NCBI GenBank assembly: GCA_016937695.1
Contig: JAFGWC010000073.1
Coordinates: forward strand, 1-50,531
Origin: Bacteroidales bacterium
Lineage (GTDB): Bacteria; Bacteroidota; Bacteroidia; Bacteroidales; NBLH01
Direction: 5' to 3'
Length of the DNA: 50,531 nucleotides
In this document: piece by piece, positions 1 to 50,531 of the stretch
Layout of the letters: each line of letters opens with the position of its first letter
Numbering within the stretch: the stretch's first letter is position 1
The notes under the pieces: generated by a model
Told to the model about the DNA's origin: nothing
Databases searched by the model: none
What the model saw: only the letters and a program-made list of their open reading frames with translations
Made by a program: the position numbers and the translations under genes

Positions 1-837
1 ACTCGTTTTTTCAATTTCATTTTTATAATCTCTGAATGCACGAAAAATAGCAGATGCGATAAAAGATTGTCCTTGATCTGTCATCAAATATTTTTCTTCG
101 TTTGAATTGCTTATAAATCCTGTTTCAACAAGAATTGCAGGCATTGTTGCATTCCAAAGTACTACCAAAGCGGCTTGTTTAACTCCTCGGCTGTTTCTGC
201 CAACTCTTTTTTCAAACTGATTTTCAACTTTTTCGGCAAGATTTAAACTTTTTTCGAGATTTGCATTCTGCAAAAGTGAAAAAACAATATACGAATCAGG
301 AGAATTTGGATCAAATCCCTTATAATTTGACAAATATCCATTTTCTTTTAAGATTACTGAATTTTCAGTTTGTGCAACTTCCAGATTTTCTTTGGTTTTA
401 TCTAATCCCATTACATATGTTGCTGTACCATAAGGCTTTGAGCTTGTGTTTGAATTTACATGTATTGAAATAAATACATCGGCCTGTTTTTTATTTGCAA
501 TTTCTGCTCTTTTAAAAAGCTCAATAAAAACATCAGTTTTTCTAGTATATTCAACTTTTACTCCACTTAAATACTCTTCTATATATTGTCCTAATTTTAA
601 GGCAATTGCTAAAGCAATATCTTTTTCTTTTGATTTTTTACCGATTGCACCAGGATCTTTTCCGCCATGTCCGGCATCTATTACAACTTTTTTTATTTTA
701 TACTGAGCCTCAATAAAATTTTGATTAATTAATAAATTAAACAAAATCACTAAAATTAAAAAAAAATGTGTGTTCTTTAATCTAAATATTTTCAATGCTT
801 TGTAATGTTTTTTATAAAATAGCGTTATTTTTATCAT
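1..837 (-). CDS. N-acetylmuramoyl-L-alanine amidase (AmiC-like), C-terminus cut by window edge
   Basis: Zinc-dependent amidase that cleaves the bond between N-acetylmuramic acid and the peptide stem of peptidoglycan, probably during cell separation in the periplasm. The frame opens at ATG 835-837 and stays open for 279 codons to base 1, so only the extreme C-terminus is missing. A basic N-terminus is followed by a hydrophobic segment (about residues 24-40), then the Amidase_3 zinc motif VVIDAGHGGKDPGAIG (about residues 52-67). Near the visible end are GRNSRGVKQAALVVL and the catalytic Glu in PAILVETGFISN. The end (SFIASAIFRAFRDYK) is typical of this family in Bacteroidota. It is divergent from the LptD-like gene. 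No SPOR or LysM domain is visible. The family call is secure; the exact paralogue is not. Confidence 0.93.
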   Translation of the reverse strand, partial: MIKITLFYKKHYKALKIFRLKNTHFFLILVILFNLLINQNFIEAQYKIKKVVIDAGHGGKDPGAIGKKSKEKDIALAIALKLGQYIEEYLSGVKVEYTRKTDVFIELFKRAEIANKKQADVFISIHVNSNTSSKPYGTATYVMGLDKTKENLEVAQTENSVILKENGYLSNYKGFDPNSPDSYIVFSLLQNANLEKSLNLAEKVENQFEKRVGRNSRGVKQAALVVLWNATMPAILVETGFISNSNEEKYLMTDQGQSFIASAIFRAFRDYKNEIEKTS

Positions 838-889
838 ACAAAAAAATAAGTTTACTTAAACTAAACTATATTAATTTAGTAAATTTTCT

Positions 890-897
890 TAGTTTTG
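890..897 (+). promoter_or_regulatory. Candidate -7 box (TAGTTTTG) for the LptD-like gene
   Basis: TAGTTTTG fits the Bacteroidota -7 consensus TAnnTTTG and lies about 50 bp before the TTG start of the LptD-like gene. No good -33 TTTG was found at the expected distance, so support is limited. Confidence 0.35.
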
Positions 898-945
898 ACG
901 GCTGAATTTTTTTTTGAATAATCACAAATATAGTACTAAAGTAAA

Positions 946-3615
946 TTGTTTATTAAAATTAATATAAAAATATTCGCATTTTTTCTGTTTTCTTTTGTAA
1001 TTCAGTCTGTTTTTGCGCAAGAAAATAATCTAAAAGCTGACTCTTTATCTATGCCTAAAGATTCAATACTTGTAGATTCTACTTCTTTTAACAAAAATAA
1101 GAGTAATGAAATAAAATCGCCAATAAATTATTCGGCTAAAGACTCTATGATGATGTCGATAAAAACCAAAATGATTTTTTCTTATGGCGATGCAAAATTA
1201 TCTATGGATGATATGCAACTTGATGCCGGTTTCATTAAAATGAATATGGATTCTGATTATCTGTTTGCAAAATCTTTCGAAAACGACAAAGGCGAATTAA
1301 GTGGGCAACCAAAATTTGTTCAAGGCGATAAAAGCTTTGATGTTGAGACTATTAGATATAATTTCGAAACAAAAAAAGGTGTTATTACAAATGTAATTAC
1401 TGAAGAAGGAGGCGGATATCTACATGGTACAAAAACAAAAATCCAACCAAACAAAGAAATTCATATTTTAGATGGTAAATATACAACATGCGATGCAAAA
1501 CATCCACATTTTTATATTGAATTAACAAAAGCTAAGGTTCTTCCTGATGATAAAATTGTTTCGGGTCCTTTTTACTTTGTAATTGCTGATATTCCTATCC
1601 CTATTGGTTTACCTTTCGGATGGTTTCCAAACCAAAAAGATAATTCTTCAGGTATTATTATACCAAGTTATGGCGAAGAAAAAAGGCGCGGTTTTTATTT
1701 AAGCGAAGGTGGATATTATTTTGCAATTAATGATTATGTAAATTTAGCCGTTTTAGGTGAAATTTACACAAATGGAAGTTGGGGCGTGAGAGCGCAATCA
1801 AGCTATAAAAAAAGATATAAATACAGCGGAAGTTTCAATATAAAATATCAGGAAAATATTATTTCGGAGCCTGATATAAAAGATTATTCTAAAAGTACAA
1901 TGTTTTGGGTTAAATTGTCTTATAACAGAGATACTAAAGCAAATCCAACTAGCTCATTTAATACAAACTTAGATTTCGGTACTTCAAAGTTTAAACAGTA
2001 CAATTCATACGATCCAAATGATTTTGCAAATAATACAGCTTCATCTAGTATTGCATATACAAAATCCTGGCTCGGATTGCCATTTAATTTTTCGGCAAAT
2101 ATATCTGCCACCCAGAATTTAACTGACCAAAATGTTAATATGGAGGCACCAACTCTTTCTTTTAATATAAATAAACAGTTCCCTTTTAAAAGAGCTTCAT
2201 CAACAGGCGGTTCAAAATGGTACGAAAAAATTGGTGTTGGTTTCTCTTCTAATTTAAGAAACACTTTAAATATTGGCGATTCCCTTGTATTTACACAAGA
2301 AGCTGTCGAAAAAATGCAAAACGGATTTAAATATAATATTCCGATAAGTACAAATTTTAATATTTTCAAATTTATTATTTTTTCGCCCGGATTTAATTAT
2401 AATGGCAGAATTTACACCGATTATCTAAATAAAAACTGGCATGATTATGAAATTTTAAATGGCGACACAATTCAAAATGAAGGTTTTTACACTGATACAA
2501 TAAGTGGTTTGAGACATAATATGGATTTTACTTTTTCTGCACCTTTAAGTACAAAACTTTATGGTATCGTTCAATTTAAAAAAGGCAAAATTGCAGCTAT
2601 CAGACATGTTGCAAGTCCAAGTATATCATTTAGTTACAGACCTGATTTTAGTGATGATAAATGGGGATACTATAAAACGGACCCTTCTGACACAACCTTA
2701 AAAACAAGTTATTCAATATATCAAAACGGTATTTTCGGAACTCCGCCATCAGGAAAATCAGGAACGATTAGCTTTGGACTTTCAAATAATCTTGAAATGA
2801 AAGTACATTCGAAAGATACAACAGAAGAATTTAAAAAAATAAAACTGCTAGAAAGTCTAAATTTTAGTACTGGATATAATATAGCTGCCGACTCTTTAAA
2901 TTGGTCGCCCATAAGCATAAGCGCAAGCACTACTCTTCTTAAACAAATAAATGTTCAATATAGTGGAAGTATTTTATTATATACTTTAAATGATTTAGGA
3001 CAACAAACAAATACTACATATTTTGAAAAATACAAAGTTCTTGGACATTTAAGTTCAAGCAGATTTTCATTGGGCGGCACATTAAGTTCCGAAACTTTTA
3101 AGAAAAAATCAGATACTAATACTAATGAAACAAATTCAAATGATAGATTAGATAGAAATACATCTAAAAATCAATTAGAAAATGATGATTTAAACAGTGA
3201 TTTATATAATGATTTGAATACTCCTGAAAACACCAAAGTTCAAACAGGAGATTTTTCGTTTAATGCGCCATGGAGCTTAAATATAAATTACAGCTTAAAC
3301 TATAATAGCACATTTAATATTGACATAAAAAAATACGAACCAAAATATACTCAAACTGTAAATTTAAGCGCTAATTTAAGTCTGACACCAAAATGGAAAA
3401 TTAGCGGAAGTATGCAATATGACATTCAAGAGAATAAAATTGTTTACACATCAATGAATATTTACAGAGATTTACATTGTTGGGAAATGAGTTTCAATTT
3501 TGTTCCTTTAGGTACATACAAAAGCTACAACTTTAGAATAAATATTAAATCTTCTATTTTCAAAGGCATTGAATACAAAAGACAAAACAGTTGGCGAGAT
3601 AATATTGAATTTTAA
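946..3615 (+). CDS. LptD-like outer-membrane LPS-assembly protein
   Basis: Outer-membrane beta-barrel protein of the OstA/LptD family, expected to insert lipopolysaccharide into the outer leaflet with an LptE partner. It has a signal peptide (about residues 1-24, ending SVFAQ), an OstA-like N-terminal region (about 60-240) with short beta repeats (FVQGDKSFDVETIRYNFETK, GYLHGTKTKI), and a long C-terminal barrel rich in alternating aromatic strands ending near IEYKRQNSWRDNIEF. Length (889 aa) is normal for the Bacteroidota version. The start is TTG at 946: the in-frame stop TAA is at 937-939 with no ATG or GTG between, and the signal peptide begins right at the TTG. The DUF4159 gene follows after 27 bp, likely in the same operon. 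A low-complexity Asn/Asp/Thr stretch sits around residues 720-765. Confidence 0.88.
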   Translation: MFIKINIKIFAFFLFSFVIQSVFAQENNLKADSLSMPKDSILVDSTSFNKNKSNEIKSPINYSAKDSMMMSIKTKMIFSYGDAKLSMDDMQLDAGFIKMNMDSDYLFAKSFENDKGELSGQPKFVQGDKSFDVETIRYNFETKKGVITNVITEEGGGYLHGTKTKIQPNKEIHILDGKYTTCDAKHPHFYIELTKAKVLPDDKIVSGPFYFVIADIPIPIGLPFGWFPNQKDNSSGIIIPSYGEEKRRGFYLSEGGYYFAINDYVNLAVLGEIYTNGSWGVRAQSSYKKRYKYSGSFNIKYQENIISEPDIKDYSKSTMFWVKLSYNRDTKANPTSSFNTNLDFGTSKFKQYNSYDPNDFANNTASSSIAYTKSWLGLPFNFSANISATQNLTDQNVNMEAPTLSFNINKQFPFKRASSTGGSKWYEKIGVGFSSNLRNTLNIGDSLVFTQEAVEKMQNGFKYNIPISTNFNIFKFIIFSPGFNYNGRIYTDYLNKNWHDYEILNGDTIQNEGFYTDTISGLRHNMDFTFSAPLSTKLYGIVQFKKGKIAAIRHVASPSISFSYRPDFSDDKWGYYKTDPSDTTLKTSYSIYQNGIFGTPPSGKSGTISFGLSNNLEMKVHSKDTTEEFKKIKLLESLNFSTGYNIAADSLNWSPISISASTTLLKQINVQYSGSILLYTLNDLGQQTNTTYFEKYKVLGHLSSSRFSLGGTLSSETFKKKSDTNTNETNSNDRLDRNTSKNQLENDDLNSDLYNDLNTPENTKVQTGDFSFNAPWSLNINYSLNYNSTFNIDIKKYEPKYTQTVNLSANLSLTPKWKISGSMQYDIQENKIVYTSMNIYRDLHCWEMSFNFVPLGTYKSYNFRINIKSSIFKGIEYKRQNSWRDNIEF

Positions 3616-3642
3616 TGAATTATTCATTTCAAAATCAACAAT

Positions 3643-4311
3643 ATGATTTACACATACAAATCACTACTTATCACGATATTAGCAATTCTAAGTTTTAACT
3701 TTTCATACTCACAATCATCAACTTTAAAAATTGCTTTATTGAAATACAAAGGTGGCGGCGATTGGTATGCTAATCCAACATCTCTTCCAAATTTAATAAT
3801 GTTTTGCAACGAAAATTTGCATTCAAACATTCAGCCTAAATGTGAAACAGTTGAAGCAGGAAGTAAAGATATTTTCTATTTTCCGTTTATACACATGACC
3901 GGACACGGAAACGTTATTTTTTCTGAAAATGAAGCAGAAAACTTAAGAACATATCTTATTTCAGGTGGATTTTTACATATAGATGATAATTACGGCCTAG
4001 ATAAATTTGCAAGAAGAGAAATGAAGAAAGTTTTTCCCGAGCTTGAATTTATTGAATTGCCATATACACATCCAATTTATAATCAAAAGTTTAATTTTTC
4101 CAGAGGATTGCCAAAAATTCATGAACACGATGGCAAACAAGCACAAGGCTTCGGTTTAATTTATGAAGGAAGATTAGTGTGTTTTTACACTTACGAATGC
4201 GATTTAGGTGATGGATGGGAAGATACAGATGTACATAACGATTCAAAAGAAAAACATTTACAAGCATTACAAATGGGTGCAAATATTATAAGTTATTGTT
4301 TTACAATGTAA
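3643..4311 (+). CDS. DUF4159 secreted protein
   Basis: Exported protein of the DUF4159 family, whose fold resembles glutamine-amidotransferase/ThuA-like domains; the biochemical function is not established. A signal peptide covers about residues 1-23 (LSFNFSYSQ). The body carries family landmarks: LLKYKGGGDWYANP near the start, FPFIHMTGHGNVIFS, GGFLHIDDNYGLD, and LPYTHPIYN followed by LPKIHEHDGKQAQGFGL. It starts 27 bp after the LptD-like stop, and the two probably share a transcript. In many Bacteroidota DUF4159 genes neighbour envelope genes, which fits this position. No nucleophilic Cys in a GxCxG elbow is seen, so amidotransferase activity should not be assumed. Confidence 0.85.
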   Translation: MIYTYKSLLITILAILSFNFSYSQSSTLKIALLKYKGGGDWYANPTSLPNLIMFCNENLHSNIQPKCETVEAGSKDIFYFPFIHMTGHGNVIFSENEAENLRTYLISGGFLHIDDNYGLDKFARREMKKVFPELEFIELPYTHPIYNQKFNFSRGLPKIHEHDGKQAQGFGLIYEGRLVCFYTYECDLGDGWEDTDVHNDSKEKHLQALQMGANIISYCFTM

Positions 4312-4348
4312 ATTTATTTTTTTTAGATAAAAAATTATGCTTATAATG

Positions 4349-4378
4349 TTTGACATCAAAAATTTATGCTTATTTTTG
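4349..4378 (+). promoter_or_regulatory. Promoter for the thrS-infC-rpmI-rplT operon
   Basis: A -33 box TTTG (4349-4352) and a -7 box TATTTTTG (4371-4378) are 18 bp apart, matching the Bacteroidota primary-sigma promoter. The predicted start near 4385 leaves an untranslated leader of about 105 nt before thrS. Confidence 0.65.
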
Positions 4379-4431
4379 CAATTCTGTTTTTTTTACTAAG
4401 AAAAAATATAGTTTTAATATAAAAATATCTA

Positions 4432-4468
4432 TTGTTCTTGTCTTAATAATTTAAAATTACAAGAACAA
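4432..4468 (+). promoter_or_regulatory. Stem-loop in the thrS leader
   Basis: A perfect inverted repeat, TTGTTCTTGT (4432-4441) and ACAAGAACAA (4459-4468), with a 17-nt AT-rich loop, ends 21 nt before the thrS ATG. No T-run follows, so it does not look like a terminator. In other bacteria thrS translation is controlled by leader structures, which makes this a plausible operator, but no tRNA-Thr anticodon mimic or T-box was recognised. Confidence 0.5.
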
Positions 4469-4489
4469 AAATTGAAATAAAAATAAAAA

Positions 4490-6436
4490 ATGTTGAAAAT
4501 AACTTTTCCCGACAATAGCGTAAGAGAATATAATATTGGCGTTACAGGTATTGAAATTGCAAAAAGCATAAGCAACAGCTTAGCAAAAGAAATTATTGCA
4601 ATTGATGTTAATGGCGAAACTTACGATTCTACAAGACCAATAAACATTGACGCTTCAATAAAATTATACAAATGGGAAGATGAAGAAGGGAAACATGCAT
4701 TTTGGCATTCTTCTGCACATTTAATGGCTGAAGCATTAGAGTTTTTCTATCCTGGAATTAAATTAGCTATTGGCCCAACAATCGAAAATGGATTTTATTA
4801 CGATGTTGATTTACCAGAAGGTGCAAGCATTTCGGACAACGATTTTACTAAAATCGAAAATAAAATGCTTGAATTGGCAAGATTAAAAAATAATTTTGTT
4901 CGTTCTGAAATTAGTAAAAAAGAAGCTCTTGAGTATTTTACAGAAAAAGGCGATGAATATAAAATCGAATTAATTTCGGAATTAGAAGACGGAACAATTA
5001 CTCTTTACAAACAAGGAAATTTTACCGATTTGTGCAGAGGACCACATTTACCTGACACAAGCTTTATAAAATCAATAAAATTATTAAAAATTGCAGGTGC
5101 ATACTGGCGTGGTGATGAAAAAAGAAAGCAACTCACTAGAGTTTATGGAATTAGTTTTCCAAAACAAAAATTATTAGACGAATATCTTGAAATGCTCGTA
5201 GAAGCTCAAAAAAGAGACCACAGAAAAATTGGTAAAGAATTAGAGCTTTTTGCATTTTCTCAACGCGTAGGACAAGGATTGCCGCTTTGGTTACCAAAAG
5301 GGGCTCTTTTAAGAGAACGACTTGAAAACTTTTTGCGTAAAGTTCAAATAAAATACGGTTACGAACCTGTTATTACACCACATATTGGTCAAAAAGAACT
5401 TTATGAAACATCAGGGCACTATGCAAAATACGGTAAAGATTCTTTTCAACCAATAAGCACACCTGCCGAAGGCGAAGAGTTTTTACTAAAACCGATGAAC
5501 TGTCCGCATCACTGCGAAATATATAAAGTAAAACCGCATTCATATAAAGATTTGCCAATAAGATATTCTGAATTTGGAACTGTATACAGATACGAGCAAA
5601 GTGGTGAGCTTCATGGACTTACAAGAGTAAGAGGCTGTACCCAAGATGATGCCCATATTTTTTGTCGTCCTGATCAATTAAAAGAAGAATTTATAAAAGT
5701 AATTGATATAGTTCTATATATTTTTAAAACCTTAGATTTTGCAAATTTTGAAACTCAAATTTCATTGCGCGATAAAGACGACAATAGTAAATATATCGGC
5801 TCTGACGAAAATTGGGAAAAAGCAGAAACTGCTATTATTGAAGCTGTTAAGGAAAAAGGATTAAATGCCGCAATAGAATATGGTGAAGCTGCTTTTTATG
5901 GTCCTAAATTAGATTTTATGGTTAAAGATGCTATTGGAAGAAAATGGCAATTAGGAACAATTCAAGTAGATTACAATTTGCCGGAAAGATTTGATTTAGA
6001 GTATATTGGCAGTGATGACAAAAAACATAGACCAGTTATGATTCATCGTGCTCCATTCGGTTCTATGGAAAGATTTGTAGCTGTTTTGATTGAACATACT
6101 GCAGGAAAATTCCCTTTGTGGCTTACTCCAGAACAAGCAGTAATTATTCCGATCAGTGAAAAATTTAACAATTATTCAAAAAAAGTTTTAAATATTCTAA
6201 ATAATTACGATATTCGCAGCTTCGTAGATGATCGTAATGAAAAGATAGGCAGAAAAATAAGGGATAACGAAATGAAAAAAATACCTTATCTACTTATTGT
6301 TGGAGAAAAAGAAGAAGCAGATGAAACTATTTCTGTTAGAAGACAAGGCCAAGGCGACATAGGAACAATGAAACTAAAAGATTTTGCTGATTTTATTAAA
6401 AAAGAAATAGACTCACAATTATCTACTGATGTTTAA
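4490..6436 (+). CDS. thrS: Threonyl-tRNA synthetase
   Basis: Class II aminoacyl-tRNA synthetase that charges tRNA-Thr; cytoplasmic. All normal domains are present in 648 aa: an N-terminal TGS domain (about 1-62), the editing domain with [11 protein letters not shown] and CRGPHLP, the catalytic core with [12 protein letters not shown] (zinc Cys), [17 protein letters not shown] and [12 protein letters not shown] (the two zinc His and motif 3), and a C-terminal anticodon-binding domain from about residue 545. Editing and zinc-binding residues appear intact. It is the first gene of the translation operon with infC, rpmI and rplT and is preceded by a promoter and a leader hairpin. The ATG at 4490 starts directly into the TGS domain. 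Confidence 0.98.
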
Positions 6437-6443
6437 CTAATTA

Positions 6444-6461
6444 TAGGAGGATAAAACAATA
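6444..6461 (+). promoter_or_regulatory. Strong Shine-Dalgarno and AUA start of infC
   Basis: TAGGAGG (6444-6450) is followed after 8 nt by ATA (6459-6461), which opens the conserved IF3 N-terminus. The in-frame stop TAG at 6444-6446 overlaps the Shine-Dalgarno, and the only codons between stop and ATA are GAG GAT AAA ACA, so no ATG, GTG or TTG is available upstream. Shine-Dalgarno sequences are rare in this genome, making this site stand out. Confidence 0.85.
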
Positions 6462-7013
6462 GCTAAAAAAGTAAAAAACTTTTCGGGTAGATCTGAAGAT
6501 CAAAAATCAAAATTGTACATCAACAACCAAATTAGATCAAAAGTTGTTCGAGTTGTTGGTGATAATATTGAAGAACAAGGCGTTATGTCTATTGAAGAGG
6601 CATTAAAAATTGCTGATGGTTTAGATCTGGATCTAGTAGAAATTTCACCAAATGCGACTCCGCCGGTTTGTAGAATTACTGATTATCAAAAATTCTTATA
6701 CCAGCAGAAAAAGAAGCAAAAAGAAATGAAATCTAATGCAACTAAAGTTATAGTTAAAGAAATTAGATTTGGACCGAATACTGACGAGCATGATTTTAAT
6801 TTTAAACTTAATCATGCCAAAAAATTTCTTGAAGAAGGCGCTAAAGTTAAAGCTTATGTTTTCTTTAAAGGACGATCAATTTTATTCAAAGATCAAGGAG
6901 AAGTTTTACTCCTTAAATTGGCAACTGAATTAGAAGATTACGCTAAAATTGACCAATTGCCTAAACTCGAAGGGAAGAGAATGATTATGTTTTTCTCTCC
7001 TAAGAAAAAGTAA
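6459..7013 (+). CDS. infC: Translation initiation factor IF-3
   Basis: Binds the 30S subunit, prevents premature joining with 50S and proofreads the start codon and initiator tRNA. The coding region is read here as 184 aa beginning at ATA 6459 ([18 protein letters not shown] followed by LYINNQIR). Both IF3 domains are present: the N-terminal domain ([34 protein letters not shown]), the linker ([16 protein letters not shown]) and the C-terminal domain (VVKEIRF-type strand, [20 protein letters not shown]). A TTG at 6513 would also open the frame, but it lies downstream of conserved-looking residues and has no Shine-Dalgarno. Non-AUG starts on infC underlie autoregulation in enterobacteria (AUU), and AUA here would serve the same logic. 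It lies 22 bp after thrS. Confidence 0.96.
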
Positions 7014-7040
7014 AACTATTTTAAAATAAATAAACTTATG

Positions 7041-7066
7041 ACATGCAAATTTTTATCTTTGCATGT
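7041..7066 (+). promoter_or_regulatory. Stem-loop with internal -7-like box between infC and rpmI
   Basis: ACATGCAAA (7041-7049) and TTTGCATGT (7058-7066) form a 9-bp stem with an 8-nt loop. The loop and 3' arm include TATCTTTG (7053-7060), which matches TAnnTTTG. It could be a ribosomal-protein leader element, a processing site or a weak internal promoter for rpmI-rplT; the sequence does not decide between them. No -33 TTTG was found. Confidence 0.35.
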
Positions 7067-7101
7067 TATTATTTATATATTAACTATTAAATAAGTACAA
7101 G

Positions 7102-7299
7102 ATGCCTAAAATGAAAACCAATGCCGGCGCAAAAAAAAGATTTAAGCTAACCGGTACAGGAAAAATTAAAAGAAAGCATGCTTATAAAAGTCATATTTTG
7201 ACTAAAAAAGCAACTAAAAGAAAGAGAAACCTTTCTTATTTTACAACTGTTGATAAAACTGATGAGAAAAACATCAAGTTATTATTAGCAATGAAGTAA
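7102..7299 (+). CDS. rpmI: 50S ribosomal protein L35
   Basis: Small basic protein of the large ribosomal subunit. The 65-aa product starts [20 protein letters not shown] and continues [16 protein letters not shown], the diagnostic L35 signature, and has normal length. It is the third gene of the thrS-infC-rpmI-rplT operon, 88 bp after infC. The ATG start is unambiguous because it begins the conserved MPKMKT sequence. Confidence 0.97.
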
Positions 7300-7392
7300 A
7301 AAATTAATTAAAACAGGAGTTATTAACCAGAAATTTAGTAAAAAAGATTCTTTGTAAAACAAGAACACTAACTTTCAAAAAAATTTGAAATT

Positions 7393-7737
7393 ATGCCAAG
7401 ATCGGTAAATGCAGTAGCATCAAGAAAAAGAAGAAAAAAGATTTTAAAACAAGCCAAAGGTTACTTTGGTAGAAGAAAAAATGTTTACACTGTTGCAAAA
7501 AATGCAGTTGAAAAAGGTTTAAAATACGCATATCGCGATAGAAGAAATAAAAAGAGAAGCTTTAGAGCTTTGTGGATACAAAGAATTAATGCTGGCGTAA
7601 GAGAATATGATATGTCTTATTCTGAGTTTATGGGAAAAATCAACAAAAAAGGCATCAATTTAAATCGTAAAGTACTTGCTGATTTAGCCATGAACCACCC
7701 AAAAGCATTTGAAGCTATAGTTAAAGAAGTAAAATAG
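7393..7737 (+). CDS. rplT: 50S ribosomal protein L20
   Basis: Large-subunit assembly protein that binds 23S rRNA; in several bacteria it also represses its own operon by binding the leader. The 114-aa product has the basic N-terminal extension ([20 protein letters not shown], then [10 protein letters not shown]) and the globular C-terminal part ([40 protein letters not shown]). Length is normal. It is the last gene of the operon and is followed 25 bp later by a strong intrinsic terminator. The 93-bp gap before it is AT-rich and shows no clear L20-binding pseudoknot to the eye. Confidence 0.97.
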
Positions 7738-7761
7738 CTTTTTATTGAAATAAATTTTTAT

Positions 7762-7800
7762 AAAATGCTATCTGAAATTATCAGATAGCATTTTTTTATT
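7762..7800 (+). terminator. Intrinsic terminator of the thrS-rplT operon
   Basis: A perfect 10-bp stem, ATGCTATCTG (7765-7774) and CAGATAGCAT (7782-7791) with loop AAATTAT, is extended by three A-T pairs and followed by a T-rich tail. Confidence 0.92.
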
Positions 7801-7936
7801 TTCTTTTTTTAACTTTAAACAAAAAAATAAAACGAAATATTTCTCAAAATATTTTTTTAAATGTAAATGTAAATATCAGTATATAAGATAGTTATATTAT
7901 AATAATTAAAACATACTTGATTAAATAAATACACAT

Positions 7937-8650
7937 ATGAAAATTGCAATTTTAGGCTACGGGAAAATGGGAAAAGCCATTGAAAAAGAAGCTATTAAAA
8001 AAAATCATTCTATTGATTTAAAAATAGATGACTCCAACCTTAAGGATTTAACAATTGAGAATTTAAAAAAAGTCGATTTGGCATTCGAATTTTCTACTCC
8101 AGACACAGCTTTTAAAAACATAAATCTTTGTTTTGATGCTGATATTCCAGTTGTTTCCGGAGCTACTGGTTGGCTTGATAAATATAATGATGTAATTAAT
8201 AGATGCAAACAAGAAAACAAAGCATTTTTTTACGCTTCAAACTTTAGTATTGGTGTTAACATTTTCTTCAAACTAAATCAATATTTATCAAAAATAATGA
8301 ATAATTTTAATGAGTTTGATATAGAAATTTCAGAGACTCATCATATTCATAAACTTGATGCACCAAGTGGAACTGCAATAAGCTTAGCAAACGACAATAT
8401 TAATAATATAAAAAGAAAAACTTCTTGGGTTAAAGAGAATCCAAAATCAGATGATATTTTGATAAATTCTTTTCGAGAAGGTGAAATTGCCGGAATTCAT
8501 GAAGTTAAATTTGAATCCGAAGTTGAAAAAATTGAAATAAAACATTCATCTAAAAGCAGAGAAGGTCTTGCTAAAGGAGCTATTTTAGCTGCTGAATTTG
8601 TAATCAACAAAAAAGGTTCCTTCACTATGGACGAGCTGCTTAAGTTGTAA
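7937..8650 (+). CDS. dapB: 4-hydroxy-tetrahydrodipicolinate reductase
   Basis: Second committed step of the diaminopimelate/lysine pathway: reduces the DapA product with NAD(P)H; cytoplasmic. The 237-aa protein has the N-terminal Rossmann motif ILGYGKMGKAI, the VVSGATGW loop, FYASNFSIGVNIFFKLNQ, and the catalytic SETHHIHKLDAPSGTA block with the paired His and catalytic Lys. It is shorter than the enterobacterial enzyme (about 270 aa), as is usual in Bacteroidota. The signal-peptidase-like gene follows after 15 bp, a gene order also found in Bacteroides. dapA lies convergently nearby, so two lysine/peptidoglycan precursor genes are close but not co-transcribed. Confidence 0.95.
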   Translation: MKIAILGYGKMGKAIEKEAIKKNHSIDLKIDDSNLKDLTIENLKKVDLAFEFSTPDTAFKNINLCFDADIPVVSGATGWLDKYNDVINRCKQENKAFFYASNFSIGVNIFFKLNQYLSKIMNNFNEFDIEISETHHIHKLDAPSGTAISLANDNINNIKRKTSWVKENPKSDDILINSFREGEIAGIHEVKFESEVEKIEIKHSSKSREGLAKGAILAAEFVINKKGSFTMDELLKL

Positions 8651-8665
8651 AAAACAGTTAAAAAT

Positions 8666-9520
8666 ATGAAATTCAGTAATAAAAAAAATTTTTTAATGAA
8701 AAATTTAATCTATAAATGGCTTATACCCTTATTATTAGCTATTATTTTTGTTGCTATTCTACAGATATTTTTTATTGATGTTTTATTTATCAATATTGAC
8801 AATAAAAATCATATTGCTTTAATATTGAAATCAAAAAGAGCCAAGCGTGGGAATTTTATTTTATATACGAAACATAATGATACAATAATTCAATTTAACA
8901 GGTGTGTTGCTGTTCCACAAGATAATTTATTTATTAAAAACTCGACTTTATTTATAAATAATTTTGAAAAATCATATTCTAATGAAAAACATGAATTTAT
9001 TCTAAAATCTGACAGTAATATTAATTTAATTTCTAAATATCTGGAATCTAATAATATTGAATTTGATAAAAATTATGCTGAGTTTTCAATTTTTAATGTT
9101 AATCTGAATAAAAAAGACTTGAAAAAATTTAAAAGAACTAAGATTTTCAATAATATTAATTTGATTTATGATAAAAATTCTTTGTATTCTGATGACACAT
9201 ATCCGTATAATAAGCATTTTTATTGGAATAAAGATAATTTTGGTCCGATTCCTATTCCTTTTAAAGGTAAAAAAATAAGTATAAACAGGATTAATTATTT
9301 TTTATACAAATCGATTATTGAAATTGAAACAGGAAATAAATTTATAGTTAAAAACAATAAATTTTTATTAAACAATAAGGAAGTTCTAGATTATACTTTT
9401 AAAGAAAACTACTATTTTGCATTAAATGATAATCGCTCAAATGCAAATGATTCAAGAAGTTATGGTTTTATATCTGAAAAAGACATTTTAGCTAAGCTTA
9501 TTTTTAAAATTAAATTTTGA
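8666..9520 (+). CDS. Signal peptidase I-like (S26) protein, apparently lacking the catalytic dyad
   Basis: Membrane-anchored S26-family protein (284 aa). One transmembrane helix (about residues 18-40) is followed by an extracytoplasmic domain. Late family boxes remain: RCVAVPQDNL (box D position) and ALNDNRSNANDSRSYGFIS (box E). The box B serine motif that should follow the helix (P-S-x-S-M/G-x-P) is replaced by FINIDNKNHIALI, and the residue aligned with the catalytic Lys just before RCVAVP is Asn. It is therefore probably not an active Ser-Lys peptidase. It follows dapB by 15 bp; Bacteroides has lepB paralogues in the same place, so this is likely a diverged lepB descendant. An alternative start is the ATG at residue 11. 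Activity is inferred from motifs only. Confidence 0.7.
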   Translation: MKFSNKKNFLMKNLIYKWLIPLLLAIIFVAILQIFFIDVLFINIDNKNHIALILKSKRAKRGNFILYTKHNDTIIQFNRCVAVPQDNLFIKNSTLFINNFEKSYSNEKHEFILKSDSNINLISKYLESNNIEFDKNYAEFSIFNVNLNKKDLKKFKRTKIFNNINLIYDKNSLYSDDTYPYNKHFYWNKDNFGPIPIPFKGKKISINRINYFLYKSIIEIETGNKFIVKNNKFLLNNKEVLDYTFKENYYFALNDNRSNANDSRSYGFISEKDILAKLIFKIKF

Positions 9521-9607
9521 TTACAAAACACAATGAAATTTTTCAATTTCCATATGTGAAAATCAGTAAATAAAAATCATCTATGTAAATTATTGTTTGA
9601 AAATTAT

Positions 9608-10495
9608 TTAGTTTATTGTATTAATTTGCTCTTTTAATTTGTTATAAGTAGTATGGCTAACAGGCGATAAAGGTAATCTAAAATTATTTGGACAAATATT
9701 TAATATATCTAAAGCGGCTTTAATTCCGGCAGGATTTCCATCAGAAAACAATAGATTAATAAAATCCATCAACTGATTCTGAATTTTCATTGCTTCATTA
9801 AAATTTCCTTCTAATGAAAGATTTACTAAATTAGAAAATTGCTTAGGGAAAGCATTTGCCACAACAGAAATAACACCATGAACGCCCAATGAAATTAAAG
9901 GTAAAGTTAAAAGATCATCACCTGAAATTACCATAAAATCTTTAGGTTTACCTTTAATTATTTGCATGATTTGTTCAAAATTACCTGAGGCTTCTTTTAC
10001 AGCAACAATATTATCAAAATCAGCAGCTAATTTTAATACTGTACTTGCATTTATATTAACTGATGTTCTTCCCGGAACATTATATAAAATAACAGGAACC
10101 GGACTAATTGTAGCAATTTCCTTATAATGATAATATAATCCTTCTTGACTTGGTTTGTTATAATATGGTGCAACAGACAATATCGCATCAATGCCTTTAA
10201 AATCATATTGTTGTATGCTGTTCGAGATTTCATTTGTATTATTGCCTCCAAAACCGGCAACAATTGGAACTCTGCCATCTACATAATCAATAACAAAATT
10301 TAATAATGCTTGTTTTTCGTCTTTATTTAAAGTTGCAGCCTCACCAGTAGTTCCAAGAGCAACTAAATAATTTACTCCATTACTTAATAAATGTTTAAGT
10401 AGTCTTTCAAGAGATAAAAAGTCAATATTTGAGTCTTTATTAAATGGCGTAACAATTGCAACACCTGTACCTTTTAATTTTTCTTGAATACTCAT
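9608..10495 (-). CDS. dapA: 4-hydroxy-tetrahydrodipicolinate synthase
   Basis: Condenses pyruvate with aspartate semialdehyde in the diaminopimelate/lysine pathway; cytoplasmic TIM barrel. The 295-aa product shows ALGTTGEAATL, the conserved Tyr in VAPYYNKPSQEGLYYHY, YNVPGRTSVNI, and the Schiff-base Lys in NIVAVKEASGNFEQ, plus ISGDD. All catalytic residues appear present and length is normal. The ATG start gives the usual short N-terminus before GTGVAIVTPF. The DUF6913 gene lies 26 bp upstream on the same strand, suggesting a shared transcript, an arrangement common in Bacteroidota. It is convergent with the signal-peptidase-like gene. Confidence 0.96.
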   Translation of the reverse strand: MSIQEKLKGTGVAIVTPFNKDSNIDFLSLERLLKHLLSNGVNYLVALGTTGEAATLNKDEKQALLNFVIDYVDGRVPIVAGFGGNNTNEISNSIQQYDFKGIDAILSVAPYYNKPSQEGLYYHYKEIATISPVPVILYNVPGRTSVNINASTVLKLAADFDNIVAVKEASGNFEQIMQIIKGKPKDFMVISGDDLLTLPLISLGVHGVISVVANAFPKQFSNLVNLSLEGNFNEAMKIQNQLMDFINLLFSDGNPAGIKAALDILNICPNNFRLPLSPVSHTTYNKLKEQINTIN

Positions 10496-10521
10496 AACAA
10501 TTTGAATTTTAGCTTTTTATA

Positions 10522-11070
10522 CTATTTTTTTGGTTCAATTACTTCTAAATAATGTTTGATTTGCTCAATATATTGTTCTAAATTTTCAGGCTTTTTAAGT
10601 TGTAAAAAAAAATCGGCATATTTTGTTTTTGGAGAATCATTACAAATCTTAAATTTAGCTTTTGATAAAGCAAATATATATTCTATCGAAAAAAGATTGG
10701 ATAAGCTTAAATCAATTAGTATGTCAAATGGTCTTTCTATAAACTCGTCAACAACAGAGCTTTGAGCTTTACCATACCATAGTTCTTTATCTAAACCAAA
10801 ATAATCAATTCCTTTTTTAAAAGGCAAATATCCTATTAATTCTGATTTTGGAACAAAACCAATCGAAAAAACTCTTGCTCCGCTTTCTTCAACATAAGCC
10901 ATAAAATCTCTTGCAATATGATAATTTTCTTTATTAACAGCATCAAAAATAATTCCTACAGTTGACGAAGAAGTAAAATTATTGAATGTAACAATTCTTT
11001 TACGGGCTTTTAGGTCACTATTTAGTATAATATAACCTACTTTTTCTTTTATGTTCTTAATTAATTTCAC
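10522..11070 (-). CDS. DUF6913 family protein of unknown function
   Basis: Small cytoplasmic protein with no signal peptide or membrane segment. It is recognised as the Bacteroidota-specific DUF6913 family from the basic N-terminus (LKARKRIVTFNNF), SSTVGIIFDAVN, the FMAYVEESGARVFSIGFVPK strand-helix and the central FFGLDKELWYGK-type stretch. No catalytic motif is known. A GTG at 11068-11070 (KLIKNIKEKVG) is preferred; the frame also opens at TTG 11083-11085, five codons earlier. It sits 26 bp before dapA on the same strand, so co-expression is likely, but a role in lysine synthesis is not implied by any motif. Confidence 0.75.
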   Translation of the reverse strand: MKLIKNIKEKVGYIILNSDLKARKRIVTFNNFTSSSTVGIIFDAVNKENYHIARDFMAYVEESGARVFSIGFVPKSELIGYLPFKKGIDYFGLDKELWYGKAQSSVVDEFIERPFDILIDLSLSNLFSIEYIFALSKAKFKICNDSPKTKYADFFLQLKKPENLEQYIEQIKHYLEVIEPKK

Positions 11071-11137
11071 AATGCAATTATACAAAAAAGAAAATTAACT
11101 CGAAAGATAATACTTTGATATTATTTTCAATTACTTG

Positions 11138-12262
11138 TTATTTTATTTCGGAGTGAAATATTAATATTGGAATTGTACTTTGAAACACCATTTTTTTAAG
11201 ATTATTTGGAATAATTAATTTTTGAAGAATATTCCTTTTTGGTGATGTAAATGAGATTATATCAATTCCTTTTAAATCTATAAATTCCTGGATTCCTTCA
11301 ATTAAATTAGGATGTTTAATAATATGACATTTAATATCATGCTCTGAATAGTTTTGACCTAAAAATGATTCTAATTTAAACATTTGCATTTCTTTCCACG
11401 GATTACTTTCATCGATTTCGATATGAATGCAATCGAATTTAGTTTTAAACGGTTTTAAAATTTCCAATAACTTATTAAATGCTGTAAAATCAGAATCATG
11501 AAAATCGGTTGCATATAGAATATTCAGCAAATCAAATCCTTTAAATTTCCATTTTTCCGGTATTGCTAAAACAGGAACTTTCGTATTCTCAATAACTTTT
11601 AATGTAACGCTACCTATTATATCGTTTGGCATATGTCCTACTCCTTTTGTTCCCAATATTATTAAGTAAGGTTTGTATCTTTCGCTTAGCTTAACTATTT
11701 GATATTCAGGTTTTCCTTTACTTAAATTATAATGATATTTAACATCTCCAAGTCCTTGAGTTACTAATTCGTTTTTTAAATCATCAATAAATTTAAACAT
11801 ATTATTTTGTGCCATATGCTCAACTTCTTGCAAAACAGATTGCGAAAAATTTTCATAGGATATTCTATTTTTAGAGTAGGAACTATCAGCAAAAGGGTCG
11901 TTATAAACATGTAAAATTTTGATTTCTGCACCAATACTTTTTGCAACAGCAAATGCAAATAAACAAGCTGTTTTTGAATACTCAGAAAAATCAATTGGAA
12001 CTAAAAGTCTTTTTATGTTTTTAATTTGATTATCAATATTTAAAAACTCTGCATTTGCTCTCATTTGGCATAAAACATTAACAGATTTTTCAACATCTTG
12101 CAACGCTACTTGAACTTTTAAAGGTATTTTGCCGCTTGAATCTGCATTTTTAAGATTAGCTTCAACTATGTATGCTTCAATACCTTCAAGTCCTAATTTA
12201 AACTTTAAAAAGTATGCTTCTCTGGGATCAGAAAAGGTAGAAATAATTGCACTTGGTTCCAT
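11138..12262 (-). CDS. Universal stress protein with N-terminal DUF2007 domain
   Basis: Cytoplasmic protein of three parts: an N-terminal DUF2007 domain (about residues 1-75, SAIISTFSDPREAYFLKFKL), a complete USP domain (about 85-235) and a degenerate second USP domain (about 240-374). The first USP repeat has KRLLVPIDFSEYSKTA and the ATP-binding signature GTKGVGHMPNDIIGSVT, so nucleotide binding is likely. The second repeat (NILYATDFHDSDFTAF) ends in SFTSPKRNILQKL and lacks the glycine pattern. The start is ATG 12260-12262, which begins METSA-like sequence MEPSAIISTF; upstream in-frame codons fall inside the promoter. USP proteins respond to stress or energy limitation; the ligand is unknown. 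Confidence 0.85.
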   Translation of the reverse strand: MEPSAIISTFSDPREAYFLKFKLGLEGIEAYIVEANLKNADSSGKIPLKVQVALQDVEKSVNVLCQMRANAEFLNIDNQIKNIKRLLVPIDFSEYSKTACLFAFAVAKSIGAEIKILHVYNDPFADSSYSKNRISYENFSQSVLQEVEHMAQNNMFKFIDDLKNELVTQGLGDVKYHYNLSKGKPEYQIVKLSERYKPYLIILGTKGVGHMPNDIIGSVTLKVIENTKVPVLAIPEKWKFKGFDLLNILYATDFHDSDFTAFNKLLEILKPFKTKFDCIHIEIDESNPWKEMQMFKLESFLGQNYSEHDIKCHIIKHPNLIEGIQEFIDLKGIDIISFTSPKRNILQKLIIPNNLKKMVFQSTIPILIFHSEIK

Positions 12263-12296
12263 GACAAATATTTTTTTAAATTTAAAGCTCCTATAA

Positions 12297-12328
12297 CAAA
12301 TATACGAAATTATACAATCGCGAACCAA
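12297..12328 (-). promoter_or_regulatory. Promoter for the universal stress protein gene
   Basis: On the minus strand TTGG (12325-12328) is followed after 20 bp by TATATTTG (12297-12304), a full -7 match. The predicted start is about 28 nt before the ATG at 12262, which also supports that start codon. Confidence 0.6.
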
Positions 12329-12441
12329 TTATTTCACATATTTCATTTTAAAGAAAAAATATTAATTCCTAAGTTCGATTTTAAATTTAATAGAATTTAT
12401 ATCGCTATTATTACTTGTTAGGATTAGATAATTCAGAAATT

Positions 12442-12528
12442 TTTAAACTGTTAAATTGCTGAATTTAAACAATTTAACAATTGAGCAATTTTAAGTTTTT
12501 TTAATGCGAAAAGGATTAGTTAATTTAT
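12442..12528 (-). repeat. Left copy of an inverted ~90-bp repeat flanking gyrB
   Basis: Read on the minus strand, this stretch matches 14966-15059 of the plus strand almost base for base (shared blocks include ATAAATTAACTAA and AAAATTGCTCAATTGTTAAA), with a few substitutions, one 1-nt indel and an 8-nt gap. It contains a hairpin: TGTTAAATTG/CAATTTAACA arms around an 11-nt loop. Found by eye. Confidence 0.8.
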
Positions 12529-12612
12529 CTTTTTTTATATCTACCTGGTTAATATTAATCATTCCGGAATATCAAAAGCTTAGCTTTAAAGATTTGTAAT
12601 TAATTGTATATC

Positions 12613-12652
12613 AAAAAAAAAGGCATCTCTTTCGAAATAGCCTCTCTTTTTT
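12613..12652 (-). terminator. Likely gyrB terminator, possibly bidirectional
   Basis: AGGC (12621-12624) and GCCT (12640-12643) enclose a region containing the palindrome TTTCGAAA and are flanked by an A-run and a T-run. On the minus strand, downstream of gyrB, this gives a hairpin followed by eight or more T. Confidence 0.7.
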
Positions 12653-12673
12653 GAATTTATAGAAATAGCAAAA

Positions 12674-14647
<1,974 letters not shown>

Positions 14648-14728
14648 TTAAAAACCCAATCTAAATTTAAATATATTCTCTGAAAAAATTTAAATTAAAA
14701 TTTACAATTTTCCATTTTTGCAGAACTA

Positions 14729-14736
14729 CAAAAATA
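14729..14736 (-). promoter_or_regulatory. Candidate -7 box for gyrB
   Basis: TATTTTTG on the minus strand, about 90 bp upstream of the gyrB ATG, matches TAnnTTTG. A convincing -33 TTTG was not found. Confidence 0.4.
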
Positions 14737-14854
14737 CTCATTTTTATTGGCTGTTTAAAGGAAAATTGAAACAATTTATCAACTAAATTTGTGTAAAAGT
14801 TTAACTGAATTTTTAAATTTGGCATATTGATTCAAAAATCAACTCTTAAGTTTT

Positions 14855-14881
14855 ATATAGTATTAATAATCAATACTATAT
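14855..14881. repeat. AT-only inverted repeat in the gyrB-ftsE gap
   Basis: ATATAGTATT (14855-14864) and AATACTATAT (14872-14881) form a perfect 10-bp stem with a 7-nt loop. Its role is unknown: it lies upstream of both divergent genes and lacks a T-run. Confidence 0.5.
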
Positions 14882-14965
14882 CTTTACAAATCTTAATCAA
14901 TAATTTAAGTTTAAATTAATATATTGTTGTAAAAAACAATAACCTTAGTTCGATATAAGAAAGGA

Positions 14966-15059
14966 ATAAATTAACTAAGCCTTTTTGCATTAAAAAACTT
15001 AAAATTGCTCAATTGTTAAATTGTTATATTGTTTAAATTCAACAATATAACAATTTAAA
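14966..15059 (+). repeat. Right copy of the inverted ~90-bp repeat, with an 18-bp hairpin
   Basis: Inverted partner of 12442-12528. Relative to the left copy it has 8 extra bases that lengthen its hairpin: 15016-15033 pairs perfectly with 15041-15058 around the loop TAAATTC. The arms differ between copies but pairing is preserved in both. Confidence 0.8.
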
Positions 15060-15131
15060 TCTTTTTTTTTAATCTTTATGTATTACATTTTACTCTTTTT
15101 TCTAATAATACTTATTTTTTTTCAAAATATA

Positions 15132-15162
15132 TTGGTAAATAAATTCTAAATTTGTTATTTTG
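15132..15162 (+). promoter_or_regulatory. Promoter for ftsE
   Basis: TTGG (15132-15135) and TTATTTTG (15155-15162, seven of eight to TAnnTTTG form) are 19 bp apart, about 20 bp before the ftsE ATG. Confidence 0.5.
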
Positions 15163-15182
15163 CTAAATAAAAAAATCATAAA

Positions 15183-15884
15183 ATGTCGAATTCGTTAATT
15201 GATATAAAAAAAATTGCAGTTGTGCAATCTAACAAAATTATCATACAAAATGTTAGTTTTCAGCTATTTGCCGGAGATTTTACGTTTTTAATTGGTAAAG
15301 TTGGCTCAGGAAAAACAAGTCTTATTAAAACTTTATATGCAGAACTTCCTTTGCTAATCGGAAATGCTGAAATTGATAATTTTAATTTAATGAATATCAA
15401 AAACAAAGAAATTCCTTTTTTAAGAAGAAAACTTGGTATTGTTTTTCAAGATTTTAAACTTTTAACAGACAGAAATATCCATGACAATTTAAAATTTGTT
15501 TTAGAAGCAACCGGATGGACTGATAAAAACAAAATTTCTGATAGAATTAATGAGGTTTTAACAGAAGTAGATTTGTCTGAAAAGGAATACAAAATGCCTA
15601 ACGAATTGTCGGGCGGCGAACAACAAAGAATTGTAATTGCAAGAGCTATTTTAAATAAACCACCAATAATAATTGCTGATGAACCAACAGGGAATTTAGA
15701 TCCGGAATCGTCGTTGAAAATAATGGAAATCCTTAATAATTTGGCAAATAGCGGTAGTTGTGTTATTATTGCTACTCATCAATATAATTTAATAAAGAAA
15801 TATCCGGGAAGAATTTTAAAAATAGAAAAAGGTGCGTTAAGCGAAATAAATTACGAGGAAGTTGATGATTTAATTTGGGCTTAA
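15183..15884 (+). CDS. ftsE: Cell-division ABC transporter ATPase FtsE
   Basis: ATPase of the FtsEX complex, which couples divisome activity to periplasmic peptidoglycan hydrolases. The 233-aa product has Walker A (GKVGSGKTSLIK), the Q-loop (VFQDFKLLTDR), the ABC signature (NELSGGEQQRIVIARA), Walker B (IIIADEPTGNLDP) and the switch His (IIATHQYNLIKK). The LLTDRNIHDNL stretch after the Q-loop is typical of FtsE rather than LolD. ftsX is not adjacent: the next gene is a convergent glycosyltransferase that overlaps the ftsE end by 4 bp. In Bacteroidota ftsE and ftsX are often unlinked. LolD or another small ABC ATPase is the alternative, considered less likely. Confidence 0.85.
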   Translation: MSNSLIDIKKIAVVQSNKIIIQNVSFQLFAGDFTFLIGKVGSGKTSLIKTLYAELPLLIGNAEIDNFNLMNIKNKEIPFLRRKLGIVFQDFKLLTDRNIHDNLKFVLEATGWTDKNKISDRINEVLTEVDLSEKEYKMPNELSGGEQQRIVIARAILNKPPIIIADEPTGNLDPESSLKIMEILNNLANSGSCVIIATHQYNLIKKYPGRILKIEKGALSEINYEEVDDLIWA

Positions 15885-17017
15885 GGCATAATTGATTTGA
15901 AAATTTCAATGAGTTTTTTTTCTTCAATTTCCCAACAGTATTTTTTTGATAAAATCTTCATTTTTTCTTTAATTCTTAGTGTAAAATCTTTATCAAATAG
16001 TAATTTTTTAATTTCTTTTGCCAAATTTTCAGGTTCAAAATTATTTGTTAGAATTCCAATATTTGCTTGTTCAAAAATTTTTCTTCTCTCGGGTAAATCA
16101 GATGATAAAATTGGAACTCCGAATTGTATAAAATCAAAAATTCTGTTTGGCAAAGAGAATTCATAACTTTTACTGATGTTTTGACAAAGTATTATTCCAA
16201 CATCGGCCTGTTTAGTGTAATAAATTAAATCTTCAAAAGGTATTTTTCCTAAAAAAAGCACTTTATCTTCAAGATTATTCATTTTTACTGATTGTTCCAA
16301 TTCCGATTTAACTTGACCATCTCCAATAATAACAAGTACTGCGTCGTTTATAAATTTCATTGAATCAATAACATAGTTTATTCCACGGCCAACATTTACA
16401 GCACCTTGATATAAAATAATTTTTCGACCTTTTACGAAATTATCTATATCATATTTTCTAAATTCAAATTCCCTTTTATCACAAATTGGCATGTTTCTTA
16501 CGACCTTCATATTTATATTGTATTTTTGGTTATAAATATCAGATATTGAGTTACATACGGTATATGAATATTTTATTTTTGGAAGTATTAGTTTTTCTAT
16601 AAATAACCAAATATTTTTAACTAGTTTTCTATCATTTAATTCAGGAACTTCGGTATAATACTCGTGACTATCGTATACTAATTTTAAATTTTTGACTTTT
16701 GAAACTAGATAATTTGCAAGCAAAGTGTCTAAATCATTAGCTACTAAAAATGATACTTTTTTAAAAATCAGATAAAAAAATAAACGAAAATTATATTCGG
16801 CATAAAATAAAAATGTTCTTTTAAACAAAATCCTTAATTGTTTTGTTTCATACAAATTATTATTGTGTTTTTTACTGTTATTAAATCTAATGCCAACTAA
16901 TACAGGTTTAAAACCACATTTAATTAAAGTTAAAGCAACTTTATGAACTCTTTGTTCAGCAACTAAATCATTAGTAACAGAAAGGTAAACTTTTTTGTTT
17001 AAAGATTTTTCTGACAT
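15881..17017 (-). CDS. Glycosyltransferase, GT4-like (group 1)
   Basis: Probable GT-B fold sugar-nucleotide glycosyltransferase acting on a cell-surface or lipid-linked glycan at the cytoplasmic face. In its 378 aa the N-terminal half has VAEQRVHKVALTLIKCGFKP and LVYDSHEYYTEVPEL, and the C-terminal half has a strand motif KIILYQGAVNVGRGINYVID, VIIGDGQVKSELEQ, and the donor-binding stretch SLPNRIFDFIQFGVPILSSD. Donor and acceptor cannot be read from sequence. It overlaps the end of convergent ftsE by 4 bp and is divergent from murB. No signal peptide; a hydrophobic stretch near residues 60-85 (LFFYLIFKKVSFLVAND) is within the fold. Confidence 0.85.
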   Translation of the reverse strand: MSEKSLNKKVYLSVTNDLVAEQRVHKVALTLIKCGFKPVLVGIRFNNSKKHNNNLYETKQLRILFKRTFLFYAEYNFRLFFYLIFKKVSFLVANDLDTLLANYLVSKVKNLKLVYDSHEYYTEVPELNDRKLVKNIWLFIEKLILPKIKYSYTVCNSISDIYNQKYNINMKVVRNMPICDKREFEFRKYDIDNFVKGRKIILYQGAVNVGRGINYVIDSMKFINDAVLVIIGDGQVKSELEQSVKMNNLEDKVLFLGKIPFEDLIYYTKQADVGIILCQNISKSYEFSLPNRIFDFIQFGVPILSSDLPERRKIFEQANIGILTNNFEPENLAKEIKKLLFDKDFTLRIKEKMKILSKKYCWEIEEKKLIEIFKSIMP

Positions 17018-17063
17018 TTACGAAAAAAATAGAAAGTATAAATTATTTAACAGGCAAAATTAA

Positions 17064-17071
17064 TAAATTTG
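17064..17071 (+). promoter_or_regulatory. Candidate -7 box for murB
   Basis: TAAATTTG is a full match to TAnnTTTG, 21 bp before the GTG start of murB, implying a leader of only about 15 nt. Confidence 0.45.
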
Positions 17072-17092
17072 CATTCATAAAAATTTAAAACG

Positions 17093-18103
17093 GTGGAAAT
17101 AAGAACAAATTATTCTGTTAAAAATCTCAATTCATTTTCGATTGATGCAGAAACAAAATATTTTATTGAAATAAATTCAGAAAAAGATATTTATGATTTC
17201 ATAAATACTGAAAAATTTAAAAATGAAGAATTAATTATTTTAGGAGGCGGAAACAATATATTATTTACAAAAAATTTTTCAGGCATAATATTACATCCAA
17301 ATATTAAAAGTATAAGCATTGAATTTGAAAATTCAGATTATGCAATTGTTAAGGCCGGCGCCGCCGAAGATTGGGATAGTTTTGTGGAATGGACAGTAAA
17401 TCAGAACTTTGCAGGAATTGAAAATTTATCTAGTATTCCGGGAACTGTTGGTGCAAGCCCAGTTCAAAATATTGGTGCATATGGTGTGGAAGTAAAAGAC
17501 CTTATTACAAAAATTGATGCTTTTAACTTAGAAACAGGTGAATTAAAAACATTTAGCAATAATGAATGTAATTTTTCTTATAGAAACAGCATTTTTAAAG
17601 AGAAATTTAAAAATAAATATCTTATAACATACGTGTATTTTAAACTTTATAAAAATCCAGAATTTAAAATTCATTATGGAGATATTAAAAACGAACTTCT
17701 AAAATATAAAGAGCTGAATTTGAAATCATTAAGACAAGCAATTATTAATATTAGAGATTCAAAATTACCAAAACCCGAAAAAATTCCTAATGCTGGCAGC
17801 TTTTTTAAAAATCCTATTGTGAATAAGTCAAAATTTAAAAAGTTAAAAGCTGAATTTCCGGAAATTGTGAGTTACAAAATTGATGAATATAATTTCAAAC
17901 TTGCTGCTGGCTGGCTAATAGATTTTTTGGGTTGGAAAGGGAAAGTGATTGGGAATGCCGGAGTTCATGACAAGCAAGCTCTAGTTTTGATTAATAAAAA
18001 CAATGCAAGCGGTTTAGAAATAATAGATTTAGCTCATGAAATAAAAAAATCTGTATTTGATAAATTTGGAATAGATTTAGAGTTTGAAGTTAATATAGTT
18101 TAA
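17093..18103 (+). CDS. murB: UDP-N-acetylenolpyruvoylglucosamine reductase
   Basis: FAD-dependent reductase making UDP-N-acetylmuramate for peptidoglycan; cytoplasmic. The 336-aa protein has the FAD-binding segment LIILGGGNNILFT, the block SSIPGTVGASPVQNIGAYG, the type I insertion with YRNSIFKEKFKNKY, the catalytic Ser in NAGSFFKNPIV, and a C-terminal Glu in DLEFEVNIV. The start is GTG at 17093, giving the conserved N-terminus V/M-EIRTNYSVKNLNSFSIDA; no ATG is available nearby. Type I MurB proteins are usually 320-345 aa, so it is complete. It is divergent from the glycosyltransferase and convergent with the following secreted repeat protein. Confidence 0.96.
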   Translation: MEIRTNYSVKNLNSFSIDAETKYFIEINSEKDIYDFINTEKFKNEELIILGGGNNILFTKNFSGIILHPNIKSISIEFENSDYAIVKAGAAEDWDSFVEWTVNQNFAGIENLSSIPGTVGASPVQNIGAYGVEVKDLITKIDAFNLETGELKTFSNNECNFSYRNSIFKEKFKNKYLITYVYFKLYKNPEFKIHYGDIKNELLKYKELNLKSLRQAIINIRDSKLPKPEKIPNAGSFFKNPIVNKSKFKKLKAEFPEIVSYKIDEYNFKLAAGWLIDFLGWKGKVIGNAGVHDKQALVLINKNNASGLEIIDLAHEIKKSVFDKFGIDLEFEVNIV

Positions 18104-18115
18104 TAAAATTTTTAA

Positions 18116-18730
18116 TTATTCTATGTTTTGTTTTTTGTTTTTTTGCTTTTCGCTAATAACTTCTTTATTTTGGTTAAAAATAATTTTCGTTCCGCCTTTA
18201 AATGCTTTTATTTTTCCTGTCGAAGTTTTCAATTGTTCTCTTTTAGCTAATATTCCTTCGATAACTTCGCCTTTTTCATTAAAACTTATTCTTGTTTTTT
18301 CTTCAAATTCTATAATTTTATTTTCAAGTTTGTAGCTATAATTATTTTCAGGTGAGCCGGAAATTACTTTTCCATATTCATTAAATGTAACATCTGTATT
18401 CCTTGCAAAATCTAAATACCCATTTATTGTAGACAAAGGCGTTACAGAAGCTAAATACCCTTTTATAACTTTACCGTTTTCATTAAAAACAATTTGGTTT
18501 AATGCTTTAAATTTTATTAATCGTTGATTTGTCCATAAATAAGAATCTTCTGCCAAAACACCCAAAACAACCTCATTATCAGCATTTAATTCGACATAAT
18601 AATTTGCCGCAAATTTAATTTTGGCTCCGCTCGACCAAATAACAGAATCATTTTTAAGATAAATTGTTTTTTGAGAAAAAAGCTTTAACGAAAAAAAAAC
18701 AAAAATTGATATTAAAATTATTTTTTGCAT
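18116..18730 (-). CDS. Secreted protein with FNExGKVIxG repeats, function unknown
   Basis: Not recognised as a named family. The 204-aa product has a signal peptide (about residues 1-19, ending KLFSQ) and then repeats of about 36-46 residues built around (I/V)xFNExGKVIxGxLA: VFNENGKVIKGYLA, TFNEYGKVISGSPE, SFNEKGEVIEGILA, IFNQNKEVISEK, with a degenerate earlier unit LNADNEVVLGVLA. Between them lie short beta-rich stretches, so a small all-beta repeat protein in the periplasm or on the surface is likely; MORN-type or YwqK-like repeats are the closest comparison. It ends in a Lys-rich tail. It is downstream of the TonB receptor but separated from it by a terminator, so it is probably transcribed alone. 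Confidence 0.65.
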   Translation of the reverse strand: MQKIILISIFVFFSLKLFSQKTIYLKNDSVIWSSGAKIKFAANYYVELNADNEVVLGVLAEDSYLWTNQRLIKFKALNQIVFNENGKVIKGYLASVTPLSTINGYLDFARNTDVTFNEYGKVISGSPENNYSYKLENKIIEFEEKTRISFNEKGEVIEGILAKREQLKTSTGKIKAFKGGTKIIFNQNKEVISEKQKNKKQNIE

Positions 18731-18784
18731 AAATAGTTTTTTAATTATTGCAATATAAAAATATCTTCGTTTTTAAATAAAAAT

Positions 18785-18826
18785 AAAAAAAACCGAAAGC
18801 TAAATTAATATAGTTTTCGATTTTTT
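18785..18826 (-). terminator. Terminator of the TonB receptor gene, potentially bidirectional
   Basis: CGAAAGCTA (18794-18802) pairs with TAGTTTTCG (18811-18819) through nine positions including one G-T, around an 8-nt loop. A T-run follows on both strands; on the minus strand it lies 17 bp past the receptor stop. Confidence 0.75.
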
Positions 18827-18842
18827 CATTGTTTTTTTTATT

Positions 18843-21284
18843 TTAAAAATTAATTGTAATTCCAGCTAAGAAATTAGCACCAGCTTGAGGGAAATATCCA
18901 TCCATGTCATAATATTTATTATCATAATAATAAGAATAAACCCAAGCGTTTGTTTCATACAATTCATTAAAAATATTATTTATTAATAAATGAAATTTAA
19001 TTGATTTAATAATTTTAGTTTCAATGGAATAATCTAATTTAATGTTATTTACAAAATATGCATCAAGCATTCTGTTTTCATTTGAAGTATTATCAATATA
19101 TTGTTTATCAACAAATTTACTAATTAAAGCAATATTTAGGTTTTTAATAATCTCAACAGATAAATTGCTTCCGGCAATAATTTCGGGAGAGAAAGACAAA
19201 TTAGTTTCTCCAAGATAAATTTCATTTTGTCCGCCATCGTCCCAATTATCAACATATGAAGTAAAACTGCTGATTCTATTTCTGCTGATAGTTGTATTAA
19301 TCTGCCAATCAACTCTTTCCAAAAATTTTATTCCTGCAGATACTTCTATTCCGGCTCTATAGCTTTTCGGAATATTTGTCATTATAGCATTTCCAACATC
19401 ATTTATTTTTCCGGTTTGCACCAACTGATTATTATAATCCATAAAATACAGATTAAAGTTTATTTTTGATTTTTCTGATGTTAAAGTATATCCTAATTCA
19501 TAATCTATTAAAGACTCTTGAACTGGCATTTTACCATTTACAGCATCTTTTAAATCAGTTCTTGAAGGCTCTCTGCTTGCAATTCCAACAGAAAAATAAA
19601 CGTTTTGAACGTCTGTTAAATTTAAACTTGCACCAAATTTAGGATTTAAAAAATCATAATTATGAATTTGTGAGATATCGGTTAAATCATCATCAATTCC
19701 ATCAATTTTATAATTAATAGTTCTATATTGAAAATCAGCATAAAGATTTAGCTTATTGAACATTTCGTATTCAAATTTGGTAAAAACATTAAAGCCTTTT
19801 TTATCACCCAAATTATAATACCATTGATGCCTTATTTCTGAAGGTCCTGAAAATCGTGCCCAAATAACATTTCCAAAATGCTTGCCTTCATAAATTGAAT
19901 AAGAACCGCCTAAAGTAGCTTTGAAATTTTTATTTTGATAATTTGATGAATAACTCAAAGCATAAAAATCATTATCTAATATTTTTCTTCTGATTAAATC
20001 AGTTTCACTTATTATATCATTCTCTGTTACAGCATTTTGCATATTATAATCTGCTAAATTCTGATTTTTCTTATATTGCTCGTAATAGCCTTCGCCTTTA
20101 GTATAATTAAATGCTAAATTCAAATTCAAATTATCTAATATTTCTCTCGAAAAAATAAGCTGATAATGATTTTGAGAATAGTTATCTACCTCATTATCAT
20201 ATGTATAGTAATTATAAGTTCTATTGTTTGAATTTAACATTTGCAGTGTTTCTTCTTCTGAATATAAGTAGTGATCCTGATAACGTTGCATACCATCCAT
20301 ATCATTTTCTAATCTCACTTTCGGCACACCATTCCAAGCTTGATATGTTTCTTCATTTCCTGAAAGAATAATAAACTTAAGCAATGTTTTTTTATCGGAA
20401 TAGCCTGTAGAAACAGCAAAAGAGCTCAAATCAGAACTTGCTCTGTCGATAAAACCATCAGAATGAATTTTTGACAATCTCAAATCCATTGAAAAATGCT
20501 CGTTTATAAGTCCTGAACCAACTTTTACACTTCCTTTGTAAGTATTAAAAGTTCCATAACTTGAATTTAATTGAGCATAAGCTTGTTTATTTATGACATT
20601 AGTCTGAAAATTAATATTTGCACCAAAAGCTGCAGGACCATTTGTTGAACTGCCAACGCCTCTTTGGATTTGAATATTTTCAACTGATGCAGCTAAATCT
20701 GGCATATTTACCCACCAAACTCCATGAGATTCAGAATCGTTTAAAGGAATTCCATTTGTAGTAACGTTTATACGCGTCATATCTGTTCCCCTTATTGAAA
20801 ACTTAGAATATCCAACTCCTGCACCGGCATCTGAACTAACAACAATTGAGGGTGTAAGGCTTAGTAAATATGGAATTTCTTGTCCAATATTATTTTTTTC
20901 AAGTTCATCTTTTTTTATTATTGTAGATGCTACAGGAACATTCTCGCCAGCTCTAATTGCACTTATTATAACTTCTTCTGTTATGTTGGCTAAAGTTTTA
21001 AGAGAAATTGTTAAATTAACATCTAAATTATTTATATTAAGTCTTTTTACAAATTTTTCATATCCTAAAAAGCTGACAAGCAATTCGTATTCGCCTGAAT
21101 TTAAATTCTTTATCTCAAAGAAACCATTTTTATCAGTAATAGTTCCTTTTGTAGTATTTATAATATTTACTGTTGCTCCTGCAAGCTTTTCACCGCTTTC
21201 CGACCCAACGTATCCGTTTATATTTTGTGAGTATGCAAAAACCAATTGTAATTGCATTAATAAAATAAATGCTGTTTTTTTCAT
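18843..21284 (-). CDS. TonB-dependent outer-membrane receptor under TPP riboswitch control, probable thiamin transporter
   Basis: Outer-membrane active transporter. Signal peptide (about 1-19, VFAYSQ), a carboxypeptidase-regulatory-like domain (about 20-105: GYVGSESGEKLAGATVNI, FFEIKNLNSGEYELLVSFLG), a plug domain (about 115-225: GAGVGYSKFSIRGTDMTRIN, IPLNDSESHGVWW, IQRGVGSSTNGPAAFGANIN) and a 22-strand-type barrel to the C-terminus (GANFLAGITINF), 813 aa in all. A TPP riboswitch about 110 bp upstream makes thiamin or a thiamin precursor the likely substrate; riboswitch-controlled receptors of this kind are known in Bacteroides. No pnuT, thiamin kinase or thi biosynthesis gene follows, and a terminator isolates it. 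Without the riboswitch one would only call it a generic or siderophore-type receptor. Confidence 0.85.
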   Translation of the reverse strand: MKKTAFILLMQLQLVFAYSQNINGYVGSESGEKLAGATVNIINTTKGTITDKNGFFEIKNLNSGEYELLVSFLGYEKFVKRLNINNLDVNLTISLKTLANITEEVIISAIRAGENVPVASTIIKKDELEKNNIGQEIPYLLSLTPSIVVSSDAGAGVGYSKFSIRGTDMTRINVTTNGIPLNDSESHGVWWVNMPDLAASVENIQIQRGVGSSTNGPAAFGANINFQTNVINKQAYAQLNSSYGTFNTYKGSVKVGSGLINEHFSMDLRLSKIHSDGFIDRASSDLSSFAVSTGYSDKKTLLKFIILSGNEETYQAWNGVPKVRLENDMDGMQRYQDHYLYSEEETLQMLNSNNRTYNYYTYDNEVDNYSQNHYQLIFSREILDNLNLNLAFNYTKGEGYYEQYKKNQNLADYNMQNAVTENDIISETDLIRRKILDNDFYALSYSSNYQNKNFKATLGGSYSIYEGKHFGNVIWARFSGPSEIRHQWYYNLGDKKGFNVFTKFEYEMFNKLNLYADFQYRTINYKIDGIDDDLTDISQIHNYDFLNPKFGASLNLTDVQNVYFSVGIASREPSRTDLKDAVNGKMPVQESLIDYELGYTLTSEKSKINFNLYFMDYNNQLVQTGKINDVGNAIMTNIPKSYRAGIEVSAGIKFLERVDWQINTTISRNRISSFTSYVDNWDDGGQNEIYLGETNLSFSPEIIAGSNLSVEIIKNLNIALISKFVDKQYIDNTSNENRMLDAYFVNNIKLDYSIETKIIKSIKFHLLINNIFNELYETNAWVYSYYYDNKYYDMDGYFPQAGANFLAGITINF

Positions 21285-21390
21285 TTCTTTTTTATTTAGT
21301 TGTTGAATTTATATTTTATTTAAATTTTAAATAAAATTTCAGGGAACTTAAAAAAAAGAAGCATTAAACAAATAGATAGAAATTTCTTAT

Positions 21391-21461
21391 CTCCCTACGT
21401 CAGCATTACCTGTGTCAGGTTCAAAGGGTTTGATCTCAGCCTGTTTATTTAAGGCACCCCA
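21391..21461 (-). ncRNA. TPP (THI element) riboswitch
   Basis: Minus strand carries the full THI-box pattern: GGGGTGCC at the 5' end (21453-21460), GGCTGAGA, CCCTTTGAACCTGA, CAGGTAATGCTGACGTAGGG at the 3' end. These are the pyrimidine-sensor and pyrophosphate-sensor helices. A -7 box lies just upstream and the TonB receptor ATG about 107 nt downstream. The downstream leader has a small hairpin (AGATAAGAAATTTCTATCT) and later a T-run, not adjacent, so the mode (termination or translation) is unclear. Confidence 0.95.
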
Positions 21462-21472
21462 AAAGTATTCGA

Positions 21473-21480
21473 CAAATTTA
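21473..21480 (-). promoter_or_regulatory. -7 box directly before the TPP riboswitch
   Basis: TAAATTTG on the minus strand ends 12 bp before the riboswitch's first conserved bases, so transcription would begin almost exactly at the aptamer. It also lies 25 bp past the stop of the prenyltransferase gene, showing the receptor has its own promoter. Confidence 0.6.
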
Positions 21481-21504
21481 TAACTTAATTGCTAATAAAA
21501 AAAA

Positions 21505-22365
21505 TTAATTCAGATATAATGATAAAATTGTGAAGAATGCAAATATCACACTTGCAATTCCATTTGTAGTAAAAAACGCCAGATTTACTTTTGTTAAATC
21601 ATCAACTTTAACTATGGTGTGTTGATATGCTAAAAGCATTATAAATATCACTGCACCAAGCCAATACCAAAGTTCAAAATTTCCGTAAATGCCTGCTACA
21701 ATAATTAAGATTGCAGAAAATAGATGTAAAATAAAAGATATTATTAATGCATATTTTTTGCCTGCTAAAACCGGAATTGAATTAAGTAAATTATCTTTGT
21801 CAAACTCGTCATCTTGCAAAGCATAAATTATATCAAATCCGCTGGTCCAGAAAAAGACTATGGATGAAAATAAAAGTGGTAATAAATCAAACTTTCCAGT
21901 AACTGACAAATATGCTCCAATTGGAGCTAAAGCTAATCCTAATCCCAAAACAAAATGACAAAGTACTGTAAATCTTTTTGTGTAACTATAACCAAGAACT
22001 ACTAATAATGCAACAGGCGACAAATAAAAAACAAGAATATTTATAAAATATGTTGCAATAATAAAAAGCACAGAATTTATAATAACAAAAGCTAAAGCTG
22101 ATTTAGATGATATTTTTCCTGCAGGAATTTCACGTGTTGAAGTTCTTGGGTTTAATACGTCTATATCTTTATCAATCAGTCGATTAAAACCCATTGCTGC
22201 ATTTCTGGCAAAAACCATACATAAAACAACAAGTAAAAAAACTTGCCAACTAAGCGAATAATTTGCAAATTTTACTGCTAAAAAAAATCCTATTAAAGCG
22301 AATGGAAGGGCGAATATTGTATGACTAAACTTAACTAATGTAAAATATTTTGCTATTTTATCCAT
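21505..22365 (-). CDS. UbiA-family prenyltransferase, MqnP-like (menaquinone, futalosine pathway)
   Basis: Integral membrane prenyltransferase of 286 aa with about eight helices. The first Asp-rich motif is [15 protein letters not shown] followed by REIPAGKIS, and the second is [18 protein letters not shown]. This pattern, with NPRTxxREIPAG, is typical of the MqnP/UbiA-like group that prenylates 1,4-dihydroxy-6-naphthoate-type precursors in the futalosine menaquinone route, and differs from MenA. Bacteroidota do not make ubiquinone, so a 4-hydroxybenzoate role is unlikely. No other mqn gene is in the window. It stands alone between the SiaC gene (155 bp gap) and the TPP-regulated receptor, all on the minus strand. 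Confidence 0.8.
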
Positions 22366-22383
22366 ATTTGAATTTTAATTGCG

Positions 22384-22391
22384 CAAAAATA
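22384..22391 (-). promoter_or_regulatory. Candidate -7 box for the prenyltransferase
   Basis: TATTTTTG on the minus strand, 18 bp before the ATG, matches TAnnTTTG; the leader would be only about 12 nt. The -33 match is weak (TTTA). Confidence 0.4.
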
Positions 22392-22520
22392 CTAAATATC
22401 TATTACAAATTAAACTGAAAAATAAAGTTGGAATTATTTATAAAATTAAAAGTTTGTAAAATTTAAACACTAAGCTTAGATTTTTTCTCTTTCTAACTTT
22501 ACGAGCTTTGTTCTTAAATT

Positions 22521-22913
22521 TTATTCTTCAAAAATAATAACATTTATTTTAAGGTCGCTTTCTTCCATATAATCATCAACTTCTTCCTTAATTACTTCAA
22601 AATCAATTTCTCTACAATACCAATTAACTTTTACAGTACCTCCATTATCTTCATAAATTTTCAATATATCAAAAATATCTAAAATTGATCTTGAAGATGA
22701 AGTATTGTAATAACTCAGCCGAACGTTAAATTCTATTGGTTTATCAACTTCATCAAAATATTGATCGAGCCACTCAAGAAGTCCCAAATAAAAAATTGTA
22801 GTATCTTCTAGATAAGATTTTCCTGAAATTGTACAAATTCCTGTTTCATAATTAAAATCTACAGTTGGGATATAGTAATTTGTTTCTTCGCCTTTTATAT
22901 ATAAGTTTTCCAT
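22521..22913 (-). CDS. SiaC-family (DUF1987) regulatory phosphoprotein
   Basis: Small acidic cytoplasmic protein (130 aa) of the DUF1987/SiaC family. In Pseudomonas aeruginosa SiaC is phosphorylated on one Thr by SiaB and dephosphorylated by the PP2C phosphatase SiaA, and the unphosphorylated form activates a diguanylate cyclase. The hallmark here is YYNTSSSRSILDIFDIL, with Thr71 at the expected phosphorylation site, preceded by the STAS-like core GLLEWLDQYFDEVDKPIEFN. It starts 8 bp after the stop of a PP2C phosphatase gene on the same strand, so the two are an operon and a likely enzyme-substrate pair. No SiaB-type kinase or GGDEF protein is in the window; the downstream target is unknown. 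Confidence 0.88.
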   Translation of the reverse strand: MENLYIKGEETNYYIPTVDFNYETGICTISGKSYLEDTTIFYLGLLEWLDQYFDEVDKPIEFNVRLSYYNTSSSRSILDIFDILKIYEDNGGTVKVNWYCREIDFEVIKEEVDDYMEESDLKINVIIFEE

Positions 22914-22921
22914 TTCCTTAT

Positions 22922-24907
22922 TTATATTTTAATTCCCATTATTGTAATGTCATCTATCTGAAATTCAGAGCCTTTATGTAAATGTAATGTGTCCACAATT
23001 ATATCTTTTTGTTCCTGTAAAGATTTTTTTGAATTTTCTTCAAGTATTTTCATAAAATTTATTCGTCCAAACTTTTTTCTGTTTGGCGATTGCAAATCAA
23101 AAAATCCGTCTGTTGTTAAATAAAGGATTTCTCCTTTTTTTAAATTTAGCGTGTGCTTTTCAAACTCTTTCTTCGATTTCTTTCTAAGTCTTTTTCTTCC
23201 GCCAATTCCTCTAACTGTTCCTTTTATATATTTTATTTCATTCAAATCATTTTCGGTATAAAACAATGGTCTTTTTGCGCCAGCAAATTCAATTTTTGAA
23301 TTATTATCGTCTATTTTTTCGATAACGCAAATACCTACATCCATTCCGTCATTATTTGAAGTTTCGTCTTGCATCAAAGCATTGCGAAGGCTTTTATCTA
23401 CTTCTTCAAGAATTTGAACTGGTTCAAATATTTCTTTTTCTGAAACAACTTCAACTAGTAACCTATTGGCTATCATAGACATAAATGCACCAGGAACTCC
23501 ATGTCCTGTACAATCAACTACTGCAAATACACTTTTATTTACACTTTCATAATGATTAAACCAATAAAAATCGCCCGAAACAATATCTTTTGGCTGAAAA
23601 ATTATAAATGATTCAAAATGTTTATCAATACTCTCTTTAAGTGGAAGTATTGCTTGCTGTATGGTTTGAGCATATCTTATACTATCAATTATTTTTTTAT
23701 TCTTATGTGCAATATCAATATTCTGTTTTTCTAAGATCGCATTGGTTTTTTTCTTAATCCTAAAACTGTTGTATACTAAAATAAACAAAACAATAAAAAA
23801 TATTAATGCCGTAATTGCAAAAAACAAAAATGTATTTTTTTGTTTTATTTCTAATTGCTGATATGCTATTTTATCTTTAGCTGCTCCAATCTCTTTTTCT
23901 GCCAAAAAAATCATTACTTCTCTTTGCTGAAGCTTAATGCTGTCCGATTCTGTTTTGGCATTTAATTTATCAATTTTCAATTGCAGTTTAGCCGATTTAA
24001 CTAGTTCTTCATTTACAAGAACCATCGCACTCATATATTCAATATTCTCTTTTGCTGTTTTATTTTCGATTGTTTCAAGCTTCTCTATTTCAGTTTTATG
24101 CTTTTTTATATCTTCTCTATCATAAAACTTTTTTTCATCAACAACAAACTTGTCTAAAACTTCTTTATTTGGAAGCTCAGTATTCATGTTAATTTTTGTT
24201 TCTTTTTCTATAACTTCGGGTAGTTTATAATATGCCTCTGAAATAATTTTGTCGGCTTCTCTTTTTGATGATTTTATTATAATATCGGATTGATTTTCAG
24301 TATATTCAAGTATGCTGTCTATTTGTAAATTTAAGCGTTCAAATTTAGAGCTCAAATCTTTATATTCATCTCCTTTTAATTTACTAATTGAATCTTCGAC
24401 TTTAATTTTATCATTATTTACAATTTCCTTTATAATTTCAATTTCTTTTTTATTATCAAAAATTTCATGTTCATAAACAACACTTTTTGACTCTGTCATT
24501 CCATTATTATCAATCTGATAAGCAGTTATTACATCACTATCCTCTAATTTTGAGGAATTTGAACTCAAACTAAAAATCTGATTTTTGGTTTTTATCATTT
24601 TTTTGTCTTCTCCGTCAAAATTTGTATAAACCATTACAGATAATTCAGGCAGTTCATCAACTTTAAATTTTATTACATATTTTTTTTTATTTTCTATTTG
24701 TAATTTAAAGCTTCCATACTCATCAGTATTTGAACTTAATAAAAGTTTTGATTTACAATATACATTTACTCCTGCATTTTTAATGATTTTTTTATCAACC
24801 ATTAATTTCCCTCTGAATTCAAAATCAGATTGACTAAAAGCCAAATTAACAGATAATAAACAAATTGTAAATAAAAACGATAATTTTCTATAATACACTT
24901 TACACAT
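22922..24907 (-). CDS. Membrane-anchored SpoIIE/PP2C-type serine phosphatase (SiaA-like partner of SiaC)
   Basis: 661-aa phosphatase. A signal peptide or N-terminal anchor (about 1-25, NLAFSQ) leads to a beta-sandwich of carboxypeptidase-regulatory type (about 28-110), a long Lys/Glu-rich helical and coiled-coil periplasmic region (about 140-355), one transmembrane helix (about 360-382, FLFFAITALIFFIVLFILVY), a short coiled coil and a C-terminal SpoIIE domain (about 410-661). Phosphatase motifs are present: PKDIVSGDFYWF, FAVVDCTGHGVPGAFMSMI, ILYLTTDGFFDLQSP and IDDITIMGIKI, so metal-binding Asp residues look intact. The SiaC gene follows after 8 bp. The extracytoplasmic region should set phosphatase activity in response to an unknown envelope signal. 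SiaA of Pseudomonas has a different sensor region. Confidence 0.85.
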   Translation of the reverse strand: MCKVYYRKLSFLFTICLLSVNLAFSQSDFEFRGKLMVDKKIIKNAGVNVYCKSKLLLSSNTDEYGSFKLQIENKKKYVIKFKVDELPELSVMVYTNFDGEDKKMIKTKNQIFSLSSNSSKLEDSDVITAYQIDNNGMTESKSVVYEHEIFDNKKEIEIIKEIVNNDKIKVEDSISKLKGDEYKDLSSKFERLNLQIDSILEYTENQSDIIIKSSKREADKIISEAYYKLPEVIEKETKINMNTELPNKEVLDKFVVDEKKFYDREDIKKHKTEIEKLETIENKTAKENIEYMSAMVLVNEELVKSAKLQLKIDKLNAKTESDSIKLQQREVMIFLAEKEIGAAKDKIAYQQLEIKQKNTFLFFAITALIFFIVLFILVYNSFRIKKKTNAILEKQNIDIAHKNKKIIDSIRYAQTIQQAILPLKESIDKHFESFIIFQPKDIVSGDFYWFNHYESVNKSVFAVVDCTGHGVPGAFMSMIANRLLVEVVSEKEIFEPVQILEEVDKSLRNALMQDETSNNDGMDVGICVIEKIDDNNSKIEFAGAKRPLFYTENDLNEIKYIKGTVRGIGGRKRLRKKSKKEFEKHTLNLKKGEILYLTTDGFFDLQSPNRKKFGRINFMKILEENSKKSLQEQKDIIVDTLHLHKGSEFQIDDITIMGIKI

Positions 24908-25120
24908 AATATACTGTAAACAACATATTTAAATTAAAAATTTAAATTTAGTACATTTAATGAATTTTAAGAGCATTTTATACAAATATTTATAAACAGC
25001 CTGTTAAATAAATCGATATTTGAAACTGAATGAGTACTAATGAATTACAAAAGACTAAATTCTTTTAATTAAAATCTATTAAAAAAATGTTAAAAGAACT
25101 TTATTTTTATTATAAAAATA

Positions 25121-25128
25121 TACATTTG
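25121..25128 (+). promoter_or_regulatory. Candidate -7 box for the AspT-family transporter
   Basis: TACATTTG matches TAnnTTTG, 24 bp before the ATG at 25153. A -33 TTTG is not clear (TTTA at a suitable distance). The rest of the 245-bp gap (24908-25152) is AT-rich and shows nothing else. Confidence 0.45.
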
Positions 25129-25152
25129 CTAAATTAAAACTACATTTTTGTT

Positions 25153-26742
25153 ATGGAAGAATTTTTCTCACAAGCTTATGTTACATTGTTTATAATCATT
25201 GCATTTGGAATGATTATTGGCAGAATAAGAATTTTTAATTTTTCATTCGATATTTCTGCAGTTATTTTTGTCGCTCTTTTTTTAGGACATTTTGGGTTTA
25301 TTGTTCCTGATAATTTTATGAAAGTTGGTTTACTTCTATTTATTTTCACAATCGGAATTCAAGCAGGTCCAGGATTTTTCGACTCTTTTAGAAAATATGG
25401 CCAAACTTTAATTTTAACAACATTTATATCTTTATCGGGAGCTACAATAGTTTTAATCATTCTTACTAAAACTTTCAATATAAATCCGAATCTGGCTATT
25501 GGGATTTTTAATGGTGCATTAACCAGTACTCCGGGATTAGCTGCTGCAATTGAAGTTACAAATTCGCCATTAGCTCCTGTAGGATACGGAATTGCATATA
25601 CTTTTGGAGTTATTGGAGTTATTCTGCTTGTTAACATATTACCTAAAATTTTCAAAATTGATTTAAAAGATGAAGAACTAAAGTTTGAAGAAAGTATAAA
25701 GTCTGATTTTCCTGATATTAAAGGTGTTAATCTTATTGTTGAAAATCCGAATATCGACGGAAAAAAAATATCGGAATTGAAAATACAAAAAATGGCTGAA
25801 GTTGTTATTTCAAAAATGATACATAACAATATTGTTTATCCGATAACTAAAAGCTCTAAACTACAAACTGGTGATATTGTGAGAGTTATAGGTATTGACG
25901 CAGAAATAGAAAAGGCTAAAATTTTAATCGGAAATATAACTGACATTGAATTTCCACCAACTCAGATGTTTGTTACCGAATGGATTCTAATCAGCAATAA
26001 AAAAATTGTAAATAAAAGATACAATGAAATTAGTTTAGGAAAAAATTATAATGCTACAATTTTAAAAATCAAACGAAGTGGAATTGAACTTACTCCAAAA
26101 TCTTCAAGTCAATTTAAATATGGCGATAAAGTTCAGATATCAGGTGAAAAAGCAAGTTTAAATGCTGTCAAAAATATTTTAGGAAATAATGAAAAAAAAC
26201 TTTCCCATACAGACTTTTTACCTATAGCTCTTGGCATCTTAATAGGTGTTTTATTAGGACAAGTTGACATTCCACTAGGCAGATTTACACTTAATCTTGG
26301 AATGACTGGCGGAACACTTGCTGCAGGAATTATTTTAAGTCATTTAGGAAAAACCGGACCTGTAATCTGGTCAATGTCTGGAAGTGCAAACCAATTATTA
26401 AGAGAGTTGGGTTTGCTGTTATTCATGGCAGCTGTTGGAACAAAAGCCGGAATAACTTTTCTATCTACAATTAAAGAATATGGATTTGAATTAATTTTAG
26501 TTAGTGTAATCTTAACTATTGTTCCTGTTTTACTTGGTGCTATTGTTGGAAAATTTGTTTTTAAGATGAATTTCTTAAGTTTATTAGGAGTTATCACAGG
26601 CGCTATGACTAGTACGCCAGGGCTTGCTGTTGTGAATTCAAAAAGTGAAAGCAATGCTGCTGCTATCGCATATGCGACTGTTTATCCTGTAGCTTTGGTA
26701 TTTATTATAATTATATCACAAATTCTTCCTAAAATTCTTTAA
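25153..26742 (+). CDS. AspT/YidE/YbjL-family putative transporter
   Basis: Polytopic inner-membrane protein of 529 aa with two homologous membrane halves separated by cytoplasmic TrkA_C (RCK_C) domains, the layout of the AspT:antiporter duplication family. The first half includes FTIGIQAGPGFFDSF and GALTSTPGLAAAIEVT; the second repeats them as AAVGTKAGITFLSTI and GAMTSTPGLAVVNSKS. The central region (about 185-355) has two RCK_C-like units (SKLQTGDIVRVIGIDAEIEK and SSQFKYGDKVQISGEKASL). Known members exchange aspartate/alanine or carry dicarboxylates, but the substrate here cannot be read from sequence. It has its own promoter-like box and is convergent with the nucleotidyltransferase gene. 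Confidence 0.88.
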   Translation: MEEFFSQAYVTLFIIIAFGMIIGRIRIFNFSFDISAVIFVALFLGHFGFIVPDNFMKVGLLLFIFTIGIQAGPGFFDSFRKYGQTLILTTFISLSGATIVLIILTKTFNINPNLAIGIFNGALTSTPGLAAAIEVTNSPLAPVGYGIAYTFGVIGVILLVNILPKIFKIDLKDEELKFEESIKSDFPDIKGVNLIVENPNIDGKKISELKIQKMAEVVISKMIHNNIVYPITKSSKLQTGDIVRVIGIDAEIEKAKILIGNITDIEFPPTQMFVTEWILISNKKIVNKRYNEISLGKNYNATILKIKRSGIELTPKSSSQFKYGDKVQISGEKASLNAVKNILGNNEKKLSHTDFLPIALGILIGVLLGQVDIPLGRFTLNLGMTGGTLAAGIILSHLGKTGPVIWSMSGSANQLLRELGLLLFMAAVGTKAGITFLSTIKEYGFELILVSVILTIVPVLLGAIVGKFVFKMNFLSLLGVITGAMTSTPGLAVVNSKSESNAAAIAYATVYPVALVFIIIISQILPKIL

Positions 26743-26800
26743 GTTTTGAAATATAGAACTAAATAGATATATCGAATCAGGTTATTAGATATTCTTTAAA

Positions 26801-29710
26801 TTATCTCATAACTCCTTTAAAATCGAAACTAACTTTTGTTTGAAAGTCTGAAATTTGAGAAAAAATCTTTTTCAAGACAGTTCGTTCAATATCATTTAAG
26901 TTTTGTGGATTAATGAAATTATTAAGTGTTTGCTTATTGTAAATTTCGTGTAACTGGTGTTTTATCCTTAATAAAGTTAAATAATTGTAAATTTGATTTA
27001 ATATTTCCATTTCTTCTTTCTTAAAAACACCTTTATCGAAAAGGATTTTAATTCTTCTCAAAGTATTTTGCTCAGAAACATTATTTTTTAACGAATACAA
27101 ACGAGCTACACTAACAATAGGAATCAGTACTTTTTTTATATCAAAAAAAGATTTGTTTTCTTTATCTGATTCAACAACAAAATTTCCAAAAAAACTTATT
27201 GGTAACTTTATCGAAAGTATATTTTCAGCCATATGATGAAAAAAAATTTCCTTATTTTGCAATCTTTTATTCAAAAACTGGCGTAATTCATCTGAGATAC
27301 CGGAATTTCCATAAATATTTCTAAAATCAAAGAAAATACTGGAATTCATAATTTCTTTAGGATTCGGACTAACAATCCAATCAGAAAACTTTTCTTTCCA
27401 TTCACTAAGAGAAAGGCACCATAAAGAATTATTTGCCATAATTTCACCTTTGCAATAATGATAGCCAATAAAATTCAACATTTCGGTGATTTTTTCCCCA
27501 AGATTCAAAAAGTAGTTTTTAACCAATTTATAATTTTCAGCATCCACATCTTCAAAAATAATTGCATTATCTTGGTCTGTATATAGTGTTTCTTCTGCTC
27601 TACCAACACTTCCAAGAACAATAAGCGAAAATTCTACTGGTGCTTTGCCAATTATTTGCAAAGCAATTTCTGATGTTTTTATAAATATTTCATCAGAAAT
27701 GCGACTATTAATATGATTAATCGTTTTTGCGTTTGCTCCATTTTCGATAAATGCCTTTAACAAAATAGGGATTAATTGGAAAGCGGCTTGCAATTCTTTT
27801 TCGGTTTTCGAATTTTGGATTTTTTTTATAATCAAATCAGGTGTTTGATGCCTTGCTTCGCTTAACTCTTTGATATTGATAATATTTTCAATCCTATTTT
27901 TTGAGTTTTTCACGCATAAATGCATTATCTTTTTCTGCTTCATTGCAAGAATAGCTTCAAACAGTAAAGAATCTTCCGAAATACTTTGTAAAGGTGAACT
28001 CATAATAGTTCTTACCGGTTCAGAAATATTAATGCCTGGTGCGATAACTCTCATTCGCAAATCGCGATCTGTAATAATTCCAACTGCCTCATTATCTGAC
28101 GTTTTAACAAGCAAAGCATCATTGTCTGATTCTGTCATTTTTATAACCGCATTTTGTATACTTTCATTCATTTGACATTCTATTGCTTTTGTTGTAATTG
28201 ATTTTACAGACTTATTCATAAACATATTGGCGGCAATCATTTCTTCAACAATATTTTGCCTTTCATCTTCAAACTGTTTCATTTCTGTAATATCCTGAAT
28301 AACGCCATCGCAGAATGTTATTTCACCATTATTGTCTTTAATAACAGAAAGCGAAATTTGTGTGTTTATTATTTCACCATCTAATCTTTTTATTCTTATA
28401 TGCTTCTTCTTAATATTTTTCCCTAAGGATATCGTATTAAGTATTTCCTTCTTTTCAAATGAATCATAGAATAAATCTAAAATATTTATTCTATAAATTT
28501 CTTCTTTATGCTTACATCCCAATATTTCAACAGCCTTATCGTTAATTTCTATAAACTTTCCTTTTTTACTGATTAATGTTCTAAAAACACCAATATCAAT
28601 ATTATTGCTGATAGATTTAAATTTAATTTTGCTTTCGTCAAGTTCTTGCTCATTTTTTTTATGCTCGCTAATATCTTTAATTGCAAGAATTATTCCTTCT
28701 TGACCTTGAAATACTAGATATGATAACGAAACTATTACGTCTATTTCTTCTTCATTATTTGCCAAGATTTTTGTTTCTATACTTAAAGGTAATTGTTCTT
28801 TTATTTTACTTTTATCATTTTCAATTAATAAATTATAAAGTTTAGATTTGCTATTTATCAATTTGCTGATATTAAGATTATTAAAATCAGATTCAGAATA
28901 ATCGAGAAGCTTTTGGATATATCTGTTAACATAAACGATTTTACCTCCTAAAAGCATTATAATACCTTCGGTAGAAGCTTCTACCAATTTTCGAAATTTT
29001 TCACCAGATTCTTTAAGCTGTTGATATGCAACTAATTTCTTTTTTTCAGAAATAATATTTATACGAACCAAATAAAACAAACCTAATCCAATTAAAAGAG
29101 AAATCCCTAAAGAAATAAAGATTAAATATTTCTCTAATTCAGCAATTTCATCATCAACATCATCTAAATAAATTCCCGTTCCAATAATCCAATTCCATGA
29201 TTTAAAGCCTTTTACAAAAGACAATTTAGGCACTATTTTAGAAGAATCTGTTTTATGTTGCCATCCATAATCAACAAATCCCTGATTTTTTCTCTTTACT
29301 ACTTTTACGCATTCAACAAACAATTTTTTTCCATTTGGATCTGCATATTCCGATAATTCTGTTCCGTCTAAATCTGGTCTATAAGGATGCATTATCATTT
29401 TGGGTTGCATATCTGTAATCCAAAAATAATCTTTCATTTCATGTCCATATCTTAGATTTTTTATTATCAAAACAGCTTGGTTTTGAGCTTCACTTTTAGA
29501 TATTACACTGTCGGCAACTTGTTTATCAAATTCATCGAGCAAACTCCAAGCTGAGTTTGTTAATTCTTGTATCATTTCACGTTTACTTTCAAGCATATTT
29601 TCCTCAAAATAAGGAATAACACCAGCAAAAAGTGCTGTTATAAAAAAGATAATTGTTAAAACAGCAGGAAGAATTATATTTAAAATGAATTTTTGATTTA
29701 TTTTTTGCAT
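26801..29710 (-). CDS. Membrane sensor fused to a nucleotidyltransferase: Cache-PAS-PAS-CBS2-DUF294
   Basis: Multidomain protein of about 969 aa. TM1 (about 10-32) and TM2 (about 190-212) bracket an extracytoplasmic single Cache domain (DYFWITDMQPKMIMHPYRP, SWNWIIGTGIYLDDVDDE). In the cytoplasm follow two PAS domains (about 230-345 and 360-480), a CBS pair (about 500-625, with VGIITDRDLRMRVIAPG and KKIMHLCVKN), a nucleotidyltransferase domain (about 635-800) with VLGSVGRAEETLYTDQDNAI, which keeps the G-S...T-D-x-D metal motif, and a DUF294_C-type helical end. There is no histidine kinase, GGDEF or PP2C output, so the NTase is the effector. ATG 29708-29710 is chosen because it directly precedes TM1 and leaves 10 bp after the upstream phosphoesterase gene; an earlier ATG at 29761 would overlap it. 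The target of nucleotidylation is unknown. Confidence 0.85.
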   Translation of the reverse strand: MQKINQKFILNIILPAVLTIIFFITALFAGVIPYFEENMLESKREMIQELTNSAWSLLDEFDKQVADSVISKSEAQNQAVLIIKNLRYGHEMKDYFWITDMQPKMIMHPYRPDLDGTELSEYADPNGKKLFVECVKVVKRKNQGFVDYGWQHKTDSSKIVPKLSFVKGFKSWNWIIGTGIYLDDVDDEIAELEKYLIFISLGISLLIGLGLFYLVRINIISEKKKLVAYQQLKESGEKFRKLVEASTEGIIMLLGGKIVYVNRYIQKLLDYSESDFNNLNISKLINSKSKLYNLLIENDKSKIKEQLPLSIETKILANNEEEIDVIVSLSYLVFQGQEGIILAIKDISEHKKNEQELDESKIKFKSISNNIDIGVFRTLISKKGKFIEINDKAVEILGCKHKEEIYRINILDLFYDSFEKKEILNTISLGKNIKKKHIRIKRLDGEIINTQISLSVIKDNNGEITFCDGVIQDITEMKQFEDERQNIVEEMIAANMFMNKSVKSITTKAIECQMNESIQNAVIKMTESDNDALLVKTSDNEAVGIITDRDLRMRVIAPGINISEPVRTIMSSPLQSISEDSLLFEAILAMKQKKIMHLCVKNSKNRIENIINIKELSEARHQTPDLIIKKIQNSKTEKELQAAFQLIPILLKAFIENGANAKTINHINSRISDEIFIKTSEIALQIIGKAPVEFSLIVLGSVGRAEETLYTDQDNAIIFEDVDAENYKLVKNYFLNLGEKITEMLNFIGYHYCKGEIMANNSLWCLSLSEWKEKFSDWIVSPNPKEIMNSSIFFDFRNIYGNSGISDELRQFLNKRLQNKEIFFHHMAENILSIKLPISFFGNFVVESDKENKSFFDIKKVLIPIVSVARLYSLKNNVSEQNTLRRIKILFDKGVFKKEEMEILNQIYNYLTLLRIKHQLHEIYNKQTLNNFINPQNLNDIERTVLKKIFSQISDFQTKVSFDFKGVMR

Positions 29711-29720
29711 AAGTAAATTT

Positions 29721-30470
29721 TTAAACCAATTCAATAACTTCAAATTCCATTTTAGAATCATCGATAATCAATAATCCACTTTTTCTTGAACTGTTTGCTA
29801 TTGATGATGTAAATATTATTTGGTTTATATTTTTCAAAATTCCATTGCCAAATCCATTGAAAAAAGCTCTTTTATTTTCATTTACTCTTGCAAAACCTTG
29901 AACATGACCATGTCCAACAATACTTAAACTTGTATTATGCGATTTCATAAAATCAAAATGCTCAATAAAATGCCTTTTCTTTGAAGGAAAAAAATTTGTA
30001 GAACCTGTTATGTCAGGAAAAATAAAATGACTAAATAGTATATTTAAATTAGGTGTTTTCTCTAAGTAAAATTCAGGCAAATTCATTAGATAATTAATAT
30101 TTTCATCCACCAAATTGCAATCTATTTCTGTTTTATAAAACCAAGCCTTGTAATTTGATATTTCAGCTCTTTCTTCAAATTCTAAATCGAACCAATTGTC
30201 AGGATAATTATGTTGTTTAAAATATGAAGGCATTTTTTTTATTGCATGTAAATCATGATTTCCTGTAACAACTATATCACAGTTTTGCTTAATTATATTT
30301 ACGCATTTATTTGCATCTTTTGTATCTTTAAATTTATAATACTCTTTGGCAAAACCAACAATATCACCAAGACATACAATTTTATCACAATTTGCTTTGT
30401 CAATCATTCGAAAAGATTTTTCGAGATTAACTATATCTTCGTGTATATCTGAAATAACTGCAAATTTCAT
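29721..30470 (-). CDS. Calcineurin-like metallophosphoesterase
   Basis: Soluble dinuclear-metal phosphoesterase of 249 aa. All five signature motifs are visible: DxH (VISDIHEDIVN), GD (VCLGDIVGFAKEY), GNHD (VTGNHDLHAI), a single His (LFSHFIFPD) and GHxH (IVGHGHVQGFA). The family hydrolyses phosphomonoesters, phosphodiesters or nucleotide linkages, and the substrate is not predictable from sequence. It is the first gene of a two-gene unit: the Cache-PAS-CBS-nucleotidyltransferase starts 10 bp after its stop. This pairing suggests opposing activities on one nucleotide modification, an inference only. The start is ATG giving MKFAVISDIH, the normal N-terminus for this fold. Confidence 0.9.
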   Translation of the reverse strand: MKFAVISDIHEDIVNLEKSFRMIDKANCDKIVCLGDIVGFAKEYYKFKDTKDANKCVNIIKQNCDIVVTGNHDLHAIKKMPSYFKQHNYPDNWFDLEFEERAEISNYKAWFYKTEIDCNLVDENINYLMNLPEFYLEKTPNLNILFSHFIFPDITGSTNFFPSKKRHFIEHFDFMKSHNTSLSIVGHGHVQGFARVNENKRAFFNGFGNGILKNINQIIFTSSIANSSRKSGLLIIDDSKMEFEVIELV

Positions 30471-30496
30471 GATAAATATCTGAACTTTAATTACAT

Positions 30497-30556
30497 AAAA
30501 AGCATTTGCATTTTAAGAAAAGTTATGCTTTTTTATCCAAATTACAATCAAAAATA
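30497..30556 (-). promoter_or_regulatory. Promoter-like box and leader hairpin before the phosphoesterase
   Basis: On the minus strand a -7 match TATTTTTG (30549-30556) precedes an inverted repeat AAAAAGCAT (30525-30534 side) / ATGCTTTTT (30497-30505 side) with a ~19-nt loop. The hairpin would form at the very 5' end of the transcript. It resembles a weak AT-type terminator, so an attenuator is possible. The remaining bases to guaA (30557-30733) show no feature. Confidence 0.35.
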
Positions 30557-30733
30557 TAAGAAATTTATTTAACAAAACTAAATTCACGGAACATCTTTAG
30601 CTTTTTGTTCGCATGAGCTTAAAAAAAGGAGAACATAACGGCAATCAATAAAATAAATTTTCCATTTTTTTATATTTTTAAATTATTAATAATATAAAAA
30701 CAAAGAATCAGCTTATAAATATCGGAAAATAAT

Positions 30734-32263
30734 TTACTCCCACTCTATTGTTGCAGGTGGTTTTGAACTTATATCATAAACAACTCTGTTTATGCCTTTT
30801 ACATTATTTATTATTTTATTTGAAATCTCAGCTAAAAACTCATATGGTAAATGCGACCAATCTGCTGTCATTCCGTCTGTTGAACTAACTGCTCTTAACG
30901 AAACAACTTGTTCGTAGGTTCTTTCATCACCCATTACACCAACAGAATATATTGGAAGTAACATTGCTCCTGCCTGCCAAACTTCATTATATAAATTATG
31001 TTCTTTTAAGCCATCAATAAAAATTTTATCAACTTCTTGTAAAATTCTAATTCTTTCAGCAGTAATATCTCCCAAAATTCTAATAGCCAATCCTGGTCCG
31101 GGAAATGGATGTCGTCCCAAAATATCATCAGGAATATTTAAAGCTTTTCCAACTCTGCGTACTTCATCTTTAAAAAGCAGACGAAGCGGTTCAACAATTT
31201 TAAGTTTCATAAAATCAGGTAATCCGCCAACATTATGATGTGATTTTATTGTAGCCGATGGTCCGTTTACAGAAACAGATTCTATTACATCTGGATAAAT
31301 TGTTCCTTGAGCTAACCACTTAATATTCTGTAGTTTATGAGCTTCTGCATCAAAAACATTAATAAACTGAGAACCAATAATTTTTCTTTTTTGCTCAGGA
31401 TCAGAAACTCCTTTTAAAGCTTCTAGAAATCTATCACCTGCTCTAACTCCAACTACATTTAGCCCAATACTTTTATAAATTTCTAAAACTTCATCAAATT
31501 CATTTTTTCTAAGTAATCCATTATCAACAAAAATTGCATGTAAATTTTCCCCTATTGCTTTATTAAGTAAAATTGCAGCAACTGTAGAATCTACACCTCC
31601 TGACAAACCTAAAACTACTTTATCATTTTTTAATTGATTTTTTAATTCAGATATAGATTTTTCCGCAAAAGAATCTGGTGTCCAATTTTGAGTACATCCG
31701 CAAATATCAACAACAAAATTATGAAGCATCTTTTTTCCTTCAACAGTGTGATAAACTTCAGGATGAAACTGAATTCCATAAGTTTGCTCATTTTCTATTT
31801 TATACGCTCCGTATTTTACATCTTTTGTGCTTGCAATAGTTTTATAATTATCTGGTAATTTGGCAATTGTATCGCCATGCGACATCCAAACCTGTGTTCC
31901 AATATCTACACCTTTAAAAAGCTTATTTTCTTTATCGATAAATTGCAAGTTTGCACGTCCGTATTCTCTGTGTTTTGATGGTAAAACTTCGCCACCAAAA
32001 TTATGTGCTAAATGCTGTGCACCATAACAAACTCCAAGTAATGGATAATCAGATTTTATCCCTTTTAAATCAGGAATTGGTGCTTCTGAATCTCTTACAG
32101 AAAAAGGACTGCCGGATAAAATATATCCTTTGATATTTTCATTTTTTTTAGGAGGTTTATTATATGGATGAATTTCGCAATATACATTTAATTCTCTTAC
32201 TCGTCTGGCAATCAATTGAGTATATTGAGACCCAAAATCCAAAATAATGATTTTTTCTTGCAT
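30734..32263 (-). CDS. guaA: GMP synthase (glutamine-hydrolysing)
   Basis: Converts XMP to GMP using glutamine and ATP; cytoplasmic. The 509-aa enzyme has the class I amidotransferase domain ([18 protein letters not shown]; nucleophile Cys79 in [23 protein letters not shown] with His and Glu), the ATP pyrophosphatase domain with PP-loop [15 protein letters not shown], and the C-terminal dimerisation domain ending KPPATIEWE. All catalytic residues appear intact and length is normal. The upstream intergenic region is occupied by a palindromic repeat element. No guanine riboswitch was seen in it. guaB is not in the window. Confidence 0.98.
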
Positions 32264-32269
32264 ATTTCC

Positions 32270-32491
32270 TTAGTAATTGGTTATTTGTAATTGGTGTATT
32301 GGTCATTAGTAATTTACTATGTTCTTCTGGTTGTTAAATTGTTAATTTAATGCTATTTTATTAAGTAAAATCTGCGTTCTGTGGATTTTCGTGTTGCACG
32401 TTACGGCTTGCGAGTTAACCCGTAACATGCAACACGAAAAAACTATGAAAAATTTTAACTTAAACAGACTCCTCTAATGACCAATTACTAA
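32270..32491. repeat. MITE-like element with 12-bp terminal inverted repeats
   Basis: TTAGTAATTGGT (32270-32281) is repeated inverted as ACCAATTACTAA (32480-32491). A second inverted pair, ATTGGTCATTAG (32298-32309) and CTAATGACCAAT (32474-32485), lies just inside. Partial direct copies of TAATTGGT occur in the left end. The centre holds a long hairpin. There is no ORF, so this would be a non-autonomous or decayed element. The classification is inferred from structure. Confidence 0.55.
32386..32439. repeat. Near-perfect 21-bp palindrome
   Basis: Arms 32386-32406 and 32419-32439 are complementary at 20 of 21 positions around a 12-nt loop (CTTGCGAGTTAA). The arms (TTTTCGTGTTGCACG... / ...GCAACACGAAAA) are clearly richer in G+C than the surroundings. 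On the minus strand it lies downstream of the C1 peptidase stop (32501), so it could also end that transcript, although no T-run longer than four follows the stem. Confidence 0.75.
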
Positions 32492-32500
32492 TATACTAAT

Positions 32501-33733
32501 TTAAAATTTCTTTAAAATATCTTTTACTGCATCTTTATGAATTGTAAAACCCATCATTTTAAGCTTAATATAATCGCTTCTGAAAAAATAATATCCAAAT
32601 TCTTTTGCATTATGATCATTATTTCTTGAGCCCGAACTTGAATCTTTTATCAAATACCATTTTTCGCCATTTCTTTCTAACCATCCGACTAGATGCATTC
32701 CGTGATCATCCATAGTACTTTCATTTGAAAAACGAAATTGTCTGGCATCTTCATCAATATAATCGGCAGGAATGTCAAAAGTTGGGACAACAGCGCATTG
32801 TGTTGAACGAACAAAACCTGCTTCAGAAACATCGCCGCCAATACTCATTGAATATCCTTCTTTTATCGATTTATCAACAATTTCCATAAAAACATCTAAC
32901 GGAACATTGTAATACTCTTTGCTATGCCACCAATTATCAGGTACTTTATATTCAACTTGTTGCCAATATGGTCCTTGCTTGTATGATAAAATTTCAACAA
33001 AATCATTAGGATTTAATTTAACATAATCGCTTAAATATGATTTTGGACTATATTCTTTACCTTCCACAGTAAATTTTGTTGGCGGCACACCAATATGATA
33101 ATTAAGAATGCTTTTAATTGTTGAAACAACTTGTTCTTCGTTCCAGTTATCTGTTTTTTTTACATTTTTAAGATAATTTAACATCTCTTCCATCATAGCA
33201 TCATGACTATGATATTTTCTATCAAATTTTAATCCTGTATATTCAGATAAAGGAACAACACCATATTTTGCCATTATTCTTGTAACAGCATTACCTTCAG
33301 AACCTTGATCAAATAAAGATTTGCCTCTTGTATTTACAAAAGCTTTTGCTTTTTCAACATATTCCCAATAAATTACATATGGTTCTGAAAGTTTAATTTT
33401 CGTTTTGTTGATTCTATAAATCTCTGATTCTAGAAACGATACTGTAGAATAAGACCAGCAAGAACCTGCATTTCCTTGAGAAATCACATCATTTGCCCAA
33501 ACTCGTTTATATAAATTAACTTTGTTTGGTAAATCAAGTCCACTTTGATCCATTTCAAAATTCTTGAAGTTTTCTTCTTCATCCATTTTAGCTTCAACAT
33601 TGCTAACATCTTTTAAAATAAAATTCTGATAAAAACCAGCTTCATATTCCTTAAACATGCTTTTATCTTTCTTTTGAGCAAAAAGCGAAATGCTAAATAT
33701 TGCTAATACTACTAATAAACTAAACTTTTTCAT
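32501..33733 (-). CDS. Secreted C1-family (papain/bleomycin hydrolase-like) cysteine peptidase
   Basis: Peptidase C1 of the PepC/bleomycin-hydrolase branch, 410 aa, with a signal peptide (about 1-18, ISLFAQKK), so it acts in the periplasm or outside. The oxyanion Gln and nucleophile Cys are in SQGNAGSCWSYSTVSF and the catalytic His in MDDHGMHLVGW. The third triad position, normally Asn in a N-S-W-G motif, reads IKDSSSG, that is Asp followed by Ser instead of Trp. My recollection is that Bacteroidota homologues often vary here. Cytosolic PepC has no signal peptide, so this is a distinct exported relative. It lies 31 bp after rnz on the same strand and may be co-transcribed. A palindromic repeat follows its stop. 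Confidence 0.85.
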   Translation of the reverse strand: MKKFSLLVVLAIFSISLFAQKKDKSMFKEYEAGFYQNFILKDVSNVEAKMDEEENFKNFEMDQSGLDLPNKVNLYKRVWANDVISQGNAGSCWSYSTVSFLESEIYRINKTKIKLSEPYVIYWEYVEKAKAFVNTRGKSLFDQGSEGNAVTRIMAKYGVVPLSEYTGLKFDRKYHSHDAMMEEMLNYLKNVKKTDNWNEEQVVSTIKSILNYHIGVPPTKFTVEGKEYSPKSYLSDYVKLNPNDFVEILSYKQGPYWQQVEYKVPDNWWHSKEYYNVPLDVFMEIVDKSIKEGYSMSIGGDVSEAGFVRSTQCAVVPTFDIPADYIDEDARQFRFSNESTMDDHGMHLVGWLERNGEKWYLIKDSSSGSRNNDHNAKEFGYYFFRSDYIKLKMMGFTIHKDAVKDILKKF

Positions 33734-33764
33734 GTGTCTATTATTTTAGATTTATATACTCGAG

Positions 33765-34691
33765 TTAATTAATTTCTCTTTCTTGTTCTATTGTGTATTT
33801 TCCGCCCTCAATTACAGCCAAAGTATTTTCGAAAATACTTCTAGCTTCATTTTCTAAAATTGAGATGTCTTTATATCTTGATGAAAAATGACCAATCAGT
33901 AATTTTTTAACATTTGCCATTTTCGCTATTTCTGCTGCCTGTAAAGCTGTTGAATGATAAGTGTTTTTAGCTCTGTCTTTCATTTCTTCAGTAAAAGTAG
34001 CTTCATGATATAAAATATCTGCATTTGAAATATATTTAACAATTTCAGGATAAAACGCTGTATCTGAGCAAAATGCATACGCTCTGGTTTTATACGGCAA
34101 ATGAGTTAATTGAGTATTTTTTATTATTTCACCATTTTCCCAAAAATAATCATTTCCTTGCTTAATACTTAAAATATCTTTTACAGAAAGTTTATATTCT
34201 TGAACAACATCTTTTCTCAAATTAAGGTCTCGTTTTTTTTCTTTAAATAAAAATCCGTTTGTCGGAATTCTATGTTTTAAAGGAAAAGTTTCAATAAAAA
34301 TATTTTTATCTTCATAAATAATTTCACTACTATTTACAGGCAATTTATGAAAATTTATTTTAAACTGAAGTTCATAATATTTAAATTGATTATTAAGGAT
34401 ATTTTCCAATTCAGAATGAGCATAAATATTAAGTGCATTTCTTCTTCCTAATAGTGAAAAACTAGATAATAAGCCAAATAATCCAAAATAGTGGTCTCCA
34501 TGCAAATGGCTTATAAAGATATGATTAATTTTAGAAAATTTAAGTTTAAACTTTCTTAATTGAATCTGAGTTCCTTCACCGCAATCAATTAAAAAAAACC
34601 GCTCATAAGCATTGAGCAAATGAGCGGTTGGAAATCTTTTAGCAGTAGGTAATGCTGAACTACTACCTAAAACTGTTATTGAAAATGTCAT
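33765..34691 (-). CDS. rnz: Ribonuclease Z
   Basis: Metallo-beta-lactamase-fold endonuclease that trims the 3' end of tRNA precursors; cytoplasmic. The 308-aa product has the N-terminal LGSSSALPTAKRFPTAHLL, DCGEGTQIQLR, the zinc motif FISHLHGDHYFGL, the exosite region around GFLFKEKKRDLN, CSDTAFYPE, ADILYHEATF with ...YHSTALQAAEIA, and LLIGHFSSRYKD. All zinc ligands appear present and length is normal for the short bacterial form. It follows the STAS gene by 19 bp, and the C1 peptidase follows 31 bp later; these three probably form one operon. Confidence 0.95.
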   Translation of the reverse strand: MTFSITVLGSSSALPTAKRFPTAHLLNAYERFFLIDCGEGTQIQLRKFKLKFSKINHIFISHLHGDHYFGLFGLLSSFSLLGRRNALNIYAHSELENILNNQFKYYELQFKINFHKLPVNSSEIIYEDKNIFIETFPLKHRIPTNGFLFKEKKRDLNLRKDVVQEYKLSVKDILSIKQGNDYFWENGEIIKNTQLTHLPYKTRAYAFCSDTAFYPEIVKYISNADILYHEATFTEEMKDRAKNTYHSTALQAAEIAKMANVKKLLIGHFSSRYKDISILENEARSIFENTLAVIEGGKYTIEQEREIN

Positions 34692-34710
34692 ATAATAATT
34701 TAATCCTAGA

Positions 34711-35085
34711 TTAAGATTCTTTAGTAATTTCTTGCATAATAAAGTGTTCTGAATCTTCTATATTATCTTTGATGTTTAATACAGTATCTAATTGAGAAAT
34801 AGTAATCAATCTTTCAACAGCTGTTTGCAAGCCAGTTAAAACGAAAGTACCTCTAGAATTTTTACACAATCTATTAGCAACAAGTATCGCACTTAAACCT
34901 GAAGAATCACAATATCTGCACTCAGATAAATCAATAATCATATTTTTTTCACCGTTTCCGGCAATTAAAACTAATTCAGATTTAAGAGCTGGTGCAATAT
35001 TAGTGTCCAATTTTTCAACAAGAACTTTTATAACTGTATAATTATCATTTTGTTGAATATTATATTTTTTATCTTCACTATCCAT
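34711..35085 (-). CDS. STAS-domain protein (anti-sigma-factor antagonist type)
   Basis: Single STAS domain of 124 aa, resembling SpoIIAA/RsbV-type antagonists. The conserved strand-helix with the phosphorylatable Ser is ECRYCDSSGLSAILVANRL, and GTFVLTGLQTAVERLITIS follows. Such proteins switch partners with serine kinases of the RsbW type and are reset by PP2C phosphatases. No anti-sigma kinase is adjacent. The PP2C encoded at 22.9-24.9 kb is linked more tightly to its SiaC partner, so pairing with this STAS protein should not be assumed. It is the first gene of a likely STAS-rnz-C1 peptidase unit, 70 bp downstream of rpsA. Confidence 0.85.
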   Translation of the reverse strand: MDSEDKKYNIQQNDNYTVIKVLVEKLDTNIAPALKSELVLIAGNGEKNMIIDLSECRYCDSSGLSAILVANRLCKNSRGTFVLTGLQTAVERLITISQLDTVLNIKDNIEDSEHFIMQEITKES

Positions 35086-35155
35086 TTTTTAAATTATTTA
35101 TTTAACATGAAATAAAGTTTTCAATAAAAATACAAATTGTAATTGATATCTCCAA

Positions 35156-37069
35156 TTACTCTTCTGAATTAATATCACCTTCAAGCTTAGATTTTAATGC
35201 AGCTAAATCGGAAATATCTCCTAGAGTTGTTTTTTCAAGGTTTATATTTGCTTTTTTCTGTTTTTTTTCTGTACTTGGTTTTGTAGTTTCTTCTTTCTCT
35301 TTTTCTTCTTCAAATGTTTTTGAATGAGAAAGAATTATTCTTTTAGCTGTTTTTGAAAACTCTATAACTTTAAAGTCTAGTTTATCATCAATTTTTGCAT
35401 TTGATCCATCTTCTTTTACAATGTGTTTTCCGCCTGCAAATCCTTCTACACCATATGGTAAAGCAACTAATACACCTTTTTCAATTTTGTTTGTAATAGT
35501 ACCTTCATGAACTGAACCAACAGTAAATATTGTTTCAAAGACATCCCATGGATTTTCTTCAATTTGTTTATGACCAAGGCTTAATCTTCTGTTTTCTTTA
35601 TCTATTTCTAAAACAATAACTTCTATTTCATTTCCAATAGAAGTAAATTCTGCTGGATGTTTAATTTTCTTTGTCCAAGATAAATCAGAAATATGAATTA
35701 ATCCGTCAACTCCTTCTTCTATTTCAACAAAAACACCAAAGTTGGTAAAGTTTCTAACAACTACTGTATGTTTAGAGCCAACAGCATATTTTTCTTCTAT
35801 TTTAACCCAAGGATCTTCTTTTAATTGTTTAATACCCAAAGACATTTTTCTTTCTTCTCTGTCTAATGTAAGTATCTCTGCTTCAACCATATCACCAACT
35901 TTCAAGAATTCCTGAGCACTGCGTAAATGTTGTGACCATGACATTTCAGAAACATGGATTAATCCTTCAACACCTGGTGCTATTTCAATAAATGCGCCAT
36001 AATCAGCAATAACTACAACTTTTCCTGAAACTTTATCGCTTAATTTTAAATTTTGATCTAAAGAATCCCAAGGATGTGGCGTTAATTGTTTTAATCCTAA
36101 AGCAATACGTTTTTTATCATCATCAAAATCAAGTATTACCACGTTTAATTTTTGGTCTAATTCTACAATTTCTCCCGGATGTGTAACTCTACCCCAAGAT
36201 AAATCTGTAATGTGAATTAATCCATCAACACCTCCAAGGTCAATAAATACACCATAAGAAGTTATATTTTTAACAGTACCTTCAAGTACTTGTCCTTTTT
36301 CTAATTTAGCAATAATTTCTTTTTTCTGAACTTCAAGCTCGGCTTCAATAAGTGCTTTATGAGAAACTACAACGTTTTTAAATTCATGGTTAATTTTAAC
36401 AACCTTAAATTCCATTGTTTTTCCTACATAAACATCATAATCACGAATAGGCTTAACGTCAATTTGTGAACCTGGCAAGAATGCTTCTATACCAAATACG
36501 TCTACAATCATACCACCTTTTGTTCTACATTTAATAAAGCCTTTGATAATTTCATCTTTATCAAGAGATTCATTAACTCTATCCCAAGATTTTAATGCTC
36601 TTGCTTTTTTATGTGAAAGTACTAATTGTCCTGTTTTATCTTCCTGATTATCAACATAAACCTCTACTGTATCACCAATCTGCAATTCAGGATTATATCT
36701 GAATTCGTTTAAACTAATTATACCTTCTGATTTATATCCAATATTTATTACTACTTCTCTTGCAGTTTTTGCAATTACTATTCCGTTTACAACTTCATTT
36801 TCAGATATTGTAGATAAGGTTTTATCGTAAATCTCTTCATACTTTGATCTGTCTTTTGATGAATAGCTATCTACTTCGGCTTCAAAATCATCCCAATTAA
36901 AATCTTCAGCTTCAATAAAATTATAAATCTTTTCTTCTTTAATCTCTTCTTCAGCTTCAGTATTATCTTCTAAAAGCTCTTGTTCATCATCATTTGTTAA
37001 TTCAGTTGTTTCAATTTCTTGATTATCAAAATCATTTGTTTCTTCTAAGTTTTCTTCTGTGTTCTTCAT
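35156..37069 (-). CDS. rpsA: 30S ribosomal protein S1
   Basis: mRNA-binding ribosomal protein with six S1/OB repeats, which can be read in order: NEVVNGIVIAKTAREVVINI, DEIIKGFIKCRTKGGMIVDV, GQVLEGTVKNITSYGVFIDL, DKVSGKVVVIADYGAFIEI, SKHTVVVRNFTNFGVFVEI and SVHEGTITNKIEKGVLVAL. The 637-aa length includes an acidic N-terminal extension (about residues 1-60, rich in Glu, Asp and Asn) and a Lys/Glu-rich tail, both usual in Bacteroidota. In a phylum that mostly lacks Shine-Dalgarno sequences, S1-dependent initiation is expected to matter. A good promoter lies 63-93 bp upstream of the ATG. The STAS gene follows 70 bp downstream. Confidence 0.97.
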   Translation of the reverse strand: MKNTEENLEETNDFDNQEIETTELTNDDEQELLEDNTEAEEEIKEEKIYNFIEAEDFNWDDFEAEVDSYSSKDRSKYEEIYDKTLSTISENEVVNGIVIAKTAREVVINIGYKSEGIISLNEFRYNPELQIGDTVEVYVDNQEDKTGQLVLSHKKARALKSWDRVNESLDKDEIIKGFIKCRTKGGMIVDVFGIEAFLPGSQIDVKPIRDYDVYVGKTMEFKVVKINHEFKNVVVSHKALIEAELEVQKKEIIAKLEKGQVLEGTVKNITSYGVFIDLGGVDGLIHITDLSWGRVTHPGEIVELDQKLNVVILDFDDDKKRIALGLKQLTPHPWDSLDQNLKLSDKVSGKVVVIADYGAFIEIAPGVEGLIHVSEMSWSQHLRSAQEFLKVGDMVEAEILTLDREERKMSLGIKQLKEDPWVKIEEKYAVGSKHTVVVRNFTNFGVFVEIEEGVDGLIHISDLSWTKKIKHPAEFTSIGNEIEVIVLEIDKENRRLSLGHKQIEENPWDVFETIFTVGSVHEGTITNKIEKGVLVALPYGVEGFAGGKHIVKEDGSNAKIDDKLDFKVIEFSKTAKRIILSHSKTFEEEKEKEETTKPSTEKKQKKANINLEKTTLGDISDLAALKSKLEGDINSEE

Positions 37070-37131
37070 TTTTTTATCAATTATTTTATAATAAGTAAGT
37101 TAGACATTATATATAGATAAATTTGAAAGTG

Positions 37132-37162
37132 CAAATGTAAAACTATTATTATTAACACACAA
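37132..37162 (-). promoter_or_regulatory. Promoter for rpsA
   Basis: Minus strand TTG (37160-37162) and TACATTTG (37132-37139) are 20 bp apart, a good Bacteroidota promoter. The leader would be about 55 nt. Confidence 0.6.
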
Positions 37163-37525
37163 TAAGTTAGAATTATTTTTTTAAAATTTAATATGTATTT
37201 AAAGCTTTTTAACTTTATTTAATTGATTTCATTATATTTTTATATTGCCCATTATTTCATTTTTAATTTTTTAATATTTAAACTCTTAAAATAAATTCAT
37301 TTAAATGCTGAGTTAATTTATCAAATAATATTTCTCAAAATAATGCTAATTATCTTGTTTTGATAATATTTCGCGAATATTTTTTTCCATTCGTCAACAA
37401 ATTTTATTCATTAAACAAAATTTGGTATTCATAAACATATTGTTGTTTGCCTGCATTTTTTTTAATAGTAATTTAGCACTTTTAATTAAACCATAAAATA
37501 TAAATAATAAATTAGATAAAATAAT
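37163..37525. other. Noncoding gap before the ACP cluster
   Basis: About 360 bp, very AT-rich. It contains a G+C island AATATTTCGCGAATATT (around 37366-37382) that is nearly palindromic, and TTTG-containing stretches (around 37420-37450) that do not give a full promoter match. No tRNA, riboswitch or small ORF with protein-like features was seen. It presumably holds the promoter of the ACP gene. Confidence 0.55.
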
Positions 37526-37783
37526 ATGAAGCAAAATACAACATCGACTGAAAGAATTAAAGAATATGTAATAAACAATGCAGCAGGCACCAATAATTTT
37601 CAAATTGATGAAAGCACTCTCCTATTTGAAGAAGGACTATTTGATTCCATGGGATTTATGGCATTGATTGCATTTCTTCAGGAGGAGTATAATATCCAAG
37701 CTAATGATGATGAGCTTGTTGTAGAGAATTTTGAATCAATAAATGCAATTGTAACTTACGTTAATAAAAAATTATCAGCTTAA
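37526..37783 (+). CDS. Acyl carrier protein (dedicated to the downstream cluster)
   Basis: 85-aa carrier protein. The phosphopantetheine attachment Ser is in LFEEGLFDSMGFMALIAFLQ, in the usual place at the start of helix 2, and VVENFESINAIVTYV is the expected C-terminal helix. It is more divergent than the fatty-acid AcpP (the usual D-S-L is D-S-M here) and lies in a run of five co-directional genes, 9 bp before the asparagine-synthetase-like gene, so it is probably a pathway-specific carrier charged by the AMP ligase at 40.9-42.3 kb. fabF, the usual neighbour of AcpP, is absent. Confidence 0.88.
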   Translation: MKQNTTSTERIKEYVINNAAGTNNFQIDESTLLFEEGLFDSMGFMALIAFLQEEYNIQANDDELVVENFESINAIVTYVNKKLSA

Positions 37784-37792
37784 TTTATATAT

Positions 37793-39772
37793 ATGTGCGG
37801 TATTGCCGGAGGCACTAGATTTAATTCTGATGTATCTTTAAATGATGACATCATGATTAAAATGCTTGCCAGAATAAGACATAGAGGCCCTGATGAATGG
37901 GGCATTTATAATAGCGAAAATGTTTCACTTGGAAATGTACGTTTAAGCATCATTGATATTAATACAGGTCAGCAACCATTATCTAACTCAAAATCAAATA
38001 TTTGGATTGCATATAATGGCGAAGTTTTTAATTATATTGAATTAAGAAAAGAGCTTGAAAATAAAGGATATAAATTCAAAACTAAAAGTGATACTGAAGT
38101 TATTGTATTAATGTATGAAGAATATGGTATTGATTTTATAAACAGATTAAACGGACAGTTCGCTTTTTCAATTTGGGATAAAAGGACTCAGGAATTAATA
38201 TTAGTAAGAGACAGACTGGGAATAAGACCTTTGTTTTACACTAATAATAACGGAAATATCTATTTCGCTTCTGAAATTAAATCTTTGTTTGAACATCCAA
38301 AAATCAATGCAAAATTAAGTTCTCAATCTTTATTTCAAACATTTACATTCTGGACAACGATTAGCCCAAACACTGCTTTCGAAAACATATTTGAAATTCC
38401 GGCTGGACATTATATGATTTTTTCAAAAAAGAAACAAGAAATAAAACAATATTGGGATTTAAATTTTCCGAAAAAAAATCTCCATTCTCAATTGAGTTTT
38501 GAAGAAGCTACTGATGAGTTTAAAGTGCTTCTTGAAGATTCGGTTAGAATAAGACTTAGAGCTGACGTTCCTGTTGCAGCTTATTTGAGTGGAGGAATTG
38601 ATTCTACAATTACAACTTCTTTAATACGTAATATTGTTCCAGACTTATTGCAAACTTTTTCAATAGGTTTTAATGATAAAGATTATGACGAAAGCAAATA
38701 TCAAAATTTAGCTTCGGAGTATTTTAAAACAAATCATACAGGATTTAAAATAAACAATTCTGAAATTGCTGATGTTTTTCCTGAAGTAATTTGGCATAGT
38801 GAAATGCCCTTGCTTCGGACATCGCCGGCACCAATGTTTAGCTTATCAAAAAAAGTAAGAGAAAATAACATTAAAGTTGTAATAACAGGCGAAGGAGCAG
38901 ACGAACTTTTAGCAGGATATAATATTTTTAAAGAAACAAAAATAAGGCATTTTTGGGCAAATCAGGCAAACTCTAAATACAGACCTTTGCTGTTAAAAAA
39001 ACTTTATCCGTATATTCCTCAATTACAATCGGCTAACAGTAGTATTTTAAAATTATTTTTCGGATATAAACTATCAGAAACGAATCTTCCAACATACTCA
39101 CATTTGTTAAGGTGGAATAATGGAAATCACATAAAAAAGTATTTTTCGCAAAACATTATAAATGAGACTTTAAACTATAATCCGGCACAAGAGCTTAATG
39201 ATAAATTAAAAGATAAATTTAAGGACTATGATAATTTATCAAAAGCCCAATGGCTTGAAACTAAGATATTTATGAGTGGATATTTACTTTCTTCACAAGG
39301 CGATAGAATGGCTATGGCTAATTCAGTTGAAGGCAGATATCCTTTTCTGGATTACAGATTAGTTGAGTTCTGCACTTCTTTAAACCCTGATTTTAAGTTA
39401 AAGGGTTTAGATGAGAAATATTTATTGAAAAAAGCATTTGAAAATAAAATTCCAAAACAAATTTTTCAAAGGCCAAAACAAGCATACAGAGCACCAATCA
39501 AAAATAGTTTTATTTCAGAAAATTCAAATGATTATATTAAATCTGTTTTAAACCAAAATACTATTAAAAATCAAGGAATATTTGATTCTGATAAAGTTAG
39601 AGTTTTGCTTGAGAAATTAAAATCAAACAAAGAATCATCAGAAACAGAAGATATGGCACTAACGGCCATATTATCAACAAGTTTACTATACGATTTGTTT
39701 ATAAATAATGAAGGATATAAAAAAAATATAGATACAAAAAACTGTAAAATTATTAATGATTTTTCTAAATAA
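37793..39772 (+). CDS. Asparagine synthetase (glutamine-hydrolysing) homologue
   Basis: 659-aa AsnB-family enzyme: an N-terminal class II glutaminase with Cys2 as nucleophile (MCGIAGG), IRHRGPDEWGIY and IAYNGEVFNYIELRKELE; and a C-terminal synthetase domain with PP-loop AAYLSGGIDSTITTSL, ITGEGADELLAGYNIF and ANSVEGRYPFLDYRLVEF. Ammonia released from glutamine would amidate an AMP-activated carboxylate. Free asparagine may be the product, but the position between an ACP and a NadE-like gene in a glycan-type cluster points to amidation of a sugar acid or carrier-bound acid instead, as with AsnB-like proteins of O-antigen clusters. The catalytic residues look intact. It starts 9 bp after the ACP stop. 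Confidence 0.92.
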   Translation: MCGIAGGTRFNSDVSLNDDIMIKMLARIRHRGPDEWGIYNSENVSLGNVRLSIIDINTGQQPLSNSKSNIWIAYNGEVFNYIELRKELENKGYKFKTKSDTEVIVLMYEEYGIDFINRLNGQFAFSIWDKRTQELILVRDRLGIRPLFYTNNNGNIYFASEIKSLFEHPKINAKLSSQSLFQTFTFWTTISPNTAFENIFEIPAGHYMIFSKKKQEIKQYWDLNFPKKNLHSQLSFEEATDEFKVLLEDSVRIRLRADVPVAAYLSGGIDSTITTSLIRNIVPDLLQTFSIGFNDKDYDESKYQNLASEYFKTNHTGFKINNSEIADVFPEVIWHSEMPLLRTSPAPMFSLSKKVRENNIKVVITGEGADELLAGYNIFKETKIRHFWANQANSKYRPLLLKKLYPYIPQLQSANSSILKLFFGYKLSETNLPTYSHLLRWNNGNHIKKYFSQNIINETLNYNPAQELNDKLKDKFKDYDNLSKAQWLETKIFMSGYLLSSQGDRMAMANSVEGRYPFLDYRLVEFCTSLNPDFKLKGLDEKYLLKKAFENKIPKQIFQRPKQAYRAPIKNSFISENSNDYIKSVLNQNTIKNQGIFDSDKVRVLLEKLKSNKESSETEDMALTAILSTSLLYDLFINNEGYKKNIDTKNCKIINDFSK

Positions 39773-39813
39773 AATTTAAACTATTATAGATTATAATATA
39801 AAATATTAGAGCA

Positions 39814-40797
39814 ATGAAAAACAAACCATTTACTAAAAACATTATCAAACTTGAAGATATTGAAAAAACATGCAACAATATCATTGAAAAGCTTAAAGAT
39901 GATGTTTACAACAAATTACAAAGAAAAGGTGGAATTGTAGGGATTAGTGGCGGAATTGATTCATCAGTAACTCTGGCTCTGGCAGTAAAAGCTTTTGGAA
40001 AAGAAAATGTAACAGGCATATTATTACCAGAAAAAGACAGCAGTCCTGATAGCGCAATGCTTGCGAATAAACTTGCCGAGAAATTTGGAATAAAAACTAT
40101 AGTTGAAAACATTTCAGATGCATTAGACGGATTTGGATGTTACAGAAGAAGAGATGAAGCAATGCAAAGAGTTTTTCCTGAATACGATCCAAAAACATAC
40201 AAATCAAAAATAGCAATAAAACAAGACGTATTGAATCAAAATATGCCATCAATATTTTCGCTTGTGATAATTGACAAAAACGGCAATCAAAAAAGTAAAA
40301 TGCTTCCAATGAATGAATATCTGCAAATTGTTGCCGCATCTAATTTTAAACAAAGAAGCAGAATGTCAATGCTGTACTATCATGCTGAGGCTCTGCATTA
40401 TGCTGTTATCGGAACACCAAACAAACACGAAGTAGAGCAAGGATTTTTTGTGAAATATGGTGATGGCGGTGCAGATGTTATGCCAATTGGAGATTTGTAT
40501 AAAAGTCAAGTATACGAAATAGCTGCTTATTTAGGTGTTCCTCAGGAGATTATCGACAGAACACCAACTACCGACACTTATAGTGCAGAACAAACGCAGG
40601 AAGAATTTTTCTATCAATTACCTTTTGAATTAATGGACTTAATATGGTATGGATGGGAAAATGACTATGATACAGGCGATGTGGCTTATGCTTTAAATCT
40701 TAAGCCTAATCAAATAGAACACGTTTATAAAACCTTTGAAAGAAAAATGAAAACTACTGAATACTTAAGACTAGCTCCTATTAGAGACTATAAATAA
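39814..40797 (+). CDS. NadE-like NH3-dependent ATP-pyrophosphatase (NAD synthase family)
   Basis: 327-aa member of the NAD synthase family without a nitrilase-type glutaminase domain. The PP-loop is GISGGIDSSVTLALAV; NFKQRSRMSMLYYHAEALHY, VIGTPNKHEVEQGFFVKYGD and GGADVMPIGDLYKSQVYEIA follow the NadE order. A segment of about 60 residues (roughly 105-165, including GCYRRRDEAMQRVFPEYD and MLPMNEYLQIV) looks longer than in short NadE enzymes such as that of Bacillus. It may make NAD, but the setting (ACP, AsnB-like, AMP ligase, sugar transferase) suggests a specialised amidation. It could use ammonia supplied by the AsnB-like glutaminase. It lies 41 bp after the preceding gene. Confidence 0.85.
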   Translation: MKNKPFTKNIIKLEDIEKTCNNIIEKLKDDVYNKLQRKGGIVGISGGIDSSVTLALAVKAFGKENVTGILLPEKDSSPDSAMLANKLAEKFGIKTIVENISDALDGFGCYRRRDEAMQRVFPEYDPKTYKSKIAIKQDVLNQNMPSIFSLVIIDKNGNQKSKMLPMNEYLQIVAASNFKQRSRMSMLYYHAEALHYAVIGTPNKHEVEQGFFVKYGDGGADVMPIGDLYKSQVYEIAAYLGVPQEIIDRTPTTDTYSAEQTQEEFFYQLPFELMDLIWYGWENDYDTGDVAYALNLKPNQIEHVYKTFERKMKTTEYLRLAPIRDYK

Positions 40798-40875
40798 GTA
40801 TAGCGTATAAAATTAGGACATTTAAAGTTTTAAGTAAAAAGCACTAAATTAAAATAAAAATATAAACATTTGATA

Positions 40876-42348
40876 ATGAATGCGATAGATTATTTTTTTG
40901 AAGATTATAAAAATTCGGAGAAAGCATTTTTATTAAATAAAAATGAACAAATTAGTTATTCTGAACTTTTTAACAAAACAATTTCTTTATCTGAGTTTTT
41001 AAAATCTGAAATAGGTGAAAATAATAACATTATCTTATTTAGTACAAATTCATTATTCTTTATAATCTCGTATCTGGCAATTATTAAATCGGGGAATATT
41101 TGCGTTCCAATTAATCCTGTATCAAAAGAACAAGTAATAAATTTTGTTATTTCAGAAACAAATCCAAAATTAATTTTCTTGCAAAAAAGATTTATTGAAA
41201 AATTCAATGAATTTAAGATTGAAATTATTTCCGATAATGATTTTGAACTTAAAACTCAGAATAAAAATAATAAAGACCAAAAAGAAAACAATATTACTGT
41301 AAATTTTGACAAAGAAAGGCTTGCAGAAATAATATACACTTCTGGCTCAACGGCATTCCCAAAAGGTGTTATGCTTAGCCACAAAAACTTAATTGCAAAT
41401 ACAGAATCTATAATTAAGTATTTGAAACTGACTGATAAAGATACAATGTTGGTTGTTTTGCCGTTTTATTATTGCTATGGATTATCTTTATTGCATACAC
41501 ATTTAAAAGTTGGAGGTTCTATTGTGCTAAATAACACATTCATGCTAATAGGTTCAGTAATTAATAATTTAAAAGATTATAAATGCACAGGTTTTGCAGG
41601 AGTTCCAAGTCATTTTCAAATATTATTAAGAAAATCTGATTCTTTTAAAAACACCGAATTGCCTGATTTAAAATACGTTACACAAGCTGGAGGTAAATTA
41701 CATACAGTTTTCATAAGTGAATTTACAGACAATTTTAAAAACACTAAATTTTATGTAATGTATGGTCAAACTGAAGCAACAGCCAGACTATCATATCTTC
41801 CTTACGAAGATCTAAATAAAAAATTAGGTTCAATAGGCAAAGCTATTCCAAATGTAAAACTACAAATTGTAGATGAATATGGAAATGAAGTAAATAATGG
41901 TCAATTTGGCGAAATAGTTGCCAGCGGCGATAATATAATGAAAGGATATTACAACGATAAAGAGCTGACAAACAAAACAATACAAAATGGCAAATTATTT
42001 ACCGGCGATTTGGCAAAAAAAGATGAAGATGGTTATATTTATATTGTTGCAAGAAAAAAAGAAATTATTAAAGTTGGCGGTGAAAGAATAAGTCCAAAAG
42101 AAATAGAAGAAGTAATTGTTAGTATCCCTGAAGTAATTGACTGCACAATAGAAGGAGTTTATGATGAAATTTTAGGTGAAAAAATAAAAGCAATTATTGT
42201 GGTTTCGGACAAAAACAATAACGATAATTTTAAAAATAAAATATTAGAACATTGCAAAAAAAATTTATCATCGATAAAAATACCACAAGAATTGGTGCTC
42301 GAAAAAAATGTTAATGTAAATGCATCAGGGAAAAAAGTAAAAATCTAA
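40876..42348 (+). CDS. AMP-dependent acyl ligase (acyl-CoA/acyl-ACP synthetase family)
   Basis: 490-aa adenylate-forming enzyme. Core motifs: the P-loop IIYTSGSTAFPKGVMLSHKN, VVLPFYYCYGL, YVMYGQTEATARLSYLP, LFTGDLAKKDEDGYIYI, ARKKEIIKVGGERISPKEIE (hinge and C-terminal domain) and the acyl-adenylate Lys in NASGKKVKI. It activates a carboxylic acid and transfers it to a thiol; the co-oriented ACP suggests the acceptor is that carrier rather than CoA. The substrate cannot be predicted from the visible sequence. ATG 40876 is preferred over the TTG two codons upstream. No release, ketosynthase or condensation domain is present, so this is not a PKS/NRPS module. Confidence 0.9.
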   Translation: MNAIDYFFEDYKNSEKAFLLNKNEQISYSELFNKTISLSEFLKSEIGENNNIILFSTNSLFFIISYLAIIKSGNICVPINPVSKEQVINFVISETNPKLIFLQKRFIEKFNEFKIEIISDNDFELKTQNKNNKDQKENNITVNFDKERLAEIIYTSGSTAFPKGVMLSHKNLIANTESIIKYLKLTDKDTMLVVLPFYYCYGLSLLHTHLKVGGSIVLNNTFMLIGSVINNLKDYKCTGFAGVPSHFQILLRKSDSFKNTELPDLKYVTQAGGKLHTVFISEFTDNFKNTKFYVMYGQTEATARLSYLPYEDLNKKLGSIGKAIPNVKLQIVDEYGNEVNNGQFGEIVASGDNIMKGYYNDKELTNKTIQNGKLFTGDLAKKDEDGYIYIVARKKEIIKVGGERISPKEIEEVIVSIPEVIDCTIEGVYDEILGEKIKAIIVVSDKNNNDNFKNKILEHCKKNLSSIKIPQELVLEKNVNVNASGKKVKI

Positions 42349-42449
42349 ATTTAATATTTATTGGAAAAGCTATTTCGTAACCGATATAAATACATTTATC
42401 AAACAAATTTTGATTTATTTTAACTATTACTTTACTTGCATAACATATC

Positions 42450-42470
42450 ATAAATAGGAAACCTATTTAT
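42450..42470 (+). promoter_or_regulatory. Small hairpin before the sugar transferase gene
   Basis: ATAAATAGG (42450-42458) pairs perfectly with CCTATTTAT (42462-42470) around loop AAA, 23 bp upstream of the ATG. No T-run follows. It could affect translation or mRNA processing between ligase and transferase genes; the role is unknown. Confidence 0.4.
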
Positions 42471-42493
42471 TTAACTAAAAACTATTAAACTAA

Positions 42494-44047
42494 ATGCAAA
42501 ACGGAAACTTTTTTTATAAATACAATAAAGTATTTATAATTTTGTTTGACATGCTAATTGTGAGTAGTGCATTTCTGATTTTAGCATGGATAAAACCGGC
42601 AACAGTCAAATTAGTTATTCCGCATTACTACATACCTTTTCTTGTTTTTTTAAGTATCTGGCTTATTGTTTCTTCGATAATGGGAAAATATCATTTGCAA
42701 AATTTCGTAAAAAAATCTCACCTTTTATTTACAATAACTTTTATAAACTTCATAATTTTATCAATTGTAACAATATTACTTTTCGCATTAAAATTAAGTG
42801 CATATTCACGCACACTAGTTTTTGGAACAATCGCATTAAGTTTTTTAATAGAAATAATTGGTTTTAGCACAATTTTCACATGGTTAAAATTAAAAAATGA
42901 TTTTTATAAACCAGGAAATGAAATTCTGGAATCTTCAATAGAAAAAACTGATGATGATAAAATAAATAATTATTATTCATATGGAATTAAACAAATCTAT
43001 GAAAATGGATATAGGAATAATTTAATAACAAGAGAAGCAGGCGAGAAAGTTTACGATTATTTTTCAGAACACCTTAATGTTGACTCGTCTAATGTTGGAT
43101 TGATTTCCACTACAACATCTTTTAATATAGAAAATTTACAAGCTGAAAATTTAAGAGCTATTATTAATTTAAAAAAAGTTAATGATATGCGTTATATAAA
43201 TAAATTTTTTGAAGCAGTAAACAAAAAATTACCAGATGCCGGTATATTTATGGGTTGCGTAGAAACAAGCAAACAAAGATATAACAGAGTAAGCGAAAAA
43301 TTTCCTCCTTTTGTAGGTCAAATTGTAATAATGATAGATTTTGTTTTAAACAGAATATTACCTCGATTATCTTGGTTTCAAGATTTTTATTTCAATTTAA
43401 CAGGAGGCCATAAAAGAACGATTTCAAAAGCTGAAGTTCTTGGAAGATTAGTTAGCTGCGGATTTGAAATAATTGAGTATAAGGAAATTAACAAAATAAC
43501 GTATTTTGTTGTAATGAAAACTAAAGATCCTGAATACAACATTAATCCTTCATATGGGCCATTATATAAAATGCCAAGAATAGGGAAAAATGGTGATATT
43601 ATACATGTATATAAATTCAGAACTATGCACCCTTTTTCAGAATATCTTCAAGACTATGTGCTTAGATTAAATGGATACTCTGCAATAGGTAAACCTGCCG
43701 ATGATTTCAGATTAACGAAATGGGGGAAATTTATGCGCAAATTATGGTTAGATGAACTACCTCAATTACTTAATGTATTAAAAGGCGACATGGCTTTAGT
43801 TGGAACAAGACCATTATCAAAAAGAGCTTATCAGGAATATCCGGAAGATATAAAACAAATGAGAATAAAATATAAACCAGGCTGCATTCCTCCTTATGTT
43901 GCTTTATTAAAACAAGGCATGGCAGAATCAATTGATGCAGAAAGACAATATCTGAAAGATTTAACTAAACATCCAAACACAACAAATATAAGATATTTTG
44001 CCAAAGCTGTTTACAATATTATTACCAATAAAATAAGAAGTTCATAA
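42494..44047 (+). CDS. Bacterial sugar transferase (phosphoglycosyltransferase) with atypical middle domain
   Basis: 517-aa membrane protein expected to transfer a sugar phosphate from a nucleotide sugar to undecaprenyl phosphate. Four or five N-terminal helices (about 10-140) resemble WbaP-type initiators. The C-terminal catalytic part has GPLYKMPRIGKNGD, HVYKFRTMHPFSEY, LTKWGKFMRKLWLDELPQLL and KGDMALVGTRPLSKRAY, keeping the Asp-Glu pair. Between them (about 150-345) the usual nucleotide-binding domain is replaced by a segment that resembles the end of a class I methyltransferase (FFEAVNKKLPDAGIFMGC ... AEVLGRLVSCGFEIIEYKEI, TYFVVMKTK). The re-entrant helix normally just before the catalytic part is not obvious; DFVLNRILPRLSWF about 80 residues earlier may be its remnant. 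It is the last gene of the cluster. Confidence 0.85.
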   Translation: MQNGNFFYKYNKVFIILFDMLIVSSAFLILAWIKPATVKLVIPHYYIPFLVFLSIWLIVSSIMGKYHLQNFVKKSHLLFTITFINFIILSIVTILLFALKLSAYSRTLVFGTIALSFLIEIIGFSTIFTWLKLKNDFYKPGNEILESSIEKTDDDKINNYYSYGIKQIYENGYRNNLITREAGEKVYDYFSEHLNVDSSNVGLISTTTSFNIENLQAENLRAIINLKKVNDMRYINKFFEAVNKKLPDAGIFMGCVETSKQRYNRVSEKFPPFVGQIVIMIDFVLNRILPRLSWFQDFYFNLTGGHKRTISKAEVLGRLVSCGFEIIEYKEINKITYFVVMKTKDPEYNINPSYGPLYKMPRIGKNGDIIHVYKFRTMHPFSEYLQDYVLRLNGYSAIGKPADDFRLTKWGKFMRKLWLDELPQLLNVLKGDMALVGTRPLSKRAYQEYPEDIKQMRIKYKPGCIPPYVALLKQGMAESIDAERQYLKDLTKHPNTTNIRYFAKAVYNIITNKIRSS

Positions 44048-44062
44048 TTTAATTTGTTTATT

Positions 44063-44698
44063 TTAGAATATTGCTACGGCTCTAACCGGGGAACCATCAC
44101 CATTTTTGAATTTTAAAGGCAAACATGATATTGTAAAATCAATATTAATTAGAGATTCCAAATTTGTTAAATTTTCTATTATTATTTTATCTGCGCCTAA
44201 TACTATATTATGATTTATAAATTCTGTATCTGAAATAGGATCTATAGAAATTGCATCAAATCCAACGCCTTTAATGCCTGATTTTGAAAGTATTTCAGCC
44301 ATTTCTTTTGAGATTACTGGAAAATCGTTAAAATAACTTTCTGTTTTCCACTTTTTTGACCAAGAAGTATAAAAAATTATGAAACTATATGAATTTAAAT
44401 CACTTACAGAATCTAAAATTTTTGATGTTATAACTCCATTATTCAAATATTTTGTAGAGTCTAGAACTATTGCTTTTCCATAAAAATTTAATAAATCGCA
44501 ATTTTCTGTGTTTTTTTTATCTAAAAAAAAATGTTTTGGTGTATCGATATGAGTTCCAATATGTCCTTCAATTATATATTTTTGAACATTTATATTTAAA
44601 AAATCCGGATAAATAATTTTTTCTATAATTGGTTTGGCAGAACCAGGATAAACAGTCATGCTTTCTTCAATTGTATGAGACAAATCTATAATTTTCAT
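44063..44698 (-). CDS. Cyclase-family protein (kynurenine formamidase-like metal hydrolase)
   Basis: 211-aa member of the Cyclase/KynB family. The metal-binding signature HIGTHIDTPKHF is complete, preceded by IIDLSHTIEESMTVYPGSAK and followed by a conserved GVGFDAISIDPIS. Family members hydrolyse amides or lactones such as N-formylkynurenine; no other tryptophan-degradation gene is present, so the substrate is open. It is convergent with the sugar transferase (15-bp gap) and is not part of that operon. The C-terminus GDGSPVRAVAIF is typical of the family. Confidence 0.88.
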   Translation of the reverse strand: MKIIDLSHTIEESMTVYPGSAKPIIEKIIYPDFLNINVQKYIIEGHIGTHIDTPKHFFLDKKNTENCDLLNFYGKAIVLDSTKYLNNGVITSKILDSVSDLNSYSFIIFYTSWSKKWKTESYFNDFPVISKEMAEILSKSGIKGVGFDAISIDPISDTEFINHNIVLGADKIIIENLTNLESLINIDFTISCLPLKFKNGDGSPVRAVAIF

Positions 44699-44815
44699 CT
44701 GTTTATACTTTTTTATTTTAACTAATAATACATAAATAATTATTTCTCAAAGATTTGAGATAATAAATATATTGATTTTAGATTAAACGCACAATTACTT
44801 ATAACAAACTTATTT

Positions 44816-45520
44816 TCAGTGTATTATAAACTTAACATTTACTTCACTTTCAACTTTTATTTTTTCAAATTCAATCGGGATTACATTATATCCTTTATTT
44901 ATCGAAGAGCTTCCTCTAATTCTAATTCCTGATACTTTTCCTTGCAAATGATTTCCTATTTGAGTATTATTTATATCAGAAATAAAGATTGCTTTTCCTA
45001 AATTTTGATTTAATGGTTTTACCATTGCTTCTGCTTGCATTTTAGCTTTTTGAATTGCTTTTGACTTTAATTTTATTTGTAATTCTTCAATTTTAGAATA
45101 TTCTGTTCGTTCAAAATTAACATTTGAAATTCCAATTTCCTCCAATTCATATATTACTTTGCCTGCCGTTTTTGCATCAAAAACTAATAATTCATAATAT
45201 TTTGATTTTAAAATATCTTGTGCTTTTAATAAATACTTTTTAAAATTACTTGACAAGTCTGATAAAACAAGTTGTTTTTCTGTTTCGATTCCTATTAATT
45301 TTAGTTTTTCAAACATTCTTAATTCAACATCTTCAAGTGTTTCTTTTCCTTTAGTATTATTTTCAGAAATTATTATTGATAAAAATATTTTATCGGGCAT
45401 AACTAAAGTATCTGCTTTTGCAGTTGTTTCAAGATAAGCTTGATCGATGAAATTTTTTGTTTGACAATAAATAATGTTTGTCATCAAAGCAAAACTAATT
45501 ACAAGTAAAAATCTATTCAT
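44816..45520 (-). CDS. SIMPL (DUF541) domain secreted protein
   Basis: 234-aa exported protein of the SIMPL/DUF541 family (BP26/OMP28-like), which forms periplasmic oligomers; function is poorly defined. Signal peptide about 1-19 (TNIIYCQ). The family opening is ETTAKADTLVMPDKIFLSII, and the long helix-rich middle (LKSKAIQKAKMQAEAMVKPL) followed by GKAIFISDIN is diagnostic. It lacks the usual ring-forming C-terminal extension of some members but has a normal end (EVNVKFIIH). It is not tightly linked to a neighbour. Confidence 0.85.
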   Translation of the reverse strand: MNRFLLVISFALMTNIIYCQTKNFIDQAYLETTAKADTLVMPDKIFLSIIISENNTKGKETLEDVELRMFEKLKLIGIETEKQLVLSDLSSNFKKYLLKAQDILKSKYYELLVFDAKTAGKVIYELEEIGISNVNFERTEYSKIEELQIKLKSKAIQKAKMQAEAMVKPLNQNLGKAIFISDINNTQIGNHLQGKVSGIRIRGSSSINKGYNVIPIEFEKIKVESEVNVKFIIH

Positions 45521-45593
45521 GTTTTCTATTTAAATTAAATGATGTTTTTTTATCATATTACTGTAAATCAATTATTTATCATTAAATATTCAA

Positions 45594-46190
45594 TTAATCA
45601 TAATAAAATTCAGCGCTGTGTTTTAATATTTCTTCTTTGCTGACATATATTTTATAATTAATGTCTTTTTCAAAACCTAAGTCTTTATCTTGCTCAAAGT
45701 CAACATGTTCATAAATACTCATCACAGCATAATAGTCAAGTTGTTCTTCTTTTAAATATTCTTCTTTACTTTCATAATCTTCAAGAAATTTATCATCCCA
45801 AGTTTCTGCAGAACAGACATCGCAATACTCATCAACCGCTTTATATCCGCATATTTCACAATATTTTAAGCTTTTTAAATAGTTTGCAATGTGTTCGTAA
45901 TCCAAAGATTTAAAATTTTGCGGAACTGTTTTTAAAAAATGTATCCAATTAATTGTTGATTTTGGATATGAAATAGAAACGTTTTTAGAATCAACAATGA
46001 TTAAATTGTCATGATTTTCATCTTCAAAATAAATATCTTCAATATCTTCCCATTTGTACAAATACAAAGTATCTCCAAGTAAATTTATTACTTCAAATCC
46101 TGTTTTTGATATTGAAATAAATTGTTTTTTACTGTTTATGTATTTTTTATTAAACAGTTTCCAAAAGAAAAAAGATAATTTTTCAAACAT
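45594..46190 (-). CDS. Unrecognised protein with a CxxC zinc-ribbon-like site
   Basis: I do not recognise this 198-aa family. The N-terminal part (about 20-105) looks like a small PH/YcxB-type beta domain (FISISKTGFEVINLLGDTLY, KWEDIEDIYFED, IIVDSKNVSISYPKSTINW). A short zinc-ribbon-like segment follows with two CxxC pairs (KYCEICGYKAVDEYCDVCSA, about residues 110-127), and the rest is very acidic (YESKEEYLKEEQLDYY). No signal peptide or membrane segment, so it is cytoplasmic. It lies about 70 bp upstream of the SIMPL gene on the same strand. Function not predicted. Confidence 0.7.
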   Translation of the reverse strand: MFEKLSFFFWKLFNKKYINSKKQFISISKTGFEVINLLGDTLYLYKWEDIEDIYFEDENHDNLIIVDSKNVSISYPKSTINWIHFLKTVPQNFKSLDYEHIANYLKSLKYCEICGYKAVDEYCDVCSAETWDDKFLEDYESKEEYLKEEQLDYYAVMSIYEHVDFEQDKDLGFEKDINYKIYVSKEEILKHSAEFYYD

Positions 46191-46382
46191 ATTTTTAATT
46201 TTAAATTTTAGAGCAAGATAGATATTTTTTTTAAAGATTAATCAAGTATAAATTATAATTAAAATAAAAAAACAGTCGATTCATAAATTTCAGATATAAT
46301 TCAATAAAAAACAGTTCTAAATATCATATTATTTAAATACATTTATATCGACATGTAATTATATTAATTTAAAAATATTAAA

Positions 46383-46862
46383 ATGAAAAAACTTAAACTT
46401 TTAATTTTAGCAGTGGTTTCCATTGCTTTTTCAGTAAATGCTCAACAAAAAGACATTCCTGTATCTGAATTACCAAAAGAAGTAAAAGCTGTTTTAGAAG
46501 AATATGTAAATATTTTAACAACATCAAAAGATTTAGATGAATGCGCTGATAGATTTATTGCAATTGCAGGCGGCGGTATAGTAAATCCTGCAGGAACTCA
46601 ATTAAGAAGCAGTGTTAAGCCTTATTCTTTGAAAAAGGATTTTGATAACATTAAATTCTACAAAGTACCTATTGAAATAGTAAGAGTTGCGAAAACAAGA
46701 ACAGGCCAAGCAGGATTTGGTGCTTCTGCTTTAGCCGGCGACTGGTATAAAGTTTACATTGCAAAAAAAACAGGTGGACAGCCAGCTCCTGTTCATATTG
46801 TTTATCCTGAAAATCATCCAACAATTAAAGTTCCTAAAATTACTCAAGGGGGAAGTTTTTAA
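46383..46862 (+). CDS. Small secreted protein of unknown function
   Basis: Not recognised. The 159-aa product has a clear signal peptide (about residues 1-20, FSVNAQQ), so about 139 residues are exported. It has a helical start (ELPKEVKAVLEEYVNILTTS), a Gly-rich turn (FIAIAGGGIVNPAGTQL), and GQAGFGASALAGDWYKVYIA in the second half, with one Cys (LDECADRF). No membrane segment, lipobox or catalytic motif is visible. It is a single-gene unit ended by a strong terminator 17 bp after its stop. The region before it (46191-46382) is AT-rich with no promoter consensus that I would defend. Confidence 0.7.
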   Translation: MKKLKLLILAVVSIAFSVNAQQKDIPVSELPKEVKAVLEEYVNILTTSKDLDECADRFIAIAGGGIVNPAGTQLRSSVKPYSLKKDFDNIKFYKVPIEIVRVAKTRTGQAGFGASALAGDWYKVYIAKKTGGQPAPVHIVYPENHPTIKVPKITQGGSF

Positions 46863-46878
46863 TGCATAAAGGTAATAG

Positions 46879-46906
46879 AAGCTGTCCAAAAAGGGCAGCT
46901 TTTTTT
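46879..46906 (+). terminator. Intrinsic terminator after the small secreted protein gene
   Basis: AAGCTGTCC (46879-46887) pairs with GGGCAGCTT (46893-46901), nine pairs with one G-T, loop AAAAA, followed by seven T. Confidence 0.92.
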
Positions 46907-46944
46907 ATTACAATAAACTACTAACAATAAACACATTATAACAA

Positions 46945-49611
46945 TTACGACCTAAATTTGTACGCAATTTTAAGCATAAAAATATTTTCTGATGTGGATG
47001 AAAATAGATTGTCAAAATCGCTTTTATAATTAAAATCGCCATATTCATCATATAAAGTTTTCCCTTGCGACCAAACTGCATAAATTACAGAACCGGGAAT
47101 ATACTCCCAACGAATAACCAAATTTGAACGAAATTGTTTGAAATTAAAATCAGGTTTTTCAAAACTATAATCTGAAACTCCATCTAATGACTCATCAATT
47201 AATAATAAATTATCTTCTTCTGAATATGTTATTTGAGAATCATCATAAACATACATTCTGTTTTTATACTCGTCTGCTTTGGGGTTTGTAATCATCTTAT
47301 AATCAGCATATTTACCGGCAGTTATAAATGGTGCACCATAATACTGAATGCTTAAATCAGGTGTAATGCTATACTCTAACCTTAAAGTTAAAGAAAAAGT
47401 TTTTTGAGAAATACTGCCAAATAAATATCGTTTTTCGCCATTAAATTCATCTTCTGCAATATACTGTAAATCAGACTCTTCATCAGATAAACTTGGACTT
47501 AAAACTACTGATAAATTATTAATTGGTTTATAGGTAATATCAGCCCAATAGCTAATTCCTGTGAAATAATTTTCTAATCCTTTGCTAAGAGAGGTGCCAA
47601 TTGTGAAAAATAATTTCTTTGTATTGTTTGTAGTTAAATATGCGTATGTATTCCAATTTCCAGGCAAAATTATTGAAGGTCCGCCTCTTAATGCTGTATT
47701 TGAAATTTGTTTATATTCGCCTCCTATTCCTGTTCCAAACGACCATAAGTTATTGAATTTCATCCAAGTATTAAAATTGCCTCCATCAAAAGTGTTAATT
47801 CCTCCAAAATCCCAACCTGCCCATTGGTTCATATTAATTTGCAAGTTTCGGAAAATAGAAAACGGCTTAGGGAAACTATATCCCAACCATGTATATTGAA
47901 AAACTGTATTTGCTTGTCGCAAATATCCCACATCGTTAAGCTCTAAACCAGGCGAGCGCCAAGTTATGTTTAAAGCATATCGCAAACCACTGTTAGCTTG
48001 CTTTCCGGCAGCAAAATTTCCACCTTGACCTATTAAAAAAGTAGCTGTTGAATCAATACTTACATAATTTGCATCCGGTCTTTGATAATATCTTCTCGAA
48101 GATTCTTGCTGATTTAAAATCGCTTCTGTGCTTCCTTCAATTTTACTCGCAATTAAACTTGTTGATATATAGTATTTTTTATCCTTAAAATATTGTTTGA
48201 AATCAAAACCGGCAGTTATTGCATTATCATTAAGAAAATTAAGCTGAGAATCGTCAATTTTTCGATTTGTTGTTGTAAACATAGCTCCTATAATTGTATT
48301 TCCTTTATTTATATCTTTTTGTAATCTGCCAATAAAAAAATTAGTAAATGGTTCAACAGTCTCTTTGCGCATTTCTCCATTCAAATCTATTTCAGCTTTT
48401 TCTTTATTAGTTATACTTTCAATTATTCCAACCGACCATCCATCTTTAGTTTTGCCGGTTAATTTAACAGCGCCTAAAATTCTGGTGTTCTCAGGCTCGT
48501 TAATATACTCACCATCAGACAGTTCAGGACTATAATGAGGTGTTCGTCCAATTCTTCGCGAATAAAAAAGATTATCTTGCGACCATGGACTTCCGCCTGG
48601 AGTGATGTTATAATCAGTAATATTTTTTCCTTCTATAAAAAAAGGCCTTTTTTCTTGAAAATAGCTTTCAAAAGCAGATAAATTTAACTCTGAAGGATCA
48701 GCTTCAACTTGTCCGAAATCAGGATTTATTGTAAAATCGAGAATAAAGTCGTTTGTAATTCCAATTTTGCCGTCAAGTCCGCCATTAAAACCATAATCTC
48801 TCCCATCGGCAAAAGGATTTCCAACTTCTGCTTCATAATTATCGTATTTTGCTGTTAAAAAAGGTGATATTTCGACTTGTTTTTTAGGATTTATATCAGA
48901 AATTCCATCAAGTTCGCCAAAAAGGCTAACCCAACCGGATTCGTCTTTGGATATTTTTTTCCAAAGTGATTTTTCTGAATTTCGATAAAACTCTCTTTCT
49001 ACTTGAACTCCCCATTTTTGATGAAAATTATTTCCAAATCGTAATTGGCTAAATGGAATTTTAAATTCTGCACTCCAGCCATCTACATCTATATTTGTTT
49101 TAGCATACCAAATTGGATCCCAGCTATCGTCAAAATTATCGCCATCGTTTGTAAAAATGCCATCGTTTTTAACTCCAACAGCATTTACAAAAAACACAAA
49201 TGCTGTTCTTTTATCAAAATAACTATCTATATGAATTCCAACTTTATCGCCTTCCCAAGAATCTCTTCTTGTCATTCTCCTTTCAATTTTTTCGGGATTT
49301 GTATCGTAAGATTTAATTGCAACGTACAAATTATTGTCGTCGTAAATAATTCTGAATTTTGTTTCTACGCTAGGTTTTTCGCCTTCATTTGGTTCAAATT
49401 GAACAAAATCGCCTTGCCATTCTGAGATATTCCAAATATCTTCATCTAATATACCATCTATTATTGGTGGTTTTGAGTTTATTTTTTTTGTTGAATAGCA
49501 TTTTATTTTTTTTTCTGATGTTTCATTAAACTTTCTTGATATAAATCTATCCTGAGCATTAGAGTTTAAGAAAAATATGAAGGAAATCAAAAATAATATA
49601 CTTTTTAACAT
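46945..49611 (-). CDS. DUF5916 outer-membrane protein with N-terminal CBM9-like domain
   Basis: 888-aa exported protein. Signal peptide about 1-19 (LNSNAQ). An N-terminal carbohydrate-binding-9-like (DOMON-type) domain (about 35-230) has KPPIIDGILDEDIWNISEWQ, FRIIYDDNNLYVAIKSYD and WYAKTNIDVDGWSAEFKIPF. The remainder (about 240-888) is a DUF5916 beta-barrel: FDFTINPDFGQVEADPSELN, FFIEGKNI, LFYSRRIGRTPHY, and many aromatic-rich strands to the C-terminal FMLKIAYKFRS. The family is common in Bacteroidota; ligand and function are not established, though sugar or glycan binding is plausible. It is monocistronic, convergent with the preceding small gene and separated from the adenylate kinase gene by about 170 bp containing only a weak inverted repeat. 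Confidence 0.88.
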   Translation of the reverse strand: MLKSILFLISFIFFLNSNAQDRFISRKFNETSEKKIKCYSTKKINSKPPIIDGILDEDIWNISEWQGDFVQFEPNEGEKPSVETKFRIIYDDNNLYVAIKSYDTNPEKIERRMTRRDSWEGDKVGIHIDSYFDKRTAFVFFVNAVGVKNDGIFTNDGDNFDDSWDPIWYAKTNIDVDGWSAEFKIPFSQLRFGNNFHQKWGVQVEREFYRNSEKSLWKKISKDESGWVSLFGELDGISDINPKKQVEISPFLTAKYDNYEAEVGNPFADGRDYGFNGGLDGKIGITNDFILDFTINPDFGQVEADPSELNLSAFESYFQEKRPFFIEGKNITDYNITPGGSPWSQDNLFYSRRIGRTPHYSPELSDGEYINEPENTRILGAVKLTGKTKDGWSVGIIESITNKEKAEIDLNGEMRKETVEPFTNFFIGRLQKDINKGNTIIGAMFTTTNRKIDDSQLNFLNDNAITAGFDFKQYFKDKKYYISTSLIASKIEGSTEAILNQQESSRRYYQRPDANYVSIDSTATFLIGQGGNFAAGKQANSGLRYALNITWRSPGLELNDVGYLRQANTVFQYTWLGYSFPKPFSIFRNLQINMNQWAGWDFGGINTFDGGNFNTWMKFNNLWSFGTGIGGEYKQISNTALRGGPSIILPGNWNTYAYLTTNNTKKLFFTIGTSLSKGLENYFTGISYWADITYKPINNLSVVLSPSLSDEESDLQYIAEDEFNGEKRYLFGSISQKTFSLTLRLEYSITPDLSIQYYGAPFITAGKYADYKMITNPKADEYKNRMYVYDDSQITYSEEDNLLLIDESLDGVSDYSFEKPDFNFKQFRSNLVIRWEYIPGSVIYAVWSQGKTLYDEYGDFNYKSDFDNLFSSTSENIFMLKIAYKFRS

Positions 49612-49780
49612 AGCTAAATAGGTTTTATTAGTTTGCTATGTTTAATCAATGATTATTCCAAACTACACATTCTTCTGATTATTAAACACTTAGCGTCAAT
49701 ACATTAAAAAAGTATTATTCAAAATCGAACACTAAGTGTACAAAACTGGACAAATACAAATTAAGTTTTACTTATAAGAT

Positions 49781-50531
49781 TTATTTTAGATTTTTAAAAG
49801 ATGTATCTATTTCATCACATACTTTTTTAAAAACATTTTCAAATGTGTCCATTCCATCAATAATTGAAACATTATGAATTTCTTTATATTTCTCAATTAC
49901 AGGAATAGTTTTTTCCTTATGTTCTTGCAATCGTTTTACAATTTTTTCGGTACTTGAATCGTAAGGCATTTTAGAATCTGTTTTGCTTCTTTTATCCAAA
50001 CGATTTATCAATTCTAAAGTATCTACTTCAATTTCAATAACTTTGTTTATTACCGAGTTTCTTTTTTTCAAAATTCCATCAAGTATATAAGATTGTACCA
50101 AAGTTCTTGGATATCCTTTAAAAATAAAGCCTTTTGCATTTTTTGTATTGTCAATTTTTTTTTCAATAAGTTTAATAACAATTTCATCGGGCACTAATTC
50201 TCCATTTTCATATAATTGTTTAATTTGGTTCCCAATTTCAGAATTATTATTAATTTCTTCATCAAGCATTGCGCCGGTTGCAACAAATTCCAGATTATAT
50301 TTTTCGGCTAATGCTTTGCCAATAGAGCCTCTGCCAGAACCAGGATATCCAAACATAACAATATTAACTAGTTTTGTGCTTTGTACTTTATTTATTAAGT
50401 CTTCGATATCGGAATTTACTTTTTCAATTGATTGTAAGCCATTTACCGAAAAATAATTTCCTCTTTCTTTATAAAAATCTAAAACAGGCAATGTTTTATC
50501 GTAGTATTCTTTCAATCTGTTTTTTATAACA
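49781..50531 (-). CDS. Tandem adenylate kinase; second domain degenerate, first cut by window edge
   Basis: The frame is open to the right edge (249 visible residues, no start in the window). Residues visible first, VIKNRLKEYYDKTLPVLDFY and YFSVNGLQSIEKV, match the C-terminal end of an ordinary adenylate kinase, so a first domain lies mostly outside. A second complete adenylate-kinase-like domain follows (about visible residues 52-249): VMFGYPGSGRGSIGKALAEK, FVATGAMLDEEI, GELVPDEIVIKLIEKKI, GFIFKGYPRTLVQSYILDGI, RLDKRSKTDSKMPYDSS. In it the P-loop Lys is Arg, the Arg of the T-G-D-L-L-R motif is Asp, the Asp before GYPRT is Lys, and the LID motif G-R-x-D-D is lost. It is probably non-catalytic. 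A TTG at 50515 is not the start. Confidence 0.85.
   Translation of the reverse strand, partial: VIKNRLKEYYDKTLPVLDFYKERGNYFSVNGLQSIEKVNSDIEDLINKVQSTKLVNIVMFGYPGSGRGSIGKALAEKYNLEFVATGAMLDEEINNNSEIGNQIKQLYENGELVPDEIVIKLIEKKIDNTKNAKGFIFKGYPRTLVQSYILDGILKKRNSVINKVIEIEVDTLELINRLDKRSKTDSKMPYDSSTEKIVKRLQEHKEKTIPVIEKYKEIHNVSIIDGMDTFENVFKKVCDEIDTSFKNLK

Follow-up and report, generated by a model that had tools for sequence, protein, structure and literature searches.

A recurring four-gene cassette joining AsnB-like and NadE-like ATP-pyrophosphatases with a carrier protein and an AMP-forming ligase in a Bacteroidales genome and other bacteria

Introduction

Dlt D-alanylation is recognized by the joint presence of a ligase, a carrier protein and the MBOAT protein DltB. 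The XrtA/PEP-CTERM exopolysaccharide genes include a ligase and an amidotransferase, represented by the models TIGR03098 and TIGR03108. The natural substrate of NadE is nucleotide-linked, and PrmC enzymes methylate the amide nitrogen of glutamine. The T9SS linking sugar of Porphyromonas gingivalis bears both a seryl group and a uronamide, the latter requiring the AsnB-type protein PGN_1234 (WbpS/WbqG), and the available part of the source describes this protein without a set of ACP, ligase and NadE-like genes (PMC7468200).

The cassette described here shares the ligase and the carrier protein with Dlt, and some of its copies have an MBOAT gene, but it adds two amide-forming ATP-pyrophosphatases. 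Its AsnB-like protein belongs, like the WbpS/WbqG uronamide synthases of glycan biosynthesis, to the AsnB family of glutamine amidotransferases. The best models for its ligase and, among specialised models, for its AsnB-like protein are the two XrtA/PEP-CTERM ones, but both proteins fall below the curated cut-offs, and it is the NadE-like partner that defines the cassette.

Results

The window, a 50,531-nucleotide stretch of DNA from a Bacteroidales bacterium, contains five genes at 37526-44047, all on the + strand of the ORF list, just as the initial annotation had claimed (Table 1). They are separated by 9, 41, 72 and 145 bases, and their domain families in gene order are PP-binding; GATase_7 and Asn_synthase; NAD_synthase; AMP-binding and AMP-binding_C; and Bac_transf. 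The listed start of the ligase ORF is a TTG, and an ATG lies at 40876.

Table 1. Genes of the locus and their positions in the window
Gene product	Position	Strand	Length (aa)	Role	Remarks
ACP	37526..37783	+	85	core gene 1	phosphopantetheine site DSMG
AsnB-like glutamine amidotransferase	37793..39772	+	659	core gene 2	PF13537 + PF00733
NadE-like ATP-pyrophosphatase	39814..40797	+	327	core gene 3	subfamily NF002048
AMP-forming acyl ligase	40870..42348	+	492	core gene 4	ANL superfamily
Methyltransferase-like/phosphoglycosyltransferase fusion	42494..44047	+	517	accessory, not core	predicted membrane N-terminus

The ACP matched PF00550 with 27.4 bits (cut-off 20.8), and in a 67-member alignment the D, S and G of its DS.G motif each reached 95% conservation or more; against the DltC model NF003464 it scored 32.1 bits, below the cut-off of 68. 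For the ligase, the best NCBIfam model was the exosortase-associated TIGR03098 (329 bits, below its cut-off of 592.35), and a C-terminal GK was conserved. The AsnB-like protein has both parts expected of asparagine synthetase B, an N-terminal Cys glutaminase and an SGGxDS synthetase domain, with the MCG start and the SGGIDS ATP-pyrophosphatase motif conserved in a 72-member alignment. It scored 528.8 bits with TIGR01536, over the cut-off of 267.1, and 449.6 bits with TIGR03108, below the cut-off of 816.9; four other cassette AsnB proteins gave 409-448 bits with the latter model. Conserved residues of the family near the synthetase site differ from those of E. coli AsnB, but specificity is not readable from them.

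The NadE-like protein matched NF002048 with 442.6 bits (cut-off 313) and has the NadE fold and the SGGxDS ATP-loop motif. Its AlphaFold model (pLDDT 93.4) gave NAD/NMN synthetases as the best Foldseek matches (best E 1e-19). Compared with E. coli NadE, however, it carries an inserted segment at about residues 107-165 and a changed lid motif. The gene is not the sole NAD synthetase gene of its genome, since another NadE is encoded at G000:C7, and the same is true of all 11 further Bacteroidota genomes that carry the NadE-like gene (12/12 with the window's genome). The same genome also encodes AsnA and another AsnB-family protein elsewhere. The initial annotation would have been refuted had the cassette genes been the only asparagine and NAD synthetases of the genome, and these further genes show otherwise.

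We then surveyed 95 loci with the NadE-like gene, and found that at 62 of them ACP, AsnB-like, NadE-like and AMP-ligase genes all lay on the same strand within 9 kb, a count from which short ACPs may have escaped. At least one cassette partner stood beside the NadE-like gene at 89 of 95 loci, and the cassette was complete at 43 of the 52 loci having at least 8 kb on both flanks. Ten gene orders occurred among the complete loci, which means that the recurrence is not accounted for by inherited order alone. Among the 33 incomplete loci, nine had at least 8 kb on both flanks (L021, L022, L023, L057, L080, L086, L087, L088 and L102), and two of these, L022 and L088, carry the absent gene on the opposite strand; at six loci (L083, L084, L093, L100, L108 and L111) not one of the three partner genes shared the strand of the NadE-like gene. 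None of the 20 control segments of 20 kb (control genomes n=7) contained the NadE-like, the ligase or the AsnB family. The ACP was counted from the 95-locus survey, as an ACP HMM at E 1e-10, which found it at 4 of 10 Bacteroidota and 16 of 38 named loci, was too stringent for a protein of this small size. Across 48 loci, pairwise identity of the NadE-like protein followed that of AsnB (rho 0.75) and ACP (rho 0.66), and ligase identity followed the other cassette genes weakly (rho 0.37-0.45), all values referring to cassette gene pairs alone. The NadE-like gene was present in 12 of 296 sampled Bacteroidota genomes and also in other phyla. These results indicate that the ACP, AsnB-like, NadE-like and AMP-ligase genes form a genuine recurring unit across many bacterial groups. 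The pairing of AsnB-like and NadE-like enzymes, flagged as unusual in the initial annotation, is its hallmark, and the proposed dedicated unit of carrier protein, ligase and double amidation does recur. Among the matches listed from the open-licence literature, judged by title and the start of the abstract, we found no published description of the four-gene set; the text of PMC1569441 does not contain the terms asparagine synthase, acyl carrier, AMP-binding, acyl-CoA or amidotransferase. A phage origin was rejected, as none of 149 pattern-matched IMG/VR stretches encoded a relative.

The fifth gene is separate and loosely linked to the cassette. Its product has a predicted membrane N-terminus, then a methyltransferase-like domain and a phosphoglycosyltransferase domain. 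The Asp-Glu dyad of the PF02397 domain is catalytic, and here (D420/E421) it was invariant in 23 of 23 sequences. Foldseek matched PglC (E 1e-8) and SAM methyltransferases. The protein earlier labelled "PglC/WbaP-type" shares the dyad and the fold match through its C-terminal domain but is an unusual fusion, and differs from PglC/WbaP by the methyltransferase-like domain ahead and by a PF02397 match that begins at profile position 34, leaving the first 33 positions unmatched. Helices 272-303 of the fusion model (pLDDT 77.4) could replace the unmatched N-terminal re-entrant membrane helix. The fusion (E below 1e-50) occurred in 22 of 296 Bacteroidota genomes, mostly without the cassette; with the cassette NadE in 12 genomes, both were found in three (hypergeometric P 0.05; 0.18 without the window's genome). 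We therefore rejected a five-gene unit. The initial annotation would also have been refuted had the five genes failed to recur together; four do recur and the sugar transferase does not, so that this refutation applies by half, and the earlier interpretation as a whole is partly supported.

Genes for PGT, Wzc, Wza or exosortase lay near the cassette at 6 of 10 Bacteroidota loci and 15 of 38 named loci compared with 0 of 20 control segments, a comparison that favours the cases, the HMMs having been built from case loci; none was seen at the other 23 named loci. The family with exosortase as its tested member was near the cassette at 6 of 95 loci and unseen at the other 89. The Sinorhizobium and Nitratireductor cassettes stand alone outside exopolysaccharide clusters, with no glycan genes directly adjacent. 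A glycan destination, as proposed earlier, is supported by the exopolysaccharide neighbours at part of the loci but not by these copies. In some copies, MBOAT genes lay within the cassette or next to it, and the only one scored, that of L054, gave 170.9 bits with the DltB model TIGR04091 (cut-off 375). The window's contig has no MBOAT, the three MBOAT matches of the genome lying on other contigs, so ligase, carrier protein and DltB do not occur together at this locus; no window ORF was assigned to the GNAT family. A PrmC-like methyltransferase gene lies inside the cassette at five loci, and all five genomes hold another, better-scoring PrmC. The MBOAT of L060 and the PrmC-like gene of L069 were not counted as inside, extra ligase matches having widened the span there. 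We also considered the neighbour families F14 and F26 as SGNH hydrolases from by-eye likeness, and did not use this as evidence: profiles gave GDSL at E 7e-4 in one of six members and OSK at 0.029 in one of five, and comparison with PDB gave no convincing match.

Discussion

We give a probability of about 0.5 to the reading that the four-gene cassette makes an amide-bearing building block on its dedicated carrier protein, which is then passed to a surface glycan. We infer the substrates, the order of steps, the number of amides and the transfer to a glycan as follows. The AMP-ligase would adenylate a carboxylic acid and charge the phosphopantetheine arm of the ACP, the AsnB-like enzyme would draw ammonia from glutamine for amidation, and the NadE-like enzyme would carry out a second ATP-pyrophosphatase amidation; given these two amidations, the product or acceptor would bear either a pair of carboxamides or a single carboxamide plus a further amide bond. 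In the initial annotation, the acid would be amidated while on the ACP and then joined to an undecaprenyl-linked sugar. The acyltransferase moving the group to the cell-surface glycan may vary by lineage, being an MBOAT, GNAT-like or unlinked, and the neighbouring phosphoglycosyltransferase fusion may start the glycan in the window's genome. The PrmC-like gene of some copies fits a carboxamide product, as PrmC targets an amide nitrogen.

More tentatively, the cassette may represent an undescribed, phylum-spanning pathway in which two ATP-pyrophosphatases, one of them from NAD synthesis, build carboxamide acyl groups that pass from ACP to surface polysaccharides and are N-methylated in some lineages, a Dlt-like system with an amide replacing D-alanine. 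If so, the NAD synthetase fold was recruited for a surface or secondary metabolite, and carrier-protein decoration of polysaccharides covers a wider chemistry than D-alanylation and O-acetylation. Pipelines name the genes asparagine synthase and NAD(+) synthase, and such housekeeping names may hide a widespread pathway. The cassette is small and present in the tractable Sinorhizobium meliloti, which makes it directly testable.

It is unlikely, in our view, that the cassette product is a free small molecule (an osmolyte, a signal or a siderophore-like amide) and that the exopolysaccharide location of the cassette is secondary. The standalone Sinorhizobium and Nitratireductor replicon copies point that way, as does the osmolyte NAGGN, a product of AsnB-family enzymes (the window protein scored 382.1 bits with TIGR03104, under the cut-off of 570.1), but the enrichment of exopolysaccharide neighbours, biased as its HMMs are, and the MBOAT among the cassette genes of some copies argue for transfer to a glycan. 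Quite unlikely is an amidated sugar instead of an amidated acyl group, with the AsnB-like protein as a uronamide synthase like Porphyromonas WbpS, the NadE-like protein amidating another nucleotide-linked acid, and ligase and ACP giving an N-acyl or aminoacyl group to the same sugar. The nucleotide-linked substrate of NadE would suit this, as would the 34 T9SS tail matches that exceed the cut-off in the window's genome. The requirement for PGN_1234, as given in the available part of PMC7468200, also agrees with it; against it, the window AsnB falls below the TIGR03108 cut-off, and the NadE-like gene is rare in the sampled Bacteroidota and reaches other phyla. The T9SS linking-sugar pathway was kept only as such an alternative.

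Compared with an ACP-bound, glycan-directed building block, paralogous housekeeping is very improbable, since the window's genome carries NadE, AsnA and AsnB-family genes besides these; under that reading, an additional NAD synthetase and a normal asparagine synthetase would have come together by chance. The models NF002048 and TIGR01536 do name the proteins in this way, and the NadE-like protein has kept the NAD synthetase fold and the GFFVKxGDG motif, but against this, the two recur together with ACP and ligase genes in different phyla, and the insertion of the NadE-like protein is family-wide, with Y110 and K132 invariant.

A four-gene core recurs across bacterial groups

The initial annotation proposed that five genes, encoding an ACP, AsnB-like and NadE-like enzymes, an AMP-ligase and a phosphoglycosyltransferase (PGT), form a cluster for an amide-modified glycan. 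We confirmed all five ORFs at the positions claimed and on one strand, with intergenic gaps of 9, 41, 72 and 145 bases. An opposite-strand ORF upstream of the ACP gene resembles, by eye, ribosomal protein S1, and a convergent putative cyclase (PF04199) lies downstream of the five genes.

Locations and assignments of the features
Feature	Location	Strand	Assignment or observation
Core gene 1, ACP	window 37526-37783	+	PP-binding (Pfam/NCBIfam)
Core gene 2, AsnB-like	window 37793-39772	+	GATase_7 + Asn_synthase (Pfam/NCBIfam)
Core gene 3, NadE-like	window 39814-40797	+	NAD_synthase, subfamily NF002048, 442.6 bits (cut-off 313)
Core gene 4, AMP-ligase	window 40870-42348	+	AMP-binding + C-terminal domain (Pfam/NCBIfam)
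Fifth gene	window 42494-44047	+	Bac_transf (Pfam/NCBIfam)
888-aa ORF	window 46945-49611	-	carbohydrate-binding/outer-membrane type, by eye
Nitrospira ligase ORF, ~1048 aa	L097 6749-9895		two AMP-binding domains
Nitrospira ligase ORF, ~1048 aa	L098 6723-9860		gene with exosortase + DUF3485 domains nearby
AsnB-like gene	L022 7469-9450		broken into two ORFs; ligase on opposite strand
F26, F14 (neighbour families)	L054 14917-15774, L104 8809-9600		among cassette genes; motifs HHSTG/HQSVG and SHP/GHLN

To evaluate recurrence, we collected 95 loci around NadE-like genes: the window, 11 from the phylum sample, 80 from named genomes (the best 80 of 198 confirmed relatives) and 3 from plasmids. In 62/95 loci the four core genes shared a strand and lay no more than 9 kb apart, and a PGT of any kind was present in 14/95, so that the proposed recurrence held for the core and failed for the PGT. 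Ligase, AsnB and ACP partners were found at 83, 79 and 72 loci, and six loci (L083, L084, L093, L100, L108, L111) had none of the three on the same strand. Where at least 8 kb lay on each side of the NadE-like gene (n=52), the core was complete on one strand in 43 loci and on either strand in 45; the nine incomplete loci were L021, L022, L023, L057, L080, L086, L087, L088 and L102. The complete loci showed ten gene orders, and 58/62 spanned less than 8 kb. Pairwise identities, calculated for cassette gene pairs only (48 loci), correlated at 0.75 (NadE-like/AsnB), 0.66 (NadE-like/ACP) and 0.62 (AsnB/ACP), and less for the ligase with the other genes (0.37-0.45).

By record title, the best 80 of 198 relatives came from Bacteroidota, Ignavibacteria, Chloroflexota, Acidobacteria, Planctomycetota, Nitrospira, Pseudomonadota and other groups, with numerous metagenome assemblies; in the viral contigs searched, no relative was confirmed. 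In Sinorhizobium meliloti and Nitratireductor the cassette, annotated as asnB, acyl carrier protein, ligase and nadE, stands alone, and in S. meliloti it lies about 2.6 kb upstream of minC. The copy at L022 (genome G236) looks decayed. The assembly holding L112, titled Bacillus subtilis SK6B4, is probably mislabelled or contaminated, because the ORFs flanking its cassette have the same sizes as in the Brucellaceae locus L115.

Core enzymes are probably not the housekeeping copies

The window's genome (G000, completeness 99.62%) encodes a separate NadE on contig C7, AsnA on C120, and, on C76, another full-length AsnB-family gene, adjoined by ORFs glycosyltransferase-like by eye, together with a second ACP. 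NF002048 was present in 12/296 sampled Bacteroidota genomes, this one included, and the remaining 11/11 had a further match above the TIGR00552 cut-off outside the cassette, the weakest being 83.8 bits (cut-off 63.65) in a 647-aa frame of G109. The cassette therefore does not hold the only NAD and asparagine synthetases, a possibility that the initial annotation had raised against itself, and by gene content its enzymes are unlikely to be housekeeping copies.

The ACP conserves its DS.G site, and the ligase retains the TSG.T loop and C-terminal GK. After trimming to the motif, 67/72 AsnB-like proteins start with MCG; SGG.DS and GEGaDE are retained among family-specific surrounding residues. 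The NadE-like family retains SGG.DS and GFFVK.GDG, but, compared with E. coli NadE, has another lid and carries an insertion in which Y110 and K132 are invariant. The predicted NadE-like model (pLDDT 93.4) matched solved NAD synthetases (best E 1e-19). The NadE-like protein is therefore an ATP-pyrophosphatase of NadE fold, and the acid it acts on may be a different one.

Neighbourhood and proposed role

PGT, Wzc, Wza or exosortase families were present in the 20-kb stretches of 6/10 Bacteroidota loci (11 minus one of 4.7 kb) and 15/38 named loci (those of the 80 with at least 20.9 kb), compared with 0/20 control segments cut at round coordinates out of seven genomes that also supplied Bacteroidota loci (Fisher P 0.0004 and 0.001, respectively), a comparison biased in favour of the link because the HMMs were built from case members and the controls were solely Bacteroidota. 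The general-neighbour families F18, F19 and F20 occurred in 3, 3 and 2 of 10 Bacteroidota loci, 4, 5 and 6 of 38 named loci, and 3, 6 and 2 of 20 controls.

Most likely, the ligase would load an acid onto the ACP, the AsnB-like and NadE-like enzymes would form amides, and a lineage-specific acyltransferase would donate the group to a glycan. Gene set, conserved motifs and neighbours are read directly from the DNA; we infer the substrate, the number of amides and the destination. A role in synthesizing the T9SS linking sugar would fit the 34 T9SS tail matches above cut-off in G000, but the NadE-like gene was found in far fewer Bacteroidota than are generally considered to have T9SS, and because of this rarity we keep that role only as a rival. 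For exosortase, G000 has a single partial match, at 32.5 bits against a cut-off of 25.7. For the favoured amide-to-glycan route, the closest parallel found with experimental support is WbpS (PGN_1234), which Porphyromonas gingivalis requires to make the uronamide of its T9SS linking sugar (PMC7468200). No description of the four-gene set was found among the matches listed in open-licence published papers, so we call it undescribed provisionally.

The fifth gene and other accessory genes

The fifth gene (517 aa) is accessory to the cassette. Its PF02397 match starts only at profile position 34, unlike the three other PGTs of G000, which match from position 1. D420/E421 are invariant in 23/23 aligned sequences, and Foldseek with the predicted model (pLDDT 77.4) matched PglC (E 1e-8) and SAM methyltransferases (best E 7e-4). 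Homologues (E <1e-50) were present in 22/296 Bacteroidota genomes, three of which (G000, G109, G132) carry the NadE-like gene. A PGT fused in this way was found no more than 7 kb away from the cassette genes in the window and at L026 and L048, the L048 copy being encoded on the other strand. This family of Bacteroidota PGTs joined to a methyltransferase-like domain (the window and L127-L147) occurs mostly without the cassette, and the N-terminal part is extended in some members, which measure about 640-680 aa.

An MBOAT gene stands among the cassette genes at L044, L050, L054, L055 and L063 (opposite strand in L050, L054 and L063), assigned by Pfam in L050 and DltB-like by NCBIfam, below cut-off, in L054. 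PrmC-like methyltransferase genes lie inside the cassette at L044, L055, L060, L062 (two copies) and L067, with NPPY in 5/6 copies (one L062 copy lacks it). Judged by score, the cassette copy is a paralogue, since 5/5 genomes have a higher-scoring PrmC elsewhere (231-260 versus 192-205 bits, matched by coordinates). PrmC methylates the glutamine amide nitrogen, and by analogy the gene hints at a carboxamide product. A family that is GNAT-like in its tested member (L115) flanks 10/95 loci within 1.5 kb, 7/10 being alphaproteobacterial by title. The uncharacterised families F14 and F26 are, very tentatively, possibly SGNH-like.
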